NCBI RefSeq assembly: GCF_005771675.1
Contig: NZ_VAJM01000004.1
Coordinates: 186,001 to 250,000, forward strand
Direction: 5' to 3'
Source of the DNA: Hymenobacter jeollabukensis
GTDB taxonomy: Bacteria > Bacteroidota > Bacteroidia > Cytophagales > Hymenobacteraceae
Length of the DNA stretch: 64,000 nucleotides
Shown here: piece after piece, positions 1 to 64,000 of the stretch
Layout: every line of letters starts with the position of its first letter
Numbering within the stretch: position 1 is the first letter of the stretch
Translations under genes and position numbers: made by a program
Notes under the pieces: generated by a model
What the model was told of the DNA's origin: nothing
The model's input: the letters and a program-made list of their open reading frames with translations, nothing else
Databases searched by the model: none

Positions 1-1008
1 GCCGCCGCCCCCGACCCTGCCGCGCCGCCGGTGCCCGACGCGGCCACGCCTGGTGCCTTCCTCCTGAACGGTCTCACCATCCGGCCCGGCGAAACGGTGC
101 TCACCCGCCTGATCATCTCCAAGCTGCCCTCCGGCACCGTTATCGACGTGCCGGTGCACGTGTTCCGGAGCGCCGAGCCCGGCCCCACGGTGCTGCTGAT
201 GGCCGGCATGCACGGCGACGAGGTGAACGGCATCGAAACCATCCGGCGCATGATCCGGCGCGGGCAGCTGCAAAAGCCGCTGAAGGGCAGCATCATTGCT
301 ATTCCCATCCTGAACATCTACGGCTTCCTGAACTTCTCGCGCGAGGTGCCCGACGGCAAGGACGTGAACCGCTCCTTTCCCGGCTCCCCGCGCGGCTCGG
401 TGGCCAGCCGGGTGGCCCACCGCTTCATGCGCGAAATCATGCCCCTGGTCGACTACGGCATCGATTTCCATACCGGCGGGGCGGCCCGCTCCAACCACCC
501 GCAGGTGCGCTGCCTGCTCGGCGTCGATGCCGAAACCGACGCGCTGGCAGCCGCCTTTGCCGCCCCCTTTACCCTGCACGCCGAGCTGCGGCCCGGCTCG
601 CTGCGCGAGGCGGCCATGCGCCAGGGCCGCCGCATCATCGTGTACGAAACCGGGGAGTCCTTGCGGCTCGACGAGCACGGCATCGAGCTGGGCTCGGCCG
701 GCACCTTCCGCTTTCTGCAGCACCTGGGCATGCTGGCCGAGGCGCCCGCACCTACCCAGGCCACCGTGGTGTGCCGCCGCCACACCTGGCTGCGGGCCAA
801 GTACTCGGGCCTATTCCGCACCAGCCTCAAAACCGGGCAATACCTGGAGAAAGGCCAGGAATACGGCATCGTGGCCGACCCTTACGGCGAAATGGCCGTG
901 CGCCTGGAGTCGCCCATCAGCGGCTACATCATCGGGCTGAACCACATGCCGGTGGTCAATCAGGGCGACGCGCTGCTGCACGTGGCGGTGGAGGTGACGC
1001 CGGGGTAG
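1..1008 (+). CDS. Succinylglutamate desuccinylase/aspartoacylase family zinc deacylase (5' end cut by window)
   Basis: M14-type zinc hydrolase of the AstE/AspA group, expected to cleave an N-acyl amino acid or a similar amide; the substrate cannot be read from sequence. The reading frame is open to the left window edge, so the true start probably lies outside; a GTG at 31 is the first in-frame start inside. Numbered from that GTG, the zinc ligands are H61 and E64 in GMHGDEVNGIE and H147 in DFHTGG, the substrate-binding NRSFPG lies at 113-118, and the catalytic glutamate is E206 in YETGES. All key residues are present, so the enzyme looks active. The C-terminal third has the beta-rich lobe typical of this family. 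A single gene here; the next gene on the same strand is unrelated. Confidence 0.85.
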   Translation, partial: AAAPDPAAPPVPDAATPGAFLLNGLTIRPGETVLTRLIISKLPSGTVIDVPVHVFRSAEPGPTVLLMAGMHGDEVNGIETIRRMIRRGQLQKPLKGSIIAIPILNIYGFLNFSREVPDGKDVNRSFPGSPRGSVASRVAHRFMREIMPLVDYGIDFHTGGAARSNHPQVRCLLGVDAETDALAAAFAAPFTLHAELRPGSLREAAMRQGRRIIVYETGESLRLDEHGIELGSAGTFRFLQHLGMLAEAPAPTQATVVCRRHTWLRAKYSGLFRTSLKTGQYLEKGQEYGIVADPYGEMAVRLESPISGYIIGLNHMPVVNQGDALLHVAVEVTPG

Positions 1009-1182
1009 GGGCGCGGGCCGGTAGCCCAGGCGGTTGGGAAGAGAAATAGGGCGGCCCCGGTGGTGTAGCTGCCTGGGCGGCGCTATTATTAGGGGACTAA
1101 AGGGCCGGCGCACCAAACGGCTTCGCTCATGTACCGCCGTTGGGCCCTCTTTTCAAATCAGAAATAGGTTAACCAACCCGTT

Positions 1183-1242
1183 ATGGTCAACGCTTACCGT
1201 TACGTTATTTCCCGCTCGCGTGCTGCCGGCTACTGCGGCTGA
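1183..1242 (+). other. Probable detached signal-peptide start of the RCC1 gene, closed by an in-frame TGA
   Basis: An ATG at 1183 is in the same frame as the RCC1 gene that follows. It opens a short basic stretch (MVNAYRYVISRSRAAGYCG) that ends in TGA at 1240-1242. Directly after the TGA the frame continues with a hydrophobic stretch and an AxA-type cleavage site ([18 protein letters not shown]). Together they would make a normal n-region/h-region/c-region signal peptide. A change of one base (TGA to TGG or CGA) would rejoin them. Either the gene carries a nonsense mutation, or the base call is wrong. Confidence 0.5.
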
Positions 1243-1254
1243 GTCCTGCTGAGC

Positions 1255-2025
1255 TTGTTGCTGTGGCTATTCGTGGCGGCCGCCCGGGCCCAGGCCCCGG
1301 CTATGCAGGTGGCGGCGGGCGGCGGTTATTCCCTAAGCCTGCACACCGACGGCACCCTGTGGACCTGGGGCAACAATACCCTCGGGCAATCGGGCAACGG
1401 GCAAGCGGGCGACTACCAGTTCAGCCCGGTGCAAACGGGCGTCGGGGCGGTCTGGCAGTCCGTCGGCGCGGGCCAGACGCATACGGTGGCTATTCGCCAG
1501 GACGGTACGCTCTGGGCCTGGAGCGCCAACAACATCGGCCAGCTCGGCGACGGCACCACCACCAACCGCTTGGCCCCGGTGCAGATCGGCACGGCTACCA
1601 CGTGGCAAAGCCTCAGTGCGGGCACCGGCTACACCGTGGCGGTGCGCACGGATGGTACGCTTTGGGCCTGGGGTAACAATGGCAGTGCCGGGAAACTGGG
1701 GTATCCCGATATATTCGAGCAGCCCCAGCAGGTGCTGCCGAACAGTACCCTGGCCACGGCGGCTGCGCGTTTGGCCGGCGCGCGTTTCATGGTGTACCCC
1801 ACGGTGCTGGCGGCCGGGCAGGTCTTGCACTACCAGCTACATTCCCGCACCGCCGCCGGGGCCGAGCTGGCCGTGTATTCGCTGGCCGGCCGGCTTCTGG
1901 CCACCCAGCGCCTCGCGGCCGGGGCCGGCACAGTGCCCGTAGGCGCCCTACCGGCCGGTTGGTACCTGGCCCGCGTGCGCACCGCCGACGGCAGCACGAC
2001 TACCAGCCGCTTCCTGGTGCGCTAA
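1255..2025 (+). CDS. RCC1-repeat protein with T9SS type A sorting domain, short and possibly damaged
   Basis: Secreted repeat protein. Three RCC1-like units with the pattern [20 protein letters not shown] lie at about residues 18-150 (DGTLW.WG.N is repeated three times). The last ~75 residues ([11 protein letters not shown]...[11 protein letters not shown]...[10 protein letters not shown]) form a Por_Secre_tail domain, which sends proteins through the type IX secretion system to the cell surface. A complete RCC1 propeller has seven blades, so three units is short. The start used (TTG 1255) leaves only a bare hydrophobic leader; a better start at ATG 1183 is cut off by TGA 1240-1242. The gene may be a decaying paralogue. 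The C-terminal sorting domain is intact. Confidence 0.7.
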
Positions 2026-2054
2026 AGCCGCGCCGGACGGGCTACAAAACGATG

Positions 2055-2088
2055 CGGCGGCGCGTTTCCAACCGGAAACGCGCCGCCG
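2055..2088. terminator. Hairpin between convergent genes
   Basis: A perfect 15-bp stem (2055-2069 with 2074-2088, CGGCGGCGCGTTTCC) closes a 4-nt AACC loop. It lies between the stop of the RCC1 gene and the stop of the response regulator. On the minus strand the stem is followed by CATCGTTTTG, a weak T-tract, so it best fits termination of the kinase/regulator operon; on the plus strand there is no T-run. Confidence 0.6.
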
Positions 2089-2137
2089 CTGGTATTGGGG
2101 CCACCATTCTGCCGGGTGCGCGCGGGCGAGGAGGGGC

Positions 2138-2548
2138 CTATTCCTCGGGCAGCCGGCGCTGAAAGTGCAGCTGCAGCAGGGTATCAATCTTTTCCCGGTC
2201 CAGGGGCTTGCTGATGAGGCCGGCAATGGGCAACTCGTTGATGCGGGCCAGGGCGCTGCCGTCCATGTAGGTGGTCAGCATCACGATAACAGTAGCGTCC
2301 TGCTGTTCCTGGGGCAGGCGCAGGTAGGCTTCCAGAAACTGGATGCCGTCCATGCCGGGCATGTTCACGTCGAGCAGCAGCAGCGTGGGGGCGTAGGGCG
2401 GGGGCTGAGTGAGCAGGGCCATGGCCTCGTGGCCGTTGTGGGCCACGCGTACCTGGTGGGTCACGTCGAGTTTTTTGAGCAGGTGCTCGTTGAGGAAATT
2501 GGTGGTGTCGTCGTCGTCGACGAGCAGAATGTGGGGCAGCTTTTCCAT
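2138..2548 (-). CDS. Single-domain response regulator (CheY-like receiver)
   Basis: Receiver domain only, 136 residues, with no DNA-binding or enzymatic output. The acidic pocket DDDD is at 11-14, the phosphoacceptor is D60 in LLLDVNMPGMDG, the switch Thr pair is LTT at 91-93, and the conserved lysine is K114 in SKPLD. It starts 5 nt after the stop of the large histidine kinase, so the two are almost certainly co-transcribed and work as a phosphorelay pair. Single-domain regulators of this type usually act by protein contact or pass phosphate on; the target is not in the window. Confidence 0.92.
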   Translation of the reverse strand: MEKLPHILLVDDDDTTNFLNEHLLKKLDVTHQVRVAHNGHEAMALLTQPPPYAPTLLLLDVNMPGMDGIQFLEAYLRLPQEQQDATVIVMLTTYMDGSALARINELPIAGLISKPLDREKIDTLLQLHFQRRLPEE

Positions 2549-2553
2549 ATAGT

Positions 2554-5500
2554 CTAGTCTGGGAAGGTATGGGGAAGTGTGACGGTGAACGTGGAACCCT
2601 GGCCCGGCTGGCTTTGCACCGCGATGGTGCCGCCGGCGTTTTCCACGATGCGCTTGATCATGTAAAGGCCCACGCCCGAGCCCTCGACGTGGGAGTGCAG
2701 GCGCCGGAACAGGGTAAACAGCTTGCTCTGCTGCGGCTCGGTAAGGCCCAGGCCGTTGTCCTGCACGGTCAGCACCAGCTGGTCCTGCTGGCAGTGGGCG
2801 CGCAGCTGCACCAGGGGCGTGCGGTCGGGGTGGCGGTACTTGAGCGCGTTGCTGAGCAGGTTGTAGAGGATGCTGCGCAGGTTTTTGACGGCGAAGTACA
2901 CGGTGGGGCAGTCGTCGAGGTCGAGCAGCAGGTGGGTGCGGGTGGTTTCGATCAGCGAAGCCAGGTCCAGGCGCACGTCGTCGACGAGGGCGGCCAGCGG
3001 CACCAGCTCGGCCGGCTGCGCGTGCTGCAGGCGCGACACGTCGGTGAGGTGGCCCACCGTCTGCTGGAAGCGGGCCACGGCCCCCTGCATCAGGTGCAGC
3101 AGGTGTGGCACCATGGGCTCGGGGTTGTTGGCGGGCAGGTAGTCGCGCAGCGCGTCGAGCAAGCCTTCGATGTTGGCAATGGGCGCTTTCAAATCGTGCG
3201 AGGCCGTGTACACGAAGGTATCCAGGTCGGCGTTGATGCGCGTGAGCTGGGCGTTGGTCGCGTTCAGCTCCGCGTTGGCGGCCCGCAGCTCCTCGTTGAG
3301 GGCCTGCACCTGCTGGCGGGCCTGCGCCTTATCGGTCACGTCGAGGATGAACGCCAGAATGCCCGTGACCCGCTGCCGCTCGTCGAACAGCGGCTGGTAG
3401 AGAAAATCCACGTAGCGCTGCTCGGGGCGGCGGGTGCGCGGGTCGTAGAGGGCGGCCGAAACGTCGGTGCCCACAAACGGCTCCCCAGTGGCGTACACCC
3501 GGTCGAGCAAATCGATAAACCCCTGCTCAACCACTTCCGGAAACACTTCGGCCACGGTACGGCCCAGCGCGGTGCGGTCGGCCGAGAGCGTCTGGTACAG
3601 TTCGTTGAAGAAGCTGTAGCGGTGCTCGGGGCCGTTGAGGGTGGCAATGGAGGCCGGCACCAGGCGCAGAATCTGGCTGAGCAGGCCCTGCTGCACCCGC
3701 AGCTGCTCGCGTTGCGCTTCGGCGTCGGCCAGGGCAGCGGCCAGCTGCCGGGTGCGCTCCTGCACGCGGGTTTCCAGCTCCTGGTTGAGCTGCTCCAGCT
3801 GCCGCCGGGCCTGCACTTGCTCGGTCACCTCGTTGGCCACCACCATGGCCCCGTCGATGCGGCCGTCTTCCTGGTACATGGGCACGTACACGAAGTCCCA
3901 GTACACGGTGTCGCGGCGACCTTCGCGCTCATGTACCGCCTCCATGGCGTGGGCCACGTGGGGCACGCCGGTGGCCATTACCTCGTCGAGCAGCTCCTCG
4001 TAGCCCATGCCAGCCACTTCGGGCAGAGCCTCAAACAGGCCTAACCCCACAATTTGGTCCTGGGTGCGGCCCCACAACCGGCACACGGTGGGGTTGGCCA
4101 GCTCGATGACGTAGCGCGGCCCGCGGTACACGGCAATGGCAATGGGGGCCTGCTCGAACACGCGCTGCAGCTCGCCGCGCTGGCGCTCGGCGGCGGCGCG
4201 GGCCAGTTGGGCTTCCTGCGTGCGTTCCTGCACGCGGGCTTCCAGCGCCTGGTTGAGGTGCTCCACCTGCTGGCGGGCCTGCACCTGCCCGGTCACGTCT
4301 ACTGCAAACACCAGGATGCCGGTCTGGCCCTGCGCATCGAGCATGGGCTGGTACACGAAATCGAAGTAGCGCTGCTGCAGCGTGCCGGTGGCGTCGCGCA
4401 GTTGCACGGGCAGTTCCTGGCCAATAAACGGCTCCCCGGTGGTGTATACCCGGTCGAGCAAGTCGATGATGCCCTGGCTTACCAGCTCGGGCATGACTTC
4501 GGCCACCGACTTACCTAGTTGGACGCGGTGGTCAATCAAGCCCTGGTAGAGGTCATTGGCGAAGGTGAAGCGGTGCTCGGGGCCGCTGAGCGTGGCAATG
4601 GCGGCCGGCACCTGCCGCAGAATGCGGCTGAGCAGCTGTTGTTGCTCGGTCAGCTGCCGGGTGCGCTCCTGCACGCGGGTTTCCAGCTCCTGGTTGAGCT
4701 GCTCCAGCTGCCGGCGGGCCTGCACCTGTTCGGTCACTTCCACGGCCACGTCGATGACGCCCAGCACCGCGCCCGCCGCGTCGTAGAGCGGCTGGTACAC
4801 GAAGTTGTAGTAAGTGGTCTGCAGCCAGCCGTCGCGCAGCATGGTGGCCGGGGCTTCGGTGCCCGTCACCGGCTCGTGAGTGCTGAGCACCTGCCGCATC
4901 AAGTCGTCGAAGCCCTGGCCCCGCAGCTCGGGTACGGCCTCGGTCAAGGGGCGGCCCAGCACCTGCGCGGGCGTGCGCCCCCAGAGCGCGGCCATCTGGG
5001 CGTTGGCCGCCGTGATGCGCAGCTCCTCGCCCTGAAACAGCCCGATGGCTACCGGCGCCTGGGCCAGCAGGGCCTGCAGCAGGTTTCGTTCGCGTTCGGC
5101 CTCGGCCCGGGCAGTGGTCAGCTCGTCGTTGAGCCGCTGCACCTGCTGGCGCGCTTCCACCTGCTCGGTCACGTCGACGGCGAAGTTGAGTACTTCCGTC
5201 ACCCGGCCTTCGGCGTCGCGGATGGGCAGAAACGAGGTGTGGTAATAGCGGCGCTGGAGCTGGCCGGTGCCCTCAAAATCGGCCCAGGCCTCGGCTTCGG
5301 GCGCGTAGTACGGCTCGCCGGTCTGGTACACCCGGTCGAACAGCTCGTAGAAGCCCTGGCCCTCCAGTTCGGGAATAACCTCCCGGATGCTGCGCCCCAG
5401 CGTGGTGCGGGCCGGAAACAGCTGCTCGTACGCGGGGTTGACCAAGTCGTACACGTGCTCCGGCCCGTGCAGCAGCGCAATGTGGGCCGGCATCTTCATC

Positions 5501-5985
5501 AGCACCTGGTGCAGGCGCTGGCGGCGGGCTTCGGCCTCGGCGCGGGCGGCCTGCTCGCGGGCCTGGCTTTCGCGCAGGGCCTGCTCCACCACCGAGCGCA
5601 CCGGCTCGCTGGCCGCGGCGAAGCTGACCAGCAGCCCCTCGCCCACGCGCCGGGCGGCCAGCAGGTAGTGGTCATCGAAGCCATCGGCCTGGTAGTGGCG
5701 CTGCAGCCGGTGCGGGCCGTCGGTGAGCAGGGCCTCGCGGTGAAATGCCCAGAGGCCGGTGGCCTCGGCCTCGGGAAACTGCTGGCGGTACGTAGCGGCC
5801 GGGCGCGCGGGCAGGCGCAGCAGCTGCTGGGCAGCGGGGTTGAGGTAGCCAAAAGTCAGGTCCACAACTTGCCCCGCCGCGTCGTGCACGGGCTGGTAAT
5901 ACACGATGCCGGAAACCGATAGGTCGAGTACGGCAGCAAAGAATTCGTCTGGCGGTGTCAGCAGGGGCAGGTCAGCAGGAAGCAT
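2554..5985 (-). CDS. Multi-PAS sensor histidine kinase
   Basis: Soluble-looking histidine kinase of 1143 residues with no clear membrane segment. Six PAS-like units can be traced at about 10-125, 155-285, 300-430, 460-590, 615-745 and 780-905, most ending in the pattern VDVTEQVQARQQVEQLN. The linkers are long coiled coils; two of them (LEQLNQELETRVQERTRQL) are identical. The kinase core follows: phosphoacceptor H930 in ASHDLKAP, N-box NLLSNALKY near 1042-1050, G1 DNGLG near 1076, G2 GSGVGLYM near 1102. The first PAS unit starts near the N terminus. PAS domains this numerous suggest sensing of several cytoplasmic ligands or redox signals. It forms an operon with the receiver gene 5 nt downstream. 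Confidence 0.93.
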   Translation of the reverse strand: MLPADLPLLTPPDEFFAAVLDLSVSGIVYYQPVHDAAGQVVDLTFGYLNPAAQQLLRLPARPAATYRQQFPEAEATGLWAFHREALLTDGPHRLQRHYQADGFDDHYLLAARRVGEGLLVSFAAASEPVRSVVEQALRESQAREQAARAEAEARRQRLHQVLMKMPAHIALLHGPEHVYDLVNPAYEQLFPARTTLGRSIREVIPELEGQGFYELFDRVYQTGEPYYAPEAEAWADFEGTGQLQRRYYHTSFLPIRDAEGRVTEVLNFAVDVTEQVEARQQVQRLNDELTTARAEAERERNLLQALLAQAPVAIGLFQGEELRITAANAQMAALWGRTPAQVLGRPLTEAVPELRGQGFDDLMRQVLSTHEPVTGTEAPATMLRDGWLQTTYYNFVYQPLYDAAGAVLGVIDVAVEVTEQVQARRQLEQLNQELETRVQERTRQLTEQQQLLSRILRQVPAAIATLSGPEHRFTFANDLYQGLIDHRVQLGKSVAEVMPELVSQGIIDLLDRVYTTGEPFIGQELPVQLRDATGTLQQRYFDFVYQPMLDAQGQTGILVFAVDVTGQVQARQQVEHLNQALEARVQERTQEAQLARAAAERQRGELQRVFEQAPIAIAVYRGPRYVIELANPTVCRLWGRTQDQIVGLGLFEALPEVAGMGYEELLDEVMATGVPHVAHAMEAVHEREGRRDTVYWDFVYVPMYQEDGRIDGAMVVANEVTEQVQARRQLEQLNQELETRVQERTRQLAAALADAEAQREQLRVQQGLLSQILRLVPASIATLNGPEHRYSFFNELYQTLSADRTALGRTVAEVFPEVVEQGFIDLLDRVYATGEPFVGTDVSAALYDPRTRRPEQRYVDFLYQPLFDERQRVTGILAFILDVTDKAQARQQVQALNEELRAANAELNATNAQLTRINADLDTFVYTASHDLKAPIANIEGLLDALRDYLPANNPEPMVPHLLHLMQGAVARFQQTVGHLTDVSRLQHAQPAELVPLAALVDDVRLDLASLIETTRTHLLLDLDDCPTVYFAVKNLRSILYNLLSNALKYRHPDRTPLVQLRAHCQQDQLVLTVQDNGLGLTEPQQSKLFTLFRRLHSHVEGSGVGLYMIKRIVENAGGTIAVQSQPGQGSTFTVTLPHTFPD
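3742..3804. repeat. 63-bp exact direct repeat inside the kinase gene (copy 1)
   Basis: The 63 bases here, encoding part of the coiled-coil linker between PAS units, recur without mismatch at 4651-4713. This points to a recent duplication or gene conversion of linker plus PAS module. A third, more diverged copy lies near 4226-4288. Confidence 0.8.
4651..4713. repeat. 63-bp exact direct repeat inside the kinase gene (copy 2)
   Basis: Second copy of the segment at 3742-3804, identical over 63 bases and 909 bp away, a multiple of three, so recombination between the copies would delete two PAS modules in frame. Confidence 0.8.
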
Positions 5986-6396
5986 TGGGAGCGGCGGCCC
6001 GGAAACAATGGACAGATAAAGGTAGCTGTACGAAACGCATCCGCTTCATGTCTATGCCGCGGACCCACGACGGGAATTTGGTAAGGTAGCTGCTTTGGCC
6101 AATATGGACCAGCGCGAAAGGCCGGATTCCGGCGCTCCACACGCACCCGAAAGCCGCAGGGCCTCGGGCCCGTCCCTGCTATGGGTGCAGGGCGGTATGA
6201 ATGGCCGGGTGGCCGCCAGGGGCCGTCGTTCCCGTGCTGGTATGGGTGATGTCATACAATAGGAGGTTGGTGATAATTAATTTGCTGTATTTCACATGTT
6301 TATGTGATGATTTGGCTTTGGATGCCGCTGGGAAATGCCCCACCTTGCTTCGGCATCGGCCTATCCTTTTCCAGGCCATTTCCCCATTCGCTGCGC
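5986..6396. other. Divergent intergenic region (411 bp)
   Basis: Separates the kinase (minus) from the lipoprotein gene (plus). The part near 6240-6310 is AT-rich compared with its surroundings (GTCATACAATAGG..., GATAATTAATTTGC) and probably carries the promoter of the plus-strand gene. I see no convincing gene, hairpin or repeat. Overlapping short open frames on both strands have no recognisable product. Confidence 0.4.
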
Positions 6397-7206
6397 ATGA
6401 AAAAGATAATCACTCCCGTTTCCCCGGCCAGCCTGCGGCTGGCCACCCTGGCCCTTGTCGGCCTAGGCCTGCTTACGGGCTGCGACGACGACGACAACAA
6501 CACGACCAGCCAGCCGGCCACCACGTACGGAGCGGCGGTAACCGTGGGCGGCGGCTCGGCCCGCGCCTACGTGACCACCGACGCCAGCGGCCAGGCGGCC
6601 GAAGTCGGTATTCGGCTGACCGAGGCCGGGCTGACCGGGCTGCCGGCCACGCCCGTCACGGGCACCATGTACGACCTGCCCCTGCCCGCCGCCGCCACCC
6701 AGACGCCCTTCGACCACGTCAGCTTCGACTGGAACCCGCAGGGCCACGAACCGGCCGGGGTCTACACCACGCCGCACTTCGACGCGCACTTCTATATGCA
6801 GTCGATGAGCGCCCAGCACAGCATCACCCTCGACGACCCGCGGGGCGACATTTTCCCGGCCACCACCATGCTGCCGGCCGGCTACATCACGCCGCCCAAC
6901 AACGCCCCCGGTCGCACCGTGCCCATGATGGGCCGCCATTGGGTGGACCCAACCAGCCCCGAATACCAGCCCGGCGGCAGCTTCAGCAGCACCTTCATTT
7001 ACGGCACCTACGACGGCCACGTCACCTTCCTGGAGCCCATGTTCACCAAGGCGCTGCTCACCACCAGCGTCAATTTCGCGGCCCCGGTCAAGCAGCCGCA
7101 GACCTACGAGGCCGCCGGCAAGTACTACCCCACGCAGTACCGCATCCGTTACGACGCCGCCACCCGCGAATACGTCATTGCCCTGACCGATCTGGTAAAG
7201 CGTTAG
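6397..7206 (+). CDS. Lipoprotein, possibly of the TTHB210-like/DUF5602 family
   Basis: The ATG at 6397 gives MKKIITPV followed by a hydrophobic stretch and the lipobox LLTGC with C29, then an Asp/Asn-rich linker; upstream in-frame starts would bury the signal peptide. The mature part has a His/Asp-rich core (FDHVSFDWNPQGHEPAGVY, then HFDAHFYMQS, then MMGRHWVDP), a pattern I associate with TTHB210-like domains that may bind metal. 269 residues. Lipid-anchored to the outer or inner membrane. The family assignment is from memory of the HFDxHFY motif and is only moderately sure; the reaction, if any, is unknown. Confidence 0.7.
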   Translation: MKKIITPVSPASLRLATLALVGLGLLTGCDDDDNNTTSQPATTYGAAVTVGGGSARAYVTTDASGQAAEVGIRLTEAGLTGLPATPVTGTMYDLPLPAAATQTPFDHVSFDWNPQGHEPAGVYTTPHFDAHFYMQSMSAQHSITLDDPRGDIFPATTMLPAGYITPPNNAPGRTVPMMGRHWVDPTSPEYQPGGSFSSTFIYGTYDGHVTFLEPMFTKALLTTSVNFAAPVKQPQTYEAAGKYYPTQYRIRYDAATREYVIALTDLVKR

Positions 7207-7295
7207 GGCGCCTTAAGGGTGACATGGACCGTAGCCCGATCGGCCGGTTTCACGAGGCAGAGGCCGGATGAAGCCAGCGGGTCGGGCCACGGCCT

Positions 7296-9200
7296 TTAGT
7301 TGGCGGGCTGCAGGTACTTGTTGAGGAAATTCAGCGTCGACTCGTAGGCCCGCTGCTCGTTGGCGCGCTTGGCGAAGCCGTGGCCCTCGTCCTCGAACAC
7401 CACGTACTCCACGGCCCCGCCCTTTTTCTTCACCGCCGCCACGATGTCGTCCGACTCGGGCTTGATGACGCGCGGGTCGTTGGCGCCCTGAATGACCAGC
7501 AGGGGCCGCTCGATCTTGTCGGCGTGGAACAGGGGCGAGGTGGCCTTCAGGCGGTCCAGCTCGGTGGTCGGGTCGCCGATTTCCTGGTACAAGGCCTGCC
7601 GGAACGACTCCCAGTAGGGCGGAATATTCTGCAGCGTGCGCACCCAGTTCGACACGCCGAAGATGTCGACGCCGGCGGCGAAGCGCTGCGGGGCGAAAGT
7701 GAGAGCAGACAGCGTCATGTAGCCGCCGTAGGAGCCGCCCAGGATGGCTACCCGCGTGGTATCGACGTAGCCGAGCGAGGCGAGGTACTTCTTGGCGGCC
7801 AGGCAGTCCCAGAGCGGCTCGCGGCCGTGCTTCCGGTCGTCGGCGGCGAAGAAGGTCTTGCCGTAGCCCGAGGAGCCGCGGTTGTTCACGCGCAGCACCA
7901 CGTAGCCGTTGTTGGCCAGGTACTGGGCCAGCGGGAAGTAGTTGGGCGTCGACTGCCCACCGGGCCCGCCGTGCACTTCCACCACCGCCGGTAGCTTGGT
8001 TTTGCCGGGCCGGGCGCCCTGCGGGGTGTAGAGCAGGGCCGGAATTTCCAGCCCGTCGAACGACTTGTAGCGGATGGTTTTGGTATCGACCAAATCATCG
8101 GCGCTGATGGCGGGGTTGAGCGTCTGCGTGAGGCGGGTGGTGCGCCGGGTGGCGAAGTTGTAGACGTACAGGTCCGACGGGGTCCGGTCGCCGTTGACGT
8201 AGTAGGCCAGCAGCATGTCGGACGGGGAGAAGCTCACCCCGCTGATGGTGCCGCTGGGCGGGGCCGGCAGCTCCACGGGCTTGCCGCTGATGGCGTCGTA
8301 GAGGCGGATGCTGGTGCGGCCGTCCTCGTTGAACATGGTCAGGCGGTACTGCCCGGTGCGCGAAAAGGCGGTGTATACCGCGTCCCATTTGGCCTGCTCC
8401 ACCGTCTGGCGCGGGCCGCCGCTGAGCGGGTAGCGCACCACGTAGCTGAACTCGGCCCCGTCGTCGGTGGTGGCGTAGAGGTAGCGGTTGCTGGGGTCGA
8501 AGGCCATCGGCACGTTGCTCACGCTGCCCTGGTGCTGGCTCACCGCTTTCAGTTCCTTCGAGGCCACGTTGTAGAGAAACACGTCCGAATCCAGCGTGGT
8601 GGCGGTTTTCTGCAGGGCCACCCACCGCTCGTCGTCCGAAACGGCCGCCGGGTCGAAGCCCTGCTCATTTCTGAACAACAGGGTGCGCTGTAGCCCGGGC
8701 ACGGCGTAGCGGTACACGTCCATGAACTTCGGGTCGCGCTCATTCGAGAGGACGTAAAACGCCTTGTTGTCGCGGCGCCAGGCCAGGAATTCGGCCCGCA
8801 GCTTGGTCCCCGGCGTCAGGTCGCGCTCCGTACCATCAGCTTCGCGCAGGTAGAGGTGGAAATTTTCGTCGCCGCCCTGGTCGTGGCGGTAGAGGATGCG
8901 CCCGTCGGGCAAATACGTGACGGCGTAGAGGCTTTCCTTGGTAGAGGCGCTCAGCGGCGTGGCCGCGCCGCCCGTGACGGGCACGGTGTAGAGGTTGAAG
9001 ATGCCCGTCTGGTTCGAGGAGTAGAGCACCTGCTCTTCGTCGGGCGAGAAGGCCCGGCCGCTGAGGCGGGTGGTGGTCATGAACTGCTCGATGCTGTAGC
9101 GCTTGGGCGGGGCGGCGGCCGGGCGTTTTTTCTGCTGGGCTGGGGCCATCAGGGGCAGCAGTAGTCCGCCGGCCAGTAACAGGGGGGAGAGGTGTTTCAT
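7296..9200 (-). CDS. Secreted S9 family prolyl oligopeptidase (acylaminoacyl-peptidase/DPP-like)
   Basis: Serine peptidase of 634 residues. The ATG at 9200 gives [12 protein letters not shown]..., a clean signal peptide ending near APAQQ; the longer open frame is ignored. Residues ~40-370 form a WD/beta-propeller of S9 type ([18 protein letters not shown]...). The alpha/beta hydrolase domain follows, with nucleophile S490 in GGSYGGYM, D575 in GANDPRV and H607 in DEGHGFAK. The full triad and the GGPGG oxyanion region (VEVHGGPGG) are present. Acts in periplasm or outside on oligopeptides. Faces the OmpH-like gene across a 264-bp divergent region. Confidence 0.93.
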
Positions 9201-9271
9201 GGGCTTGGTTGCGGAAAAGGGGCTGGAGCGCACAGCCAGCAAGTGTGGGAATCGGCTCGGTGTGGCTTGGA

Positions 9272-9301
9272 TTAATATAGGATAATTTGTTTATAGTTCA
9301 A
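9272..9301 (-). promoter_or_regulatory. Possible Bacteroidota-type promoter for the S9 peptidase
   Basis: Read on the minus strand, TTG (complement of 9299-9301) is followed after 19 bases by TATATTAA (complement of 9272-9279). This resembles the Bacteroidota TTG-N17..23-TAnnTTTG pattern. It lies about 70 bp upstream of the peptidase ATG, in the most AT-rich part of the region. Confidence 0.3.
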
Positions 9302-9464
9302 TCAGTGGCGCTGCAGCCGGGCTTGGCCGGCTTTGAATTGCCGGGGCGTAAGCGAAACCGTGATTTTTATGCTGACTGGCGGCCGTCAGCGTAGCTTTTG
9401 CCAATTCAGCGCATCTTTGCCGAATCGGGCCATGCCAGGCCCGCTTTTGTCGCGTTCCGCCCGC

Positions 9465-10163
9465 ATGAAAAACTCCCCGCTCCAACTCGCCCTCAACGTC
9501 GTCCTGCTGCTTGCCGTCGGGGTGCTGTTCTACCTGCACTTTGCCAGCAAGCCCGCGGCTCCTGCGCCGGCCGTGGCCAACACCGCCACCGCCCCGCCGC
9601 CCATGACGGCTCCCGACTCGGCCGCTGACGCCGACGAAGCGCCGGCTGCTGAAGAAGCCGCCCAGCCCGCCGCGTCCGCCCCGGCCGCCACGGAAGACAA
9701 CGTGCGCAAGGTAGCCTACGTGGAATCGACCAAGCTGCTCGACAGCTACAAGGGCCTGCAGGATGCCCGCCGCGCCTTCGAGAAAAAGGCCGCCGTGTGG
9801 GAGCAGAAGCACCGCGCCGCCGTGCAAAGCCTGCAGAATGCCGTGCAGAGCTACCAGAAAATGGCCCCCAGCATGACCGACGAGCAGCGCGCCACCGCCG
9901 AGCAGCGCCTGCAGCAGCAGGAGCAGCAAGTGGCCCAGCAGCAGCAGCAACTGCAGCAGCAGGCCCAGGAAGAAGAAGCCAAGATGACCAGCAGCGTGCT
10001 CACCAAGGTCAATAAGCTGCTGGAAGTCTACGGCAAGGAAAATGGCTACGACCTTATCCTGGTGTCCGGCAACGGCAGCATCGCCTACGCCCGCCCCGGC
10101 CTCGACATCACCAACATCGTGCTCAAGCGCCTGAACGCGGATTACGCCGCCGGCCGAAAATAA
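9465..10163 (+). CDS. OmpH/Skp family periplasmic chaperone-like protein
   Basis: 232 residues from ATG 9465. One N-terminal membrane anchor (about 7-26, LALNVVLLLAVGVLFYLHF), then an Ala/Pro-rich linker to ~75, then the OmpH domain beginning NVRKVAYVESTKLLDSYKGL. The middle is a long Gln-rich coiled coil (QQQEQQVAQQQQQLQQQ), the tentacle part of Skp. The end, NKLLEVYGKENGYDLILVSGNGSIAYA, is the typical OmpH beta-region. Skp holds outer-membrane proteins on their way to the Bam complex. Unlike classical Skp it is anchored rather than secreted. A strong terminator follows. Confidence 0.9.
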   Translation: MKNSPLQLALNVVLLLAVGVLFYLHFASKPAAPAPAVANTATAPPPMTAPDSAADADEAPAAEEAAQPAASAPAATEDNVRKVAYVESTKLLDSYKGLQDARRAFEKKAAVWEQKHRAAVQSLQNAVQSYQKMAPSMTDEQRATAEQRLQQQEQQVAQQQQQLQQQAQEEEAKMTSSVLTKVNKLLEVYGKENGYDLILVSGNGSIAYARPGLDITNIVLKRLNADYAAGRK

Positions 10164-10185
10164 TCCGCCCGTTCCGTGCGTTTTG

Positions 10186-10226
10186 AACCCCGCCGCCCGC
10201 ATCCGGGCGGCGGGGTTTTATTTTTT
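10186..10226 (+). terminator. Rho-independent terminator after the OmpH-like gene
   Basis: 14-bp perfect stem (10186-10199, AACCCCGCCGCCCG, with 10204-10217) and a 4-nt loop, followed by TTATTTTTT. It lies 22 bp after the stop codon. Confidence 0.9.
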
Positions 10227-10376
10227 CCGCTGATTATCCAACCAATCCGCCGCCAGCTGGCTCTTGCCGACAGGTACGCCTGCTCCCGAAGCCCGGCATT
10301 TGCTGCACTATGCTGCGGCCGAATGTGGTAGCTTGCCGGGATTTTGCCTGCTCCCTCTCCCTCAATTTATAGTTCT

Positions 10377-12797
10377 ATGCATTTCTCTTTACGCGCCGGC
10401 GCATTGGCCGCCGTGCTCGGCGGCCTGCCCGCGGCTGCGGCCGTGGCCCAGCAGCCCGCTCCGGCCCGCGTCACCTTCAGCGGTTACGTGCGCGACGCTC
10501 GCACCGGCGAAAACCTCATCGGCGTGGCCGTGGTGCACCCGGGCTCGGGCCAGGGCACCGCTACCAATACCTACGGGTTCTTCTCGCTCACGCTGCCCGC
10601 CACCGGCGACACCACCCGCCTGCTGACCTCTTACCTGGGCTACCAGCGCCAGCTGCGCCCGGTGCGCCTCGACAAAAGCCAGCAGCTCGACATCCGGCTG
10701 CAGCCGGCCAGCAGCGAGCTGCAATCGGTGGAAATCGTGGGTACGCGCGAGGAGCAGATTGCGCGCACCACCCGCATGGGCACCATGAACATTCCGATCA
10801 GCCAGATGAAGGCCATACCGGCCCTGTTCGGCGAGCGGGACGTGCTGAAGGTGCTGCAGCTGCTGCCCGGCGTGCAGAGCGGCGGCGAGGGCCAGAACGG
10901 CCTCTACGTGCGCGGCGGCTCGCCCGACCAGAACCTGATTCTGCTCGACGGCACGCCCGTCTACAACGCCTCCCACCTGTTCGGCTTCTTCTCGGTGTTC
11001 AACGCCGACGCGCTCAACAACGTGGAGCTGGTGAAGGGCGGCTTCCCGGCCCGCTACGGCGGCCGCCTCTCCTCGGTGCTCGACATGAGCATGAAGGAGG
11101 GCAACATGCAGGAGTTTCACGGCGAGGGCGGCATCGGGCTGATTGCCTCCCGCGTGACGCTGGAAGGGCCCATCAAAAAGGACACGGCCTCCTTTATCAT
11201 CTCGGCCCGGCGCACCTACATCGATGTGCTGGCCCGCCCGCTCATCAGCCTGGCCATGGCCGCCGAGGGCATTCCATCGGACGAGCGGCCCACCGTCGGC
11301 TACTTCTTCCACGACCTGAACGCGAAGGTGAACTGGAAGCTGGGCCCGCGCGACCGGCTGTATTTGAGCGCCTACACCGGCCGCGACAAGTTCTACGCCC
11401 GCATGATGGACAAGCGCGGCAGCTCGGACGAGTACTCGAAGATGAAGGACGGCCTGGGCTGGGGCAACCTGACTTCGGCCCTGCGCTGGAACCACCTCGT
11501 CAACGACCGGCTGTTCGTCAACACCCACCTCACGTTCAGCCGCTACCAGTTCGACGTGGGTATCGAGCAGGAGGAGCGGCGCCGCGACAACGGCACGCTG
11601 CGCACCGACAAGTACTCGCTGAAGTACCTCTCCAACATCCGCGACTGGTCGCTGAAGTCGGACTTCGACTACGTGCCGCTGCCCGACCACTACATCCGCT
11701 TCGGCGGGCAGTACATCTGGCACCAGTTCCGGCCCGGCGCGGCCCAGGCCAAGTCGAACGACCCGAACAGCAACATCAACTTCAAAATCGGCTCGCGCAC
11801 CCAGGCCCAGGAAATGAGCCTCTACGCCGAGGACGACTACAAAGTGACGGAGCGGCTGAAGGTCAACGGCGGCCTGCGCCTCAACAGCTTTTTGGTGCGC
11901 GGCAAGCTCTACCCCTCGGTGGAGCCCCGCCTAGCCGCCCGCTACCTGCTCACGGAGGACTGGTCGCTGAAAGCCTCGTACGCCCGCACTACCCAGTACA
12001 TTCACCTGCTGGCCAACTCGGGCATCGGTCTGCCTACCGACCTGTGGGTGCCGGCCACGCCCAAGGTGAAGCCCCAGAAAGCCCAGCAGGTGGCCCTGGG
12101 CGCGGCCCGCAACGTGCGCTTCAAGGACGAGGACTACGAAGTGAGCCTGGAAACCTACTACAAGCCCATGCAGCGCCTGATCGAGTACCGCGAGGGCGCG
12201 AGCTTCCTGGGCACCACCGACAGCAACTGGGAAGACAAAGTGACCAGCGGGCAGGGCTGGGCCTACGGGGCGGAGGTGTTTGTGCAGAAGAAATCGGGGC
12301 GCACCACCGGCTGGGTGGGCTACACCCTGGCCTGGAGCCGCCGCCGCTTCGCCGAGCTGAACCAGGGCCAGATCTACCCCTACAAGTACGACCGGCGCCA
12401 CGACGCGACGCTGGTGGTCATTCACCAACTGTCGCCCACGCTGCGGCTGTCGGGCACCTTCGTCTACGGCACCGGCAACGCCGTCACGCTCTCGCGCGGC
12501 AGCTACACGCTCGGACCCGATTTCTACCAGTTCGACGACTACGGCTCGCGCAACTCCTACCGCATGCGCGCCTACCAGCGCCTCGACCTGGACCTGAGCC
12601 AGACCAAGAAGAAGAAGTGGGGCGAAATCGTGAACAGCTTCTCCGTGTACAACGCCTACAACCGCCGCAACCCCTACTTCCTCTACTTCGACCCAGGCTA
12701 CCAGAACACCTACACCGGGCAAACCAAAAAGCCGAGCTACCGCCAGATCAGCCTGTTCCCCATTCTGCCGTCCTTCAGCAAGAGCTTCCGCTTCTAA
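10377..12797 (+). CDS. TonB-dependent receptor with carboxypeptidase-regulatory-like N-terminal domain
   Basis: Outer-membrane importer, 806 residues from ATG 10377 (an earlier TTG in frame lacks a signal peptide at its start). Signal peptide 1-25 ending AAAVAQQ; CarboxypepD_reg-like beta-sandwich about 32-115 (VTFSGYVRDARTGENLIGV); TonB plug about 125-240 with LQLLPGVQSGGEGQNGLYVRGG and NNVELVKGGFPARYGGRLSSV; the rest a 22-strand barrel ending in an aromatic residue (FSKSFRF). No SusD partner. Instead a DUF4249 lipoprotein follows after 12 bp, the standard partner of this receptor subgroup. The substrate is unknown. Confidence 0.95.
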   Translation: MHFSLRAGALAAVLGGLPAAAAVAQQPAPARVTFSGYVRDARTGENLIGVAVVHPGSGQGTATNTYGFFSLTLPATGDTTRLLTSYLGYQRQLRPVRLDKSQQLDIRLQPASSELQSVEIVGTREEQIARTTRMGTMNIPISQMKAIPALFGERDVLKVLQLLPGVQSGGEGQNGLYVRGGSPDQNLILLDGTPVYNASHLFGFFSVFNADALNNVELVKGGFPARYGGRLSSVLDMSMKEGNMQEFHGEGGIGLIASRVTLEGPIKKDTASFIISARRTYIDVLARPLISLAMAAEGIPSDERPTVGYFFHDLNAKVNWKLGPRDRLYLSAYTGRDKFYARMMDKRGSSDEYSKMKDGLGWGNLTSALRWNHLVNDRLFVNTHLTFSRYQFDVGIEQEERRRDNGTLRTDKYSLKYLSNIRDWSLKSDFDYVPLPDHYIRFGGQYIWHQFRPGAAQAKSNDPNSNINFKIGSRTQAQEMSLYAEDDYKVTERLKVNGGLRLNSFLVRGKLYPSVEPRLAARYLLTEDWSLKASYARTTQYIHLLANSGIGLPTDLWVPATPKVKPQKAQQVALGAARNVRFKDEDYEVSLETYYKPMQRLIEYREGASFLGTTDSNWEDKVTSGQGWAYGAEVFVQKKSGRTTGWVGYTLAWSRRRFAELNQGQIYPYKYDRRHDATLVVIHQLSPTLRLSGTFVYGTGNAVTLSRGSYTLGPDFYQFDDYGSRNSYRMRAYQRLDLDLSQTKKKKWGEIVNSFSVYNAYNRRNPYFLYFDPGYQNTYTGQTKKPSYRQISLFPILPSFSKSFRF

Positions 12798-12809
12798 TCC
12801 GATTCTGCC

Positions 12810-13796
12810 ATGACGTTCATTCAGTCTGATTTTCTGCGGGAAACCCGGCCCGCCGCCCTGCTGCTGCCGGCCCTGCTCGCGGCCTGCGACACGGCCATCG
12901 ACGTGCCCGAGCCGGAGCACACGCCCCGCGTGGCCATGGTGCTGACGCTCGACAACCTGGCCGCCACCGACTCGGTGATGCGCCAGAACTACCTGGGCCG
13001 CCTGCCCTTCGTGAGCGTGAGCCAGCGCCTCTACGACCTGACGCCCCTGCAGGGCCGCACCGATGCCACCGTGGAGGTGCGCGACGCGGCCGGCGCGGTA
13101 GTGGAGCGCTACCGGCCCATTGCGGCGGCGCCTTCGCCGTATCCGGGCGGTGGCTATTACAATCAGGGCCAGTACCGCCCCACGCTGCGCTACCAGTTCC
13201 GGCCCGGGCAGACCTACCGGGTGCGCACCACGGTGCCGGGCATCGAGCCGGCCGAAAGCCAGCTGACCCTGCCCGCGCCCGTGGCCGTGGACGTGACCAA
13301 AACCCCGCTGAGCAGCAACAGCGGCCAGACCCGCGCCCGCGTCACCGTGGCCTTCGACGAGCCCGGCGGTAGCAACGACTACTACCTAGTGACGGCCCAG
13401 GTCGTGGATGCCAGCGGGCAGCGCACGGGCTACCTCAACCTCAGCGACGAGGACGACACCGGCGTGGCCGTGCCCACTTACCGCCTCTCCGACCCGCGCT
13501 CCTCCTACGAGCTGTATCCCTTCAGCGACGCTAACGTGAACGGGCAGCGCCTCAGCTTCTCAGCCAACGTGACGTTCTACAGCGGCAGCGGGCAGCCCAA
13601 CCCGCCGGCGCAGTATCTGCAGGTCACGCTCACTCACCTCACCCGCGACCTGTACCTCTTCTACAACAGCTACGTGCAGTACAGCAACAACGACGGCAAC
13701 CCCTTCGCCGAGCCCACGCCGCTGTACTCCAACGTGGCGCCCGGCTTCGGCATCTTCGGCGGCGCCACCGATACCTGGGTGCGCCTGCCGCTGTAG
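12810..13796 (+). CDS. DUF4249 lipoprotein, partner of the TonB-dependent receptor
   Basis: 328 residues. The N terminus has a short hydrophobic stretch and the lipobox LLAAC with C26; after it comes TAIDVPEPEHTPRVAMVLTLD, the usual opening of DUF4249 proteins. The middle (VEVRDAAGAVVERY, YRVRTTVPGIEPAESQLTLP) has the beta-sandwich pattern of the family. The spacing of 12 bp to the receptor implies one operon. By analogy with SusD-like lids it may bind the ligand of the receptor on the cell surface; this is inference from the pairing. Confidence 0.9.
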   Translation: MTFIQSDFLRETRPAALLLPALLAACDTAIDVPEPEHTPRVAMVLTLDNLAATDSVMRQNYLGRLPFVSVSQRLYDLTPLQGRTDATVEVRDAAGAVVERYRPIAAAPSPYPGGGYYNQGQYRPTLRYQFRPGQTYRVRTTVPGIEPAESQLTLPAPVAVDVTKTPLSSNSGQTRARVTVAFDEPGGSNDYYLVTAQVVDASGQRTGYLNLSDEDDTGVAVPTYRLSDPRSSYELYPFSDANVNGQRLSFSANVTFYSGSGQPNPPAQYLQVTLTHLTRDLYLFYNSYVQYSNNDGNPFAEPTPLYSNVAPGFGIFGGATDTWVRLPL

Positions 13797-13900
13797 GCTG
13801 GAGTTGAAAAATCAGCCCGCGGCCGAGCCGGCATTAAACTTGCGTGGGTGGGTTACGTCTAATAATGCAGAACTAACCCGCGCTCCGGCGCTTCTGATAC

Positions 13901-14140
13901 ATGCCTAATCTGCTGAAAACCTTTGTGCTGGCTGGAGCCGTGGCCGTTGGCGGCCTGCTGACCAGCTGCGTTTCGTCCGGTTACGTGGTGGGGCCGCCCC
14001 CGCCGCCCGTCATCGTGCGGCCGGCCCCGGTCATCGTCACGCCGCGCCCGTACTACCGGGCCCGGCCGTACTACCGCCCCGCCCCGCGACCCTACTACGG
14101 CCCGCGCTACTACGGCCACGGGCACGGCCGCCGCTGGTAG
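13901..14140 (+). CDS. Small Pro/Tyr-rich lipoprotein
   Basis: 79 residues. Signal peptide with lipobox LLTSC (C23), then a low-complexity tail made of PPPPPVIVRPAPVIV and repeated PYY units (RPYYRARPYYRPAPRPYYGP), ending in a basic HGHGRRW. No known domain. The tail is probably an extended, surface-exposed or wall-contacting segment. A strong terminator follows, and the gene has its own 100-bp upstream gap, so it is likely transcribed alone. Confidence 0.75.
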   Translation: MPNLLKTFVLAGAVAVGGLLTSCVSSGYVVGPPPPPVIVRPAPVIVTPRPYYRARPYYRPAPRPYYGPRYYGHGHGRRW

Positions 14141-14167
14141 CTTCGTTCTGCCGCCGCCCCTGTAAGC

Positions 14168-14210
14168 CACGAGGCCCCGCCGGATCATCCGGCGGGGCCT
14201 CGTGCGTTTT
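14168..14210 (+). terminator. Rho-independent terminator after the small lipoprotein gene
   Basis: 17-bp perfect stem (14168-14184, CACGAGGCCCCGCCGGA, with 14188-14204), a 3-nt loop, and TTTT downstream. It lies 28 bp after the stop codon. Confidence 0.88.
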
Positions 14211-14301
14211 GGGGAAGTCAACGGGCGCGGCTGATTTCGTTCGACGGCAAGACGCACGTATGCGTCCCTGCTAGCAAGCCAACAATCAACCGGAAAACGC
14301 C

Positions 14302-14916
14302 TTAGAAGCTGAAGCGTACGCTCACGGCCGCATCCTGGTACACGGCGCTGTTGCCGCGGTATACGTCGAAGTAGGGCTTGTAGTCGGCGCTGATGACCAG
14401 CGGCAGGTCGGGAATCTTGTATTCCAGGCCCAGCACGAAGTCGGCGCCGAAGACGGGGTACACCTGGTCGTCGGTGTAGTAGGCGTAGTAGTACCGGTCG
14501 TGCTTTTTGCGGCGGTACTCCACCACGTAGTAGTAGCGGCCACGGTAGGCGCCGGCGTGCAGGCCCGCGCCGAGGTACCACTGCAGGTTTTTCACGTCGG
14601 GCAGGATGGTCCAGTGCTTTTCCAGCAGCAGGGTGAACCGGGCCCCGCGGCCCAGGTACTCGGTGGTCACGAGGCCTTCGACGGCCGCGCCCTTGCCGGG
14701 ATTGAAGAAGTGCTTGACGGTGAGGCCCGAGGCAAAACCGCCCCCGCGCAGACCGATGCCGGTGGTGTAGCCCGCGCCGCCGCCGCCTTTGCTGCTCCCA
14801 CCGCCCTTACCCGACGACTTGCCGGACTTAGTGCTGGTTTTCTTGGTCTGCGCCGAAACTTGTCCGATTCCGAGAGCCAGCGTCAGGAGTAAGAGAAAGA
14901 GAAAAGGCTTTTTCAT
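14302..14916 (-). CDS. Small outer-membrane beta-barrel protein of unknown function
   Basis: 204 residues from ATG 14916. Signal peptide ending VSAQ, then a Lys/Ser/Gly-rich low-complexity segment (about 20-45), then alternating amphipathic strands (TTGIGLRGGGFASGLTVKHFF, AAVEGLVTTEY, QWYLGAGLHAGAY, VFGADFVLGLEYKI) and a C-terminal VRFSF with final Phe, the outer-membrane barrel signature. A Tyr-rich segment (RGRYYYVVEY...DRYYYAYYTDD) probably forms an extracellular loop. The size fits an 8-stranded barrel. No specific family recognised. Confidence 0.75.
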   Translation of the reverse strand: MKKPFLFLLLLTLALGIGQVSAQTKKTSTKSGKSSGKGGGSSKGGGGAGYTTGIGLRGGGFASGLTVKHFFNPGKGAAVEGLVTTEYLGRGARFTLLLEKHWTILPDVKNLQWYLGAGLHAGAYRGRYYYVVEYRRKKHDRYYYAYYTDDQVYPVFGADFVLGLEYKIPDLPLVISADYKPYFDVYRGNSAVYQDAAVSVRFSF

Positions 14917-14992
14917 GAATGAGTGCAAAATTGTAGTCGCTAAGTTTGTTTTCGGAGTTGTCAGAGGCCAAACTTACGGATTCGAGTGCAAT

Positions 14993-15682
14993 TCAGGCCG
15001 AGGGCGAGACGCCCGCCTGAATTTCATCGGACAGGTGCACGCGCACGCCGCCGCCGTCCTGGTAGGCGGTGTTGAGCATGGCCTGGGCCACCGTTTGGGC
15101 CGGCACGGCCCGGTAGCGCCGCAGCGGCCCCAGCAGCAGCGGGCTCACCAGCTTCAGCAGCACCGCCCCGATTTGTTCGCCCAGGCGCTTTTCGGGGCGT
15201 GCACCCAGCAGCAGCGAGGGCCGGAAGATATGGACGGCCCGGAACGGGGCCTGCCGCACGCTGGCTTCCATGTCGCCTTTCACGCGGTTGTAGTAGAAGC
15301 TCGAATGGGCATCGGCGCCCATGGCCGACACAACCATGAACTGCGCGGCGAAATTGGCGGCCGTGAGGGCGGCCAGCTTCACCACGTAGAGGTAGTCGAC
15401 TTTGTAAAAAGCCTCTTTCGAGCCGGCCTGCCGCATGGTGGTGCCCAGGCAGCAGAACACGTCGTCGGCAATCAGCGAAAGTCGGTGGTCTTCGAGGTGG
15501 TCGAAATCGACGGTGCGCTGCACCAGCAGCGGGTGCATCAAGGGCAGCGGCCGGCGCCCCACGCTGATGACTTTGGTGTAACGGCCGCAGCTCAGCAGCA
15601 GGGGCAGCAGCTGGCTGCCCACGAGGCCGCTGGCGCCGGCAATGAGGGCGACTTTCTGGGGCGCCGACGAAGTGGGGTCCAT
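14993..15682 (-). CDS. NAD(P)-binding Rossmann-fold protein, TIP30/HTATIP2-like
   Basis: 229 residues from ATG 15682 (a TTG three codons upstream is less likely). The dinucleotide-binding loop GASGLVGSQ is near 16-24, followed by VISVGRRPL and the FDHLEDH segment typical of this atypical SDR group. VVSAMGADAHSSFYYNRVKGDME contains the Ser and the YxxxK pair (YNRVK). The substrate is unknown; these proteins are often annotated as NAD-dependent epimerases or oxidoreductases. It is followed on the same strand by the small barrel gene but 76 bp away. Confidence 0.85.
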   Translation of the reverse strand: MDPTSSAPQKVALIAGASGLVGSQLLPLLLSCGRYTKVISVGRRPLPLMHPLLVQRTVDFDHLEDHRLSLIADDVFCCLGTTMRQAGSKEAFYKVDYLYVVKLAALTAANFAAQFMVVSAMGADAHSSFYYNRVKGDMEASVRQAPFRAVHIFRPSLLLGARPEKRLGEQIGAVLLKLVSPLLLGPLRRYRAVPAQTVAQAMLNTAYQDGGGVRVHLSDEIQAGVSPSA

Positions 15683-15794
15683 GTCTGGCAAACGGTCAGG
15701 AAGGAGTTGACGGTTTCCCCAACGGGAGAAGCGCCCGAAGGTTCGGCTGAGCTGGCGGGCAACGCTTGCGCTCCGCTAAACCGGCGCCGGCGCG

Positions 15795-16628
15795 TTACTC
15801 GGCGTCGTCGATGAGGCGCGTAGAGTCGGGGTGCAGCTCCACCTGCCCGCGGCGGTAGAGGGTGCCGAGGGCTTTTTTGAACACCTTTTTGCTCATGCCC
15901 ACGCGGCGGTAGATTTCCTCCGGGTCGGTTTTGTCGGTGATGGGCAGCTTGCCGCCGGCTTTGCGCAGGTAGCGCACCAGCTCGTCGGCGGCGGCCAGGG
16001 CTTCGTCGTAGCCCTGGCGCTGCAGGCTCACGTCCACCTTGCCGTCCTCGCGCACCTGGCGCACGTAGCCGGTCAGCTGGTCACCGATGCTGAGCGGGCG
16101 AAACACCTCGTTGCGGAACAGCATCCCCTGGTAGCGCCCGTCGACGAGCACAGCGTAGCCCAGCTCGCTCTGCCCGGCCACCAGCAGCGGCACGGCGGTA
16201 CCGGGCTCCAGCAGCGGGTTGCGGTCGGTGAACCGCTCCCACTTGGCGGTAGCAACGAGGCGGTCGGAAGTTTCGTCGAGGTAGATGTAGACCAGCACCA
16301 GGTCGCCCACGTGCACGCGCTTGGGCTGGTTGCGCAAGGGCAGCAGCAGGTCCTTGAGCAGGCCCCAGTCGAGGAAGGCGCCCAGCGAGGTGGCTGAGGT
16401 AACCTTGAGTACGGCAAACTCATTGACCTTGGCCAGCGGCGTTTCGGTGGTGGCGATGAGGCGGTCCTCGGAGTCGCGGTACACGAAGGCGCGCACCATG
16501 TCGCCCACGCGCACGCCGGCCGGCACGTAGCGGTCGGGCATGAGAATGTCGCCGTCGTCGGAAGTCAGGTAAATACCGAATTCGACGAAGCGGGCTACTT
16601 CCAGGTCGTTATAGTCGCCAAGGTTCAT
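15795..16628 (-). CDS. CvfB-like S1 RNA-binding protein
   Basis: 277 residues from ATG 16628. Built of S1-type beta-barrels: ~1-60 (FGIYLTSDDGDILMPDRYV), 65-135 (LGAFLDWGLLKDLLLPLRNQ) and 145-210 (LGYAVLVDGRYQGMLFRNEV), then a winged-helix C-terminal domain (EEIYRRVGMSKKVFKKALGTLYRRGQVEL). This order is that of CvfB/YitL, which binds RNA and affects virulence gene expression in Staphylococcus. The role in Bacteroidota is not established. Adjacent to the NAD-binding gene on the same strand, 112 bp apart. Confidence 0.9.
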   Translation of the reverse strand: MNLGDYNDLEVARFVEFGIYLTSDDGDILMPDRYVPAGVRVGDMVRAFVYRDSEDRLIATTETPLAKVNEFAVLKVTSATSLGAFLDWGLLKDLLLPLRNQPKRVHVGDLVLVYIYLDETSDRLVATAKWERFTDRNPLLEPGTAVPLLVAGQSELGYAVLVDGRYQGMLFRNEVFRPLSIGDQLTGYVRQVREDGKVDVSLQRQGYDEALAAADELVRYLRKAGGKLPITDKTDPEEIYRRVGMSKKVFKKALGTLYRRGQVELHPDSTRLIDDAE

Positions 16629-17010
16629 GGGCAGGGGAGGGGCAGTGAGCAATTATCAATGAGCAACGAACAATGCGCTCATTGGGCTGACGCGGCTGCA
16701 AAGGTGGGAGCTTTTGAGTTTAGGAGTTACGGAGGCGAGAAGTGAAGGGCAGATGCGCCAAGCGCCGCCGGGGTACCTCGCCTGTTACTATACGGCCTGC
16801 TGAGCCCCGCGAAGCACCTCTGCCGCTGATGTTGGGTATTAATTTCTATCTGGCGAAGCGGTAGAGATGCTTCGACAAGCGGACGCTAGATGAGCATGAC
16901 GGCCTTTTCAGTCGTTCAACGAAGCCCGCGAGATGTCTCGACTTCGCTCGACATGACGGTTCTTCAACTTACAACTTCACCATTTCACCACTTCGCAACT
17001 TCACCACTTG
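16629..17010. other. Repeat-filled intergenic region (382 bp)
   Basis: Between CvfB and the POTRA/barrel gene (both minus). It contains an AGCAATTATCAATGAGCAACG stretch, a degenerate copy of the GCATCTCTACCGCTTCG hairpin family (16810-16874), another fragment ending CTCGACATGACGG near 16956, and a short run of the TTCACCA-type repeat at 16972-17010. No gene seen; it appears to be a graveyard of small repeats. Confidence 0.6.
16810..16874. repeat. Imperfect inverted repeat of the CGAAGCATCTCTACCGCT family
   Basis: Left arm 16810-16827 and right arm 16857-16874 match 16 of 18 positions. The right arm is the same sequence as in the 38-bp arms at 31065-31153. The tail GCATGACGG at ~16894 fits the outer end of that family, so this is a decayed copy. 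Confidence 0.6.
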
Positions 17011-18921
17011 CTACAGCCCCGAGTCGTAGCGCACGATGCTGGGCTGGCCGAAGCTGAAGTCGTTGAAGCGGTAGATGGTGCGCGAGGTCTGGTAGAGGCG
17101 GGTGCCCTTGCCGTCGTCGATGCCCTGGGGGTAGAAGCCGAACAGCAGCTGAATGGTGTTGACGGCCAGGTATTCGTTGCGCAGGCGCACGCCCAGGCCG
17201 AAGCCGGTGTAGGGCTTGCCCTGGAAGGGCGAGGGGCTGCCGTTGGTGCTCAGCCAGGCCGCATCGGCCCAGGCAATGCCGGCCACCCGGAAGCCCAGAA
17301 ACGACACCGGCGTAAACACGTTGGCCTCGTAGTTGAGCACGAAGCGCGAGGTGCCGCGCAGAATGCCGTCGTCGCTCATGCCGCGCAGGCCCCGGTCGCC
17401 GGCAATGCTCAGGGCCAGATCGGAGCGCTGCCGGCCGATGCCGATGATGCTGCGGTTCCAGAAGAAGTGGCGCCACTGCCAGTTGCCGGTGTGATAGAGG
17501 CGGGTGAAGGCCAGGATTTCGCTGGAAAAAGCGCCCTCCTGCCAGCGCCCGTAGCGGTAAAAGCGCCCGTACTCGCCGTTGACGTAGAGGTAGCCGTGCA
17601 GCGGGTTGAAGCCGGCCAGCGCCACCCGCCCGGCGAAATAGGAGCGCCCGCCCGTGGGATTCACGTCGTAGCCGCTGGTGAAGGTGAGCAGGGAGCCCGT
17701 GGGCACGTCCTCGGTGCGGCCGAAGCCGAACAGGTAGCGGTCCTTGTAGTAGCGGCGCACGCTGTAGCCCAGGCTGAACAGGGCCGTGTTGCTGCTCTGA
17801 AACGTCGGGTCGGGGCGGCGGTAGTAGTCGGTGCGGATGGCGCGGGTGGCCACGATGACGCGGGCCGGGTTTTCGTAGCCCAAATCGTAGGAGCGGGGCT
17901 GAAAGGCGCGGCCCACCCAGGCATCGGCCACGGTGTAGCCCATCGGGTCGAACTCCGGAATCGTGCCGTCCTCCGGGAAGGTACGCTGAATGCCCTGGTT
18001 GAAGCGCGTCACGTTCAGGGCGTAGGCGTAGCGCGTGTTCACCGACACGAAGCCGCGGTACAGCGAAGCCCCGGCTTCCTCGTACTGCCACTGATTGCGG
18101 TAGCGGGCCTGCACGCCCAGGTAGTTGCGCAGCGGCACGGTGTAGCTGCCCTCGTACTGCCAGCCCTGCGGGTTCGAGAGGCCGTAGTCGAGGCGGTTGC
18201 GGAAGTCGTGGCCGCGGGCCAGGAAGTTCTTGTCGCGCAGGGTGAGCAGGCCCGCGCCCACGTCGCGGATCTGCAGGCCCGCGCTGATGCTGAACACGTC
18301 CTTGGTAATGACCTTGATGTCGACGCTGTCCTTGGTGGAGGTCTTTTCATTCACCACCACCCGCGCGTCGAGGATAAAGTTGGTCTGGCGCAGCAGACGC
18401 TCGGTTTCGGCCAAGGATTGGGGCTTCAGCTCCTGGCCGGGCCGGAACAAGAGCAGCTTGCGGATTTTGCGCCGGGCCGTCTTGATGTGCAGCGCGTTGC
18501 CGCCCTTTTCCAGGATGTTGCGCGGCACCCGGGTCGAGTCGTTGATGTTGAAGCCGAACGCGTCGAGCGTCTTCACGTCGACGCGGCGCACCACCTTGTA
18601 GTTGTGCCGGTCGTACTGCCGGTCGAGCAACGTGGCGTCGAGGCCGCCCTGCTCCTCGCGGCGCTCGGTGAAGTTGAAAATGGCCGAAGCTGCCTTGCCC
18701 AGGATGGTTTTGCGCTTGGTGTAAGCCTTCAGCCCGCCGAGGAAGCGCTGCTGGTCGAAGCCGCGGCGCAGCGAGTCGACGGGTGCGCTGGCGGGGCGGC
18801 GTACCGTGTCGCGCACGGCGGGCTGCTGCTGGGCTACGGCCGGGCCCGCCGACGCCAGGGCCAGCACCGGAACGAGTAAGGATAGAAAGTAGCGCGGCAG
18901 ACGGGTAAGCACAGCAATCAA
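17011..18921 (-). CDS. BamA/TamA-like outer-membrane protein with POTRA domain
   Basis: 636 residues. The first codon is TTG at 18921; a GTG at 18912 is an equally good start, and both precede a normal signal peptide (LTRLPRYFLSLLVPVLALASAGPAVAQ). A POTRA-like region near 105-215 (YKVVRRVDVKTLDAFGFNIND, QELKPQSLAETERLLRQTNFILDARVVV) is followed by a 16-strand-type barrel with FLARGHDFRNRLDYGL and NEYLAVNTIQLLFGFYPQG. Its likely job is outer-membrane assembly or transport across that membrane, but it has fewer POTRA units than BamA (five), so it is a paralogue rather than BamA itself. Confidence 0.82.
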   Translation of the reverse strand: MIAVLTRLPRYFLSLLVPVLALASAGPAVAQQQPAVRDTVRRPASAPVDSLRRGFDQQRFLGGLKAYTKRKTILGKAASAIFNFTERREEQGGLDATLLDRQYDRHNYKVVRRVDVKTLDAFGFNINDSTRVPRNILEKGGNALHIKTARRKIRKLLLFRPGQELKPQSLAETERLLRQTNFILDARVVVNEKTSTKDSVDIKVITKDVFSISAGLQIRDVGAGLLTLRDKNFLARGHDFRNRLDYGLSNPQGWQYEGSYTVPLRNYLGVQARYRNQWQYEEAGASLYRGFVSVNTRYAYALNVTRFNQGIQRTFPEDGTIPEFDPMGYTVADAWVGRAFQPRSYDLGYENPARVIVATRAIRTDYYRRPDPTFQSSNTALFSLGYSVRRYYKDRYLFGFGRTEDVPTGSLLTFTSGYDVNPTGGRSYFAGRVALAGFNPLHGYLYVNGEYGRFYRYGRWQEGAFSSEILAFTRLYHTGNWQWRHFFWNRSIIGIGRQRSDLALSIAGDRGLRGMSDDGILRGTSRFVLNYEANVFTPVSFLGFRVAGIAWADAAWLSTNGSPSPFQGKPYTGFGLGVRLRNEYLAVNTIQLLFGFYPQGIDDGKGTRLYQTSRTIYRFNDFSFGQPSIVRYDSGL

Positions 18922-19095
18922 ACACCGCCCGGGCCCCGGGCGTTGCCAACGAAGATACGAAAGCCCCGGTCGGCGCGGTTGTGCGGCGTATTACGCTGAG
19001 GTTGTGTCTAAAAAAATTAGTCCCAAAAAAACTGGAACTGAGTTGCGCAATGAGGCGTTTTTCTGGTTCTTTACACTTCGAAGCGCAGCCCCTCG

Positions 19096-20421
19096 ATGAA
19101 CGAGCGAATCATAGAAAAGCTAAGCATTTTGGCCGACGCCGCCAAGTACGATGCCTCCTGCTCGAGCAGCGGCGGCAAGCGTAAAAACGTGGACAAGGGC
19201 CTGGGCAACGCCGAGGGCATGGGCATCTGCCACTCCTACACCGAGGACGGCCGCTGCGTGTCGCTGCTGAAAATTCTGCTCACCAACCACTGCATTTTCG
19301 ACTGCGCCTACTGCGTGTCGCGCAAGTCCAACGACGTGAAGCGCGCCGCCTTCACGGTGGAGGAAGTGGTGGATTTGACCATGAACTTCTACCGCCGCAA
19401 CTACATTGAGGGCCTGTTTCTGAGCAGCGGCATCTTCTCCTCGCCCGATTACACCATGGAGCGGCTGGTGCGCATCTGCAAAAAGCTGCGCACCGAGGAG
19501 CGTTTCAACGGCTATATCCACCTCAAGACTATTCCCGGCGCCTCTGAGGAGCTGATTCAGGAAGCCGGCCTCTACGCCGACCGCCTGAGCGTCAATATCG
19601 AACTGCCCTCGGAGCTGAGCTTGCAGGCCCTGGCGCCGGAGAAGAACTACGCCGAGATTCTGACGCCGATGGGCCAGATTCAGAGCAAGGTGGCCGCCAG
19701 CCGCGAGGAGCGGGAGCTGTTCAAGAAAGCCCCGCAGTTTGCCCCGGCCGGCCAGACCACGCAGCTCGTCGTGGGTGCCTCGCCCGAAACCGACCACCAG
19801 ATCATTCAGCTCACCGACAGCCTCTACAAGGGCTACGGCTTGAAGCGCGTGTACTACTCCGGCTACGTGCCCGTGTCGGGCGACCAGCGCCTGCCGCAGG
19901 TGGTGCAGCCCCCGCTGATGCGGGAGCACCGCCTTTACCAGTCGGACTGGCTGATGCGCTTCTACGGCTTCGACGCGGACGAAATCCTCGACCCGGCGCA
20001 CCCGCACCTCGACCTGGAAATCGACCCGAAGCTGGCCTGGGCCCTGCGCCACCGCCACGTGTTCCCGGTCGACGTGAACACGGCCGACTACGAGCTGATT
20101 CTGCGCGTGCCGGGCGTGGGCATGAAATCCGCCAAGCGCATCGTGGCCGCCCGCCGCTTCGCCCCGCTCACCCTCGACCACCTGCACAAGTTCGGGGTGG
20201 TGCTGCGCCGGGCGCGCTACTTCATCACCTGCCGCGGCATGGCCCTGGAAAAGCGCGAGTACGACGAGCAGACCGTGCGCCGCAAAATCCTCTACGGCGA
20301 CGGCAGCACCCGCTCGGCCCTGGTGAAGCGCCAGCTCGACCTCTTCGCCCCCGAGCCCACCATCGTCACCGCCCCCGACCTCGTGTCGCCCCAGCTCGAT
20401 TTGTTTCGCCAGGCCGGCTGA
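19096..20421 (+). CDS. Putative DNA modification/repair radical SAM protein (TIGR03916 family)
   Basis: 441 residues. The 4Fe-4S/SAM motif is C66-x3-C70-x2-C73 (NHCIFDCAYC). The domain continues with GLFLSSGIFSSPDYTMERL and the strand-rich barrel; near 333-350 comes a helix-hairpin-helix (RVPGVGMKSAKRIVAAR), which binds DNA without sequence specificity. The family always keeps these two parts together, and its members are paired with a DUF4130/TIGR03915 protein, here found at 20826. The reaction is unknown; radical chemistry on a nucleic-acid base is inferred from the HhH. The C terminus has two LDLF repeats (RQLDLFAPEP, PQLDLFRQ), short motifs of the kind that bind the beta clamp. Confidence 0.92.
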   Translation: MNERIIEKLSILADAAKYDASCSSSGGKRKNVDKGLGNAEGMGICHSYTEDGRCVSLLKILLTNHCIFDCAYCVSRKSNDVKRAAFTVEEVVDLTMNFYRRNYIEGLFLSSGIFSSPDYTMERLVRICKKLRTEERFNGYIHLKTIPGASEELIQEAGLYADRLSVNIELPSELSLQALAPEKNYAEILTPMGQIQSKVAASREERELFKKAPQFAPAGQTTQLVVGASPETDHQIIQLTDSLYKGYGLKRVYYSGYVPVSGDQRLPQVVQPPLMREHRLYQSDWLMRFYGFDADEILDPAHPHLDLEIDPKLAWALRHRHVFPVDVNTADYELILRVPGVGMKSAKRIVAARRFAPLTLDHLHKFGVVLRRARYFITCRGMALEKREYDEQTVRRKILYGDGSTRSALVKRQLDLFAPEPTIVTAPDLVSPQLDLFRQAG

Positions 20422-20464
20422 CTACCCGACCAACCCTAGCAACCTCTCCTCTCTCGACACCGCC

Positions 20465-20647
20465 ATGACTATTCTGCACCACACCCAGCCCGCGCTGCCC
20501 CTCGGCCCCACGCTCGACGAAGCCGACAAAGTGGCCCGTATGGCCTGCTGCTGCAAGCTGTCGGAGCTGCTGCCTATCGTGCGCCAGCAGCTGCAGGCCC
20601 GCCGCGAGCAGCTGGCCGCCCAGCAGCGCCCCGCCGAAGCCGCGTAG
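20465..20647 (+). CDS. Small protein between the radical SAM and DUF4130 genes
   Basis: 60 residues, starting 43 bp after the radical SAM gene. It has a short N-terminal part (LHHTQPALPLGPTLDEADKVARM), a triple cysteine (ACCCK), and an amphipathic Gln/Ala-rich helix (LPIVRQQLQARREQLAAQQ). No known family. Its position inside the pair suggests co-transcription. The cysteines could hold a metal or the helix could bridge partners, but nothing shows this. It could also be a chance open frame; the codon pattern looks coding (G/C at third positions). Confidence 0.5.
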   Translation: MTILHHTQPALPLGPTLDEADKVARMACCCKLSELLPIVRQQLQARREQLAAQQRPAEAA

Positions 20648-20655
20648 CATCCATT

Positions 20656-20776
20656 TTCGCGTCGTACGCGTCACAGCGCGAACTTTCAGCTCGCGGATCC
20701 TGGACGATTGTCGTTGACAGCTAACCGGCGGGGGCGCTCTGAATACGCGGACTACAAGTTCGCGCCACGACGCGAA
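20656..20776. repeat. Inverted repeat with two paired blocks before the DUF4130 gene
   Basis: TTCGCGTCGT (20656-20665) pairs with ACGACGCGAA (20767-20776), and GCGCGAACTT (20676-20685) pairs with AAGTTCGCGC (20756-20765). The left side holds an extra 10 bases between the blocks. This is a further family of intergenic hairpins; it interrupts the gap between the 60-residue ORF and the DUF4130 gene, so the mRNA would fold here. Confidence 0.6.
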
Positions 20777-20825
20777 CGATGCGCTATGCATTGTTTCGCC
20801 CGCCCTATCAGTTCGATTTATCACC

Positions 20826-21764
20826 GTGAAAAAGCCGCGCCCTACTTCCCTGGCCCGCCGCGCCCCCGGGCTGCCGGCTCAGCCGTCCGTCACCTCGCTG
20901 CGGGCGGGCGGGGCGCTGCCGCTGGGCTTCGATGCGGCGGCCCGCTTTACCTACGACGGCTCGTTCGACGGGCTGCTGTCGGTGCTGCTCACCTGCTGGC
21001 AGCTGCGCCGCTGGCCCGAGGCCATTGCGCCGGAAGGCGCGGCTCAGGGCGGGTTGTTCAGCGAAACCCACTCAGTGCCCACCGACGAGGCGCAGGCCCG
21101 GCGCGTGTGGGAGGGCCTGCTGCGGCACATGCCGGGCGAGGCGCGCACCAACCTCTACAAAACGTTTTTATCGGAACGGCCCGACCGGGAGCTGCTCATC
21201 TTCCGCTACGTACAGTTGGCTATTCAGGCCGCGGGGCAGGATATCAGCGAAAACTTCGCCGACGACACGGTGCGCACGGTGGCCGAAATCAACAAGCAGC
21301 TGTTTCGCGAAAAGCACCGCATGGAGGCCTTCGTGCGCTTCGAACGGACCCAGGACGGGCTGTTTCACGCCAGTATCGAGCCCGATTTCGACGTGCTGCC
21401 GCTCATTGCCGAGCACTTCACCAAGCGCTACGCCGACCAGCGCTGGCTGATCTTCGACCGGCGCCGCCGCTACGGCCTCTACTACGACCTGCAGCGCACC
21501 GACGTGGTGAGCTTCGACCGGGCCGTGGAGGCGGTGGCAGCCGGGGGCAGCGCCGTATCGGCCGCCGTGCTCGACGAGCGGGAGCCGCTGTTTCAGGTGC
21601 TTTGGCAGGCGTATTTCGACCACGTCAACATCCCCGAGCGCAAAAACGTTAAGCTGCACCGGCGCCACATGCCCAAGCGCTACTGGCGCTACCTCACCGA
21701 AAAGCAGCCCCGGGAGCGGCAGTTTCGGCCCATTGCCAACAAGAATAACACGGCCGCAGGCTAA
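20826..21764 (+). CDS. DUF4130/TIGR03915 family putative DNA metabolism protein
   Basis: 312 residues. The conserved opening YDGSFDGLLSVLLTCWQLRRWP is at about 42-63; later LFHASIEPDFDVLPLIAEHFTKRYADQRWLIFD and LHRRHMPKRYWRYLTEKQ match the family pattern. Its function is unknown; it is the standing partner of the radical SAM/HhH protein and in other bacteria is fused to an uracil-DNA-glycosylase-like domain (UdgX), which supports a DNA-repair link. The last part is Lys/Arg-rich. Reads in the same direction as the SAM gene, separated by the 60-residue ORF and a hairpin. Confidence 0.9.
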   Translation: MKKPRPTSLARRAPGLPAQPSVTSLRAGGALPLGFDAAARFTYDGSFDGLLSVLLTCWQLRRWPEAIAPEGAAQGGLFSETHSVPTDEAQARRVWEGLLRHMPGEARTNLYKTFLSERPDRELLIFRYVQLAIQAAGQDISENFADDTVRTVAEINKQLFREKHRMEAFVRFERTQDGLFHASIEPDFDVLPLIAEHFTKRYADQRWLIFDRRRRYGLYYDLQRTDVVSFDRAVEAVAAGGSAVSAAVLDEREPLFQVLWQAYFDHVNIPERKNVKLHRRHMPKRYWRYLTEKQPRERQFRPIANKNNTAAG

Positions 21765-21886
21765 GCGGCGCGGCTCCGCGGGTGGCCTGCGGATGATGGC
21801 TGGCGGGCCTGGTTTGGCCGGAGGGCGGTCCGGTAACCGGCGAAACGCGCTATTTTCGCGGCTGATAAACGCGTAGGCGCTTCGAT

Positions 21887-22750
21887 ATGAGCAGCAGTAT
21901 TTTGGTTTTTGGCGCCTCCGGGCAATTGGGGCAATGCTTGGCGCACGTGGCAGCCGAGCGAAACATGACCGGCCGCCTAGTCATGCTGGCCGAGGAGCAG
22001 GCCAACATTTTGAACCCGGAAGGTCTGCGGGCCGCGTTTGCGCAATACCAACCACAATACTGCATCAACTGCGCCGCCTACACGGCCGTCGACAAGGCCG
22101 AGGACGAAGTGGACATTGCCCGCCGCGTCAACCGGGACGGTGTGGAAAACCTGGCCCGGCTGTGCGCCGAGTTTGGCACCACGCTGCTGCACGTGTCCAC
22201 CGATTTCGTGTTTGCCGGCGCGGGCAACCAGCCCCTGCTCGAAACCGACGAAACCGTGCCCATCAGCGCCTATGGCCTCACCAAGCTGGAGGGCGAGCAG
22301 GTTATTGCGGCCCACACGGATAAGTATTTCATCCTGCGCACCAGCTGGCTGTACTCCGAATTTGCCGGCAACTTCGTGAAGACCATGCTGCGCTTCGGCC
22401 GCGAGCGGGCCGAAATGCGCGTTATCTGGGACCAGGCGGGCACGCCCACCTACGCCATCGACCTGGCCGCGGTGCTGCTGCACATCATCGAGACGGAAAG
22501 CCCGAACTACGGCCTCTACCACTACAGCAACGAGGGCGTCACCTCGTGGTACGACTTCGCAGTGGCCATTTTCGAGCTGGCCGGGCTGCTCACGCGCGTG
22601 GTGCCCATCCGCACCGCCGAATACCCGACCCGGGCCACCCGCCCGGCCTACTCGGTGCTAGACAAGACCAAGGCCAAAAACCAGCTGGGCATCAGCATAC
22701 CGCACTGGCGCCTGAGCCTGCAGGAGTGCATGCGCCGGCTGGCGGGGTAG
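21887..22750 (+). CDS. rfbD: dTDP-4-dehydrorhamnose reductase
   Basis: Last step of dTDP-L-rhamnose synthesis: NAD(P)H reduction of dTDP-4-dehydro-L-rhamnose. 287 residues, normal length. Nucleotide loop GASGQLGQ at 9-16, catalytic Y129-x3-K133 in SAYGLTKLEGE, TDFVFAG, and the substrate-binding end LDKTKAKNQLGI with W near 271. The other rhamnose genes (rfbA, B, C) are not beside it, so this copy stands alone; the actual sugar could be a related deoxyhexose. Directly followed by a 190-bp inverted-repeat element that starts 18 bp after its stop. Confidence 0.93.
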   Translation: MSSSILVFGASGQLGQCLAHVAAERNMTGRLVMLAEEQANILNPEGLRAAFAQYQPQYCINCAAYTAVDKAEDEVDIARRVNRDGVENLARLCAEFGTTLLHVSTDFVFAGAGNQPLLETDETVPISAYGLTKLEGEQVIAAHTDKYFILRTSWLYSEFAGNFVKTMLRFGRERAEMRVIWDQAGTPTYAIDLAAVLLHIIETESPNYGLYHYSNEGVTSWYDFAVAIFELAGLLTRVVPIRTAEYPTRATRPAYSVLDKTKAKNQLGISIPHWRLSLQECMRRLAG

Positions 22751-22767
22751 TATTGAGACTTAAAACA

Positions 22768-22957
22768 GAACGTCATCCTGAGCGCAGCGAAGGACCTTCC
22801 TCGCACCCTGCACCGCCGCAACCTACGAAGTGTTGACGCTTTTTAGATAATGCCGAAGCGCAGCCACTGCGGCCCAAATAGTAGGGCGTTGGTGGCTGCG
22901 CTTTGCAGTTGGTGCAGGGTGCGAGGAAGTTCCTTCGCTGCGCTCAGGATGACGTTC
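22768..22957. repeat. 190-bp element with 47-bp terminal inverted repeats (GTCATCCTGAGCGCAGC family)
   Basis: Left arm 22768-22814 and right arm 22911-22957 match 46 of 47 positions (starting GAACGTCATCCTGAGCGCAG). The interior has a second palindrome (GCGCAGCCAC at 22858-22867 with GTGGCTGCGC at 22893-22902). The right half is closely related, inverted, to the element at 29167. It overlaps the 3' end of the MFS gene by 14 bases and gives that gene its stop codon. Size and structure fit a MITE/REP-type element. Confidence 0.85.
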
Positions 22958-24191
22958 TTTCTCCGGTGCCCTCTGCCTCCTTCGCCCGGCCGTAAAACCG
23001 ACTCACCAAGAAAGCCAGCGCCACGAAGCCCAGGCCGGCGGCGCATACGCCGGGCCAGCGGGCGTGCGTCCAGGCCCAGCCGCCCACTAATGAGCCCAGG
23101 GCCCCGCCAATGAAGTAGGCGGTCATGTAGACGGTGTTGAGGCGGCTGCGGGCTTCGGGAATCAGGGCGAAAATGCGGGTCTGGTTGGCAATATGCGTGG
23201 CTTGCACGCCCACATCAAGCAGGATGACGCCCACCACCAGCGCGGCCAGGGCGGTGTTGCCTAAAAACAGGATGCCGTAGGCCAGCACCGCCAGCCCCAC
23301 GCCGATGCGAATGGCAAAATCGGAGCCGCGGGTGTCGGCGGTGCGGCCGGCCAGGGGCGCGGCCAGAGCCCCCACGGCCCCAATCAGGCCGAAAAAGCCC
23401 GCGACGTCGGCGCCGTAGTGAAAGGGCGGGCCTTCGAGCAGAAAGACGAGGGTGGTCCAGAACACGCTGAAGCCGGCGAACATAAATCCACCGATCAGCG
23501 CCGAGCGGCGCAGCAGCGGCAAGGTGCGGGCCAGGGTGAGCAGCGAAGTCATCAGCGAAGCGTAGGTACCGCGGAAGGCGGGCTGGTCGCGGGGCAGGCG
23601 CCAGGCCAGCACGGCGCCCAGCAGCACCATCACGGCCGCGCCGCCGCCGAACACCGTGCGCCAGCCCAGGTGCGCCCCCACGTAGCCGCTGACGGTGCGC
23701 GAGAGCAGAATGCCGATGAGCAGCCCGCTCATGATCTGGCCCACGATGCGGCCCCGGTCGGCGGGCGGGGCCAGGTGCGCGGCCATGGGCAGCAGCAGCT
23801 GCGGCACCGCCGAGCACACCCCGATGAGCAGGCTGGCCCCGAGCAAGACCCCAAACGAAGGCGCCCAGGCCGCCGCGGCCATGCACAAGGCCGCGCCGAG
23901 CTGCATGACCAGGATGAGGCCCTTGCGTTCGAGCTTATCGCCGAGGGGCACCACCAGCAGCATGCACAGCGTGTAGCCCAGCTGCGTGACGGTGGCCACC
24001 AAGCTGGCCTGGCTTTCGGTTTTGCCGAAAGTGCGCCCGATTTCACCCAGCAGCGGCTGGTTGTAGTAGATGTTGGCCACCACCAGCGCGCAGGTCACGG
24101 ACATCAGCCAGACCAGGGCGGGGGGTAGGGGAGAAGAATGAGAAGCAGGAGTTGATTCGGGTGATTCCGCGGCGTGCGGCGCTTTTTCCAT
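22944..24191 (-). CDS. MFS transporter
   Basis: 415 residues from ATG 24191, about 12 membrane segments, cytoplasmic loop GDKLERKG (the motif A region of DHA-type exporters) near 85-92. The closest pattern is the YceL/YnfM-like sugar-efflux or multidrug exporter group (YYNQPLLGEIGRTFGKTESQASLV). Inner-membrane antiporter; substrate not evident. The last residues (GTGERTSS) and the TGA stop are encoded by the arm of the inverted-repeat element, so the original C terminus has been replaced. Divergent from the DUF2723 gene. Confidence 0.9.
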   Translation of the reverse strand: MEKAPHAAESPESTPASHSSPLPPALVWLMSVTCALVVANIYYNQPLLGEIGRTFGKTESQASLVATVTQLGYTLCMLLVVPLGDKLERKGLILVMQLGAALCMAAAAWAPSFGVLLGASLLIGVCSAVPQLLLPMAAHLAPPADRGRIVGQIMSGLLIGILLSRTVSGYVGAHLGWRTVFGGGAAVMVLLGAVLAWRLPRDQPAFRGTYASLMTSLLTLARTLPLLRRSALIGGFMFAGFSVFWTTLVFLLEGPPFHYGADVAGFFGLIGAVGALAAPLAGRTADTRGSDFAIRIGVGLAVLAYGILFLGNTALAALVVGVILLDVGVQATHIANQTRIFALIPEARSRLNTVYMTAYFIGGALGSLVGGWAWTHARWPGVCAAGLGFVALAFLVSRFYGRAKEAEGTGERTSS

Positions 24192-24348
24192 GAGTAAGAG
24201 AGCAAGTAGGGAAGAAGGCGGCCTGCGGTAAACCGCATTTCGTGGCGGATGGTTGGCCGGAAATTTCAGTGAGGTGGCAGCCCGCCAGGCAACCCTTGTC
24301 CGCACCCCGGCATCTGACGCCCCCGGACGTCCATCCTTGCTTCAGCCC

Positions 24349-27333
24349 ATGCGCTACTCCTATTCCCGACTTCACACCCTGACCGGCGCCCTGATTTTTG
24401 CCACGGCCATGGCCACCTACTGCCTCACCCTGGAGCCCACCGTGAGCTTCTGGGACTGCGGCGAGTTCATTGCCAGCGCCGACAAGCTGCAGGTGCCGCA
24501 CCCGCCCGGCGCGCCCACCTTCCTGCTGCTGGGCCGGCTGGCCTCGCTGCTGAGCTTCGGCGCAGCCAGCCAGGTGCCGGTGCTCGTCAACCTGCTTTCG
24601 GCCCTGAGCAGCGCCTTAACCGTGCTGCTGCTGTTCGGGAGCATCACGCTGCTGGCCCGCCGGCTGGTGCTGGGTGCCGCCAACCGCGTCCAGGAACCCG
24701 CGGGCAGCCAGGCGGCGCTCATCCTGAGCGCCGGGGCCGTAGGCGCGCTGGCCTTTGCCTTTTCCGATTCGTTCTGGTTCAACGCCGTGGAGGCCGAGGT
24801 GTACGCCCTGTCGAGCCTGGGCACGGCGCTGGTGCTGTGGCTGATGCTGCAATGGGAGCAGCGCGCCGACGAGTACGATTCGGATAAGTGGCTGGTGCTG
24901 ATTGCCTACGTCATTGGGCTGAGCATCGGGGTACACTTGCTGAATTTGCTGGCCTTGCCCGCGCTGGGGCTGATTTACTATTACCGCCGCACGGCCGCGC
25001 CCACCGGCCGGGGCCTGCTGCTGACGCTGGCCGGCAGCGGCGCCGCCGTGCTCACGATTCTGCTGGGCGTCATTCCCGGGCTGCCTTCAGTGGCGGGCAC
25101 GCTGGAAATCTTCTGCGTCAACGCGCTGGGGCTGCCGTTCAACTCCGGCGTGGTACTGTTCGGGCTGCTGCTGGCTGGCGGACTGGCTTACGGGCTGCGC
25201 ACGGCGACGCGGCGGCAGCAGCGCCTGCTGCACACCAGCCTGCTCAGCCTCACTTTCGTGCTGATCGGCTACACCACCTACCTCATCGTGCCCATCCGCT
25301 CGGGCTTCAACCCGCTCATCGACGAAAACAACCCTGAGGACGTGCTGTCGTTCGTGAGCTACCTGAAGCGCGAGCAGTACGGCGACCGGCCGCTGTTCTA
25401 CGGCCCGCAGTTCAACGCCCAGCCGGTGGCCCAGACCGACGGCGCCCCGCGCTACGAGCGCCGCAATGGCCGTTACGAAGTGGTGGAGCAGAAGCTGGTG
25501 AGCGAGTACGCCGCCGAAGACAAGATGCTGCTGCCCCGCCTCTATAGCACCCAGCCCGGCCACCTGCGTGAGTACCAGAAGTGGACCGACGTGCAGCCCG
25601 GGCAGCGCCCCACCATGGCCGATAACCTCGGCTTCCTCGTGCGCTACCAGCTCGGCCACATGTACGGGCGCTACTTCCTCTGGAACTTCGTGGGCCGCGA
25701 CTCCGACGTGCAGCAGGCGGGCGTGCTCTGGCCCACCGAGACAAAAAACGGCCTGCCCGCGCAACTGGCCGACAACCGCGCCCGCAACAACTACTTCGCC
25801 CTGCCGCTGCTGCTGGGCCTCGTGGGCCTCGTCTTCCAGCTGCGCCGCGACGGGCGCAATGCCGCCGTGGTGGCCCTGCTCTTCGGCCTGACCGGCGCGG
25901 CCATCGTGCTGTACCTGAACCAGCCGCCGCTGGAGCCGCGCGAGCGGGATTACACCTTCGTCGGATCGTTTTACGCCTTTGCCATCTGGATGGGCCTCGG
26001 CGTGCTGGGCCTGCACGCGGCCCTGCGCGCCGTGCTGCGGCAGGAGCGCCTGCGCGTGGCCGCCGTCGCGGCCCTGGGCCTGGCGGTGCCCGTGCTGATG
26101 GCCACCGAGGGCTGGGACGACCACAACCGCTCGGAGCGCACCCTGGCCCTGGATTGGGCCCATAACCTGCTCAACAGCGTGGCCCCGAACGCGCTGCTCG
26201 TCACCGCCGGCGACAACGACACCTTTCCGCTCTGGTACGCCCAGCAGGTCGAAGGCTTCCGCCCAGACGTGCGCATTGCCGTGTCGCCGTACCTGAACAC
26301 GGACTGGTACATCGACCAGATGCAGCAGCGCATGGGCGCCTCGGCCGCGCTGCCGATGACGTTGCGCCACCCCGACTATACCCAGGGCACCAACGACTAC
26401 CTGCCGCTGGTGCCCAACGCGGCCGTGGCGGCCGTCGACGCCCGGCAATTCGTGCAGCTGGTGCGGCAAAACTCGCCGCTGCTGCAGGTGCAGACGCAGG
26501 GCGGGCGCACGCTGCTGTCGTATCCTACGCGCCAGTTTTACCTGGATGTAGACACGGCCGCCGTGCGCCGCACCGGCCTCGTGCCCGCCGAGCGTCGCGG
26601 GCAGCTCACGGCCCGCATGCAGTGGCAGGCCGGCGCCGGAGGCTACCTGGAGAAAAAAGAATTGGCCCTGCTCGACATCCTGGCCCAGAACAACTGGCAG
26701 CGGCCAGTGTACTTCTCGGCCTACATGTCGCCGAGCGAATACGCCGGGCTGGAGCCCTACATGCAGCTCGAAGGCCTAGCCTACCGCGTGCTGCCGTTGC
26801 AAAACCCCGCCCCCCAGGCCGAGCAGCGCGGCGAAATCGGCTACGTGGCCCGCGAGCTGCTCTTCGACTCCTTGATGCGCAAATTCAGCTACCGCAACCT
26901 GGCCAACCCGCGCGTGCACTACGACGAGTCGCAGCGGCGCGTGGTGGGGGCCTACCGCGAGGAGTTTGCCCGCTTGGCCCAGGCCTATTACCACGACGGC
27001 AACCTCGCCAAAGCCAAGCAGGTGGTGGACCGCTGCCTGCGCGTGATGCCCGACGACACGGTGCCCTTCGACTACAGCACCGCCGACCTCGTAGCCCCGC
27101 TGGCGGCTGCCGGCGAAGCTCCGCGCGCCCAGCGCCTGATGGACTTGCTCACCAACCGCGCCCAGCAGAACCTGGCCTACTACGGTTCGCACGAGCCAGC
27201 CCGGTTCGAGCGCGAAATCCAGGCGAATGCCGTCATGCTCAGCCGCCTCTACCAGGCCGCCGCCGACACCAACGACACGGCCCGGGCCCAGCGCATCGTG
27301 GGCTTGCTGGAGCAGTACGTGCCGAGGTCGTAG
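24349..27333 (+). CDS. DUF2723 (GT117) membrane glycosyltransferase-like protein
   Basis: 994 residues from ATG 24349. N-terminal half has about 10 membrane helices; the signature YCLTLEPTVSFWDCGEF and DKLQVPHPPGAPTFLLLGR near 23-60 is that of DUF2723, the Bacteroidota relatives of the protein O-mannosyltransferases of the GT-C fold, with the acidic residues D/E in the first loop. After ~630 a periplasmic domain (LLVTAGDNDTFPLWYAQQVEGFRPDVRIAV) and then TPR-like helices (YHDGNLAKAKQVVDRCLRVMPDD). Probably glycosylates exported proteins at the DxT/S sites of Bacteroidota. The gene is followed by an unusual palindrome array. Confidence 0.9.
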   Translation: MRYSYSRLHTLTGALIFATAMATYCLTLEPTVSFWDCGEFIASADKLQVPHPPGAPTFLLLGRLASLLSFGAASQVPVLVNLLSALSSALTVLLLFGSITLLARRLVLGAANRVQEPAGSQAALILSAGAVGALAFAFSDSFWFNAVEAEVYALSSLGTALVLWLMLQWEQRADEYDSDKWLVLIAYVIGLSIGVHLLNLLALPALGLIYYYRRTAAPTGRGLLLTLAGSGAAVLTILLGVIPGLPSVAGTLEIFCVNALGLPFNSGVVLFGLLLAGGLAYGLRTATRRQQRLLHTSLLSLTFVLIGYTTYLIVPIRSGFNPLIDENNPEDVLSFVSYLKREQYGDRPLFYGPQFNAQPVAQTDGAPRYERRNGRYEVVEQKLVSEYAAEDKMLLPRLYSTQPGHLREYQKWTDVQPGQRPTMADNLGFLVRYQLGHMYGRYFLWNFVGRDSDVQQAGVLWPTETKNGLPAQLADNRARNNYFALPLLLGLVGLVFQLRRDGRNAAVVALLFGLTGAAIVLYLNQPPLEPRERDYTFVGSFYAFAIWMGLGVLGLHAALRAVLRQERLRVAAVAALGLAVPVLMATEGWDDHNRSERTLALDWAHNLLNSVAPNALLVTAGDNDTFPLWYAQQVEGFRPDVRIAVSPYLNTDWYIDQMQQRMGASAALPMTLRHPDYTQGTNDYLPLVPNAAVAAVDARQFVQLVRQNSPLLQVQTQGGRTLLSYPTRQFYLDVDTAAVRRTGLVPAERRGQLTARMQWQAGAGGYLEKKELALLDILAQNNWQRPVYFSAYMSPSEYAGLEPYMQLEGLAYRVLPLQNPAPQAEQRGEIGYVARELLFDSLMRKFSYRNLANPRVHYDESQRRVVGAYREEFARLAQAYYHDGNLAKAKQVVDRCLRVMPDDTVPFDYSTADLVAPLAAAGEAPRAQRLMDLLTNRAQQNLAYYGSHEPARFEREIQANAVMLSRLYQAAADTNDTARAQRIVGLLEQYVPRS

Positions 27334-27379
27334 CGCATAGCATTGGCCGTAGCCTGTGGCGGATTTTTGAAATCGTATG

Positions 27380-27510
27380 GTGTTCCACAAACTGGAACAC
27401 TATAGCTCGAATGATGCGGGAGTGTTCCGCAAACTGGAACACTATTCCTAAAAAAGAACGGGAGTGTTCCAGCTTGTGGAACACTCCCGTTCTTTTTTAG
27501 GAATAGTGTT
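27380..27510. repeat. Three GTGTTCC-N7-GGAACAC palindromes at exact 42-bp spacing, the last in a 34-bp perfect hairpin
   Basis: Copies begin at 27380, 27422 and 27464, each 21 bp; the first two have the spacers ACAAACT and GCAAACT, the third has AGCTTGT, i.e. inverted. The interval is 42 bp each time. Bases 27438-27471 pair perfectly with 27477-27510 (34 bp) around the loop GCTTG, and the right arm carries TTCTTTTTT, so the whole may also end transcription of the DUF2723 gene. Not a CRISPR: only three copies and no cas genes. Confidence 0.8.
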
Positions 27511-27595
27511 TCACTCCGAGCGACAGGGCGACATAACCAACAGGTTGTCCCACTCGCAGCGTAAACCGGCGCCGTCCGGCTGCGTTTGTGTAGCC

Positions 27596-28132
27596 ATGAG
27601 CCGAGGATTTGTAAAAGAAGACGATTCGCAGGCGCCGCCCATCATTCCGCCCCGCGCCGCCCTGCCGCCCAATACGCCCAACTACGTGACGCCCCGTGGC
27701 CTGGAGCAGCTGCGCGAGGAGCTGGCGGCCCTGGAAGCCACCCGCGGCCAGGCCGAGGCCGACCGCGCCAACGACACCGACCGCACCCGGCAGCTGAGTT
27801 TGCTCAACGGCCAGCTCAGCCAGCTCACTGCCCGCATTGCCAGCGCCCGCGTGGTCGACCCGCGCCAGCAGCCCGCCGACGAAGTGCGCTTCGGCGCCAC
27901 CGTCACGCTGCGGCCCGTCGGCAGTGAGAAGCCTGGCGGCAAAGCAGCGGCCGAGCGGCACTTCACCATCGTGGGCGTCGATGAGGCTTCGGTGGCCGAG
28001 GGCAGGGTGGCCTTCGTGGCGCCCATTGCGCGGGCCGTGCTCGGGGCCCGGCTGGGCCAGCAGGTGGCGCTGCGTCTCGGTCCGCAGGAGGAAGTGGTGG
28101 AAGTGGCCGGCATCAGCTACGAGGCGGGCTAA
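27596..28132 (+). CDS. GreA/GreB family transcription elongation factor
   Basis: 178 residues from ATG 27596. An N-terminal extension of ~30 residues, then NYVTPRGLEQLREELAALEATR, the opening of the Gre coiled coil, about 40-85, with NDTDRTRQLSLLNGQLSQLTARI. The C-terminal FKBP-like part is at about 100-178 (EVRFGATVTLRPV..., FTIVGVDEA, FVAPIARAVLGARLGQQVAL). Gre factors rescue backtracked RNA polymerase by transcript cleavage. The acidic tip pair (usually D-E at the hairpin top) is not clear here (ANDTDRT), so it could be a variant that binds polymerase without cleaving. Confidence 0.88.
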   Translation: MSRGFVKEDDSQAPPIIPPRAALPPNTPNYVTPRGLEQLREELAALEATRGQAEADRANDTDRTRQLSLLNGQLSQLTARIASARVVDPRQQPADEVRFGATVTLRPVGSEKPGGKAAAERHFTIVGVDEASVAEGRVAFVAPIARAVLGARLGQQVALRLGPQEEVVEVAGISYEAG

Positions 28133-28218
28133 AGCCGCAGCGGCAGGCTGGGAGGTAGGGTTGCGCGCAGTAGCTTTGCCGCGTGGTCGTCCAACCCGGC
28201 CACTCCGATTCGGCTGCC

Positions 28219-29145
28219 ATGATTGTTTACAAATCCGCCGACTGGTGGGAGGCCTTCCGCCACCTGCGCCAGTCGCCCATCATCCAGAAGCTGCTCCAGC
28301 GGGTGATGCTGCTGGGGCTTTACAGCAGCGCCGTGGCCGTCATCGGCTACCCGCTGAGCCACCTGAAAGTTACCATCGATCCGCAGTATTTCTCGCTGCT
28401 GGGCATTCTGCTGAGCCTGCTGCTGGCCTTCCGCACCAACTCCGCCTACGACCGGTTCTGGGAAGGCCGCCGGGTGTGGGGGCAGCTCACCAACAACTGC
28501 CGCAACCTGGCCGTGCTGCTGCACGCCCGCCTGCCCGCGGCCGACCAGAGTCACCGCTACCACCTGGCCAAGCTCTTGTCGAACTTCCCCATCGCGCTGG
28601 AAGGCCACCTGCGCGAGGGCGTGCGCTTCGAGCAGCTCGAAGACCTGCCCGGCAACCTGATGGACAAGCTGCGCCAGTCGGGCCACGTGCCTTCCCTGCT
28701 GGCCGCGCTGCTGCAGGAGTTCTACGAGCTGCTGCTGCGCGAGGAGCTGATTCTGCCCACTCACCTCATCACCATTCAGCGCCACCACGAGGCCCTGCTC
28801 GACGTGTGCGGCGCCTGCGAGCGGATTCAGCGCACCCCCATTCCCTTCTCCTACAGCTACTTCATCAAGGGCTTCATCTCGGTATTTCTGCTGGTCATGC
28901 CCTGGGTGCTCATCACCACCTACGGCTTCTTCATGATTCCCATCACCATGTTCGGGGCCTACGCGCTGCTGGGCGTGGAAATGATTGGCGACGAAATCGA
29001 AGACCCCTTCGGCCGCGACAGCAACGACCTGCCCCTGGCCCAGATGGCCCACCGCATGCGCGTCAACATCCACGAAATCCTCGGCGTGGAGCTGCACGAA
29101 GCCAAAAAAGCCCTGGCCGACGCCCCCTACAGCGTGGTGCAGTAA
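28219..29145 (+). CDS. Bestrophin family ion channel
   Basis: 308 residues from ATG 28219. Start MIVYKSADWWEAFRHL..., hydrophobic segments at about 28-50 and 70-85, and the bestrophin signature LLAFRTNSAYDRFWEGRRVWG near 71-91, followed by helices up to a second membrane pair (FISVFLLVMPWVLITTYGFFMIPITMFGAYALLGVEMIGDE, ~215-255). Near the end comes IGDEIEDPFGRDSNDLPL, the conserved cytoplasmic loop. The family (UPF0187, YneE) forms pentameric channels, mostly cation-selective in bacteria. Single gene, followed by a repeat element. Confidence 0.92.
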   Translation: MIVYKSADWWEAFRHLRQSPIIQKLLQRVMLLGLYSSAVAVIGYPLSHLKVTIDPQYFSLLGILLSLLLAFRTNSAYDRFWEGRRVWGQLTNNCRNLAVLLHARLPAADQSHRYHLAKLLSNFPIALEGHLREGVRFEQLEDLPGNLMDKLRQSGHVPSLLAALLQEFYELLLREELILPTHLITIQRHHEALLDVCGACERIQRTPIPFSYSYFIKGFISVFLLVMPWVLITTYGFFMIPITMFGAYALLGVEMIGDEIEDPFGRDSNDLPLAQMAHRMRVNIHEILGVELHEAKKALADAPYSVVQ

Positions 29146-29166
29146 GGCAGGCAGCAAGCGAAAAAA

Positions 29167-29388
29167 GAACGTCATCCTGAGCAGAGCGAACCGAAGGTCG
29201 ACGTAGTCAAGGACCTTCCTCGCACCTTGCACGAACTGAAAAGCGCAGCCACCAACGCCCCATCGTCGGGTGCGGTGGCTGCGTTTTTATATTACACGGA
29301 GAAGCGCCGGCACTTCGTAGGCCGCGGCGGTGCAGGGTTCGAGCAAGATCCTTCGGCTGCGACGTACGCCAGATGAAGGATGACGACC
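29167..29388. repeat. 222-bp inverted-repeat element related to the one at 22768
   Basis: Left end GAACGTCATCCTGAGCAGAGC and right end GATGAAGGATGACGACC; inside, TTCCTCGCACCTTGCACGAA plus GCGCAGCCACCAACGCCCC are the inverted counterpart of the right half of the 22768 element. Arms are more diverged and there is an extra insertion (CCGAAGGTCGACGTAGTCAA). It ends exactly at the stop codon of the DUF416 gene (29389). Confidence 0.75.
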
Positions 29389-29982
29389 TTATTCCGGTAA
29401 TCGCGTCAAATCCACGATGCTGCCGCTGCCGTTGAGCCGCCGCAGCTGGTGGATGCTAGCCGCGTCAAACTCGTGGATGCTGAGCAGAGCGTCGAGCAGG
29501 CGGTGCTGCCGGGCGGTTTCGGCCTGCATGAAGGGGTCGGCAGCCACGGCAGCCTCGAAGCCGCGCTGGTCGGGGTTGAGCTGCCGGTATTCCTGCACGA
29601 ACATTTCCACGCTGTCGAGCGTGGCGGTGGCGCAGTGACTGATGTGGCTTTCCTGCTTGTCGGCCAGAAACTGCAGCGCCTCGTGCAGGCTGATGCAGGC
29701 ATCCAGCGCGTAGGCGGTCAGCGGGCCGCGAAACTCCTGCAGGCCCGGCGTGACGAAATCCAGCTTTTCCAGCAGCGCGGTGGCTTCCGCGGCGTGAAAC
29801 TCGCCCAAGCCGGAGTTGTAGAGCAGCTCCACGCCGCGCTCATATACGGCCGGGCTGCCCCAGTTCTCGACCTGACAGAACGCCTCGTACTGGGGCAGCA
29901 GCCGCTCACAAATCAGGCCGGCAAACACGGCTTTCTGCCGGTCGGATAAGCTGTAAATCTGGGTTTCGAGGTCGTCGGCCAT
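29389..29982 (-). CDS. DUF416 family protein (YjaG-like)
   Basis: 197 residues. The N-terminal helical region (SLSDRQKAVFAGLICERLLPQYEAFCQVENWG) and the AYALDACISLHEALQFL segment match the YjaG/DUF416 family, all-helical cytosolic proteins without known function. Length matches the family. The ATG is at 29982, 21 bp downstream of the stop of the AraC-type gene on the same strand, so co-transcription with the regulator is possible. Confidence 0.85.
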   Translation of the reverse strand: MADDLETQIYSLSDRQKAVFAGLICERLLPQYEAFCQVENWGSPAVYERGVELLYNSGLGEFHAAEATALLEKLDFVTPGLQEFRGPLTAYALDACISLHEALQFLADKQESHISHCATATLDSVEMFVQEYRQLNPDQRGFEAAVAADPFMQAETARQHRLLDALLSIHEFDAASIHQLRRLNGSGSIVDLTRLPE

Positions 29983-30002
29983 GCCGCAAAGCTAGCCCCG
30001 AT

Positions 30003-30935
30003 TTAGCCCAGAGCCGTTTGCTGCTTTTTGTAGAGGCCCGGCGTGAGGCCCTCGTGCTTGCGAAACAGCTTCTGGAAGTAGGCCGGGTTGTTGAAGCCCG
30101 TGCGGTAGCACACTTCGGCCACGGTGCTCAGCGGCTGGCGCAGCAGGCGCTTGGCCTCCTTCAGCCGCTCCTGAATGATGTATTCCACAGGAGTGAGGCC
30201 GAATTCGCGCTTGAACAGGCGGAAAAACGTGGCCTTGCTCATGCAGGCCATTTCGCTGAGCTTGTCCACCGGCAGCGGCTCGGCCAGGTTGCGCCGGATG
30301 AACTGCACCACGTGGGCGAAGCGGTGCGCGGTCAAATGCTGGGCATAGTTATCGAAGATGAGCTTGCGGGCCTGGGTCTGCATCAGGCGCACCAGCAGCT
30401 CCTGCAAAGTGAAGCCGGCCAGCACGTCCTTGGCCGCCGTGTCTTCCTGCGAGACGCGAATGATGCGCTCCAACGTGCCCGTCAGCTCCGGCGTGTTGTG
30501 CAGGTGGGCGTAGGTTTCGTCGTCGAGCTGCCAGGGCGTGTGGGCTTCCACCCGCGGGTACCGCTCGTTCAGCATGTCGATGGTGCCGCGGATGGTATCG
30601 GCCGGAATAGCCACCGCGAGGCACTGGGTGGGGTTTTCGGCGTCGGCCTCCGGGAAGTCGATGACCATGGTCTGCTGCTCGCCCACGATAACCGATTCGC
30701 CCGGCAGGTAATCGAAAGCCTCGCGGCCGGGCAAGTGCATCACCTTTTTGCCGCGCAGCATGGTGGTCAGCACCAGTGCGCCCATGCTCAAGGGCACCCG
30801 GGCGGCCTGCTGGTGCGTCTCGAAGATGTTCAGCTCAAAGGCGTTGAGCGAGTACACCGTGCGGTTTTCGACCAGCGTGGTGAGGTCGGCCTCGCGGCGC
30901 AGGGCAATGGGCGTGGGCAGCAGATGGTGGCTCAT
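30003..30935 (-). CDS. AraC family transcriptional regulator
   Basis: 310 residues. N-terminal effector part (about 10-190) of AraC_N type (VPLSMGALVLTTMLRGKKVMHL...FDYLPGESVIV), C-terminal double HTH (about 210-305: LPVDKLSEMACMSKATFFRLFKREFGLTPVEYI and STVAEVCYRTGFNNPAYFQKLF). It diverges from the aldehyde dehydrogenase gene, and a pair of direct repeats 21 bp apart lies in that gap, close to the dehydrogenase. This layout implies control of the dehydrogenase, probably induced by an alcohol or aldehyde. This AraC/ALDH/DUF779 trio recurs in other bacteria. Confidence 0.93.
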   Translation of the reverse strand: MSHHLLPTPIALRREADLTTLVENRTVYSLNAFELNIFETHQQAARVPLSMGALVLTTMLRGKKVMHLPGREAFDYLPGESVIVGEQQTMVIDFPEADAENPTQCLAVAIPADTIRGTIDMLNERYPRVEAHTPWQLDDETYAHLHNTPELTGTLERIIRVSQEDTAAKDVLAGFTLQELLVRLMQTQARKLIFDNYAQHLTAHRFAHVVQFIRRNLAEPLPVDKLSEMACMSKATFFRLFKREFGLTPVEYIIQERLKEAKRLLRQPLSTVAEVCYRTGFNNPAYFQKLFRKHEGLTPGLYKKQQTALG

Positions 30936-31064
30936 GGGGCGGGGGGCAAAGCCAGAAACGAGGAGCGGGGTACTACCTAAAGATAAACAACTCAGCGGCA
31001 GGCTGCCTGGTTTTGGGCAAGGTTACAAGGCTACGTCTGAGCCGTCGTTAGAAACGCGTTGAAC

Positions 31065-31153
31065 GTCATGCTGAGCTTGTCGAAGCATCTCTACCGCTTC
31101 GTTGAATCGTTGCGGACGAAGCGGTAGAGATGCTTCGACAAGCTCAGCATGAC
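31065..31153. repeat. 38-bp perfect inverted repeat (GTCATGCTGAGCTTGTCG family)
   Basis: Left arm 31065-31102 and right arm 31116-31153 are perfectly complementary; the loop is 13 bp. Outer ends are GTCATGCTGAGC, inner ends CTACCGCTTCGT. This is the youngest-looking copy of the family that also appears decayed at 16810 and 36268. It lies between the divergent AraC and dehydrogenase genes. Confidence 0.9.
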
Positions 31154-31241
31154 ACGTTTCTTTCGTTCAAGCTCCGCAATATAGGCGCTCAACCGCTTCT
31201 GGTTTCATTCAAAGCCAAGCGGTGAGCGAGTCCTCACCAAC

Positions 31242-31272
31242 TTGCGACAATCGGTAAGGTTGTTGCGACAAT
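31242..31272 (+). promoter_or_regulatory. Likely AraC-type operator: two direct repeats 21 bp apart
   Basis: TTGCGACAAT occurs at 31242-31251 and again at 31263-31272, with exactly 21 bp from start to start, two DNA turns, as at the araI half-sites. It lies 69-99 bp upstream of the dehydrogenase ATG, next to the divergent AraC gene. Binding by that regulator is inferred from position and spacing. Confidence 0.65.
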
Positions 31273-31340
31273 AGTGCAGCAGTTCGGCGCAGAATAGGGG
31301 GAGATTGGGCTACCCAAAAACCACAACTATTCCCATCCGC

Positions 31341-32867
31341 ATGGAAACGCTCGAAAGAACCACCACGCTCGTCGCCCGCCCCCAGTTCAAGGACCACTAC
31401 GACAATTTTATCGGCGGCAAGTGGGTGGCGCCGGTGAAAGGGCAGTACTTCGACAACCCTTCGCCCATCGACGGCAAGGCCTTTACCAAGGTGGCCCGCT
31501 CGACCAAGGAAGACATTGAGCTGGCCCTCGACGCCGCGCACGAGGCCTTCCAGACCTGGAAAAACACTTCCGCGACCGAGCGCAGCAACATTCTGAACAA
31601 AATTGCCAACCGCATCGAGGAAAACCTGGAAGCCCTGGCCGCCGTGGAAACGGTGGAAAACGGCAAGGCCATCCGCGAGACGCTCAATGCCGACCTGCCG
31701 CTGGTCATCGACCACTTCCGCTACTTCGCCAGCGTCATCCGGGCCGAGGAAGGCTCCGCTACCGAGCTGAACGCCAGTACCGTGTCGTTGAACATTCAGG
31801 AGCCGCTGGGCGTGGTCGGGCAGATTATCCCCTGGAACTTCCCGCTGCTGATGGCCACCTGGAAGCTGGCCCCGGCCCTGGCCGCCGGCTGCACCGTGGT
31901 GATGAAGCCCGCCGAGCAGACGCCCGCCTCGATTATGATTCTGATGGAGCTTATCGGCGACCTGCTGCCGGCCGGGGTGGTAAACGTGGTCAACGGCTTC
32001 GGGCTGGAAGCGGGCAAGCCGCTGGCTTCCTCGCCGCGGGTGCAGAAGGTGTCGTTTACGGGCGAAACCACGACGGGCCGCCTCATCATGCAGTACGCCG
32101 CTGAAAACCTGATTCCGGTGACCATGGAGCTGGGCGGCAAGTCGCCGAACATCTTCTTCAAATCGGTGCTCGATGCCGACGACGACTTCCTCGACAAGGC
32201 CATCGAAGGCGCGGTGATGTTTGCCCTGAATCAGGGCGAAATCTGCACCTGCCCCTCGCGTATGCTGGTGCACGAGGACATCTACGACGAGTTCATGGAG
32301 CGCGTGATTGAGCGCGTGAAGGCCATCAAGCTCGGCAACCCGCTCGACAAGGAAACCATGATGGGCGCCCAGGCCTCGAACGACCAGTTCGAGAAAATCC
32401 TGAGCTACCTGGAAATCGGCAAGGCCGAAGGGGCCGAAGTGCTGACCGGCGGCGACGCCTACCAACAGGAAGACGGCGCGCTGGGCGAGGGCTACTACAT
32501 CCAGCCCACCGTGTTCCGTGGCCACAACAAGATGCGCATCTTCCAGGAGGAAATCTTCGGCCCGGTGGTATCCGTCACCACGTTCAAAACCACCGAGGAA
32601 GCCATCGAGCTGGCCAACGACACGCTCTACGGCCTCGGGGCCGGCGTGTGGAGCCGCGACGCCCACGAGCTGTACCAGGTGCCCCGCGCCATCCAGGCCG
32701 GCCGCGTGTGGGTCAACTGCTACCACGACTACCCCGCCGGTGCGCCCTTCGGTGGCTACAAGTCCTCCGGTTTCGGCCGCGAGAATCACAAGATGATGCT
32801 CAGCCACTACCGCCAGACCAAGAACATGCTCATCAGCTACAGCCAACAGAAGCTGGGCTTCTTTTAG
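31341..32867 (+). CDS. Aldehyde dehydrogenase (AldB/ExaC type)
   Basis: NAD(P)-dependent oxidation of aldehydes to acids, 508 residues from ATG 31341. Nucleophile C302 in [11 protein letters not shown], general base E263 in MELGGKSPN, cofactor pocket [30 protein letters not shown]. The TCPSR sequence following the nucleophile is characteristic of AldB/ExaC acetaldehyde dehydrogenases of two-carbon alcohol metabolism. Flanked by a divergent AraC regulator and followed by DUF779, the usual cluster. The 21-bp-spaced direct repeats upstream suggest it is the regulated target. Confidence 0.95.
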
Positions 32868-33250
32868 GCGGTGAACTGGTGAGCTGGTGAAATAGTGAGT
32901 TTGATGTTCGGGAGGCCAGAACCGCGCATTTCGCGCAATCAGAACAACACTCACCAGTTCACCATCTCACAACTCACACAGCGCGTGGGGGCGCGCTGCT
33001 ACCGGTTCGGGCTGGGTGCGCATGAAACTCCGTGGGGACGCGCCCGGCCTGGCCGGTAATTATCCGCTTGCCGCCGTTTGCGCCGCGCCGCCGGCCGCGC
33101 CCGCCGTCTTAGTGGCGCGGGCGCGGCCGGTTTGGCTTGCGCCGCGTAGGGAAATTACCTGCCTCGCGGTGGCCCGAAAACCGCTGTAACCGCTACTCAA
33201 CGGCAACGCCCGCGCTGCGGCGTAATCTGCCGCTACAACCCACCCAACGT
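32868..33250. other. Intergenic region with inverted repeats (383 bp)
   Basis: Immediately after the dehydrogenase stop comes GGTGAACTGGTGAG (32870-32883), complementary to CTCACCAGTTCACC (32951-32964), with GGTGAAATAGTGAGTTTGATG between, a sequence that recurs at 57494. Then a GC hairpin (33091-33130). The last 60 bp before DUF779 look promoter-like in composition. No gene seen. Confidence 0.5.
33091..33130. terminator. GC-rich hairpin upstream of DUF779
   Basis: 14-bp perfect stem (CCGGCCGCGCCCGC, 33091-33104, with 33117-33130), 12-nt loop, followed by TTTGG. The T-run is too short for a textbook terminator, and it lies 223 bp past the dehydrogenase stop; it may stop read-through into the DUF779 gene, or be another small repeat. 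Confidence 0.4.
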
Positions 33251-33655
33251 ATGTCAACCACCAAACCCACCCCGCGCGTGCTCGTTACCCAGGCCGCCGA
33301 GGCTACCATCGACCTGCTGCGCGACGAGCACGGCCCGCTGATGTTTCACCAGAGCGGCGGCTGCTGCGACGGGTCTTCGCCGATGTGCTTTGCCAAAGGC
33401 GAATTCCGCGTGGGCTCGAACGACGTGTGGCTGGGCCGCATCCACGGCTGCGACTTTTTCATGAGCGCCGCGCAGTTTGCGTACTGGCAGCACACCCAGC
33501 TCACCGTCGACGTGGTAAAGGGCCGGGGCGCCAGCTTTTCGCTGGAAATTCCGCTGGGCGTGCGGTTTCTGATTCGCTCCCGGCTGTTTACCGAAGCGGA
33601 GGAGCAGCACATGACGCCGGTGTACGACGGGGATGAGTACCCGCGGGAAGCATAG
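33251..33655 (+). CDS. DUF779 family protein
   Basis: 134 residues from ATG 33251. The core is FHQSGGCCDGSSPMCFAKGEF (about 34-54) with three cysteines, then DVWLGRIHGCDFFM with a fourth, suggestive of a metal site or redox pair. The family is regularly found next to ExaC/AldB aldehyde dehydrogenases, as here. Its function is unknown; a helper in aldehyde detoxification is inferred from context. It is 383 bp from the dehydrogenase and may have its own promoter. The DNA after its stop holds an inverted repeat and a terminator. Confidence 0.9.
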   Translation: MSTTKPTPRVLVTQAAEATIDLLRDEHGPLMFHQSGGCCDGSSPMCFAKGEFRVGSNDVWLGRIHGCDFFMSAAQFAYWQHTQLTVDVVKGRGASFSLEIPLGVRFLIRSRLFTEAEEQHMTPVYDGDEYPREA

Positions 33656-33668
33656 AGGTGAATCAGCC

Positions 33669-33785
33669 CGTCATTCAGAGCGCAGCGAAGAATCTCGCGT
33701 GCTGACGTCGGATGGCAACCGCTTTCAACGAGGAAATGATTATCAGACCAAACACGCGAGATTCTTCGCTGCGCTCTGAATGACG
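33669..33785. repeat. 33-bp perfect inverted repeat (GTCATTCAGAGCGCAGCG family)
   Basis: Left arm 33669-33701 and right arm 33753-33785 are perfectly complementary (CGTCATTCAGAGCGCAGCG...), spacer 51 bp. The outer sequence resembles but is not the same as the GTCATCCTGAGC and GTCATGCTGAGC families. It begins 14 bp after the DUF779 stop codon. Confidence 0.88.
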
Positions 33786-33807
33786 TTCTACTATAGTCCA
33801 TCAACGC

Positions 33808-33844
33808 AAAACGCCCCGACAGTCACTGACTGCCGGGGCGTTTT
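33808..33844. terminator. Bidirectional terminator between convergent genes
   Basis: AAAACGCCCCG (33808-33818) pairs with CGGGGCGTTTT (33834-33844), with a further CAGTC/GACTG pair inside. It has A-run and T-run on either side, so it works for both DUF779 (plus) and the DUF4440-like gene (minus). Confidence 0.88.
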
Positions 33845-33865
33845 CAATTTCGGTTAAACGGGCTG

Positions 33866-34324
33866 CTAACGCGCCCGCACCGGCAGGCCTTCGAGCTGGG
33901 CGTAGCCGAGCTTCCAGAGGCCCTTGGCGTTTTTCTTCCAGATCAGCACGAAGTTGCCTTCGCCGACGCCCGCGGGCTGGCCGGGGCCGGCGGGCAGCAC
34001 ATCCACCGAGTAGGTGCCGCCCTCGTAGGCGCTTTTGTCGTCGTTCATGGAGCTGGCCACGTTCAGGCGCAGGTTTTCGATAGTACCCATCGTGGCGCGG
34101 ATCCACTTATCCGAGACTTCCGATTTGCCCTGGTAGTGGGCCTCGCCCTGCAGGAAGTGCACGTCGTCGGCCAGCAGGGTGTCGAGCTGAATGGCGTTGC
34201 GCGAGTTCCAGGCGGTGATGAACTGTTGGTCGAGGGTCTGCACGTTGACGGCGGGCGTTTCGGCGGTTTTGGTACACGCCGCGGCCAGGGCGGAAGCCAG
34301 CAGAATAGCTGCAAATGCTTTCAT
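33866..34324 (-). CDS. Lipoprotein with NTF2-like (DUF4440/SnoaL) fold
   Basis: 152 residues. Lipobox LAAAC with C17, then a single domain of NTF2-like alpha-beta roll: LDQQFITAWNSRNAIQLDTLLADDVHFLQGEAHYQGK, then GGTYSVDVLP and WKKNAKGLWKLGYAQLE. DUF4440 proteins use this pocket for small hydrophobic ligands or as folding partners. A lipid-anchored form is found in many Bacteroidota. No partner evident; the gene stands between two terminators, so it is likely alone. Confidence 0.82.
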   Translation of the reverse strand: MKAFAAILLASALAAACTKTAETPAVNVQTLDQQFITAWNSRNAIQLDTLLADDVHFLQGEAHYQGKSEVSDKWIRATMGTIENLRLNVASSMNDDKSAYEGGTYSVDVLPAGPGQPAGVGEGNFVLIWKKNAKGLWKLGYAQLEGLPVRAR

Positions 34325-34355
34325 GGGACAGTTTTGGTTGGAGAGGTGAGGAAAG

Positions 34356-34387
34356 CGAAAACCCAGGCCCGAAGGCCTGGGTTTTCG
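34356..34387 (-). terminator. Terminator after the Gly-zipper gene (minus strand)
   Basis: 14-bp perfect stem (CGAAAACCCAGGCC, 34356-34369, with 34374-34387), loop CGAA. On the minus strand it is followed by the run of TTTTC inside the stem end. It lies 23 bp past the stop at 34411. Confidence 0.8.
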
Positions 34388-34410
34388 GGGGAGCTTCGCG
34401 GCGAAGCGAA

Positions 34411-34992
34411 TTACCAGCTTTTACGACGTACTTCCGACGAAGCGTAGGGGGTCGAACGGTCGCCGTAGGAGTTGTTGGGCAGGTAAGCGCCGGCCATCGA
34501 GTTGTTGTTGTACATCATGCCCGGGGCCGAGGCGGCGGCGAAGCCGGTAGCCATGGCAGTGGGCTGCAGGGCTTGCTGCTGCAGCACCTGGGGCTGCGGT
34601 TGGGTCTGGGCCAGGGCAGCTTTACGCTCGGCGGCTTCGGCGCGGGCAGCCAGGGCGTTGCGCTCGGCGCGGGCGGCAGCGGCGCTGCGCTCGGCGCGGG
34701 CAGCGCGGTTGGCGGCGGCTACGCGGGCGGCCTCGGCGGCTTCGGCCTTTTTACGGTTCTGGATGTTGCGGCCGATCATGTAACCGGTACCGGCACCAGC
34801 GGCGGCACCCACGGCCCCGCCCACTACGCGGTTTTTCTTGTTGATGATGGCACCGGCGGCGGCACCACCCAGGCCACCGATGATGGCACCTTTAGCTTGC
34901 GGGCTTACTTTGCTCTGCGCTTGAGCCGCGGCCGATTGCATTAGAATAACAACGGCGAGCAGCAGGCTGAAGATATACGGGAGCTTTTTCAT
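34411..34992 (-). CDS. YMGG-like Gly-zipper membrane protein
   Basis: 193 residues. Signal peptide (MKKLPYIFSLLLAVVILMQSAAAQAQ), then a Gly-zipper at about 34-75 (GAIIGGLGGAAAGAIINKKNRVVGGAVGAAAGAGTGYMIG), then a long Ala/Arg/Glu helix (85-125), then a Gln/Pro and Asn/Ser-rich tail. Gly-zippers line up helices in a membrane. Function unknown, often stress- or envelope-related. It has its own terminator and likely its own promoter in the 160-bp gap upstream. Confidence 0.82.
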   Translation of the reverse strand: MKKLPYIFSLLLAVVILMQSAAAQAQSKVSPQAKGAIIGGLGGAAAGAIINKKNRVVGGAVGAAAGAGTGYMIGRNIQNRKKAEAAEAARVAAANRAARAERSAAAARAERNALAARAEAAERKAALAQTQPQPQVLQQQALQPTAMATGFAAASAPGMMYNNNSMAGAYLPNNSYGDRSTPYASSEVRRKSW

Positions 34993-35153
34993 GGCGGGGT
35001 TTCAGGTTAGGATTCCGAAGAATCAGACTCAACTTTGTTTCCTGGTTCTGACTGGGGTTTTGCAAGCACCGTGCCAAGAACGGATACAGAGCCCTTAACT
35101 GACCTCGCCAATGGAAGGTTACATCTGTACTGGAATGGCTGGGTTTGGAAATG

Positions 35154-35189
35154 AAAAAGCGCCTCAAAACTACTTTTAAGGCGCTTTTT
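35154..35189 (-). terminator. Terminator after the esterase gene (minus strand)
   Basis: AAAAAGCGCCT (35154-35164) pairs with AGGCGCTTTTT (35179-35189). On the minus strand it gives a stem followed by the T-run encoded by AAAAA, 17 bp past the stop at 35206. Looks bidirectional by symmetry but only the minus-strand gene ends here. Confidence 0.85.
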
Positions 35190-35205
35190 ACATGGCTGAA
35201 AAAAA

Positions 35206-36126
35206 TTATCGACGCAGCCAGCCGCCCGCGTCCAGCCAGTTTTGCAGGCGCTCAAACCATTGGTCCTTGGTGGTCTTGTTGTTGAGCCCAAAGCCGTGGC
35301 CGCCCTGCGGATACAGGTGCATTTCCACCGGCACATGGTGGTGCAGGCAGGCCTCGTAGAAGCGCAGGCTGTTTTGCACTTTCACCGTTTTGTCGTCCTG
35401 GGCGTGCACCAGGAAGGTGGGCGGCGTCTGGGCCGTCACCTGCAGCTCGTTGGAGTACAGCCGTACTTGTTCGGCCGCCGGGTTGGCGCCCAGCAGGTTG
35501 GTGCGCGAGCCAACGTGCATCAGGCTGTCGGAGAAGCTGATGACGGGGTAAAGCAGCACCAGGAAGTCGGGGCGCACGGAAGTGCCTGACTTATCGTCGC
35601 CGGGGGGCTGGGCGAAGTGCGTGCCGGCGGTGCTGGCCAGGTGCCCGCCGGCCGAGAAGCCCAGGATGCCCACGCGGGCCGGGTCGATGCCGTATTCTTT
35701 GGCGCGCTGGCGCACCAGGCGCAGGGCTTGCTGGGCGTCGAGTAGCGGGGCGGTGGTTTTGTCGGGCTGGCTCTGGTCGTTGGGCAGGCGGTACTTCAGC
35801 ACGAAGGCCGTAATGCCCAGCTCGTTCAGTCGCCTGGCCACGTCGTAGCCCTCGTGGTCGATGGAGAGGCGGGCGTAGCCTCCCCCCGGGCACACGATGA
35901 CGGCCGTGCCGTTGGCCTTGTCCTTGGGGGCGCGAAACACCGATAGGGTGGGCTGCACCACGTTGGAAACGCGTACACCGCCGTTGGCCAGCGTTACGCT
36001 GGTTTCCTTCACCTCGCTGGGCTTGGAGTTGGGGATAGTGCCCGAGTAGAGCGGCTCGACGGTCTGGGCCGAAAGGGAGGAAGTGGAAATCAAGAGCACG
36101 AACAGGGAAACGACAAGCTGGCGCAT
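35206..36126 (-). CDS. Secreted alpha/beta hydrolase (BD-FAE/acetyl-xylan-esterase-like)
   Basis: 306 residues from ATG 36126. Signal peptide (MRQLVVSLFVLLISTSSLSAQ), then the hydrolase: GTAVIVCPGGGYARLSIDHEGYDVARRL (oxyanion HGGG-like), nucleophile Ser in GILGFSAGGHLAS, Asp in VHAQDDKTVKV, His in GGHGFGLNN. The triad is complete. The group acts on acetyl or feruloyl esters of plant polysaccharides; the exact substrate is unknown. There are no CAZy partners next to it. Terminator just after its stop. Confidence 0.9.
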   Translation of the reverse strand: MRQLVVSLFVLLISTSSLSAQTVEPLYSGTIPNSKPSEVKETSVTLANGGVRVSNVVQPTLSVFRAPKDKANGTAVIVCPGGGYARLSIDHEGYDVARRLNELGITAFVLKYRLPNDQSQPDKTTAPLLDAQQALRLVRQRAKEYGIDPARVGILGFSAGGHLASTAGTHFAQPPGDDKSGTSVRPDFLVLLYPVISFSDSLMHVGSRTNLLGANPAAEQVRLYSNELQVTAQTPPTFLVHAQDDKTVKVQNSLRFYEACLHHHVPVEMHLYPQGGHGFGLNNKTTKDQWFERLQNWLDAGGWLRR

Positions 36127-36442
36127 GGTCGGAGAATGGTTAGTCGCCGAAGATACACGGCGGCGCGTGCGGCGGCACAACCACCGGCAGCCACGGTGGT
36201 TTGGCCGAGGCTGTGCGGCGAGTGTCGGCAAGTTCGCGTTAGGGCGTGTTCGGGATTTTAGGTTTTAGTCATGCTTGATCTGGCGTCCGCTTGCCGAAGC
36301 ATCTCTACCGAACAACGAAGCGGTAAAGATGCTTCGCGGGGCGCAGCATGACGTTCTAAGGTAAATTTCAGCTGAATCCAAACGCGTTCTAGCAGGCGAA
36401 TTTTTGGCATCAGCGCCAATTGAGACGCGAAGGGTCGCGTCG
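36127..36442. other. Intergenic region between esterase and pbpC (316 bp)
   Basis: Holds the decayed inverted repeat above; the first 80 bp upstream of the esterase ATG may hold its promoter. I see no open frame with a recognisable product. Confidence 0.5.
36268..36352. repeat. Decayed inverted repeat of the GTCATGCTGAGC/CATCTCTACCG family
   Basis: Outer ends GTCATGCT (36268-36275) and AGCATGAC (36345-36352) are complementary; inner arms CGAAGCATCTCTACCG (36295-36310) and 36321-36336 match at 15 of 16. It sits in the 316-bp gap between the esterase and pbpC genes, which otherwise holds no recognisable gene. Confidence 0.75.
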
Positions 36443-38950
36443 CTACAGCCGCTCCACCAGCACCTGCACGTCGGTGTTGCGGCCGTGGTCGTCGGCGCAG
36501 GAAATCTTCAGCGGGCCGGCCGCCGGGCGGATGAACACGGCTTCGGTGGGCGCGGCGGCTTGTACAAACTGGTCGTTGGCGTACCAGTACACCCGGCGCA
36601 CGTCATTGGCGGCAGCGCAGCGCAACTGCAGCTGCTGGGAGCTGCCGCGTTCCAGGGCGTATTCGGCGTTGGGGGTGGGGGAGAGGATGCGCGGGGCCTG
36701 GGTGCCGGTGTCGTCGGTGCGGACCAAGGTGCAGGCAGGGTTGTGCGGGGGGCGCAGGGCGTGGGGCAGGCCCTGGGCGGCTTTGAAGGCCAGTACCTCG
36801 GGCGCGAAGTTGGGGTAGAGCACCCGGCGGTAGCCGGCGGCGGGCAGGCAGGCGCGGCAGTAGCTCACCGCGCCATCGGCCGATACGAACACCTCCTGCT
36901 GATGCTCGCAGCGGCGCACGTCGGAAATGCCGGGCAGGAAGTAATCCATGACCTGATCGGGGCAATGCTCGCCGGGCACCTGGCCGGTAACGGGGCATAC
37001 CAGCCGAAAATCGAGGCCGGCGGGCGGGGCGTACCACTCGGCGCCGTCGTTGTAGGTGAGGGCGTTGAAGAGGTCGAAGAGCAGGGGGGTGGCCACGTCG
37101 GTGCCGGTGAGGGCGGGGGCGCCCTGGCCGGTGAAGTTGCCCACCCACACGCCGATGGTGTAGTGGCGGTTGTAGCCGATGCTCCAGGCGTCGCGGCGGC
37201 CGTAGCTGGTGCCGGTTTTCCAGGCAATGTGGGGCAGGCGCAGGGCGTTTTCGTGGCCTACGGGCAAATCGGGGCGCACCAGCTGGGAGAGGATGTCGGT
37301 GACGAGGTAGGCGGCGGACTCGGAGACGAGGCGGGCCTCACCCCCCGACCCCCTTCCCTCGCTTGATGCGCGACATCGTGGAGAGGGGGCGCCGGACGTC
37401 AGCAACGACGCGGGGCTGCTCCGCTCGCGCTGCGCAGCCCCGCCGGCAGGCGGCTCGTTGTTCGGTTTTGTCTTGGCGGCTGCGGCTTGTGGTGCGTTGG
37501 GGCTTTGTGTTGGCGTTTGAGTCCAGCGCAGGGGAGCGTAGAGGCCGCCGTTGGCCAGGGTGGAATAGAGGCCGACTAATTCTTCCAGCGTGGCGCCGCA
37601 GCCGCCCAGGATGGTGCTCAGGCCGAGCTGCGGGGCCTGGCGGGCCACGGTGCGGAAGCCGGCGCGGCGCAGCTGGCCGGTGAAGTCGCCCACGCCGACC
37701 TGCTGGAGTACATGCACGGCGGGAATGTTCAGCGAGTAGGCCAGGGCTCGTTCCAGCGTCACTTCGCCCTGGCAGTGCTTGTCGAAGTTTTCGGGCCGGA
37801 AGCCGCCGAAGTTGGTGGGCACGTCGGGCAGCACGCGCTTGGGCGTGATGAGGCCGCGGTCCAGGGCCACGGCGTAGAGGAAGGGCTTGAGCGTACTGCC
37901 CGGCGAGCGGACGGCCCGGATGCCGTCGACCTGGCCCTGGTGCAGGCCGTCGCGGAAATCAGCCGAGCCCACGTAAGCCTGCACGGCGTGGGTGCGGTTG
38001 TCGACGACGAGCACGGCGGCCTGGGTGATGCCCAGCGGCGCGAGGCGGCGCACGTACTGGCGCGTCAGGTCTTCGGCCTTGGCCTGGGCCGGGCGCACCA
38101 GCGTTGACCGCACGCCCCCGGCGTCCTGCTCTAGAAGCGAGGGAGGATTCTGGCGCTGTCGGGAGGCGTAGTAGTCCTGCACCAGGCGGCGGGCAAAGTG
38201 CGGGGCCAGGCGTGGGGCGGGGCGGCGGCGGGCCAGCAGCGGCTCCTGCAGGGCGTTGGCAATATCTTTCTGCGGAAAGACGCCTTCAGCCCCCAGGCGG
38301 CGCAGCCAGCGGTTGCGGGCCGAGAGCAGGGCCGCGTTGTGGCGGCCGGGCGCCAGGCCGGTGGGGTTGTTCGGCACGATGGTGAGCGTGACCGTCTGGG
38401 CCAGCGAGAGGTAGTGCGGGGGCTGCCCGTAGTAGAGCAGCGCGGCCGATTTGACGCCCTCCACGTTGGAGCCGTAGGGCACCAGATTCAGGTAGAGCTG
38501 CAGGATTTCGGCCTTGGAGTAGTGCGCTTCGAGCTGCAGGGCGCGCAGCATTTCCTGCAGCTTGCCGCCCACGGTGCGCTCCTTGGGCTCCAGCAGCCGC
38601 GCCACCTGCATGGTGATGGTGCTGGCCCCGGTGCGCCGCCCGCGGCCCAGCGCGTTGCGCCCGGCGGCCTGCAGCAGGGCTACGGGGTTGATGCCGGGGT
38701 GCCAATAAAACCACCGGTCTTCCTTGGCCACCAGGGCCCGGCGCAGGGTGGGCGAAATGTCGGGCAGGCCGGTGGGCAGGCGCCACTTCTGGTCGGGCGA
38801 GAGGTAGGCGTGCAGCACCGAGCCGTCGGCGGCCAGCACTACGGGCGAGGCGGGTGGGGGCGGAGGCAGCGGAAACAGCCAGTCGAGCCCCGCCAGCAGG
38901 AGCAGCAGTCCACTTCCGAGCAAAAGCGGTAGCCCGCGGCGCCGATTCAT
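36443..38950 (-). CDS. pbpC: Penicillin-binding protein 1C (bifunctional peptidoglycan synthase)
   Basis: 835 residues from ATG 38950; the longer frame upstream is not used. N-terminal anchor at ~7-27, transglycosylase (GT51) at ~55-230 with catalytic E77 in VAKEDRWFYWHPG and TGASTITMQVARLL; transpeptidase ~305-660 with S352-x2-K355 in SPGSTLKPF, S406-L-N408, K578-T-G580 in AWKTGTS; C-terminal BiPBP_C domain (~750-835, ILSPTPNAEYALERGSSQQLQL). Makes glycan strands, usually with an alpha-2-macroglobulin protein, which here lies divergently upstream. Odd: residues ~477-540 form a Pro/Ala/Ser-rich insert inside the transpeptidase, encoded partly by a repeat-like DNA segment. Confidence 0.94.
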   Translation of the reverse strand: MNRRRGLPLLLGSGLLLLLAGLDWLFPLPPPPPASPVVLAADGSVLHAYLSPDQKWRLPTGLPDISPTLRRALVAKEDRWFYWHPGINPVALLQAAGRNALGRGRRTGASTITMQVARLLEPKERTVGGKLQEMLRALQLEAHYSKAEILQLYLNLVPYGSNVEGVKSAALLYYGQPPHYLSLAQTVTLTIVPNNPTGLAPGRHNAALLSARNRWLRRLGAEGVFPQKDIANALQEPLLARRRPAPRLAPHFARRLVQDYYASRQRQNPPSLLEQDAGGVRSTLVRPAQAKAEDLTRQYVRRLAPLGITQAAVLVVDNRTHAVQAYVGSADFRDGLHQGQVDGIRAVRSPGSTLKPFLYAVALDRGLITPKRVLPDVPTNFGGFRPENFDKHCQGEVTLERALAYSLNIPAVHVLQQVGVGDFTGQLRRAGFRTVARQAPQLGLSTILGGCGATLEELVGLYSTLANGGLYAPLRWTQTPTQSPNAPQAAAAKTKPNNEPPAGGAAQRERSSPASLLTSGAPSPRCRASSEGRGSGGEARLVSESAAYLVTDILSQLVRPDLPVGHENALRLPHIAWKTGTSYGRRDAWSIGYNRHYTIGVWVGNFTGQGAPALTGTDVATPLLFDLFNALTYNDGAEWYAPPAGLDFRLVCPVTGQVPGEHCPDQVMDYFLPGISDVRRCEHQQEVFVSADGAVSYCRACLPAAGYRRVLYPNFAPEVLAFKAAQGLPHALRPPHNPACTLVRTDDTGTQAPRILSPTPNAEYALERGSSQQLQLRCAAANDVRRVYWYANDQFVQAAAPTEAVFIRPAAGPLKISCADDHGRNTDVQVLVERL
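37335..37442. repeat. Repeat-like segment inside pbpC
   Basis: Read in the plus direction it begins GGCCTCACCCCCCGACCCCC and has GTGGAGAGGGGGCGCCGG later, resembling a CCTCACCCCC...GGAGAGGGG intergenic repeat known to me from many bacterial genomes. A second palindrome (GGGGCTGC with GCAGCCCC, about 37413-37441) follows. It encodes the low-complexity insert of the transpeptidase in frame. Confidence 0.45.
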
Positions 38951-39069
38951 ACCCGCAAGATAAGTATGCGAGGGTGGGCTGATTGGATTCGGCCTGGGGA
39001 GAATGACTATGAGAAGGCAGCAACGCATCCGGTGCGGGTTGCAAGGCGCTTGGCCGTGCCTGCGAGGCG

Positions 39070-39513
39070 TTAGAATAGCGGTTGGATGATTATTCCTTGC
39101 TGCTTTAAAGAATGTCCAAAGCCGCAAAAATTGCGGTACTCGCGTCCGGCGAAGGTCAGAACACGGCCCTCCCACCAGTGCGTAGCATCGTTTCGGCCCC
39201 ATTCGGGATGTTCGACGGTAACGGACTTAAACACTTCGTCTAATGCCTGAATATGCTGCGCGAAAAGCTGACGCTCGGGCAGGGCAAGCAGCGCCACTTG
39301 GTGCAGGGCGTGCTCCAGCGGCTCCCGGGCTACATCCAAGTCGTTGTCGAGTTCGGGGGGAATGTCGCAGTAGCCCGCTAGAATTTCCTGGATCAGCTCC
39401 TGCCATCGACCGAGGGCTTCGGTGGGGCTTAAGGCTTCGCCGTGGGCAGCTGGCATCACCTGCCGAAACGCGGCGCTGTAATGAGCGCTGAAGTCAGGTG
39501 GCGCGGGGAGCAT
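39070..39513 (-). CDS. Conserved-looking hypothetical protein
   Basis: 147 residues from ATG 39513. Soluble, mixed-helix protein; features: PTEALGRWQELIQEILAGYCD, an acidic middle, then WGRNDATHWWEGRVLTFAGREYRNFCGFGHSL. I do not recognise a family. It lies in the same direction as pbpC, 119 bp upstream of its start, and may be co-transcribed. No signal peptide. Confidence 0.6.
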   Translation of the reverse strand: MLPAPPDFSAHYSAAFRQVMPAAHGEALSPTEALGRWQELIQEILAGYCDIPPELDNDLDVAREPLEHALHQVALLALPERQLFAQHIQALDEVFKSVTVEHPEWGRNDATHWWEGRVLTFAGREYRNFCGFGHSLKQQGIIIQPLF

Positions 39514-39644
39514 GGCCAAGAGGGTTTTGCCGTTACGAATACGGGAGGCTTCGGTGGCAAAACTATACCGGTACTGTCACCCATCCACATCCGTTTTTCT
39601 CTACCTTTCCCGCCCCTGCCGCCACCTATCTACCCTATTCCTTC

Positions 39645-42600
39645 ATGACCCCCAACCAACTGCTCCGCCTGCCGCTGCTGGTGCTGCTGGCCTTGCTGTG
39701 CGCCTGCTCCAAACCCGGCGCCGACGACCAAACGGCCGCGGATGCCGCCGACGGCGAGGAAATCGACCCCTACGAAAACGTGGTATTCCGCTTCGATGAG
39801 GCGGTGGCCGCGGAAAGCCAGCTCAACCGCTGGGACACCACGCAAGTGGTGCGCTTCGAGCCGGCGGTGCGGGGCAGGTTTAAGTGGGCTTCGGACCGAG
39901 AGCTGGTGTTTTCGCCGGCCGAGCCGTTTCGGCCCAGCACGGCTTTTCGGGCTGAGGTGCGGCCCGAAGCGCTGCCCAGCGGCAAGCAGAAAGCCAAAAT
40001 CAGCCGGGCCAACTTCCACACGCCCTACCTGCGCATGAGCGAGCCGCAGGTGTTCTGGACGGCCAGCGGGGCCGGCTCGGAGCCGCAAGCCCGGCTGAAC
40101 GCGGTGTTCAACTACAACGTGCGCCCCGCCGACCTGCGCAGCCGACTGCAACTGACCTCGAACGGCCAGCCCGTAGCCTTCGAGGTGGTATCGGCCGAGC
40201 CGGACCGGGTGGTGGGCATCCGGCCCACGCAGCCGCTGGCGCCGGGCAGCACGGTGGAGCTGCACGTGGAGCCCGGCCTCAAGCCGGTGGGTGGGGGCAA
40301 GGGCACGGCCGGCAAGCTGGAAGCCTCGGCCCCGGTGCCCGACCCGCGCCAGCTGCAGGTGCGCGAGCTGACCGGCTCCCTGCTCAACGGCGAGCCGGTG
40401 GTGACGGTACTCACCGACCAGCCGATATCGGCCGAGCAGGCCCAAGCGGTGGTGCGCGTATCGCCGGAGGTGCCGTTTTCGGTGGAGGCGCTGGAAAGCG
40501 GCTTCGTGCTGCGCGGCGGCTTCGAGGTGGGCAAAACCTACACGGTGAGCCTCAACGCGGGCGGCTACGGCAGCCTGGGCGGGCAGATTACGGAGTCGTT
40601 CAGCCAGGCCGTGTCCTTCGGCGACGAGCGACCCAGCATCAGCTTTGCCAACGGCGAAAAGGCCATGTACCTCGGCGCCCAGGGCCTGCGCAACCTCGGG
40701 CTGCGGCTCAACGAGGTCGACAAAGTCAAGGTGAGCATCTACAAGGTGTACGCCAACAACATCCGCGAAATGCTGCGCGCCGGCGAGCAGTACGGCTACG
40801 AATCCAACGACGAGGAAGGCGGGGAGGAAAGCAATTACGAAGACGGCGAGTACGTGGACCGCAGCTACCGCTACTACAACACCGAGGACTTCGGCAATCT
40901 GCTCACGGAGCGCACTTACACGACTTCGGGCCTGCCCAAGGCCGGGGCGCTCCGCCTGCTGCACCTCTCGCTGGATGAGCTGGAATTCGGCTCCCAAATG
41001 AAGGGCCTGTACGTGGTGCGGGTGCAGGATACCGAGCGCAATTGGCTGCAGGTGTCGAAAATGGTGGCCGTGTCGGACCTGGGCGTGGTGGTGAAGCGCG
41101 ACCTGAACGGCGGGGCCATGGTGTTCGTGAATTCCCTGCGCACGGCCAAGCCGGTGGGCGGGGCCGCGGTGCGCTTCGTCAGCCAGAACAACCAGGTGAT
41201 GTTCACCGGCAGCACCAACGCGGGCGGCGTGGCCATGCTCAGCCAAGCCGACAGCGTGGCCAGCTCCCGCTTCCGGCTGGACATGGTGATGGTGCAGAGC
41301 GGGCAGGACTTCACCTTCCTGCAGCTGGAGCGCGCCCGCGTGGAAACCTCGCGCTACGACGTGGGCGGCCTGCAAGCCAACGCCGCGCACTACCAGGCCT
41401 TTCTCTACGGCGACCGGGACCTGTACCGCCCCGGCGACACCATCCGCTCCAACACCGTGGTGCGCACAGACGACTGGCGCCTGCCCGGCCCGGTGCCGAT
41501 GAAAATCCGGCTGCTGCTGCCCTCGGGCAAGGAATACGCCAGCTACCGGCGCACCCTGAGCAAGGAAGACGGCTCGTTTGAGGCCCAGTTTATCCTGCCC
41601 CCGGCGGTGATGACCGGCCTCTACACCATGGAAGTGCTGACCGGCAACGACGTGCTGCTGACCTCGCGGCAGGTGAGTGTGGAGGAATTCATGCCCGACC
41701 GCCTGAAAGTGACCGTGACGACCACGCCCAAAAACGCCCAACCCGGCCAGACGGTGCGCGCCGCCGTGCTGGCCCAGAACCTGTTCGGCCCGCCCGCTAC
41801 CGATAGAAAAGTGGAAGTGGAATTTTCGCTTAAGCAGAAGCCCTTCCAGCCCAAAGACTACCCCGACTACGACTTCTCGATCCGCAGCGGCACCGAGCCG
41901 CGCCGCCGCTACTACGGCGAGGAAAGCGGCGACGACAACTCCCTGAACTCGCGCTTCGAAAAAGCCGTGCGCGAGGCCCGCACCGACGAGCGGGGCCGCG
42001 CCACGGCCGAGTACGAAGTGCCCGCCTACCAGGACCTGGGCACGCTGGAAGGCACTGCCTTTGCCACCGTGTTCGACGAAACCGGCCGCCCGGTCAACCG
42101 CCTGGCCACTTTCGAGGTGCAGACCCAGCAGGTGATGTTCGGCCTGCAGCAGCTGCCGGAGCTGGTGAGTACCCGGCAGGCGCTGCCGCTGCGCGTGGTG
42201 GCCCTCACGCCCCAGGGCAAATCGGCCCGGGATGTCCAGGGGCAGGTGCAAATCGTGCGGGTGCTGTGGGAAACGGTGCTGGAGCGCCAGGGCGGGCGCT
42301 ACACCTACAACTCCCAGCGCAAGGAGCAGACGGTGCTGAACACGGGCATCGTGGCCGGGCCGATGGCGCAGCTGAGCTACACGCCGGTGTACTCGGGCGA
42401 GTACGAGGTGCGGGTGTTCCGGCCCGGCGCGGCCACCTTCGTGGCCCAGACGTTCTACGCCTACGGCTACGGCGACACTCAGAGCAACGCCTTTGAGGTC
42501 AGCAACGAGGGGCAGGTGCAGATCGAGCCCGACAAGCCCAAGTACGCGCCCGGCGACAAAGCCACCCTGCTGCTCAAGACGCCCTTCCCCGGCCGGGTGC

Positions 42601-45191
42601 TGGTGACGGTGGAGCGCAACCGCGTGCTGGAGCACTTCTACGTGGATACCGACGAGAAATCGGCCCGGGTGACCATTCCCATCCGCGCCGGCCACGTGCC
42701 CAACGTGTACGTGACGGCCACCGCCATCCGTCCGCTCTCGGCCGATTCCAAAATCCCGCTGACCGTGGCCCGGGGCTTCGTGCCGCTGACGGTGGAAAAG
42801 CCCGATTCGCGCCTGCCCGTGGCCATCAAGGCCGTGGCCCAAAGCCGCTCCCAGACCTGGCAGACGGTGGAAGTGCAGACCAAGCCGAACGCCGCCGTGA
42901 CCCTGGCCGTGGTGGATGAGGGCATTCTGCAGCTGAAAAACTACCGCACGCCCGACCCCTTCGGCTACTTCTACCAGAAGCGCGCCCTGGAAGTCACGGC
43001 CCACGACGTGTACCCCTTCCTGCTGCCCGAGCTGGGCACCAGCAGCAGCGGCGGCGACGGGTACGGTCTGAACCGCCGCACCACGCCCGTGCCCTCACGC
43101 CGGGTGCAGCTGGTGGCCCGCTGGAGCGGCGTGAAGCGCGCCGACGGCAACGGCCGGGTATTGGTCAAAATCCGCGTGCCGCAGTTCAGCGGGGCCCTGC
43201 GCCTGATGGCCGTGGCCTACAAGGACGACGCCTTTGGCTCGGCCGAGCACACCATGCGCGTGGCCGACCTGGTGGTCATCAGCACCGCGCTGCCCCGCTT
43301 CCTCAGCCCCGGCGACACGATTGACGTGCCGGTGACGCTGACGAATACGACGGGCAAACCGATGACAATTGCTCTTACTGCCAAAACGCAGGGCGCTTTG
43401 GCCTTTGCACTGTCGCAGATTCCGCCTAATGCATATGGCCATGAAGTGTTGCAGAATATCCAAGGATATGGTCAACTAAGCCTACCAGCCAACGCCGAGA
43501 AACGTTTTGTTTTCAAATATCCAGTAGTCAGTCAAGGAATAGGCAACAGTCAAATCCAGATTTCAGCTATTACCCCTGCGTCTGAGAAATTCACCGAAAC
43601 CATCGAACTACCCGTCCGCCCGGCCTCGCCCTTGCAGATGCGCACCGGCGGCGGGGCGGTAGCGGGCGGCAAGACCCAGGCGCTGGATTTGCGCACCGAC
43701 TTCCTGCCGACCTCGCAGCGCAGCCAGCTGGTGCTGAGCCGCTCCCCGATGACCGAGTTCAGCAAGGATTTGCGCTACCTGTTGCAGTACCCCTACGGCT
43801 GCCTGGAGCAAACCGTGTCGGCGGCCTTCCCGCAGATTTACTACCCCGACCTGGCCGCCACGCTGGGCCAGACCAAGAAAGCCCAGCGCTACAACCCCAA
43901 CTACCACGTGCAGGAGGCCATCCGCAAGATTGAGAGCATGCAGCTCTACAACGGCGCCCTCAGCTACTGGCCCGGCGGCGACTACGACAACTGGTGGGCC
44001 ACCACCTACGCCGCCCACTTCCTGCTCGAAGCCAAGCGCGCCGGCTTTGCCGTCAACCAGGGCATCCTCGACAAAACCCTGCGCTACCTGCAGTACCGGG
44101 TGCGCAAGCGCGAAACCGAGCCCTACCAGTACTTCGACGCCTCCAACATTGCCCGCGAGCAGACCATTGCCAAAAAGGAAAACGCCTACTCGCTCTACGT
44201 GCTGGCCCTGGCCGGCCTGCCCGACCCGGTGGCCCTGAACTACTACCGCGCCAACCAGCGCCTGCTGGCCCAGGACTCGAAGTTCGTGCTGGCCAGCACC
44301 AGCGCCCTGTCGGGCCAGACCAAGGGTTTCCGCGAGCTGCTGCCGCGCACGTTCAATCAGCCCGCCGCCCGCCGCGCCCTCGACGGCTCGTTCTACTCCC
44401 CGGTGCGCGACCTGGGCCTGGCCCTGAACACCCTCATCGACGCCGACCCCCAGAACCCGCTGGTGGCGCAGATGGCCCGCCAACTCTCGCGGCAGGTGAA
44501 ATCGGCCGGCTGGCTGAGCACCCAGGAGCGCAGCTTCGCCCTGCTGGCCCTGGGCAAAGTGGCCCGTCAGAACAAGAACGCTACCGTCACGGCCACCCTG
44601 GCCGAGGTTACCGGCGCCGTGCTCGGCCAGTACAAAGGCCCGCAGGACCTGAACGTGAACAACGTGGCGAACCGCCGCCTGAGCCTGAAAACGGCCGGCA
44701 CCGGCAGCCTCTACTACTTCTGGACCTTGGAAGGCATTTCGCCCACCGGCCGCATCACCGAGGAAGACCAGTACCTGCAAGTGCGCCGGCAGTTCCTGGA
44801 CCGCACCGGCGCGCCGGTCGGCCGGGCCGAGTTCCGGCAGAATGACCTCATAGTGGTCAAAATCACGCTGCAGGCGGGCACCTACGCCGGCGAAGTGCCC
44901 AACGTGGCCATTACCGACCTGCTGCCCGCCGGCCTGGAAATCGAAAACCCACGCATCGGCGCCGTGCGGGAGCTGACCTGGGCCACCGACGCCGCCACGC
45001 CCGACTACCTCGACGTGCGCGACGACCGGATCAACCTCTTCACCACGGCTACCCAGCAGCCCAAGCACTTCTACTACCTGGCCCGGGCCGTGTCGAAAGG
45101 CACCTTCAAGCTGGGTCCGGTGAGTGCCGACGCCATGTACAACGCCGAGTACCACTCCTACAACGGCGCGGGCACGGTACGGGTGCGGTAG
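39645..45191 (+). CDS. Alpha-2-macroglobulin family lipoprotein
   Basis: 1848 residues from ATG 39645. Lipobox LLCAC (C21), then an acidic linker, several MG domains, bait/A2M core (RVLVTVERNRVLEHFYVDTDE), and a thioester domain with the intact C1386-L-E-Q1389 in YPYGCLEQT, so it can form a covalent trap. C-terminal receptor-like domain to the end. It acts as a periplasmic protease trap, paired in many bacteria with PBP1C, which is divergent here. An internal stretch (43355-43610) is markedly AT-richer than the rest (see findings). A hairpin follows the stop. Confidence 0.94.
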   Translation: MTPNQLLRLPLLVLLALLCACSKPGADDQTAADAADGEEIDPYENVVFRFDEAVAAESQLNRWDTTQVVRFEPAVRGRFKWASDRELVFSPAEPFRPSTAFRAEVRPEALPSGKQKAKISRANFHTPYLRMSEPQVFWTASGAGSEPQARLNAVFNYNVRPADLRSRLQLTSNGQPVAFEVVSAEPDRVVGIRPTQPLAPGSTVELHVEPGLKPVGGGKGTAGKLEASAPVPDPRQLQVRELTGSLLNGEPVVTVLTDQPISAEQAQAVVRVSPEVPFSVEALESGFVLRGGFEVGKTYTVSLNAGGYGSLGGQITESFSQAVSFGDERPSISFANGEKAMYLGAQGLRNLGLRLNEVDKVKVSIYKVYANNIREMLRAGEQYGYESNDEEGGEESNYEDGEYVDRSYRYYNTEDFGNLLTERTYTTSGLPKAGALRLLHLSLDELEFGSQMKGLYVVRVQDTERNWLQVSKMVAVSDLGVVVKRDLNGGAMVFVNSLRTAKPVGGAAVRFVSQNNQVMFTGSTNAGGVAMLSQADSVASSRFRLDMVMVQSGQDFTFLQLERARVETSRYDVGGLQANAAHYQAFLYGDRDLYRPGDTIRSNTVVRTDDWRLPGPVPMKIRLLLPSGKEYASYRRTLSKEDGSFEAQFILPPAVMTGLYTMEVLTGNDVLLTSRQVSVEEFMPDRLKVTVTTTPKNAQPGQTVRAAVLAQNLFGPPATDRKVEVEFSLKQKPFQPKDYPDYDFSIRSGTEPRRRYYGEESGDDNSLNSRFEKAVREARTDERGRATAEYEVPAYQDLGTLEGTAFATVFDETGRPVNRLATFEVQTQQVMFGLQQLPELVSTRQALPLRVVALTPQGKSARDVQGQVQIVRVLWETVLERQGGRYTYNSQRKEQTVLNTGIVAGPMAQLSYTPVYSGEYEVRVFRPGAATFVAQTFYAYGYGDTQSNAFEVSNEGQVQIEPDKPKYAPGDKATLLLKTPFPGRVLVTVERNRVLEHFYVDTDEKSARVTIPIRAGHVPNVYVTATAIRPLSADSKIPLTVARGFVPLTVEKPDSRLPVAIKAVAQSRSQTWQTVEVQTKPNAAVTLAVVDEGILQLKNYRTPDPFGYFYQKRALEVTAHDVYPFLLPELGTSSSGGDGYGLNRRTTPVPSRRVQLVARWSGVKRADGNGRVLVKIRVPQFSGALRLMAVAYKDDAFGSAEHTMRVADLVVISTALPRFLSPGDTIDVPVTLTNTTGKPMTIALTAKTQGALAFALSQIPPNAYGHEVLQNIQGYGQLSLPANAEKRFVFKYPVVSQGIGNSQIQISAITPASEKFTETIELPVRPASPLQMRTGGGAVAGGKTQALDLRTDFLPTSQRSQLVLSRSPMTEFSKDLRYLLQYPYGCLEQTVSAAFPQIYYPDLAATLGQTKKAQRYNPNYHVQEAIRKIESMQLYNGALSYWPGGDYDNWWATTYAAHFLLEAKRAGFAVNQGILDKTLRYLQYRVRKRETEPYQYFDASNIAREQTIAKKENAYSLYVLALAGLPDPVALNYYRANQRLLAQDSKFVLASTSALSGQTKGFRELLPRTFNQPAARRALDGSFYSPVRDLGLALNTLIDADPQNPLVAQMARQLSRQVKSAGWLSTQERSFALLALGKVARQNKNATVTATLAEVTGAVLGQYKGPQDLNVNNVANRRLSLKTAGTGSLYYFWTLEGISPTGRITEEDQYLQVRRQFLDRTGAPVGRAEFRQNDLIVVKITLQAGTYAGEVPNVAITDLLPAGLEIENPRIGAVRELTWATDAATPDYLDVRDDRINLFTTATQQPKHFYYLARAVSKGTFKLGPVSADAMYNAEYHSYNGAGTVRVR

Positions 45192-45228
45192 GTGTCACGC
45201 CGCCTGCTTTCCTCTTCGAATAAAAGCA

Positions 45229-45304
45229 ACGCAGAGGTCGTTCAACGATAGAGGTACTACGACTTTGGAATCGTAGTGCCTCTATCGTTGAACGACCTCT
45301 GCGT
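45229..45304. repeat. 34-bp inverted repeat downstream of the macroglobulin gene
   Basis: Left arm 45229-45262 and right arm 45271-45304 match 33 of 34 (ACGCAGAGGTCGTTCAACG...). Loop 8 bp. A further family of hairpin; it begins 38 bp after the stop codon and is not followed by a T-run. Confidence 0.85.
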
Positions 45305-45397
45305 CCTCCGCGTGACCTTTTGCGCCCTCTGCGGGAACCTGACGCCTGCGTCGCCTGAAAACGCCCGCACGGTCCTGATTCAAAGCCAAATAATAAC

Positions 45398-45428
45398 TTG
45401 AAACCGGCCGCGATTTAGCCTATATTTA
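45398..45428 (+). promoter_or_regulatory. Bacteroidota-type promoter candidate for the secreted protein
   Basis: TTG (45398-45400), 20-bp spacer, TATATTTA (45421-45428), near the TTG-N17..23-TAnnTTTG pattern; 74 bp upstream of ATG 45503 in an AT-rich patch. Confidence 0.45.
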
Positions 45429-45502
45429 ATAAGGGCAGCCTGGCCTTAACTTCCGCCTGCCGCTGCCGTTCTTAAGCTTCGTACGCTAACGTATTCCCGC
45501 CT

Positions 45503-46258
45503 ATGAACCGTCCGCTACGCTACTGCCTGAGCCTGGTCAGCAGCCTGCTGCCGCTGGCCGCGGCGGCCCAGCTGAAGAGCATACCGCAGGAATTTGCGGC
45601 CAGCACCGTGGTGCTGACCAATGGCGACACCATTCGCGGTTCCCTGGTGCTGCACAACGACCTGGACCTGCTGCTGGTGACCATGGCCGACGGCACCGTG
45701 CGCACCGTGCCGGCGCTGGCCGTGCGCACGTTCGCCGTATCGGGCGAAGTCATGCGCTTCGACCGGCTTCCCCCGCAGTATTACAACTACGTATCGACGC
45801 CGCCGCGCATGCGGCGGCGCTGGGCGCAGGTGCAGCGCGCCCGGCCCTTTCTGGTGTACCCCTGGGACCACGACCACGACTACGCCACCTCTACCGCGCC
45901 GGCCTTCTTCGAGCGCCTCAACGGGGGGCCGGTAATACTGCTGCGCCGGCAGCGCCTGGTGTCGCGGGCCATGCCGTGGTCCGACCCCTCGTGGGTATCG
46001 GGTTACACCACGCGACCCGTCGGGATGCCCACCTACTACACCGATGTGCGCGAGCTGCTATACCTGGGTACCCCGCAGGGCAGCATCGTGGCGCTGCGCC
46101 GCCCCAAGCGCGACGTGCTGGCGTATTTCCCGGCCGAAGCCGAGCAGCTGGAGCAGTTTGCCCGCCAGCACAACCTGGACTTCAACGAAGGCGCCCACCT
46201 CGCGCGCATCGTGGATTACGCCAACAGCCTGCGCCAGATGACGGCCTCCACACAATAG
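45503..46258 (+). CDS. Secreted protein of unknown function
   Basis: 251 residues. Signal peptide (MNRPLRYCLSLVSSLLPLAAAAQ), then TNGDTIRGSLVLHNDLDLLLVTMADGTVRTVPALAVRTF, a small beta-rich opening of a kind seen in many Bacteroidota secreted proteins of unknown role, followed by a Tyr/Arg-rich part and DVRELLYLGTPQGSIVALRRPKRDVLAYF. The end (ARQHNLDFNEGAHLARIVDYANSL) is helical. No family recognised. A promoter candidate lies upstream. Confidence 0.65.
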   Translation: MNRPLRYCLSLVSSLLPLAAAAQLKSIPQEFAASTVVLTNGDTIRGSLVLHNDLDLLLVTMADGTVRTVPALAVRTFAVSGEVMRFDRLPPQYYNYVSTPPRMRRRWAQVQRARPFLVYPWDHDHDYATSTAPAFFERLNGGPVILLRRQRLVSRAMPWSDPSWVSGYTTRPVGMPTYYTDVRELLYLGTPQGSIVALRRPKRDVLAYFPAEAEQLEQFARQHNLDFNEGAHLARIVDYANSLRQMTASTQ

Positions 46259-46351
46259 CACCCTTAGGCCGCGCGTTGATTCCAAGTGCGGCCCCGGCGG
46301 TGGTTGCCAGATAAGGTCCGCCGAATCCATTCCCGTTAGCTTATTCGCTCC

Positions 46352-47341
46352 GTGCCCGCATTCCACCACCTGCGCCTGCTCTTTGGCTTGCTGCTGGTGG
46401 CGGGCGGATTGTTTTTTATCGGCCGCGGCCGGCGCCCCGCCGCCGCGTCTCTTTCGCTACCCGTTTCCTCTATGCCCGCCGACCAGGCCCGCCTCTACGC
46501 CGACGTCAAGTTTCTGACCGAGCTGCACCCCGCCCGCAACTACCGCAATCTGACTTCCCTCAACCAGGCCGCCGACTACATCAAGGCGGAATTCGGCAAG
46601 CTCGGCTGCCGGGTGACGGAGCAGCCCTTCACCGTGGCCGGCCGCCGCTACCGTAACATCATCGCCTGCTTCGGGCCCACGGACGGCGAGCGGGTGGTAG
46701 TCGGCGCGCACTACGACGTGTGCGACGACACGCCCGGCGCCGACGACAACGCCTCCGCCGTGGCCGGCCTGCTCGAAACCGCCCGCCTGCTGCACGCCCG
46801 CGCCCCGCAGCTCCGGCGCCCGGTGGAGCTGGTGGCCTACCCCAACGAGGAGCCGCCCTTTTTCGCCACCGAGGACATGGGCAGCTTCGTGCACGCTCAG
46901 GCTCTGCACGAGGCCGAGGTGCCGGTGCGGGCCATGCTCTGCTACGAGATGATCGGCTACTTCAGCGACCGGCCCGGCTCCCAACGCTTCCCGAACGCAG
47001 ACCTGGCCTCGCTGTTTCCGAGCGTGGGCAACTTCATCATCGTCGTCGGCCGCGACGGGGAGGAGGCGTTTGCCCGCCGCGTGCAGCAGCTCATGCAGGG
47101 CGCCGCCCGGCTCGACGTGCAGCGCATCAACCTACCCGATTCGCTGTCCCTGGCCGGCCTCTCCGACCACCGCAACTACTGGCACTTCGGCTTCCCGGCG
47201 GTGATGATCAACGACACGGCTTTCCTGCGCAACCCCCACTACCACCAGCCCAGCGACACCATCAGCACGCTCGATTTCCGGCGCATGGCCGAGGTCGTCA
47301 ATGGCGCGGTGGCGGCCGTGCTGGCGCTGGCCACGGAGTAG
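46352..47341 (+). CDS. M28 family metallopeptidase
   Basis: 329 residues from GTG 46352, the start of a hydrophobic anchor (about 7-23); no earlier ATG fits. The two-zinc site is H120 and D122 in GAHYDVCDD, D131/D132 in GADDNASA, E166/E167 in PNEEPPFF, and a late His in NPHYHQPSDT. Closest to the M28 aminopeptidases, anchored on the periplasmic side. The gene is in the same direction as the LysR and threonine-synthase genes but separated by a hairpin, so a shared role is not indicated. Confidence 0.9.
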   Translation: MPAFHHLRLLFGLLLVAGGLFFIGRGRRPAAASLSLPVSSMPADQARLYADVKFLTELHPARNYRNLTSLNQAADYIKAEFGKLGCRVTEQPFTVAGRRYRNIIACFGPTDGERVVVGAHYDVCDDTPGADDNASAVAGLLETARLLHARAPQLRRPVELVAYPNEEPPFFATEDMGSFVHAQALHEAEVPVRAMLCYEMIGYFSDRPGSQRFPNADLASLFPSVGNFIIVVGRDGEEAFARRVQQLMQGAARLDVQRINLPDSLSLAGLSDHRNYWHFGFPAVMINDTAFLRNPHYHQPSDTISTLDFRRMAEVVNGAVAAVLALATE

Positions 47342-47345
47342 GGCT

Positions 47346-47492
47346 TCTCGTTATTCGTTCTTTGTTATTCGTTTTTCGAGACCTGACGGTCAGAAACAGA
47401 AGCGGCCTGAGCAGTGCAAGGCAAGGATTGTCAGGCCCTGATCCTCATGTTGGAACGGGGGCGAACAACGAAAGACGAGTAACGAAAAACAA
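47346..47492. repeat. Inverted repeat with ATTCGTT-type low-complexity arms
   Basis: Left arm TCTCGTTATTCGTTCTTTG (from ~47347) and right arm CGAACAACGAAAGACGAGTAACG (to ~47485) are imperfectly complementary. The gene-free 155 bp upstream of the LysR gene is nearly all this hairpin. It begins 5 bp past the stop of the M28 gene. Confidence 0.6.
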
Positions 47493-47496
47493 TTAC

Positions 47497-48405
47497 ATGC
47501 TTTCCAACCAGCACGAAGTATTTCTGGAAGTAGCCCGGCGGCTGAGCTTCACCAAGGCCGGGCAAAGCCTGTTCCTGAGCCAGTCGGCGGTGAGCAAGCA
47601 GGTGAAGGCGCTGGAGGAATACTACCGGGTGGGGCTGTTTGAGCGGCTCGGCAACGCGGTGGCCCTCACGCCAGCCGGGCAGCTGCTCTACCGCAAGCTG
47701 CTGCAGGCCCAGCAGCTGCAGGCCGAGCTGCGCGAGGAAATGGCCGCCCTCAGCCCACGCTTCACGCCCGACATCCACATGGTCATCGGGGCCAGCACCA
47801 CCGTGTCGCTCTACGTGCTGCCGGCCGTGCTGTCGGGCTACCTGGCCGAGCACCCGCACACCCAGCTCACGCTCAAAAACCGCAACAGCGAAAACATCCT
47901 CAAGGCTCTGCTCGACCACGAAATCGACCTGGGCGTCATCGAGGGCATTCACCGCGTGAGCAACGTGACCTACACCCCGCTGCTTACCGACGACGTGGTG
48001 GCCGTGTGCTCGGCCCGCAACCCGCTGCGCCACCAGCAGCTGGCCCTCACCGACCTCTACCGCGTGCCGCTGGCCCTGCGCGAGGCTGGCTCGGGCACCC
48101 TGGCCGTGCTGGAGCAGGCCCTGCAGGCCCAGCGCATCCGCCTGGCCGATTTGCGGGTGCAGGTGCGCCTGGGCGGCACCGAGGCGCTGAAAAACTTCGT
48201 GCGCGTGGACGACCAGGTGCTGGCTTTTCTGCCCCGGCAGGCGGTGGCCCGGGCCCTCTCGGCCGGCGAGCTGGCCGAGGTGACGGTGCGCGACCTGCTG
48301 CTCAAGCGCCACTTCGAGTTTATCCAACGCCGGGGCACCGAAAACCTGGCGCCGTTCCGCGAGTTCATGCAGTTTGCGCTGCGCTACTATTCCGAACGGG
48401 AATAG
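47497..48405 (+). CDS. LysR family transcriptional regulator
   Basis: 302 residues from ATG 47497. Winged HTH at 1-60 (FLEVARRLSFTKAGQSLFLSQSAVSKQVKALEE), then the effector-binding Rossmann pair from ~88 (IHMVIGASTTVSLYVLPAVLSGYLAEHP). It precedes threonine synthase by 112 bp in the same direction; LysR proteins often control the nearest metabolic gene, but there is no visible T-N11-A site I can defend. The effector is unknown. Confidence 0.93.
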   Translation: MLSNQHEVFLEVARRLSFTKAGQSLFLSQSAVSKQVKALEEYYRVGLFERLGNAVALTPAGQLLYRKLLQAQQLQAELREEMAALSPRFTPDIHMVIGASTTVSLYVLPAVLSGYLAEHPHTQLTLKNRNSENILKALLDHEIDLGVIEGIHRVSNVTYTPLLTDDVVAVCSARNPLRHQQLALTDLYRVPLALREAGSGTLAVLEQALQAQRIRLADLRVQVRLGGTEALKNFVRVDDQVLAFLPRQAVARALSAGELAEVTVRDLLLKRHFEFIQRRGTENLAPFREFMQFALRYYSERE

Positions 48406-48517
48406 CCTATGCCGAAATACCATTTGCCAGGGGCATAACTGCAAGGCTACTTGCGGCCGTTTCAGGGGCAGATTCCGCCGCCACCGGGTTCTGCTCACCT
48501 GCTTTTCCGCCGTAGCC

Positions 48518-49720
48518 ATGCTTTTCGCCACCGATACCGCCACCAGCTTACTTTCCCAACTGGAGTGCAGCCGCTGCCATGCTCCCTACGAGGCGGGCGT
48601 GCCGCACACCGTCTCCGCCTGCTGCGCCGCGCCGCTGCTGGCCCGCTACGCCCTCGAGGCCGCCCCGCCGCGCAGCGTGCTGCCCGGCCGCGAAGCCACC
48701 ATGTGGCGCTACCGCGAGCTGCTGCCCCTGCACGACGACGCCCACCGCGTGAGCCTGGGCGAGGGCATGACGCCCATCCTGACGCTCGACAACCTGGCCG
48801 CCCGCTACGGGCTGCGTTCCTTGCGCCTCAAGGACGAAGGCCAGAACCCCACCGGTTCGTTCAAGGCCCGCGGCCTGAGCATGGCCGTGTCGATGGCCCG
48901 GGAGCTGGGCGCGGCCGGCTGTATCATCCCCACGGCCGGCAACGCGGGCGTGGCTATGGCGGCCTACTGCGCCAAGGCCGGCCTGCCCGCCACGGTGGTC
49001 ATGCCGCGCCACACGCCCGTCGCCTTTCAGGAAGAATGCCGCTGGTACGGCGCCGACGTGCAGCTGGTCGACGGGCTCATCAACGACTGCGCGGCCCGGG
49101 TGCGCGAGCTGAACGCCGCCGGCCAGCTGCTCGACGTGTCGACGCTGAAGGAGCCGTACCGCATCGAAGGCAAGAAAACCATGGGCTACGAGCTGGCCGA
49201 GCAAGGGGGCTGGCACCTGCCCGACGTCATCCTGTACCCGGCCGGCGGCGGCACCGGCCTCATCGGCATCTGGAAAGCCCTGCGCGAAATGCAGGCCATC
49301 GGCTGGCTGCCGGCCGAGGCCAGGCTGCCGCGCATGGTGGCCGTGCAGGCCGAAAACTGCTGCCCGCTGGTAGCGACGCTGGCCGGCCGGCAGCCCAACT
49401 GCCAGCAGTACCAGGGCCGCCCCACCATTGCCAACGGCCTGGCCGTGCCGCGCCCCCTGGGCGAAGCGCTGATGCTGCAGGTGCTGGCCGAATCCAGCGG
49501 CACGGCCCTGGCCATCGGCGACGAGGATATGCTAACCGGGATGCGCGAGCTGGCGCGGCTGGAAGGCCTGTTCGTGGCCCCGGAAGGCGCGGCCGTGTGG
49601 ATGGCCGCCCGGCAGCTGCTGGCCACCGGCTGGCTGCGCCCCGACGAAGAGCTGCTGCTGCTCAACACCGGCTCGGCCCAGAAATACCTCGACAATGTGC
49701 TGGGCCGCTACGCGCAGTAA
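48518..49720 (+). CDS. thrC: Threonine synthase
   Basis: PLP enzyme turning O-phosphohomoserine into threonine. 400 residues from ATG 48518. PLP lysine K116 in NPTGSFKARG, phosphate loop TAGNAGVAMAAY and AGGGTGLIG, substrate site EGKKTMGYELAEQ. N-terminal Cys pairs (C17-x2-C20 and C35/C36) form a small zinc-ribbon-like head seen in a subset of threonine synthases. Length is in the normal range of the group. The start is that ATG because the earlier frame overlaps the LysR stop region without a leader. Followed by an inverted repeat and terminator. Confidence 0.92.
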   Translation: MLFATDTATSLLSQLECSRCHAPYEAGVPHTVSACCAAPLLARYALEAAPPRSVLPGREATMWRYRELLPLHDDAHRVSLGEGMTPILTLDNLAARYGLRSLRLKDEGQNPTGSFKARGLSMAVSMARELGAAGCIIPTAGNAGVAMAAYCAKAGLPATVVMPRHTPVAFQEECRWYGADVQLVDGLINDCAARVRELNAAGQLLDVSTLKEPYRIEGKKTMGYELAEQGGWHLPDVILYPAGGGTGLIGIWKALREMQAIGWLPAEARLPRMVAVQAENCCPLVATLAGRQPNCQQYQGRPTIANGLAVPRPLGEALMLQVLAESSGTALAIGDEDMLTGMRELARLEGLFVAPEGAAVWMAARQLLATGWLRPDEELLLLNTGSAQKYLDNVLGRYAQ

Positions 49721-49745
49721 GACAATGGGCATCCGGCTAACAGGC

Positions 49746-49820
49746 CGTCGTGCGGAGCGCGGTCGGAGCATCTCTGCCGAACAACGCGGTAGAGATGCTC
49801 CGACCGCGCTCCGCACGACG
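49746..49820. repeat. 34-bp inverted repeat (CGTCGTGCGGAGCGCGGTCG family)
   Basis: Left arm 49746-49779, right arm 49787-49820; 33 of 34 positions pair. The inner GCATCTCTGCCG is shared with the GCATCTCTACCG families, the outer part is new. It lies 26 bp after the thrC stop. Confidence 0.85.
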
Positions 49821-49881
49821 TTTGCTTGCTCGCTGGCCACACGGCCAAAGAAGCGCAACAAGCACTGCCACCAATAACGAA

Positions 49882-49911
49882 AAGGGCCGCGTTCTTCGGA
49901 ACGCGGCCCTT
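49882..49911. terminator. UUCG-loop terminator between convergent genes
   Basis: 13-bp perfect stem (AAGGGCCGCGTTC, 49882-49894, with 49899-49911), TTCG tetraloop. Flanked by AAA on the left, so it suits the minus-strand operon ending at 49936 as well as thrC. Confidence 0.85.
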
Positions 49912-49935
49912 GATTATTCAATACGGCTGATGGCT

Positions 49936-51138
49936 TTAGCCCCGCAGGGCGAAAAACCAGACGTAACCCAGCGTGCCGAACAAAAAGACCCCGAAGAGCG
50001 GGCCGCCGAGGGGCAGGCCCAGGCCCGTCAGCAGCGCGGCGGCCACGCCCACGACGGCCAAGGCCATGCCGGCCCACCTGGACTGCTGCCGGCGCACGGG
50101 GCGCCACTGCCGCTGCGTGCCCACCAGCGGGAAGAGCAGGCCCAGGCCAACCATGCCGAGCATGGTCAGCGCCCCGGTGTGGGTGAAGTAGCCCGCGCCG
50201 AGCACGGCCGCTGCGGCCAGCAGCAGGCCCAGGAAGTGGTTGGAGTTGCGCGTGTCCTCTTCGCTCAGGGCGTGCCGGCCGTAGCGGTTCAGGCGCAGCA
50301 AGGAGTTGAAGATGGGCTCGGCAAACCAGCTCATGTACACCAGCGCCAGGTACAGCGGCAGCAGCACCGGTACCAGGCGCGAGAGCAGAAACAACCCGAT
50401 GAACAGCCCGCGCTGGGCGCCGCTGCCCAGGTTCTGCGTCCAGACCATGAAGCGGTAAAACCAGTTGTAGACCCAGAAGCGGGCCTTGAGCGCCGCCACC
50501 AGTCCTTCGCGGGCGTACTCCAGGGTGGGCTTCAGGCGCAGGGCTTCGCGGAAGTGGACGGCGGCTTCCTGGGCCCGGCCGCGCTCCAGGGCCACCCAGC
50601 CCAGGTCGGCGTAGGTGCCGGCGTCGCCGGGGCTCTGGCGCAGGGCTTCGTCGAGGTCGGCCTGGGCTTCGTCGCGGCGGCCGAGGCGGGCCAGGCAGCG
50701 GGCGCGCAGGCCCAGGCAGTCGACGTGGGTGGGGTCGGTGGCCAGGCCGGCTTCGGCGGCCCGCAGCGCGCCCTGCAACTGCCCGCGCTGAAAGCGAATC
50801 AGGCCGAGCACGTGGTGGTAATCGGCCTCCAGCGGGTCCAGGGCCAGGGCTTCTTCGACGGCCTGCTGGGCGGCCGGCAGCTCGTGCTGGCGCTGCAGGG
50901 TGGCGCTAAGCACGTAGTAGGCAAAGCTGTACTCGGGGTCGGCCGCAATGGCGCGGTGCGCGGTTTCCTGCGCCTCGGGCAGGCGGTCCTGCTCCATCAG
51001 GGCCAGGGCCAGCAGCGTCTGCACGTAAGCGTTTTCGGGGTCGTCGAGCAGCAGGCGGCGGGCTTCCTGCTCGGCGTCGGCCGGGCGTTTGTGCTGCAGC
51101 AGCAGGTGCAGGCGGGCGGTATCCTGGTAGGTAGACAT
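49936..51138 (-). CDS. TPR-repeat membrane protein (operon gene 3)
   Basis: 400 residues from ATG 51138. Residues ~5-245 hold about six TPR units (RPADAEQEARRLLLDDPENAYVQTLLALALMEQD...); ~245-400 hold a hydrophobic region of about five membrane segments (GLFIGLFLLSRLVPVLLPLYLALVY, FLGLLLAAAAVLGAGYF, MLGMVGLGLLFPL, AGMALAVVGVAAALLTGLGL, FGVFLFGTLGYVWFFAL). It is a paralogue of the gene before it, with the same TPR-then-membrane order and WxxxFYRFM-type junction. 32 bp after that gene's stop, same operon as the AAA+ gene. No known family; a membrane scaffold for the ATPase is inferred. Confidence 0.8.
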   Translation of the reverse strand: MSTYQDTARLHLLLQHKRPADAEQEARRLLLDDPENAYVQTLLALALMEQDRLPEAQETAHRAIAADPEYSFAYYVLSATLQRQHELPAAQQAVEEALALDPLEADYHHVLGLIRFQRGQLQGALRAAEAGLATDPTHVDCLGLRARCLARLGRRDEAQADLDEALRQSPGDAGTYADLGWVALERGRAQEAAVHFREALRLKPTLEYAREGLVAALKARFWVYNWFYRFMVWTQNLGSGAQRGLFIGLFLLSRLVPVLLPLYLALVYMSWFAEPIFNSLLRLNRYGRHALSEEDTRNSNHFLGLLLAAAAVLGAGYFTHTGALTMLGMVGLGLLFPLVGTQRQWRPVRRQQSRWAGMALAVVGVAAALLTGLGLPLGGPLFGVFLFGTLGYVWFFALRG

Positions 51139-51170
51139 AGCGGAATCAAGCGGAAGACAGCGGGGAGGAG

Positions 51171-52445
51171 CTAGTCGGTGCGGGCGGCCCGCCGGGCGCG
51201 GCGGATGCGCAAGAATAACAGCCCGCCGGTGAGCAGCAGGGTAAGCGGCGGGGCACCCCAGCGCCAGAGGGCTTCCCACGCCGCCGCCGTCAGGCTAGCC
51301 GCCAGCATTGCCGCCGCCATCAACAACCAGGGCAGTGGCGACTTGTCGGGCAAAGGGTCCGTCGCAGCCGCTCTAAACGCCGCCGTGACACCGGCCACGG
51401 TGGCCACCAAGCCGCCGGTCAGCCCGGGACCCAGGGCGCTTTCGGGCACCCCTAGCTGCAACAGGCTCCAAACCAATCCCGGCAGCAAGGCCAGGCCCAG
51501 CAGCAGCCACGAAACCAGCGGGCCGTAGCGGTACAGCGTCTGCCGGGCGTAGGACCCAGTGCTGTCGGGCCGCGCGCGCAGGCGCCGGATGCCCGGGTGC
51601 AGCCGCCAGTACGCCGCTTCGAAGCCCAGAAACAGCAGCAGCGGAATGCACAGCAGGCTGAGCGGGATAAGAATCAGCAGAAAGTGGCCCCAGGCCCGCA
51701 GCTGCCCGCGCTGGGTGCCCTCCGAAATGAATGTCAGGTAGCGCTGCAGGCGCCAGCTCAGGCGGCCGTGCCACGACAACAGGCGCAGGGCCTGGGCGGC
51801 ACCGAGGCGCGCCGGCTCGTTGCCGGGTTCCAGGCGCAGCGCCTCCCGAAAATGGCTCTGCGCCGCCGCAAATGCTTCTTGGCGTAGCGCCTCGCGGCCC
51901 AGTAGGCGGTGCGTGATGGCGTGGTCGGAGCGTGCCCGTTGCAGCTGCTCCAGCGCTTCGGGCAGCTGCGCCCAGGCTTGCAGGCCGTGCAGCGCTTCCA
52001 CCCGCTGCACCAGGCATTCGGCGTGCTGTGCGTCGAGAGCGAGGCCCCGCTCGGCTTCCTGTTGGGCTTGGGCAAACTGCCCCTGCTGATTCAGAAACCA
52101 GGCGTGCGTACCCAAGTACTTGGGGCTGAGCGGCTGCAGCCGCAAGGCGTGCCCAATGGCCCGGAGCGCGGCGGGCAAATAGCCCTGCCGCTGGCTGATC
52201 AGGCCCAGCAGGTAGTAGGCTTCGTTGGATTGCGGCTCCAGGCCCAGGGCCGTCAGCACGGCTTCGCGGGCCGCGGGCAGCCGCGCCTGGCGCAGCAGGG
52301 CCAGCCCCAGCAAGGTGTGGGCAAAGGCGTGGCGCGGCTGCGCCAGCAGGTGCCGGCGTATCACCTGCTCCGCCTCGGCGGGCCGGCGCACGGCCAGCAG
52401 GTGCTGCGCGGCCTCCTCCCAGCGGCCGTCCTCCATCTGCGGCAT
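51171..52445 (-). CDS. TPR-repeat membrane protein (operon gene 2)
   Basis: 424 residues from ATG 52445. TPR array ~10-235 (RPAEAEQVIRRHLLAQPRHAFAHTLLGLALL...), a Trp/Arg-rich junction (LSWHGRLSWRLQRYL), then about six hydrophobic segments and a short basic C terminus (IRRARRAARTD). 7 bp after the stop of the AAA+ gene, so translation may be coupled. Paralogue of gene 3 but diverged, implying two distinct subunits of one complex. No function known. Confidence 0.8.
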   Translation of the reverse strand: MPQMEDGRWEEAAQHLLAVRRPAEAEQVIRRHLLAQPRHAFAHTLLGLALLRQARLPAAREAVLTALGLEPQSNEAYYLLGLISQRQGYLPAALRAIGHALRLQPLSPKYLGTHAWFLNQQGQFAQAQQEAERGLALDAQHAECLVQRVEALHGLQAWAQLPEALEQLQRARSDHAITHRLLGREALRQEAFAAAQSHFREALRLEPGNEPARLGAAQALRLLSWHGRLSWRLQRYLTFISEGTQRGQLRAWGHFLLILIPLSLLCIPLLLFLGFEAAYWRLHPGIRRLRARPDSTGSYARQTLYRYGPLVSWLLLGLALLPGLVWSLLQLGVPESALGPGLTGGLVATVAGVTAAFRAAATDPLPDKSPLPWLLMAAAMLAASLTAAAWEALWRWGAPPLTLLLTGGLLFLRIRRARRAARTD

Positions 52446-52452
52446 GGCGCGG

Positions 52453-53826
52453 CTACTTCTTGATGCCTAGATAAGTGAGGATGTCGTCGTAGGTACCGCC
52501 CTCGTTGGAGTACAGGGCGTAGTTTTTGGCCGTGGCAAACCACTCCTTGGTGCTCGGCCGCACCTGCTTGGCGGCGCCCAGCAGGTCGCTTTGTTGCACC
52601 GGCAGCGGCCGCCCCGCCCGCATCGACTCGCGCAGGCGGGTCTCCACGCCCTGGTCGACCACGGCTTTGAGGTCGGCGCCCGAGAAGCCGGCGGTCTGGG
52701 CGGCCACGGCTTTCAGGTTCAGCTGCTCGTCGACGGGCTTGCCGCGCAGCATCACGTCCAGGATGGCTTCGCGGGCGGGCTCGTCGGGCGGGGTTACCAG
52801 TACGATGCGGTCGAAGCGGCCGGGGCGGCGGAAGGCGGGGTCGAGGTGCCAGGGCGCGTTGGTGGCGGCTAGGATGAGCACGCCGTCGTTGGAGCGGCGG
52901 GCGCCGTCGAGCTCCTCCAGAAACTGGTTGATGAGGGTGCGGCCGGCACTCTGGCGCAGGTCGTGGCGGTTGGCGGCCAGCGCGTCCACCTCGTCGAAAA
53001 ACAGCACGCAGGGCGCCTGCATCCGGGCCAGCTCGAACAGCTCGTGCAGCTTCTTCTCACTCTGACCCAGCCACATGTCCAGAATGTCGCTGATGCCCAC
53101 GTGGATAAACGAGGCCTTTACCTCGCCGGCCGTGGCCCGGGCCAGGTAGGTTTTGCCGCAGCCGGGCGGGCCGTAGAGCAGCAGCCCGCCGCCCGCGGCC
53201 TTGCCGTAGGCCTTGTAGAGGTCGGCAAACTGCAGCGGGTGGATGATTTTGAGGCGGATTTCCTCTTTTACCGCTTCCATGCCGCCTACTTCCGCGAAGG
53301 TGATGGTGGGCTTTTCGAGGCCGGCAAACAGCGCCTTCTCATCCAGCCCGGCAGGCGAGATGCTGGCGGTGTACTCGGTGGAGCCGCCGCCGGTGGCCGG
53401 GCGGGCGGCGGGGCGCAGGCCCAGCTGCTCGTCCAGCTCGGCGTCGCGCAGCCCGGCGTCGAGCTGCAGGGCCTGCTGGTAGGCGTGGCGGGCTTCGTCG
53501 GGCGGGCCGCCGGCGCGGGCCAGCAGGCGGGCGTGCAGCAAGTGGGCGCGGGCGTGCTCGGGCTGCGCGTGCAGCAGCTCTTCCAGCACCACCAGGGCGG
53601 CCGAGGTCTTGCCCAGGGCGGCGTAGGTTTCGGCCAGTCCCAGCTGCAGCTCGGCGTCGTGGGGGGCTTGGCGCAGGCCGGCGCGGTAGTGCTCGTCGGC
53701 CTCGGTCAGGCGGCCGAGCTGGCGCAGCAGGGCGGCCACGTGGCGACGCAGCGGGAGGTTGTCGGGCGAAAAAGCCAGCGCGTCGAGCAGCGGCTGCAAG
53801 TCGGAAGGATTCGGTACGGCGGACAT
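52453..53826 (-). CDS. TPR-fused AAA+ ATPase (operon gene 1)
   Basis: 457 residues from ATG 53826 (a TTG earlier in frame is less likely). TPR units at ~30-125 (ADEHYRAGLRQAPHDAELQLGLAETYAALGK). Classical-clade AAA+ domain from ~175: Walker A GPPGCGKT (219-226), Walker B FFDEVD with D278/E279, sensor-1 N323 in ATN, arginine-finger region FRRPGRFDR (332-340), and the C-terminal helical lid (GFSGADLKAVVDQGVETRLRES). Looks like an unfoldase or remodeller of CDC48/katanin type with no protease domain. First gene of the three-gene operon with two TPR membrane proteins. Confidence 0.88.
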   Translation of the reverse strand: MSAVPNPSDLQPLLDALAFSPDNLPLRRHVAALLRQLGRLTEADEHYRAGLRQAPHDAELQLGLAETYAALGKTSAALVVLEELLHAQPEHARAHLLHARLLARAGGPPDEARHAYQQALQLDAGLRDAELDEQLGLRPAARPATGGGSTEYTASISPAGLDEKALFAGLEKPTITFAEVGGMEAVKEEIRLKIIHPLQFADLYKAYGKAAGGGLLLYGPPGCGKTYLARATAGEVKASFIHVGISDILDMWLGQSEKKLHELFELARMQAPCVLFFDEVDALAANRHDLRQSAGRTLINQFLEELDGARRSNDGVLILAATNAPWHLDPAFRRPGRFDRIVLVTPPDEPAREAILDVMLRGKPVDEQLNLKAVAAQTAGFSGADLKAVVDQGVETRLRESMRAGRPLPVQQSDLLGAAKQVRPSTKEWFATAKNYALYSNEGGTYDDILTYLGIKK

Positions 53827-54006
53827 TACACGCGAAACGGGTTCGATCTGCAAGCTACGGCTTTCGCCGGCCAGCGGGGAAAACGAAAGCGGATGCTGCT
53901 AAACCGGAAAAAAATAAATTTTAGCGCCTAGTCTATTATAAAGAGGGGTGTCGGGCGTTGCAATCGTTTGCTATTCGGAGTTAATGCCTATCGATAGAAG
54001 GGGGTG

Positions 54007-54038
54007 TTGCGAAAAATTAGCGTGTTTTTGTAACTTGA
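54007..54038 (+). promoter_or_regulatory. Promoter candidate for the ammonium transporter
   Basis: TTG (54007-54009), 21-bp spacer, TAACTTGA (54031-54038), 22 bp before ATG 54061. Resembles TTG-N17..23-TAnnTTTG with one deviation. No sigma54-type GG-N10-GC site seen. Confidence 0.35.
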
Positions 54039-54060
54039 CCCCTGAAAAATTAAGGTCAAT

Positions 54061-55443
54061 ATGGTTTTTCCCGCCTCTTCTCCTTTGTCGGTTGCTCGCA
54101 TTGCCCTGGGTGGGCTGCTGCTGGCCGCCCTCGTTGCCGCCGGCGTGCCCACCGAGCACCCCGCGGCGGCCCCCGGCTCGCTCAACGGCGCTGATATTGC
54201 CTGGATGCTCACCGCCACGGCCATGGTGCTCATCATGACGCCCGGCCTCTCGTTTTTCTACGGCGGCATGGTGCGCCCCAAAAACGTCATCAGCACCATG
54301 CTGCAGAGCTTCGTGGCCCTGGGCGTCATCTCGCTGGTGTTCTACTTCGTGGGCTTCTCCCTGGCCTACGGCGACTCCTGGCACGGCCTGATCGGCAACC
54401 CGCTGACCTTCGCTTTGCTAAACCACGTGGGCACGGCCCCGCACCCGCTGCTCTCGCCCACCATTCCGTTTATCCTCTACTTCGCCTTTCAGCTGAAGTT
54501 TGCCATCATCACGCCGGCCCTGATTACGGGTTCCTTCGCCGAGCGGGTGCGCTTCAAGGGCTACCTGGCGTTTATGGTGCTGTTCTGCCTGTTTATCTAC
54601 TGCCCGCTGGCGCACTGGACCTGGCACCCCGAGGGCTTCCTGCGCAAGTGGGGCGTGCTCGACTTCGCCGGGGGTACGGTGGTGCACATTTCGGCCGGCA
54701 TTGCGGCCCTGGCCGGGGCCATGGTGCTGGGCCCGCGCACCACGCACCAGCGCAAAACCGTGTTTTCGACGCCCAACGTGCCCTACGTGATGCTGGGCAC
54801 CGGCCTGCTGTGGTTTGGCTGGTTCGGCTTTAATGCCGGCTCGGCCCTGGCCGCCAACGAGCTGGCCGCTACCGCCTTCGTGAACACCAACCTGGCTTCG
54901 GCCGCGGCCCTGTTTGCCTGGCTGCTGATGGAAGTGGCCCGCGGCGGCAAGCCCACGGCCGTGGGCGCCTGCGTGGGTGCGGTGGTGGGCCTGGTGGCCA
55001 TTACGCCCGCCGCCGGCTACGTCACCTACGGGCAGAGTATCCTGTTCGGGGTGCTGGCCTCGGTGATTAGCCAGCTGGCCGTGCACTGGCAAAACTCGCG
55101 CACCGGCATCGACGACACCCTCGACGTATTCCCCTGCCACGGGCTGGGCGGTATTGTCGGGATGCTGCTCACCGGTATATTTGCCGACAAGGTGGGGCTG
55201 GTTCACGGCACGGCCACGGTGTTTGGCTACCACGTGCTGGCCCTGCTGATTGTGGTTAGTTACTCCTTCGCCGGCACCTGGCTGCTGCTCAAGCTTACCG
55301 GCCGCTTCTTCGCCCTGCGCGTGAAGCCCGCCGACGAAGAGCTGGGCCTCGACCTGAGCCAGCACGAGGAATCCACCTACCACATCGACGAAGAATTTGA
55401 GCGCACCTACCGCAAGGAGCTTCTGCCCGCGGAAGTGCACTAA
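54061..55443 (+). CDS. amt: Ammonium transporter (Amt family)
   Basis: Inner-membrane NH3/NH4+ channel, 460 residues, about 11 membrane segments after a signal-like first helix. Family signatures: DFAGGTVVHISAGIAALAGA (first His of the pore twin-His) and CHGLGGIVGMLLTG (second His), FFYGGMVRPKNVIST, and WFGFNAGSA. No glnK gene beside it in the window, although Amt and GlnK usually pair; the regulator may lie elsewhere. A terminator follows at 55533. Confidence 0.95.
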   Translation: MVFPASSPLSVARIALGGLLLAALVAAGVPTEHPAAAPGSLNGADIAWMLTATAMVLIMTPGLSFFYGGMVRPKNVISTMLQSFVALGVISLVFYFVGFSLAYGDSWHGLIGNPLTFALLNHVGTAPHPLLSPTIPFILYFAFQLKFAIITPALITGSFAERVRFKGYLAFMVLFCLFIYCPLAHWTWHPEGFLRKWGVLDFAGGTVVHISAGIAALAGAMVLGPRTTHQRKTVFSTPNVPYVMLGTGLLWFGWFGFNAGSALAANELAATAFVNTNLASAAALFAWLLMEVARGGKPTAVGACVGAVVGLVAITPAAGYVTYGQSILFGVLASVISQLAVHWQNSRTGIDDTLDVFPCHGLGGIVGMLLTGIFADKVGLVHGTATVFGYHVLALLIVVSYSFAGTWLLLKLTGRFFALRVKPADEELGLDLSQHEESTYHIDEEFERTYRKELLPAEVH

Positions 55444-55532
55444 TGCAAGCTGATTTCGCGCCGTCAGTCGCCGTCCGGGGTTGACTGATCACCCACGGCG
55501 CGGACCAGGGGGGAGGTTCAGTGAAGTAGGGA

Positions 55533-55572
55533 GAAAAGCCGCCAGAGGGGAAACTGGCGGCTTTTCGTTTTT
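55533..55572 (+). terminator. Rho-independent terminator after amt
   Basis: 13-bp perfect stem (GAAAAGCCGCCAG, 55533-55545, with 55554-55566), 8-nt loop, then GTTTTT. 90 bp after the amt stop. Confidence 0.9.
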
Positions 55573-55626
55573 ATTGCGGGCGCATTGCCCGGGTGCTGCG
55601 CGCCAACAACTCTATTTCCCTTCCTG

Positions 55627-56322
55627 ATGATCCTGTCATCCACGTGGCTGGTGACGCTTTCCCGGCAGCTGAACGTACTCAGCATCGCCGCCGCGCTGGT
55701 GCCGGTGGCCATAGGGCTGCTGTATTGGCGACATCTGACACCCACGGGCCGCTGTCTATGGGCGTGTTCGTTACTGGCCAGTCTGCTGCTGGGGGTGATG
55801 TGCGAATACGGGCGCATCGTGTGGCACAACAACATCCTGCCGCTGCGCAGCCAGGTATGGCTGGAAACGGTGCTGCTCACGGCGGCCTACTATTACACCT
55901 TTACCAGCCCGAAACGCCGAATTATTCCGTGGCTGATAGGGGCCTTTACCCTGGGCGCCATCGGCGAAACGGTGTGGCTGATGGACTGGCGCGTGGGCAA
56001 CGGGCCGTACCTGCACGTGCTGCAGGCCATGCTGCTGATCGGGGTGGTGCTGGCGTATTTCGAGCAGCTGCTCAACAACCCGTCCCCCGGGCCGCTGAAG
56101 CGGAACCCCATGTTCGTGGCCAGCGTGGGGGTCATGTTTTATTACGCCGGCACCGTGTTCGTGTACGTGCTGGAGCGCATCATGCGCCAGGACACCGACC
56201 AGATCCGGATGATGTTTAACATTGAATATGCCCTGCGCATCGTCGCGCTCAATGGGGGCATTGCCGCCGCGCTCTGGCTTATCGGGCGGCAGCGCGGGCG
56301 GCCGGCGCGTGCTTTTCGATGA
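55627..56322 (+). CDS. Polytopic membrane protein of unknown function
   Basis: 231 residues from ATG 55627 with about seven hydrophobic segments (LNVLSIAAALVPVAIGLLYW, CLWACSLLASLLLGVM, SQVWLETVLLTAAYYYTF, IIPWLIGAFTLGAIGETVW, LHVLQAMLLIGVVLAYF, MFVASVGVMFYYAGTVFVYVL, ALNGGIAAALWLIG). A seven-helix layout like the 7TM sensor input domains, but no output domain. Its 3' end overlaps the convergent ZIP gene by 44 bp. Family not recognised. Confidence 0.7.
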   Translation: MILSSTWLVTLSRQLNVLSIAAALVPVAIGLLYWRHLTPTGRCLWACSLLASLLLGVMCEYGRIVWHNNILPLRSQVWLETVLLTAAYYYTFTSPKRRIIPWLIGAFTLGAIGETVWLMDWRVGNGPYLHVLQAMLLIGVVLAYFEQLLNNPSPGPLKRNPMFVASVGVMFYYAGTVFVYVLERIMRQDTDQIRMMFNIEYALRIVALNGGIAAALWLIGRQRGRPARAFR

Positions 56323-57139
56323 CCTCGGGCGCATTGGGGTCGTTCTTGTCGAGCTTACTGAGGTAAAAGGCCGCCAAAAAGCCCAGCACCGTAATCAGCC
56401 CGGTGAAATTATGGGCTACTTCGAAGGCTTCGGGAATCATCGTGTCGGCAATCATGGCCAGCACGGCGCCGGCCGCTACGGCCGTGGTGGCGGCCACCAC
56501 GTTGGCCGAGAAGTGGCTGAAAATGGCAAAGCCGGCCCAGGACGCAATGCCCGAAATCAGTGCGATGCCGCCCCAGAGCAGCAGCACGTAGCGGGCCGAG
56601 CGCCCGGCTTTTTTCATGCCGGCGGCGCTGCTCAGGCCCTCGGGCAGGTTGGAGAGAAAAATGGCTACCACCGCCACGGTGCTCACCACGCCGCCGGCCA
56701 GCATGCTCAGCCCGATGACGATGCTTTCGGGAATGCCGTCGAGCAGGGCGCCCACGGCCAGGGCCATGCCGTTGTCGTCGCCGGCGTCGTTGCCCTCGGT
56801 TTCGCCTTTCTGCACCTCTTTCCGTTCGGTGGCCTGCTCGTGGCCCGAGCGTTTGCGGTGCTTGGCGCCGTAGCGGGCCAGCAGCCAGTTGGCCCCCGTG
56901 AAGGCCGCCGCGCCGCCCACGAAGCCCAGGCCGGTGGCGTTGAAGCCGCCGCGGGCGTAGGCTTCCTCCATCAATTCCAGCGAGAGGGTCGAAATCAACA
57001 CGCCGCTGCCGAAGGCCATGACGGCCGCGATGAGCCGCTGCGGTACGTGCGCGAAGTAGCCAACGGCGGCGCCCAACAGCAATGCGGAGCCCGAAACCAG
57101 GCCCCAAAAACCGGCCAGCAGCCAGGTAGGAAATGTCAT
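56279..57139 (-). CDS. ZIP family metal transporter
   Basis: 286 residues from ATG 57139. ZIP signature: helix IV GALLDGIPESIVIGLSM with the metal-binding H-less D/E set (DGIPES) and helix V SNLPEGLSSAAG; a His/Lys/Glu-rich cytoplasmic loop (HRKRSGHEQATERKEVQKGE) lies between. Imports Zn2+ or another divalent cation from the periplasm. In canonical ZIPs helix IV reads HxxPE; here D replaces H, seen also in other GufA-type ZIPs, so the metal or direction may differ. Confidence 0.88.
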   Translation of the reverse strand: MTFPTWLLAGFWGLVSGSALLLGAAVGYFAHVPQRLIAAVMAFGSGVLISTLSLELMEEAYARGGFNATGLGFVGGAAAFTGANWLLARYGAKHRKRSGHEQATERKEVQKGETEGNDAGDDNGMALAVGALLDGIPESIVIGLSMLAGGVVSTVAVVAIFLSNLPEGLSSAAGMKKAGRSARYVLLLWGGIALISGIASWAGFAIFSHFSANVVAATTAVAAGAVLAMIADTMIPEAFEVAHNFTGLITVLGFLAAFYLSKLDKNDPNAPEVIEKHAPAARAAAR

Positions 57140-57221
57140 GTAGGTGGTGCCTGGTGCGTAATAATTGGTGCTTAGGTCGCACAAATAGTCGAGTCAGGCA
57201 CCCTGCACTACGCACCCGGCA

Positions 57222-57491
57222 CTATTTCGGATATGCCGCTAAGGCCGCGCGCAGCTCCGCGTCGGTCAGATCGGGCACGTCGACCTTCTTAAACGGGGCC
57301 GTGTGGCCGCTGACGAGCGTGAGGCGGCTGCGCGGCACGCCCAGCACCGTGGCCAGAAAACGCAACAGGCAGTCGTTGGCCTTGCCGTCCTGGGCCGGGG
57401 CGTGCAGGCGCACGGTCAGCACGCCATCGGCGGCCAGCTCCAGGGCGTTCTGCCGGGCGTTGGGCCTGGCCTTCAGGTGCAGGGTAGCCAT
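57222..57491 (-). CDS. DUF167 family protein (YggU-like)
   Basis: 89 residues. Contains the family pattern LKARPNARQNAL...ADGVLTVRLHAPAQDGKANDCLLRFLATVLGVPRSRLTLVSGH...K.V. Function unknown; a small beta-alpha fold, ribosome-associated in some bacteria. It ends 82 bp upstream of the ZIP start, same strand, so they may share a transcript. The start lies directly beside the TTTCACCA-type repeat. Confidence 0.9.
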   Translation of the reverse strand: MATLHLKARPNARQNALELAADGVLTVRLHAPAQDGKANDCLLRFLATVLGVPRSRLTLVSGHTAPFKKVDVPDLTDAELRAALAAYPK

Positions 57492-57535
57492 GCGGTGAGA
57501 TGGTGAAATAGTGAAATGGTGAGTTGATGTTCAGG
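57488..57535. repeat. GGTGAAAT-type repeat run, inverted counterpart of the array at 57600
   Basis: GGTGAGATGGTGAAATAGTG..ATGGTGAGTTGATGTTC; the reverse complement resembles the TTTCACCA array 65 bp away, and the sequence up to GTTGATGTTC recurs at 32876-32910 (GGTGAAATAGTGAGTTTGATG). So both sites are copies of one mobile-like element with low-complexity arms. Confidence 0.6.
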
Positions 57536-57599
57536 CGGCGCCGATGACGCGCAAAGTTCCGCAAAAGCCGAAACCATCCGCGGCGTTTGACAATACCTT

Positions 57600-57671
57600 A
57601 TTTCACCATTTCACCATTTCACCATTTCACCATTTCACCATTTCACCATTTCACCATTTCACCATTTCACC
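57600..57671. repeat. Nearly perfect 8-bp tandem array, TTTCACCA x9
   Basis: The unit TTTCACCA repeats about nine times, the last part imperfect before CGCTACGC. Such arrays expand by slipped replication. It lies against the stop codon of the small membrane protein gene (57673). Confidence 0.9.
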
Positions 57672-57672
57672 G

Positions 57673-57873
57673 CTACGCGGGCGAGTTGTAGGCGTCGTAT
57701 ATGTTCCAGAGCCACAGGGCTACCGGCACGATGATGGTCCACCACAGCAGGAAGCCCACGAGGCCGCTCATCACCCAGATGAACACGGCTTTGAGAATCT
57801 GGCCTTTGATGAGCTGGCCGAGCCCGGGAATAAAGGCCGACAGCAGGGCCGGCACGCCGTAGGTTGGTTTCAT
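57673..57873 (-). CDS. Small membrane protein, TM2-like
   Basis: 66 residues from ATG 57873. Two hydrophobic segments around a short turn, with SAFIPGLGQLIKGQILKAVF then WVMSGLVGFLLWWTIIVPVALWLWNIYDAY. The PGLGQ...G pattern is typical of TM2-type or DUF5683-type small membrane proteins. Role unknown. Its stop abuts the 8-bp tandem repeat. 29 bp upstream lies the stop of the endonuclease-III-like gene, so they may be co-transcribed. Confidence 0.75.
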   Translation of the reverse strand: MKPTYGVPALLSAFIPGLGQLIKGQILKAVFIWVMSGLVGFLLWWTIIVPVALWLWNIYDAYNSPA

Positions 57874-57902
57874 AGCGGACAAGATGGAAAAACGCCGCGG
57901 AA

Positions 57903-58679
57903 TTACGCGGCCGGTGCCGGTGCACCAGCATTTCCACCCAGCAATTGCTGTCCGTAGGGGCACACATCGAGCATCACGCAACGGCGGCAGGCGGGACTGC
58001 GAAAAAAGCAGCACTTCTGCCCGTGAAACATCAGCGCTTCGTGGTGGTCGTACACCTGCTGGGCGTCCCAGCCTTCGGGCAGCAAGGCTTCGAGCAGGGC
58101 GTGCGAGGCCTCGGTGCCCACTTTCGGCCCGATCAAACCCAGGCGCTGGGCCACGCGTTGGTGGTGGCTGTCGACGGGCATAGCGGGGCGGCGCAGGGTG
58201 CTGAAGAGCAGGGTGGCGGCGCTGGTCTTGGGCCCCACGCCGGGCAGCGTCTCCAGCCAGGCGCGGGCTTCGGGCACGGGCAGTTCGGTTAGCTGCGCGG
58301 TGAGCTGGGGCAGGTCCAGCGTGCCGCCGAGCCGCTCAGTCAGCTCCCGCAGCACGGCCTGAATGCGCGGCGCCTTCTGCTCGGGCCAGGTGCAGGGATT
58401 GATGAGCGTCTCGACTTCGGCGGTGGGGGCGTCGCGCACTTCGGCCCAGGTGGGTAGGGCCGCCACCAGCTGCTGGTAGGCCAGGTGCGAGTCGGCGTTG
58501 CGGGTGCGGTGCGAAAGGATGGCGCTGACCAACTCGCTCAGCGGATCCTTGACGCTGAAAAACCGGAACGGGGCGCCGTAAAGGGCGCACAGCCGCTCGT
58601 GGGCCAGCAAAGCCAGCGCTTGGCGGTGGACGAAGTCGGCCGCAGTGGCCGCGGAATCGGGGAGGGGAGCAGGGGGCAC
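57903..58679 (-). CDS. Endonuclease III-like DNA glycosylase
   Basis: Base-excision repair enzyme, 258 residues from GTG 58679. No ATG fits; this start lies just after the terminator of the gene before, which rules out the longer frame. HhH-GPD core: LETLPGVGPKTSAATLLF with the catalytic Lys, then VDSHHQRVAQRLG with the catalytic Asp. The end has a 4Fe-4S cluster loop C-x6-C-x2-C-x5-C (residues CFFRSPACRRCVMLDVC). All three key elements intact. Close to Nth and MutY relatives; removal of oxidised pyrimidines is the likely role. Confidence 0.86.
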   Translation of the reverse strand: MPPAPLPDSAATAADFVHRQALALLAHERLCALYGAPFRFFSVKDPLSELVSAILSHRTRNADSHLAYQQLVAALPTWAEVRDAPTAEVETLINPCTWPEQKAPRIQAVLRELTERLGGTLDLPQLTAQLTELPVPEARAWLETLPGVGPKTSAATLLFSTLRRPAMPVDSHHQRVAQRLGLIGPKVGTEASHALLEALLPEGWDAQQVYDHHEALMFHGQKCCFFRSPACRRCVMLDVCPYGQQLLGGNAGAPAPAA

Positions 58680-58726
58680 AGTAGCGGCAAACGCAGCCCC
58701 GGGCCCGGCGGTTGGGAGCCGGACGC

Positions 58727-58762
58727 AAAAAAGCCGGACCCCGCGTGGGCTCCGGCTTTTTT
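58727..58762 (-). terminator. Terminator after the Gly/Tyr-rich secreted protein gene
   Basis: AAAAAAGCCGGA (58727-58738) pairs with TCCGGCTTTTTT (58751-58762). On the minus strand it follows the stop at 58783 by 20 bp with a T6 run. Confidence 0.9.
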
Positions 58763-58782
58763 GCCCCGAGGGGCGTGGGGAC

Positions 58783-59652
58783 TTAGCGGGCGGCCGCGTC
58801 GCCGTAGTTGTAGAGCTGCACGGCCTGCTTGAGCTTGCGGGCCTGGGCACCGCTCAGGAACGTAGGCACCAGCAGCACCGGCACCGATACCAGCACCAGC
58901 GGCAGGCCGCGGCTGTTGCCGCTGAAGGTGTTCAGCATGCCGAGGGCCAGCAAGCCGCCGCCCGCCACGTAGCCGGCCGTGCTGTAGCGGCGCAGCCGGG
59001 CCACGTCGCGCAGCAGGGCCGCGCTGCCGGGGTTGTCCGACACGGCCACGCTCAGGCTGCGGAAGTTCATGTCCTGAATCGGCCCGCCGTCCTTGCTGAA
59101 ATATTCCGTCTTCACGGTGCGGTAGCCGTTGCCGTAGGGGTAACCGCCGTACGGATAGCCGCCGTAGCCGTAGGGGTAGCCGAAACGGCCAAAGCCGCCG
59201 TAGCCGAACCCGCTGCCGTAGGCGCCCGGCATGTACTGCTGCGAGGTGATGGAGTAGGTGCTGATGCGGCCGGTCTTCTCGCGGCGCAGCGTGCTCACGC
59301 GGCGCGAACCGGGCAAGGTGGTGCGGATGTAGTGCCCGGTTTCGTCGTCGAAGAACTTGATCTGGTCCAGCTCGAAGCGTTGCTGCCCGTTCAGCAACAG
59401 GTAAGAGCGGCCCAGGGCCGGTTGGCGCAGCTCCACGTCATCGGCGGCGTATACCGCCCCGTTGACCAGGCCAATGCGGTAGCGCGGCTGCTGTTGCTGC
59501 GGCGGGGCGGTGGCCGGCGCCGTAGCCGTGCGCACCGTGGTATCGGGGGCCGTGGGCGGGGTGTTGAGCTGGGGAGGAGTGTCCTGCGCGGCGGCGGGGA
59601 CCAGGGCGGCCCCGCCCAACACGGCGGCAAGCAACAACGGGCGGATATTCAT
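58783..59652 (-). CDS. Secreted protein with Gly/Tyr/Pro-rich segment
   Basis: 289 residues from ATG 59652. Signal peptide (MNIRPLLLAAVLGGAALVPAAAQ), Pro/Thr linker, a beta-rich unit (YRIGLVNGAVYAADDVELRQPALGRSYLLLNGQ), then a low-complexity stretch GYGGFGRFGYPYGYGGYPY and a second GGYPYGNG, then two hydrophobic segments near 225-270. Similar openings occur in the secreted protein at 45503. No known function. Surface or periplasmic location is likely. Confidence 0.7.
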   Translation of the reverse strand: MNIRPLLLAAVLGGAALVPAAAQDTPPQLNTPPTAPDTTVRTATAPATAPPQQQQPRYRIGLVNGAVYAADDVELRQPALGRSYLLLNGQQRFELDQIKFFDDETGHYIRTTLPGSRRVSTLRREKTGRISTYSITSQQYMPGAYGSGFGYGGFGRFGYPYGYGGYPYGGYPYGNGYRTVKTEYFSKDGGPIQDMNFRSLSVAVSDNPGSAALLRDVARLRRYSTAGYVAGGGLLALGMLNTFSGNSRGLPLVLVSVPVLLVPTFLSGAQARKLKQAVQLYNYGDAAAR

Positions 59653-59840
59653 GGTGGGGAGGAAGGCGTGAACGGACAGAAAGGTACCGGAAGAAACGCG
59701 CCGCACGGTGTCGGGAGCGTGAACGAGCCTGATCGAACGGCAAGAAAACAATCCGAGCTGAATAGTGGCCGGCGCGGGGCGACATTCCGAGCCAGAAACG
59801 ACGGCGGCCCGGCAAGATGTTCCCCCGCGCGTTGGGCTTT

Positions 59841-62800
59841 TTACGGCGTCAGGGCCGCGTCGGGGTCATCGGGCACGAAATCTTCCGGCGTCACCTCGGC
59901 GGAATCGGCAAACCGGCCCTTGAAACGGGCGTAAAGCGCATTCATGCCCAGCAGCAGCAGGCCCATAAAGATGAAGACGACGGCCTGCGTGATGGTGCCG
60001 CGCTGGCTCAGATCGAAGAACACCAGCCGCACCATGCACACCCCAATGCCGGCCAGCGCCACGTAGCGCAGGTCGCGGCGGCGCAGCAGCAGGCTGCTCA
60101 CGAACACGCCCACCACTTCCAGCATCAGCAGCACGGTGAGCACCGAGCGGTCGAAGGACTGCAGCAGCAGCAGCGTGAGCACTCCGAAGGCCGGGTAGAG
60201 CAGTAGCGGCACTAGCCAGCGGAAACGCAGGCGGCCCAGTTGGGCCAGGCCCTGGAGGCCCGGCGGCCACTGCAGGCCTTTGGTGACGGGCACGCGGCGC
60301 AGCAGCACCGCCGCCAGCGCAAAAAGCAGCGCCACTGCCCCGGTCGTGGTCAGCCAGGGCGCGGCCAGCCACGCGCCCGGGTGCAGGTAGCGCAGCGTGA
60401 CGTAGGCGGCCGTAGCGGCGGCCAGCCAGTACAGCGGTAGCGCGTACAAGCCGAGGCGGCGCAGGCGCAAGGGCAGGCGCGGGGCCGCCGCAGCCAGCAG
60501 CAGGGCCAGCAGCACCTCCAGCGGAGCGTGCCAGATGACGCGCGTTTCCCAGTGCAGGGTGAAGCCGGCCAGTAGCAAGGTCAGCTCGGGCAGCCAGGGA
60601 TGCAGCAGGCGCCAGCTGCGCTGGGTGGCGGCAGCCGGTGCGGGCAGCAGGGACACTGTGCCCATTAGAGCCAGTAGCGCGGCGGCCGTGAAGCGCCGGG
60701 CGGGCCAGCCCAGCAGCAGCTCGCGGCTGCCCAGCACCGGGCCCAGATGGTAGAGCAGGGCCGCCCCCAGCAGGACGTAGCCAAGATGCAGCACGTAGCG
60801 GGCGGGCTGGCCCGCGCGTTGCTGGGCCTCGGCGGCCGCACCGGTCTGCAGCCACCGGGCCGCCGCGAAAGTGGCCGCGGCCAGCAGCGTCCAGAGTAGT
60901 ACGGGTGCGGCATCGGAGCGGAAATGGAACGCCAGCCAGGCCGTGGCGCCCAGGTGCAGGCCCAGCAGGTACAGCCAGGGCCAGCGCACGTGCCGCGCCC
61001 GGGCAGCCCACCACGAGGCGGCCAGCCCCGCCAGCGGCAGCAGCGCCGTGGGCAGCAGGTACAGCAGCCGCGGCCCGACTTGCAGCACCTGGTGCTCCGC
61101 CGCGTGGTGCCACTGCAGCAGCCCGAAGCCGCTGCTGCTCAGCAGCACACCCAGCCACAGCCCCGGCACGGCCACCGTGCGCCGCAGCGCAAGCATACCG
61201 GCGCCCACCAGCACCGCGGCCCACGCCGCCCAGCCCTGCTGGTACACCAGCGCGGCCGCGGCCAGCGGCAGCAGACCGGCCACCAGACCCAGCAGGCGCA
61301 GGCGGTAGGTCGGATCATAGGCCAGCGGCAAGGCGTCGTAAGCGGGCGCGTCGCGGCGGGCCAGCAGGGCCTGGGCGGCGGCGGTTGCTACGGCGGCCGT
61401 CAGCAGCAGCAGGGCGCGCAGGTTCGGGCTGATGACGAGCAGGCTATCGATGCGGCTGACTGCGGGCACCAGTCCGAGGGCCAGCAGTAGGGTGGCATAG
61501 AGCAGCACGCGGTACAAGGGCCACTCGCGGCGCAGGGCCAGCAGCAGCGTCATCAGCAGGGTTTCGAGGTAGAGCAGCAGGGCGGTGGCGGGCCAGCTCA
61601 GGCCCAGCTCGTGCAGGCCCAGCGCCGCCAGCATCAGTAAGCTCTGCCCGATGAGTACGTGCAGCTGCCGCAGCCATTCGGCGGTGCCGCGCAGCCACTG
61701 GCTCACACCGAAAGCGCAGGCAGCCGCGGCCACGGTGCCCAGCAGCAGCCCGGGAATAGAGGTCGGCGTCGGGCCGAAAAAGGATTGCGCCAGCACCAGC
61801 AGCAGGCCGGTGTAGTGCAGCCCGATCAGCACGCCCACCGAGGGACCCGCCCAGAAGGCCAGGCCACCCTCCGCTGGCGGCGGCGTTTCGGCCTGACGGG
61901 TGGCGCTGGTGAGGCGGAAGAAGGCCGCGCCCAGCACGGCGGCCAGCAGCAGGCCGGCCGCCCGGCGGTAAAGCTGCGCGGCTGCCAGGTTCGGCTGCAG
62001 CAGCTCAGATACGCCGAGTAGCAGCAGGATCAGGCCCGTTAGCTGAGCTGTTATGGCCAGCACCTGCGGCACGCGGGCCTCGGCGCGGCGCGCCAGCAGC
62101 AGGGTGGCCGCCAGGGTCTCAGCATAGAGGATCAGGAGCGTAGTTGGCCAGCTCAAGCCCAATTCGTGCAGTCCAAGTACGGCCACTGCCAATAGCGCCT
62201 GGGCCGCCAGCAGGTGCAGCTGCCGTAGCCACTCCGCCCCGCCCCGCAGCCATAAGCTCACGCCCGTCGCGCAGCCGGCGGCCGCCACGGTGGCGGCCAG
62301 CAGGGCCGGAATGGACGTCGGGGCCGGGCCGAAGAAGGCCTGGGCCAAGACCAGCAGCAGGCCGGTGTAATGCAGCCCGATCAGCGCGCCGGCCCACGTG
62401 CCCAATCCGCTGAGGGGGTCAGTGTCCGAGTCGAAGCTTGCGGAGCGGGTACGATGGCCCAGGCGGAAGAAGGCAGCGCCCAGCAGCGCCGCCAGCAGCA
62501 AGCTACCGGCCCGCCGGTAGAGCTGCGCGGCCGTCAGCACCGGCAGCGGCAGGGCGAAAAGGCTCACGAGCAGCAGCAGCAGGCCGGTCAGTAGCGCCGC
62601 GGCGGTCAGCATTTGGGGTACGCGGGCTTCGGCGCGGCGGATGAGCAGCAGCGCGGCCGCCAGGGTTTCGGCGTAGAGAATCAGTAGGGTGGCGGGCCAG
62701 CCCAGCCCTAGCTCGTGTAGGCCGAGCACGGCCACCGTCAGCAGCAGCTGGGCGGCCAGCAGGTGCAGCTGCCGGAACCACGGCGCCCCGTTGCGCAGCC

Positions 62801-64000
62801 ACTGGCTCAGAGCCAGCACCGCGGCGGCGGCGGCCGTGCTGGCCCCAATCAGCCCGAGCACCGGCGGCTGCGCCGTGCCGAACAGAGCCCGCAGCACCAG
62901 CGCCGCCGCCCCCACGTACAGCCCGCCCACCAGTCCGCCGAAGCTGCGGTACAGCTCGCGGCGCAGCGGCGAGGCCGTGTCGGCGGTGAGCAGCGGCAGC
63001 GTGCGGGCCAGGTGGAAGTAGGCCGCGCCGGCCGCCGCGGCCAGGAAGAGCAGCAGCGCATTGCGGTGCAGGCCAGTAGCCGAGTAAGCAGGCAGTTGCA
63101 GCAGATTCACGAGCAGCAGCCCGCCGCCGGCCAGAAGGGCGCCCACCGAGGCAATCTGGAACACCAGGCTTTCCTCTTGGCGGGCCATGATGAAGGCCAC
63201 CAGCAGCGTTTCGAGCAGCATGAACACCAGGATGACGCTCACGGTGGCGTGCCAGCCCTGCAGCGACAACGCCGTAGCCAGGGCCAGAATCAGCGAAATG
63301 ACGGTGTCGGTCTGGAACAGCCACTGAATGCCCAGCCGCCGCGCCTGCCGCGCCACCCAAAAGGTGGTAATGGCGCCCAGGCCCAGCGGAATGGTTTTCC
63401 ACACCGAGCCGGTGCTGTAGAGGTACAGGTTGATGCCCAGGCAGGTCCAATTCAACACGTGCGCGGCGAAGAGCAGCGCGTCGAACCGTCCGTTGGCGTA
63501 CACCTTGCGGTATTGCACCACGGCCGCGGCCAGGCCCACCAGCAGCACCAGCGCCATGGCGCCCAGGCGCAGGCCCGCGGCCATGGGCGGGGTCAGCTGT
63601 CCGTGCCAGTACAGGTGAAACGCGAAAAAGCTGACAATGCTCAGCAGCAACTGGTGGCGCCAGCGCTGCCGGTACGTAATGGCAATGGCAAAGGCCGTAA
63701 CCGCCGCCGCGGCCCCGAGCGTGAGCAGCGTGGGCGGCAGCACGGCCAGAGCCACTAGGCTCAGGATGCCGTGCAGGGATGAAACGGCTTCGCGGCTGCT
63801 GTTCCAGGCCAGCCAGAGGTTGGCGGCGGCCCCGGCAAACAGTAGCAGGTAACCCAGCGGCCCTTCCACCCAGCGCAGGCCCGGAATGCTCACGGCCCCC
63901 ACGCAGGTAAAGAGGAAAATGGCCGCCGCGCTGCTTTGCAGCCACACCGCCAGCTGGGCCGCGAAGGGCTTGGTGCGCAGATAATAGTACCCGCCCAGCA
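59841..64000 (-). CDS. DUF2339 polytopic membrane protein (5' end outside window)
   Basis: More than 1380 residues in the window; the frame stays open to the right edge (residues reading LGGYYYLRTKPFAAQLAV), so the start is outside. Dozens of Leu/Ala-rich membrane helices in the DUF2339 pattern (FLFTCVGAVSIPGLRWVEGPLGYLLLF). Its ~180-residue module with LHELGLSWP and RQLHLLAAQ repeats three times (see findings). DUF2339 proteins have no known role. The C terminus (SAEVTPEDFVPDDPDAALTP) is soluble and acidic. Confidence 0.85.
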   Translation of the reverse strand, partial: LGGYYYLRTKPFAAQLAVWLQSSAAAIFLFTCVGAVSIPGLRWVEGPLGYLLLFAGAAANLWLAWNSSREAVSSLHGILSLVALAVLPPTLLTLGAAAAVTAFAIAITYRQRWRHQLLLSIVSFFAFHLYWHGQLTPPMAAGLRLGAMALVLLVGLAAAVVQYRKVYANGRFDALLFAAHVLNWTCLGINLYLYSTGSVWKTIPLGLGAITTFWVARQARRLGIQWLFQTDTVISLILALATALSLQGWHATVSVILVFMLLETLLVAFIMARQEESLVFQIASVGALLAGGGLLLVNLLQLPAYSATGLHRNALLLFLAAAAGAAYFHLARTLPLLTADTASPLRRELYRSFGGLVGGLYVGAAALVLRALFGTAQPPVLGLIGASTAAAAAVLALSQWLRNGAPWFRQLHLLAAQLLLTVAVLGLHELGLGWPATLLILYAETLAAALLLIRRAEARVPQMLTAAALLTGLLLLLVSLFALPLPVLTAAQLYRRAGSLLLAALLGAAFFRLGHRTRSASFDSDTDPLSGLGTWAGALIGLHYTGLLLVLAQAFFGPAPTSIPALLAATVAAAGCATGVSLWLRGGAEWLRQLHLLAAQALLAVAVLGLHELGLSWPTTLLILYAETLAATLLLARRAEARVPQVLAITAQLTGLILLLLGVSELLQPNLAAAQLYRRAAGLLLAAVLGAAFFRLTSATRQAETPPPAEGGLAFWAGPSVGVLIGLHYTGLLLVLAQSFFGPTPTSIPGLLLGTVAAAACAFGVSQWLRGTAEWLRQLHVLIGQSLLMLAALGLHELGLSWPATALLLYLETLLMTLLLALRREWPLYRVLLYATLLLALGLVPAVSRIDSLLVISPNLRALLLLTAAVATAAAQALLARRDAPAYDALPLAYDPTYRLRLLGLVAGLLPLAAAALVYQQGWAAWAAVLVGAGMLALRRTVAVPGLWLGVLLSSSGFGLLQWHHAAEHQVLQVGPRLLYLLPTALLPLAGLAASWWAARARHVRWPWLYLLGLHLGATAWLAFHFRSDAAPVLLWTLLAAATFAAARWLQTGAAAEAQQRAGQPARYVLHLGYVLLGAALLYHLGPVLGSRELLLGWPARRFTAAALLALMGTVSLLPAPAAATQRSWRLLHPWLPELTLLLAGFTLHWETRVIWHAPLEVLLALLLAAAAPRLPLRLRRLGLYALPLYWLAAATAAYVTLRYLHPGAWLAAPWLTTTGAVALLFALAAVLLRRVPVTKGLQWPPGLQGLAQLGRLRFRWLVPLLLYPAFGVLTLLLLQSFDRSVLTVLLMLEVVGVFVSSLLLRRRDLRYVALAGIGVCMVRLVFFDLSQRGTITQAVVFIFMGLLLLGMNALYARFKGRFADSAEVTPEDFVPDDPDAALTP

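Follow-up and report, generated by a model that had tools for sequence, protein, structure and literature searches.

The window, a 64,000-nucleotide stretch of the Hymenobacter jeollabukensis genome, contains an operon of three minus-strand genes. Gene 1 (52453-53826; 457 aa from its ATG) encodes a TPR-AAA+ ATPase, gene 2 (51171-52445; 424 aa) a variable TPR-membrane cassette, classified as type A in our scheme, and gene 3 (49936-51138; 400 aa from its ATG, the longest ORF extending upstream to a GTG at 51279) a constant TPR-membrane partner. The genes are separated by 7 and 32 bp, and gene 3 is followed on the same strand by a terminator-like hairpin (49911-49882) of 13 pairs with a T-rich tail; ORF coordinates and hairpin thus agree with a preliminary description of the locus as three tightly packed genes with a single terminator. 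Upstream of gene 1, a minus-strand sigma-70-like promoter match (53935-53963, 10 out of 12 positions) is weak evidence, as Bacteroidota promoters deviate from the sigma-70 type.

The ATPase

The gene 1 protein comprises N-terminal TPR helices (residues 7-122), a linker (residues 142-161), one classical AAA+ domain with core and lid from about residue 165, and a conserved C-terminal tail. Pfam reports AAA (PF00004, 8.2e-41), AAA_lid_3, and TPRs, and the predicted structure has a pLDDT of 91.9 (below 50 in the linker) and a pTM of 0.66. Among 68 aligned family members, the Walker A, Walker B, sensor-1 (N323), and arginine (R334 and R337) positions that we examined are invariant, as are the tail residue W429 and the P-W motif after sensor 1 (P325 and W326), and pore-loop position 252 is aromatic (W in 54, Y in 13, F in 1). 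Four of the 68 are too short for the N-terminal TPRs to fit. Neither Pfam nor a curated profile scan detected a protease domain above cut-off in genes 1-3. Gene 1 is therefore, as first described, a full AAA+ ATPase with TPRs and without a protease. By established AAA+ biochemistry, the retention of the catalytic and pore-loop residues indicates an ATP-driven polypeptide translocase, a prediction that we regard as well supported, and since it carries neither a protease nor a fused effector, disassembly or extraction is indicated.

At one locus (L183, G071:C1:2208826-2210198) the ATPase frame consists of two overlapping pieces with 86% and 76% identity, representing either a decayed gene or an assembly error; a variable and a constant TPR gene persist downstream. 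At another (L217, G381:C11:119570-120856) the match crosses one TGA in a gene that otherwise aligns well. The source genome also encodes a Ycf46-like AAA+ protein of 518 aa (L003, G000:C5:7212-7796) with 33% identity to the ATPase core.

A fold search with the AAA model retrieved the p97 D2 domain with a Z of 28.8 (rmsd 2.2, 264 residues), and Vps4 (archaeal entry 4d82) and spastin with a Z of 27.2 each; two-domain p97 chains fill the PDB similarity list because both domains are summed. The likeness to p97/Cdc48 resides in the fold of the AAA+ core and lid, and Cdc48 has an aromatic pore loop as well. In contrast to the two tandem AAA+ domains and N domain of Cdc48, however, gene 1 has a single AAA stretch (TIGR01243 scored 216.6 bits, its cut-off being 802.65), carries TPRs where Cdc48 has the N domain, and possesses the P-W motif, which is typical of Vps4, katanin, and spastin but not of Cdc48. 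With Vps4/CdvC it shares a single AAA domain and a helical N-terminal part, and differs in that TPRs replace the MIT domain (none was found in gene 1 by Pfam at E ≤0.001), that Pfam reports no Vps4 C-terminal domain, that no third gene recurs widely beside it among the 40 largest neighbour clusters, and that the membrane partner is integral. The CdvC model reached 169.7 bits (cut-off 650) and the Vps4 fold match differs from that of p97 by no more than about 1.6 Z; neither sequence nor fold scores discriminate between Vps4 and p97 D2.

The zinc-protease domain of FtsH was not found in gene 1, the model TIGR01241 matching the AAA part only, with 212.8 bits (cut-off 600); a separate FtsH-like ORF, named by eye, is present in the source genome (L002). 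Scores for the IetA/IteA ATPase of the IetAS defence system were similarly far from the threshold, with 118.8 bits for NF042959 (cut-off 510) and 119.7 bits for the PADLOC IetA model, the latter over residues 173-397 only.

These comparisons bear on the possibility of an ESCRT-IV-like role, whereby a Vps4-type ATPase of archaeal origin would disassemble assemblies of TPR-membrane proteins, its clients, and thereby remodel the membrane. The P-W motif in all 68 ATPases and the presence of Vps4 among the fold matches are consistent with such a role, as is the reading of bacterial ATPases of this kind as VPS4-like in section 18 of PMC11237479. Nevertheless, Pfam detected neither an MIT nor a Vps4 C-terminal domain, and the scores do not favor Vps4 over p97 D2. 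PspA, a bacterial relative of ESCRT-III, is missing in 6 of 15 genomes with the module, which argues against an obligate partner, and we consider an ESCRT-IV-like role unlikely. The PspA family was found in 9 of 15 genomes without the module (one a weak partial match), and the view of PspA as an obligate client is likewise not supported. Membrane remodelling in a general sense, as initially proposed, is a possible role.

The TPR-membrane partners

Genes 2 and 3 match only TPR-type families in Pfam, and their hydrophobic half is claimed by no Pfam model. The Pfam matches of 54 partners fall into 123 families, of which the 25 most frequent represent TPRs or other helical repeats, and the matches listed in the fold search are likewise of TPR type; we accordingly claim no new fold. 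The AlphaFold2 model of gene 3 (pLDDT 95.7, pTM 0.89) contains twelve paired helices forming six TPR hairpins (residues 2-202), followed from about residue 207 by long helices, of which the hydrophobic ones start at about 246-257. Most partners have 3-6 hydrophobic segments in a simple scan. The partners do not start like signal peptides, and basic residues precede the first membrane helix; both features, judged by eye, suggest that the TPRs face the cytosol.

Smaller versions of the partner also occur. In Paenibacillus and Cohnella (L083, L090, and L092), a minimal form combines an ATPase of about 320 aa, devoid of N-terminal TPRs, with a partner of about 290 aa that has one predicted membrane helix. 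At L179 and L180, the gene after the ATPase encodes a TPR protein of 253-256 aa with no predicted membrane helices, and no constant gene was found; these loci may represent a soluble form of the module.

Genes 2 and 3 are paralogous (41% identity across gene 3 residues 8-268, 3.7e-35), as the preliminary description stated, both with TPRs followed by membrane helices, but they are not an equal pair: the constant role falls to gene 3, and gene 2 belongs to the exchangeable cassettes. The 58 loci of the family contain, downstream of the ATPase, a total of 63 low-scoring (variable) TPR-membrane genes, with 0-3 divergent cassettes between the ATPase and the constant gene, and a high-scoring (constant) gene is present at 54 loci. 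The two kinds were split at a profile score of 400; because six of the nine partners that seeded the profile come from these loci, the split is somewhat circular, but it is supported by gene order, as the constant gene is the last one in 45 out of 45 loci carrying both kinds. Nine loci have no variable cassette, including L020 with two constant-like genes, and four have no constant gene, one of them near a contig end.

For 79 pairs of loci with ATPases at least 90% identical, the median identity of the constant partner is 87% (72-98), versus 70% (17-98) for the best-matching cassette in 68 of these pairs; the pairs are non-independent, and identity was taken as the best local match over the shorter protein. 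In random pairs, the TPR and membrane halves are 35% and 30% identical for variable partners (143 pairs), compared to 56% and 50% for constant ones (148 pairs). The operon of the window and that of its sister illustrate the difference, with identities of 95% for the ATPase, 92% for the constant gene, and 17% for the middle gene.

Distribution and linkage

Counting the source genome each time, ATPase orthologues were found in 9 of 58 relatives (E 1e-50), in 2 of 8 genomes of the genus (E 1e-90), in 58 of 204 genomes of the family (E 1e-90; one with a broken frame), and in 8 of 395 genomes of an even Bacteroidota sample (E 1e-85). A wider scan of species genomes, using ten aligned ATPases as the query, retrieved at least 80 loci, labelled as Bacteroidota, Planctomycetota, Verrucomicrobiota, Actinomycetota, and Bacillota (Paenibacillus and relatives), with Cyanobacteriota, Chloroflexota, and Fibrobacterota represented by metagenome bins alone. 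The module thus extends to seven phyla beyond Bacteroidota, three of them known from bins whose labels may be wrong; the same caution applies to further loci from bins labelled proteobacterium and Nealsonbacteria. In Actinomycetota, the module is also found on replicons labelled plasmids. One such record, of 11.85 Mb from Nonomuraea (L013, NZ_LT559118.1), is probably the chromosome.

Outside the family set, 90 loci have a recognised ATPase, 87 of them with at least 400 nt of downstream sequence. In 77 of these 87, no more than 250 nt separate the ATPase stop from the start of a TPR partner, and the two genes often overlap; the partner lies farther away in L048 (333 nt) and L080 (1507 nt). The profile detected no downstream partner in the remaining 8 loci, among them L079, which has a TPR gene upstream instead. 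Conversely, the search with gene 3 (E ≤1e-12) gave 18 hits in 9 out of 9 genomes with the module, every one inside the operon, and none was found at this threshold in the three searched genomes without the module. The ATPase and TPR-membrane pair is a real conserved module, recurring across phyla beyond chance. The question of whether these families occur together elsewhere is hence answered by the neighbourhood survey: the linkage reaches far beyond this strain.

Exchange of the cassettes

The operon of the window and L016 are 93% identical in DNA up to 7 nt past the ATPase stop, and similarity resumes at 91% from the constant gene; between these points, gene 2 and the middle gene of L016 have no blastn similarity. 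Sharp swaps also separate L150 from L151 and L166 from L167, and the L132/L134 pair shows a clean indel of one 1.3 kb cassette running from the ATPase stop to the constant-gene start. In L133/L138 and L148/L149, the cassette is present in one member only and is replaced in the other by about 170 and 370 nt, respectively, of different sequence. In seven further swapped pairs, up to the initial 90-440 nt of the cassette are retained. Cassettes are thus swapped, gained, or lost as units, at or near gene edges.

On a tree of 53 loci built from the ATPase and constant gene with a quick method (support of 99-100 by one test; L020 was flagged as a long branch), cassette types A, D, E, and I are each found at more than one separate position, and sister loci carry different types (L154 with D and L161 with I; L150 with A and L151 with I). 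The tree requires 25 changes of type, where 18 states need 17. It is possible that part of this replacement reflects differential loss from a multi-cassette ancestor, but none of the 14 loci in the A/D/I/O/P clade has more than one cassette.

Synonymous divergence was compared in 14 pairs chosen because the same cassette type occurs in distant parts of the tree. The dS of the cassette exceeds that of the ATPase in all 9 computable pairs (e.g., 2.28 vs 0.48 for the window and L132, 1.34 vs 0.63 for L154/L157, and 1.23 vs 0.58 for L017/L171), the other 5 being saturated. In 8 chosen close pairs the difference goes either way (cassette vs ATPase 0.18 vs 0.30 for L157/L159, 0.43 vs 0.83 for L152/L155, and 0.61 vs 0.54 for L158/L162). 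These dS values come from simple counts, and codon bias differs between the genes (GC3 of 86 for the window cassette vs 90-92 for its neighbours). In all 8 close pairs, the omega of the cassette (0.07-0.29) is higher than that of the ATPase (0.03-0.09), and in L176/L177 the constant gene exceeds the cassette (0.26 vs 0.19). On the whole, the cassettes are under purifying selection.

The operon also comes and goes as a whole. In a sister species (G001), 395 bp replace the segment at 49708-53998, and the flanks are 89% identical on both sides. The flanking genes encode a PLP-dependent enzyme (threonine-synthase-like by eye) and an ammonium transporter, the latter 98% identical between G001 and the window. 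In G006 the two flanking genes are joined, the operon being replaced by about 260 bp, and in G007 and G005 a peptidase-like gene lies between them at the site where the operon is absent. In G003, matches were limited to the transporter and a short region upstream, and the transporter search gave no match in G004. In another genus (G146) the operon again adjoins an ammonium transporter gene, suggesting that its position is likely old, with repeated loss.

Genomic context

At 61 loci, 530 neighbour ORFs were called, of which 389 were in the size range, 280 were coding-like, and 260 were scanned with PADLOC. Among the 40 largest neighbour clusters, those joining distant lineages cover at most 6 loci each and are transporter-like and dehydrogenase families, named by eye, and the others join close relatives with a common gene order. 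At the level of these 40 clusters, no widely recurring third family was seen beside the pair.

Patchy presence in the family, whole-operon indels, exchange of cassettes, and a cassette omega above that of the ATPase in 8 of 8 pairs would all be expected of a conflict or defence system, in which the cassettes would sense phage, toxin, or competitor proteins, the ATPase would execute the response, and turnover would follow from an arms race. The genomic context offers little in its favor. PADLOC gave few matches on the 260 neighbour ORFs, mostly one ORF each in the 25 of 27 families listed, these being raw counts from the module neighbourhoods alone; the models include DpdF, PsyrT, BREX helicase, restriction, mads, Zorya-like MotB, RtcR-type CARF, DRT reverse transcriptase, and PDC-M03. 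For 140 of these ORFs searched with Pfam, the commonest families (25 of 151 listed) look housekeeping, and no effector-like family recurs among the 40 largest clusters. A defence island was accordingly rejected, no recurrent defence neighbour having been seen among the ORFs scanned. On the ATPase itself, the only PADLOC matches (IetA, TRIP13, and mad8) are confined to stretches of the AAA core, and none of the at least 80 viral-contig loci listed (identity at most 41%) was seen to have N-terminal TPRs, so that no viral carriage was found among them. Together with the purifying selection on the cassettes, these results make a defence function doubtful.

Envelope, secretion, and gliding machines commonly contain TPR and membrane proteins, and the module could similarly be a dedicated part of such a machine encoded elsewhere. 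The lack of a consistent neighbour gene among the 40 largest clusters, the matches to secretion and motility TPR families far under their cut-offs, and the occurrence of the module in both monoderm and diderm phyla make this very improbable.

Discussion

The preliminary description knew of no system with this composition, which was too strong: one sentence in section 18 of PMC11237479, with one example accession (ACB74714.1), reports VPS4-like ATPases transferred from archaea to bacteria and an adjoining TPR-6TM gene. The composition in words is the same, a classical AAA+ gene beside a gene with TPRs and about six membrane helices, and it corresponds to the Pfam matches and the gene 3 model and to the arrangement in 77 of 87 loci described here; from this comparison of descriptions, the two very probably belong to the same family. 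Our literature search found the pair described only there, and not in the parts seen of PMC7159879, PMC10659427, PMC11188069, and PMC13051332. Constant and variable partners, cassette exchange, the N-terminal TPRs of the ATPase, and prevalence do not feature in that section, and the first two, like empty sites, were not encountered in the texts searched, supplements being outside the scope. The pair itself is thus already in print, and the design with a constant and a variable partner, the cassette exchange, and the empty sites are new here.

We propose, with a probability of about 0.5, that the module is a membrane-tethered AAA+ unfoldase or segregase in which a constant anchor is combined with interchangeable adaptors that select clients. 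The ATPase would act as a cytosolic translocase, presumably hexameric, with a Vps4/p97-like motor, and the TPR-membrane proteins would tether it through physical contact to the inner face of the cytoplasmic membrane. The constant last-gene partner would serve as a general anchor, and the exchangeable cassettes as adaptors or receptors choosing a membrane or membrane-bound protein for the motor. The client would then be threaded, leading to unfolding, extraction, or complex disassembly without proteolysis. Tethering would not be uniform, given the partners with one membrane helix (Paenibacillus) or none (L179 and L180) and the 4 short ATPases among 68. The main alternative is that the partners could be clients rather than adaptors.

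Motors of this type at a membrane have precedents in Pex1/Pex6 with Pex15/Pex26, where the motor is recruited by an anchored adaptor, and in Msp1/ATAD1. Both are eukaryotic systems with anchors unrelated to the TPR-membrane proteins, and we know of no swapping of adaptor alleles in either. A more far-reaching version, which we regard as rather unlikely, is a new class of bacterial recognition machine in which a conserved AAA+ segregase is combined with fast-changing TPR-membrane receptors. These allelic cassettes would be exchanged among related strains by recombination and would determine the foreign or variable membrane protein to be dismantled. If true, this would be a membrane counterpart of modular specificity systems.

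In summary, a tethered unfoldase or segregase as proposed above would constitute a protease-free AAA+ motor at the bacterial membrane, found in many phyla, dispensable, and equipped with interchangeable membrane partners. The module is widespread yet little noticed, and it bears on how Vps4/p97-type motors gain new jobs. Moreover, natural swaps, in which the motor and constant partner are the same and the cassette differs, make client choice testable by gene exchange.
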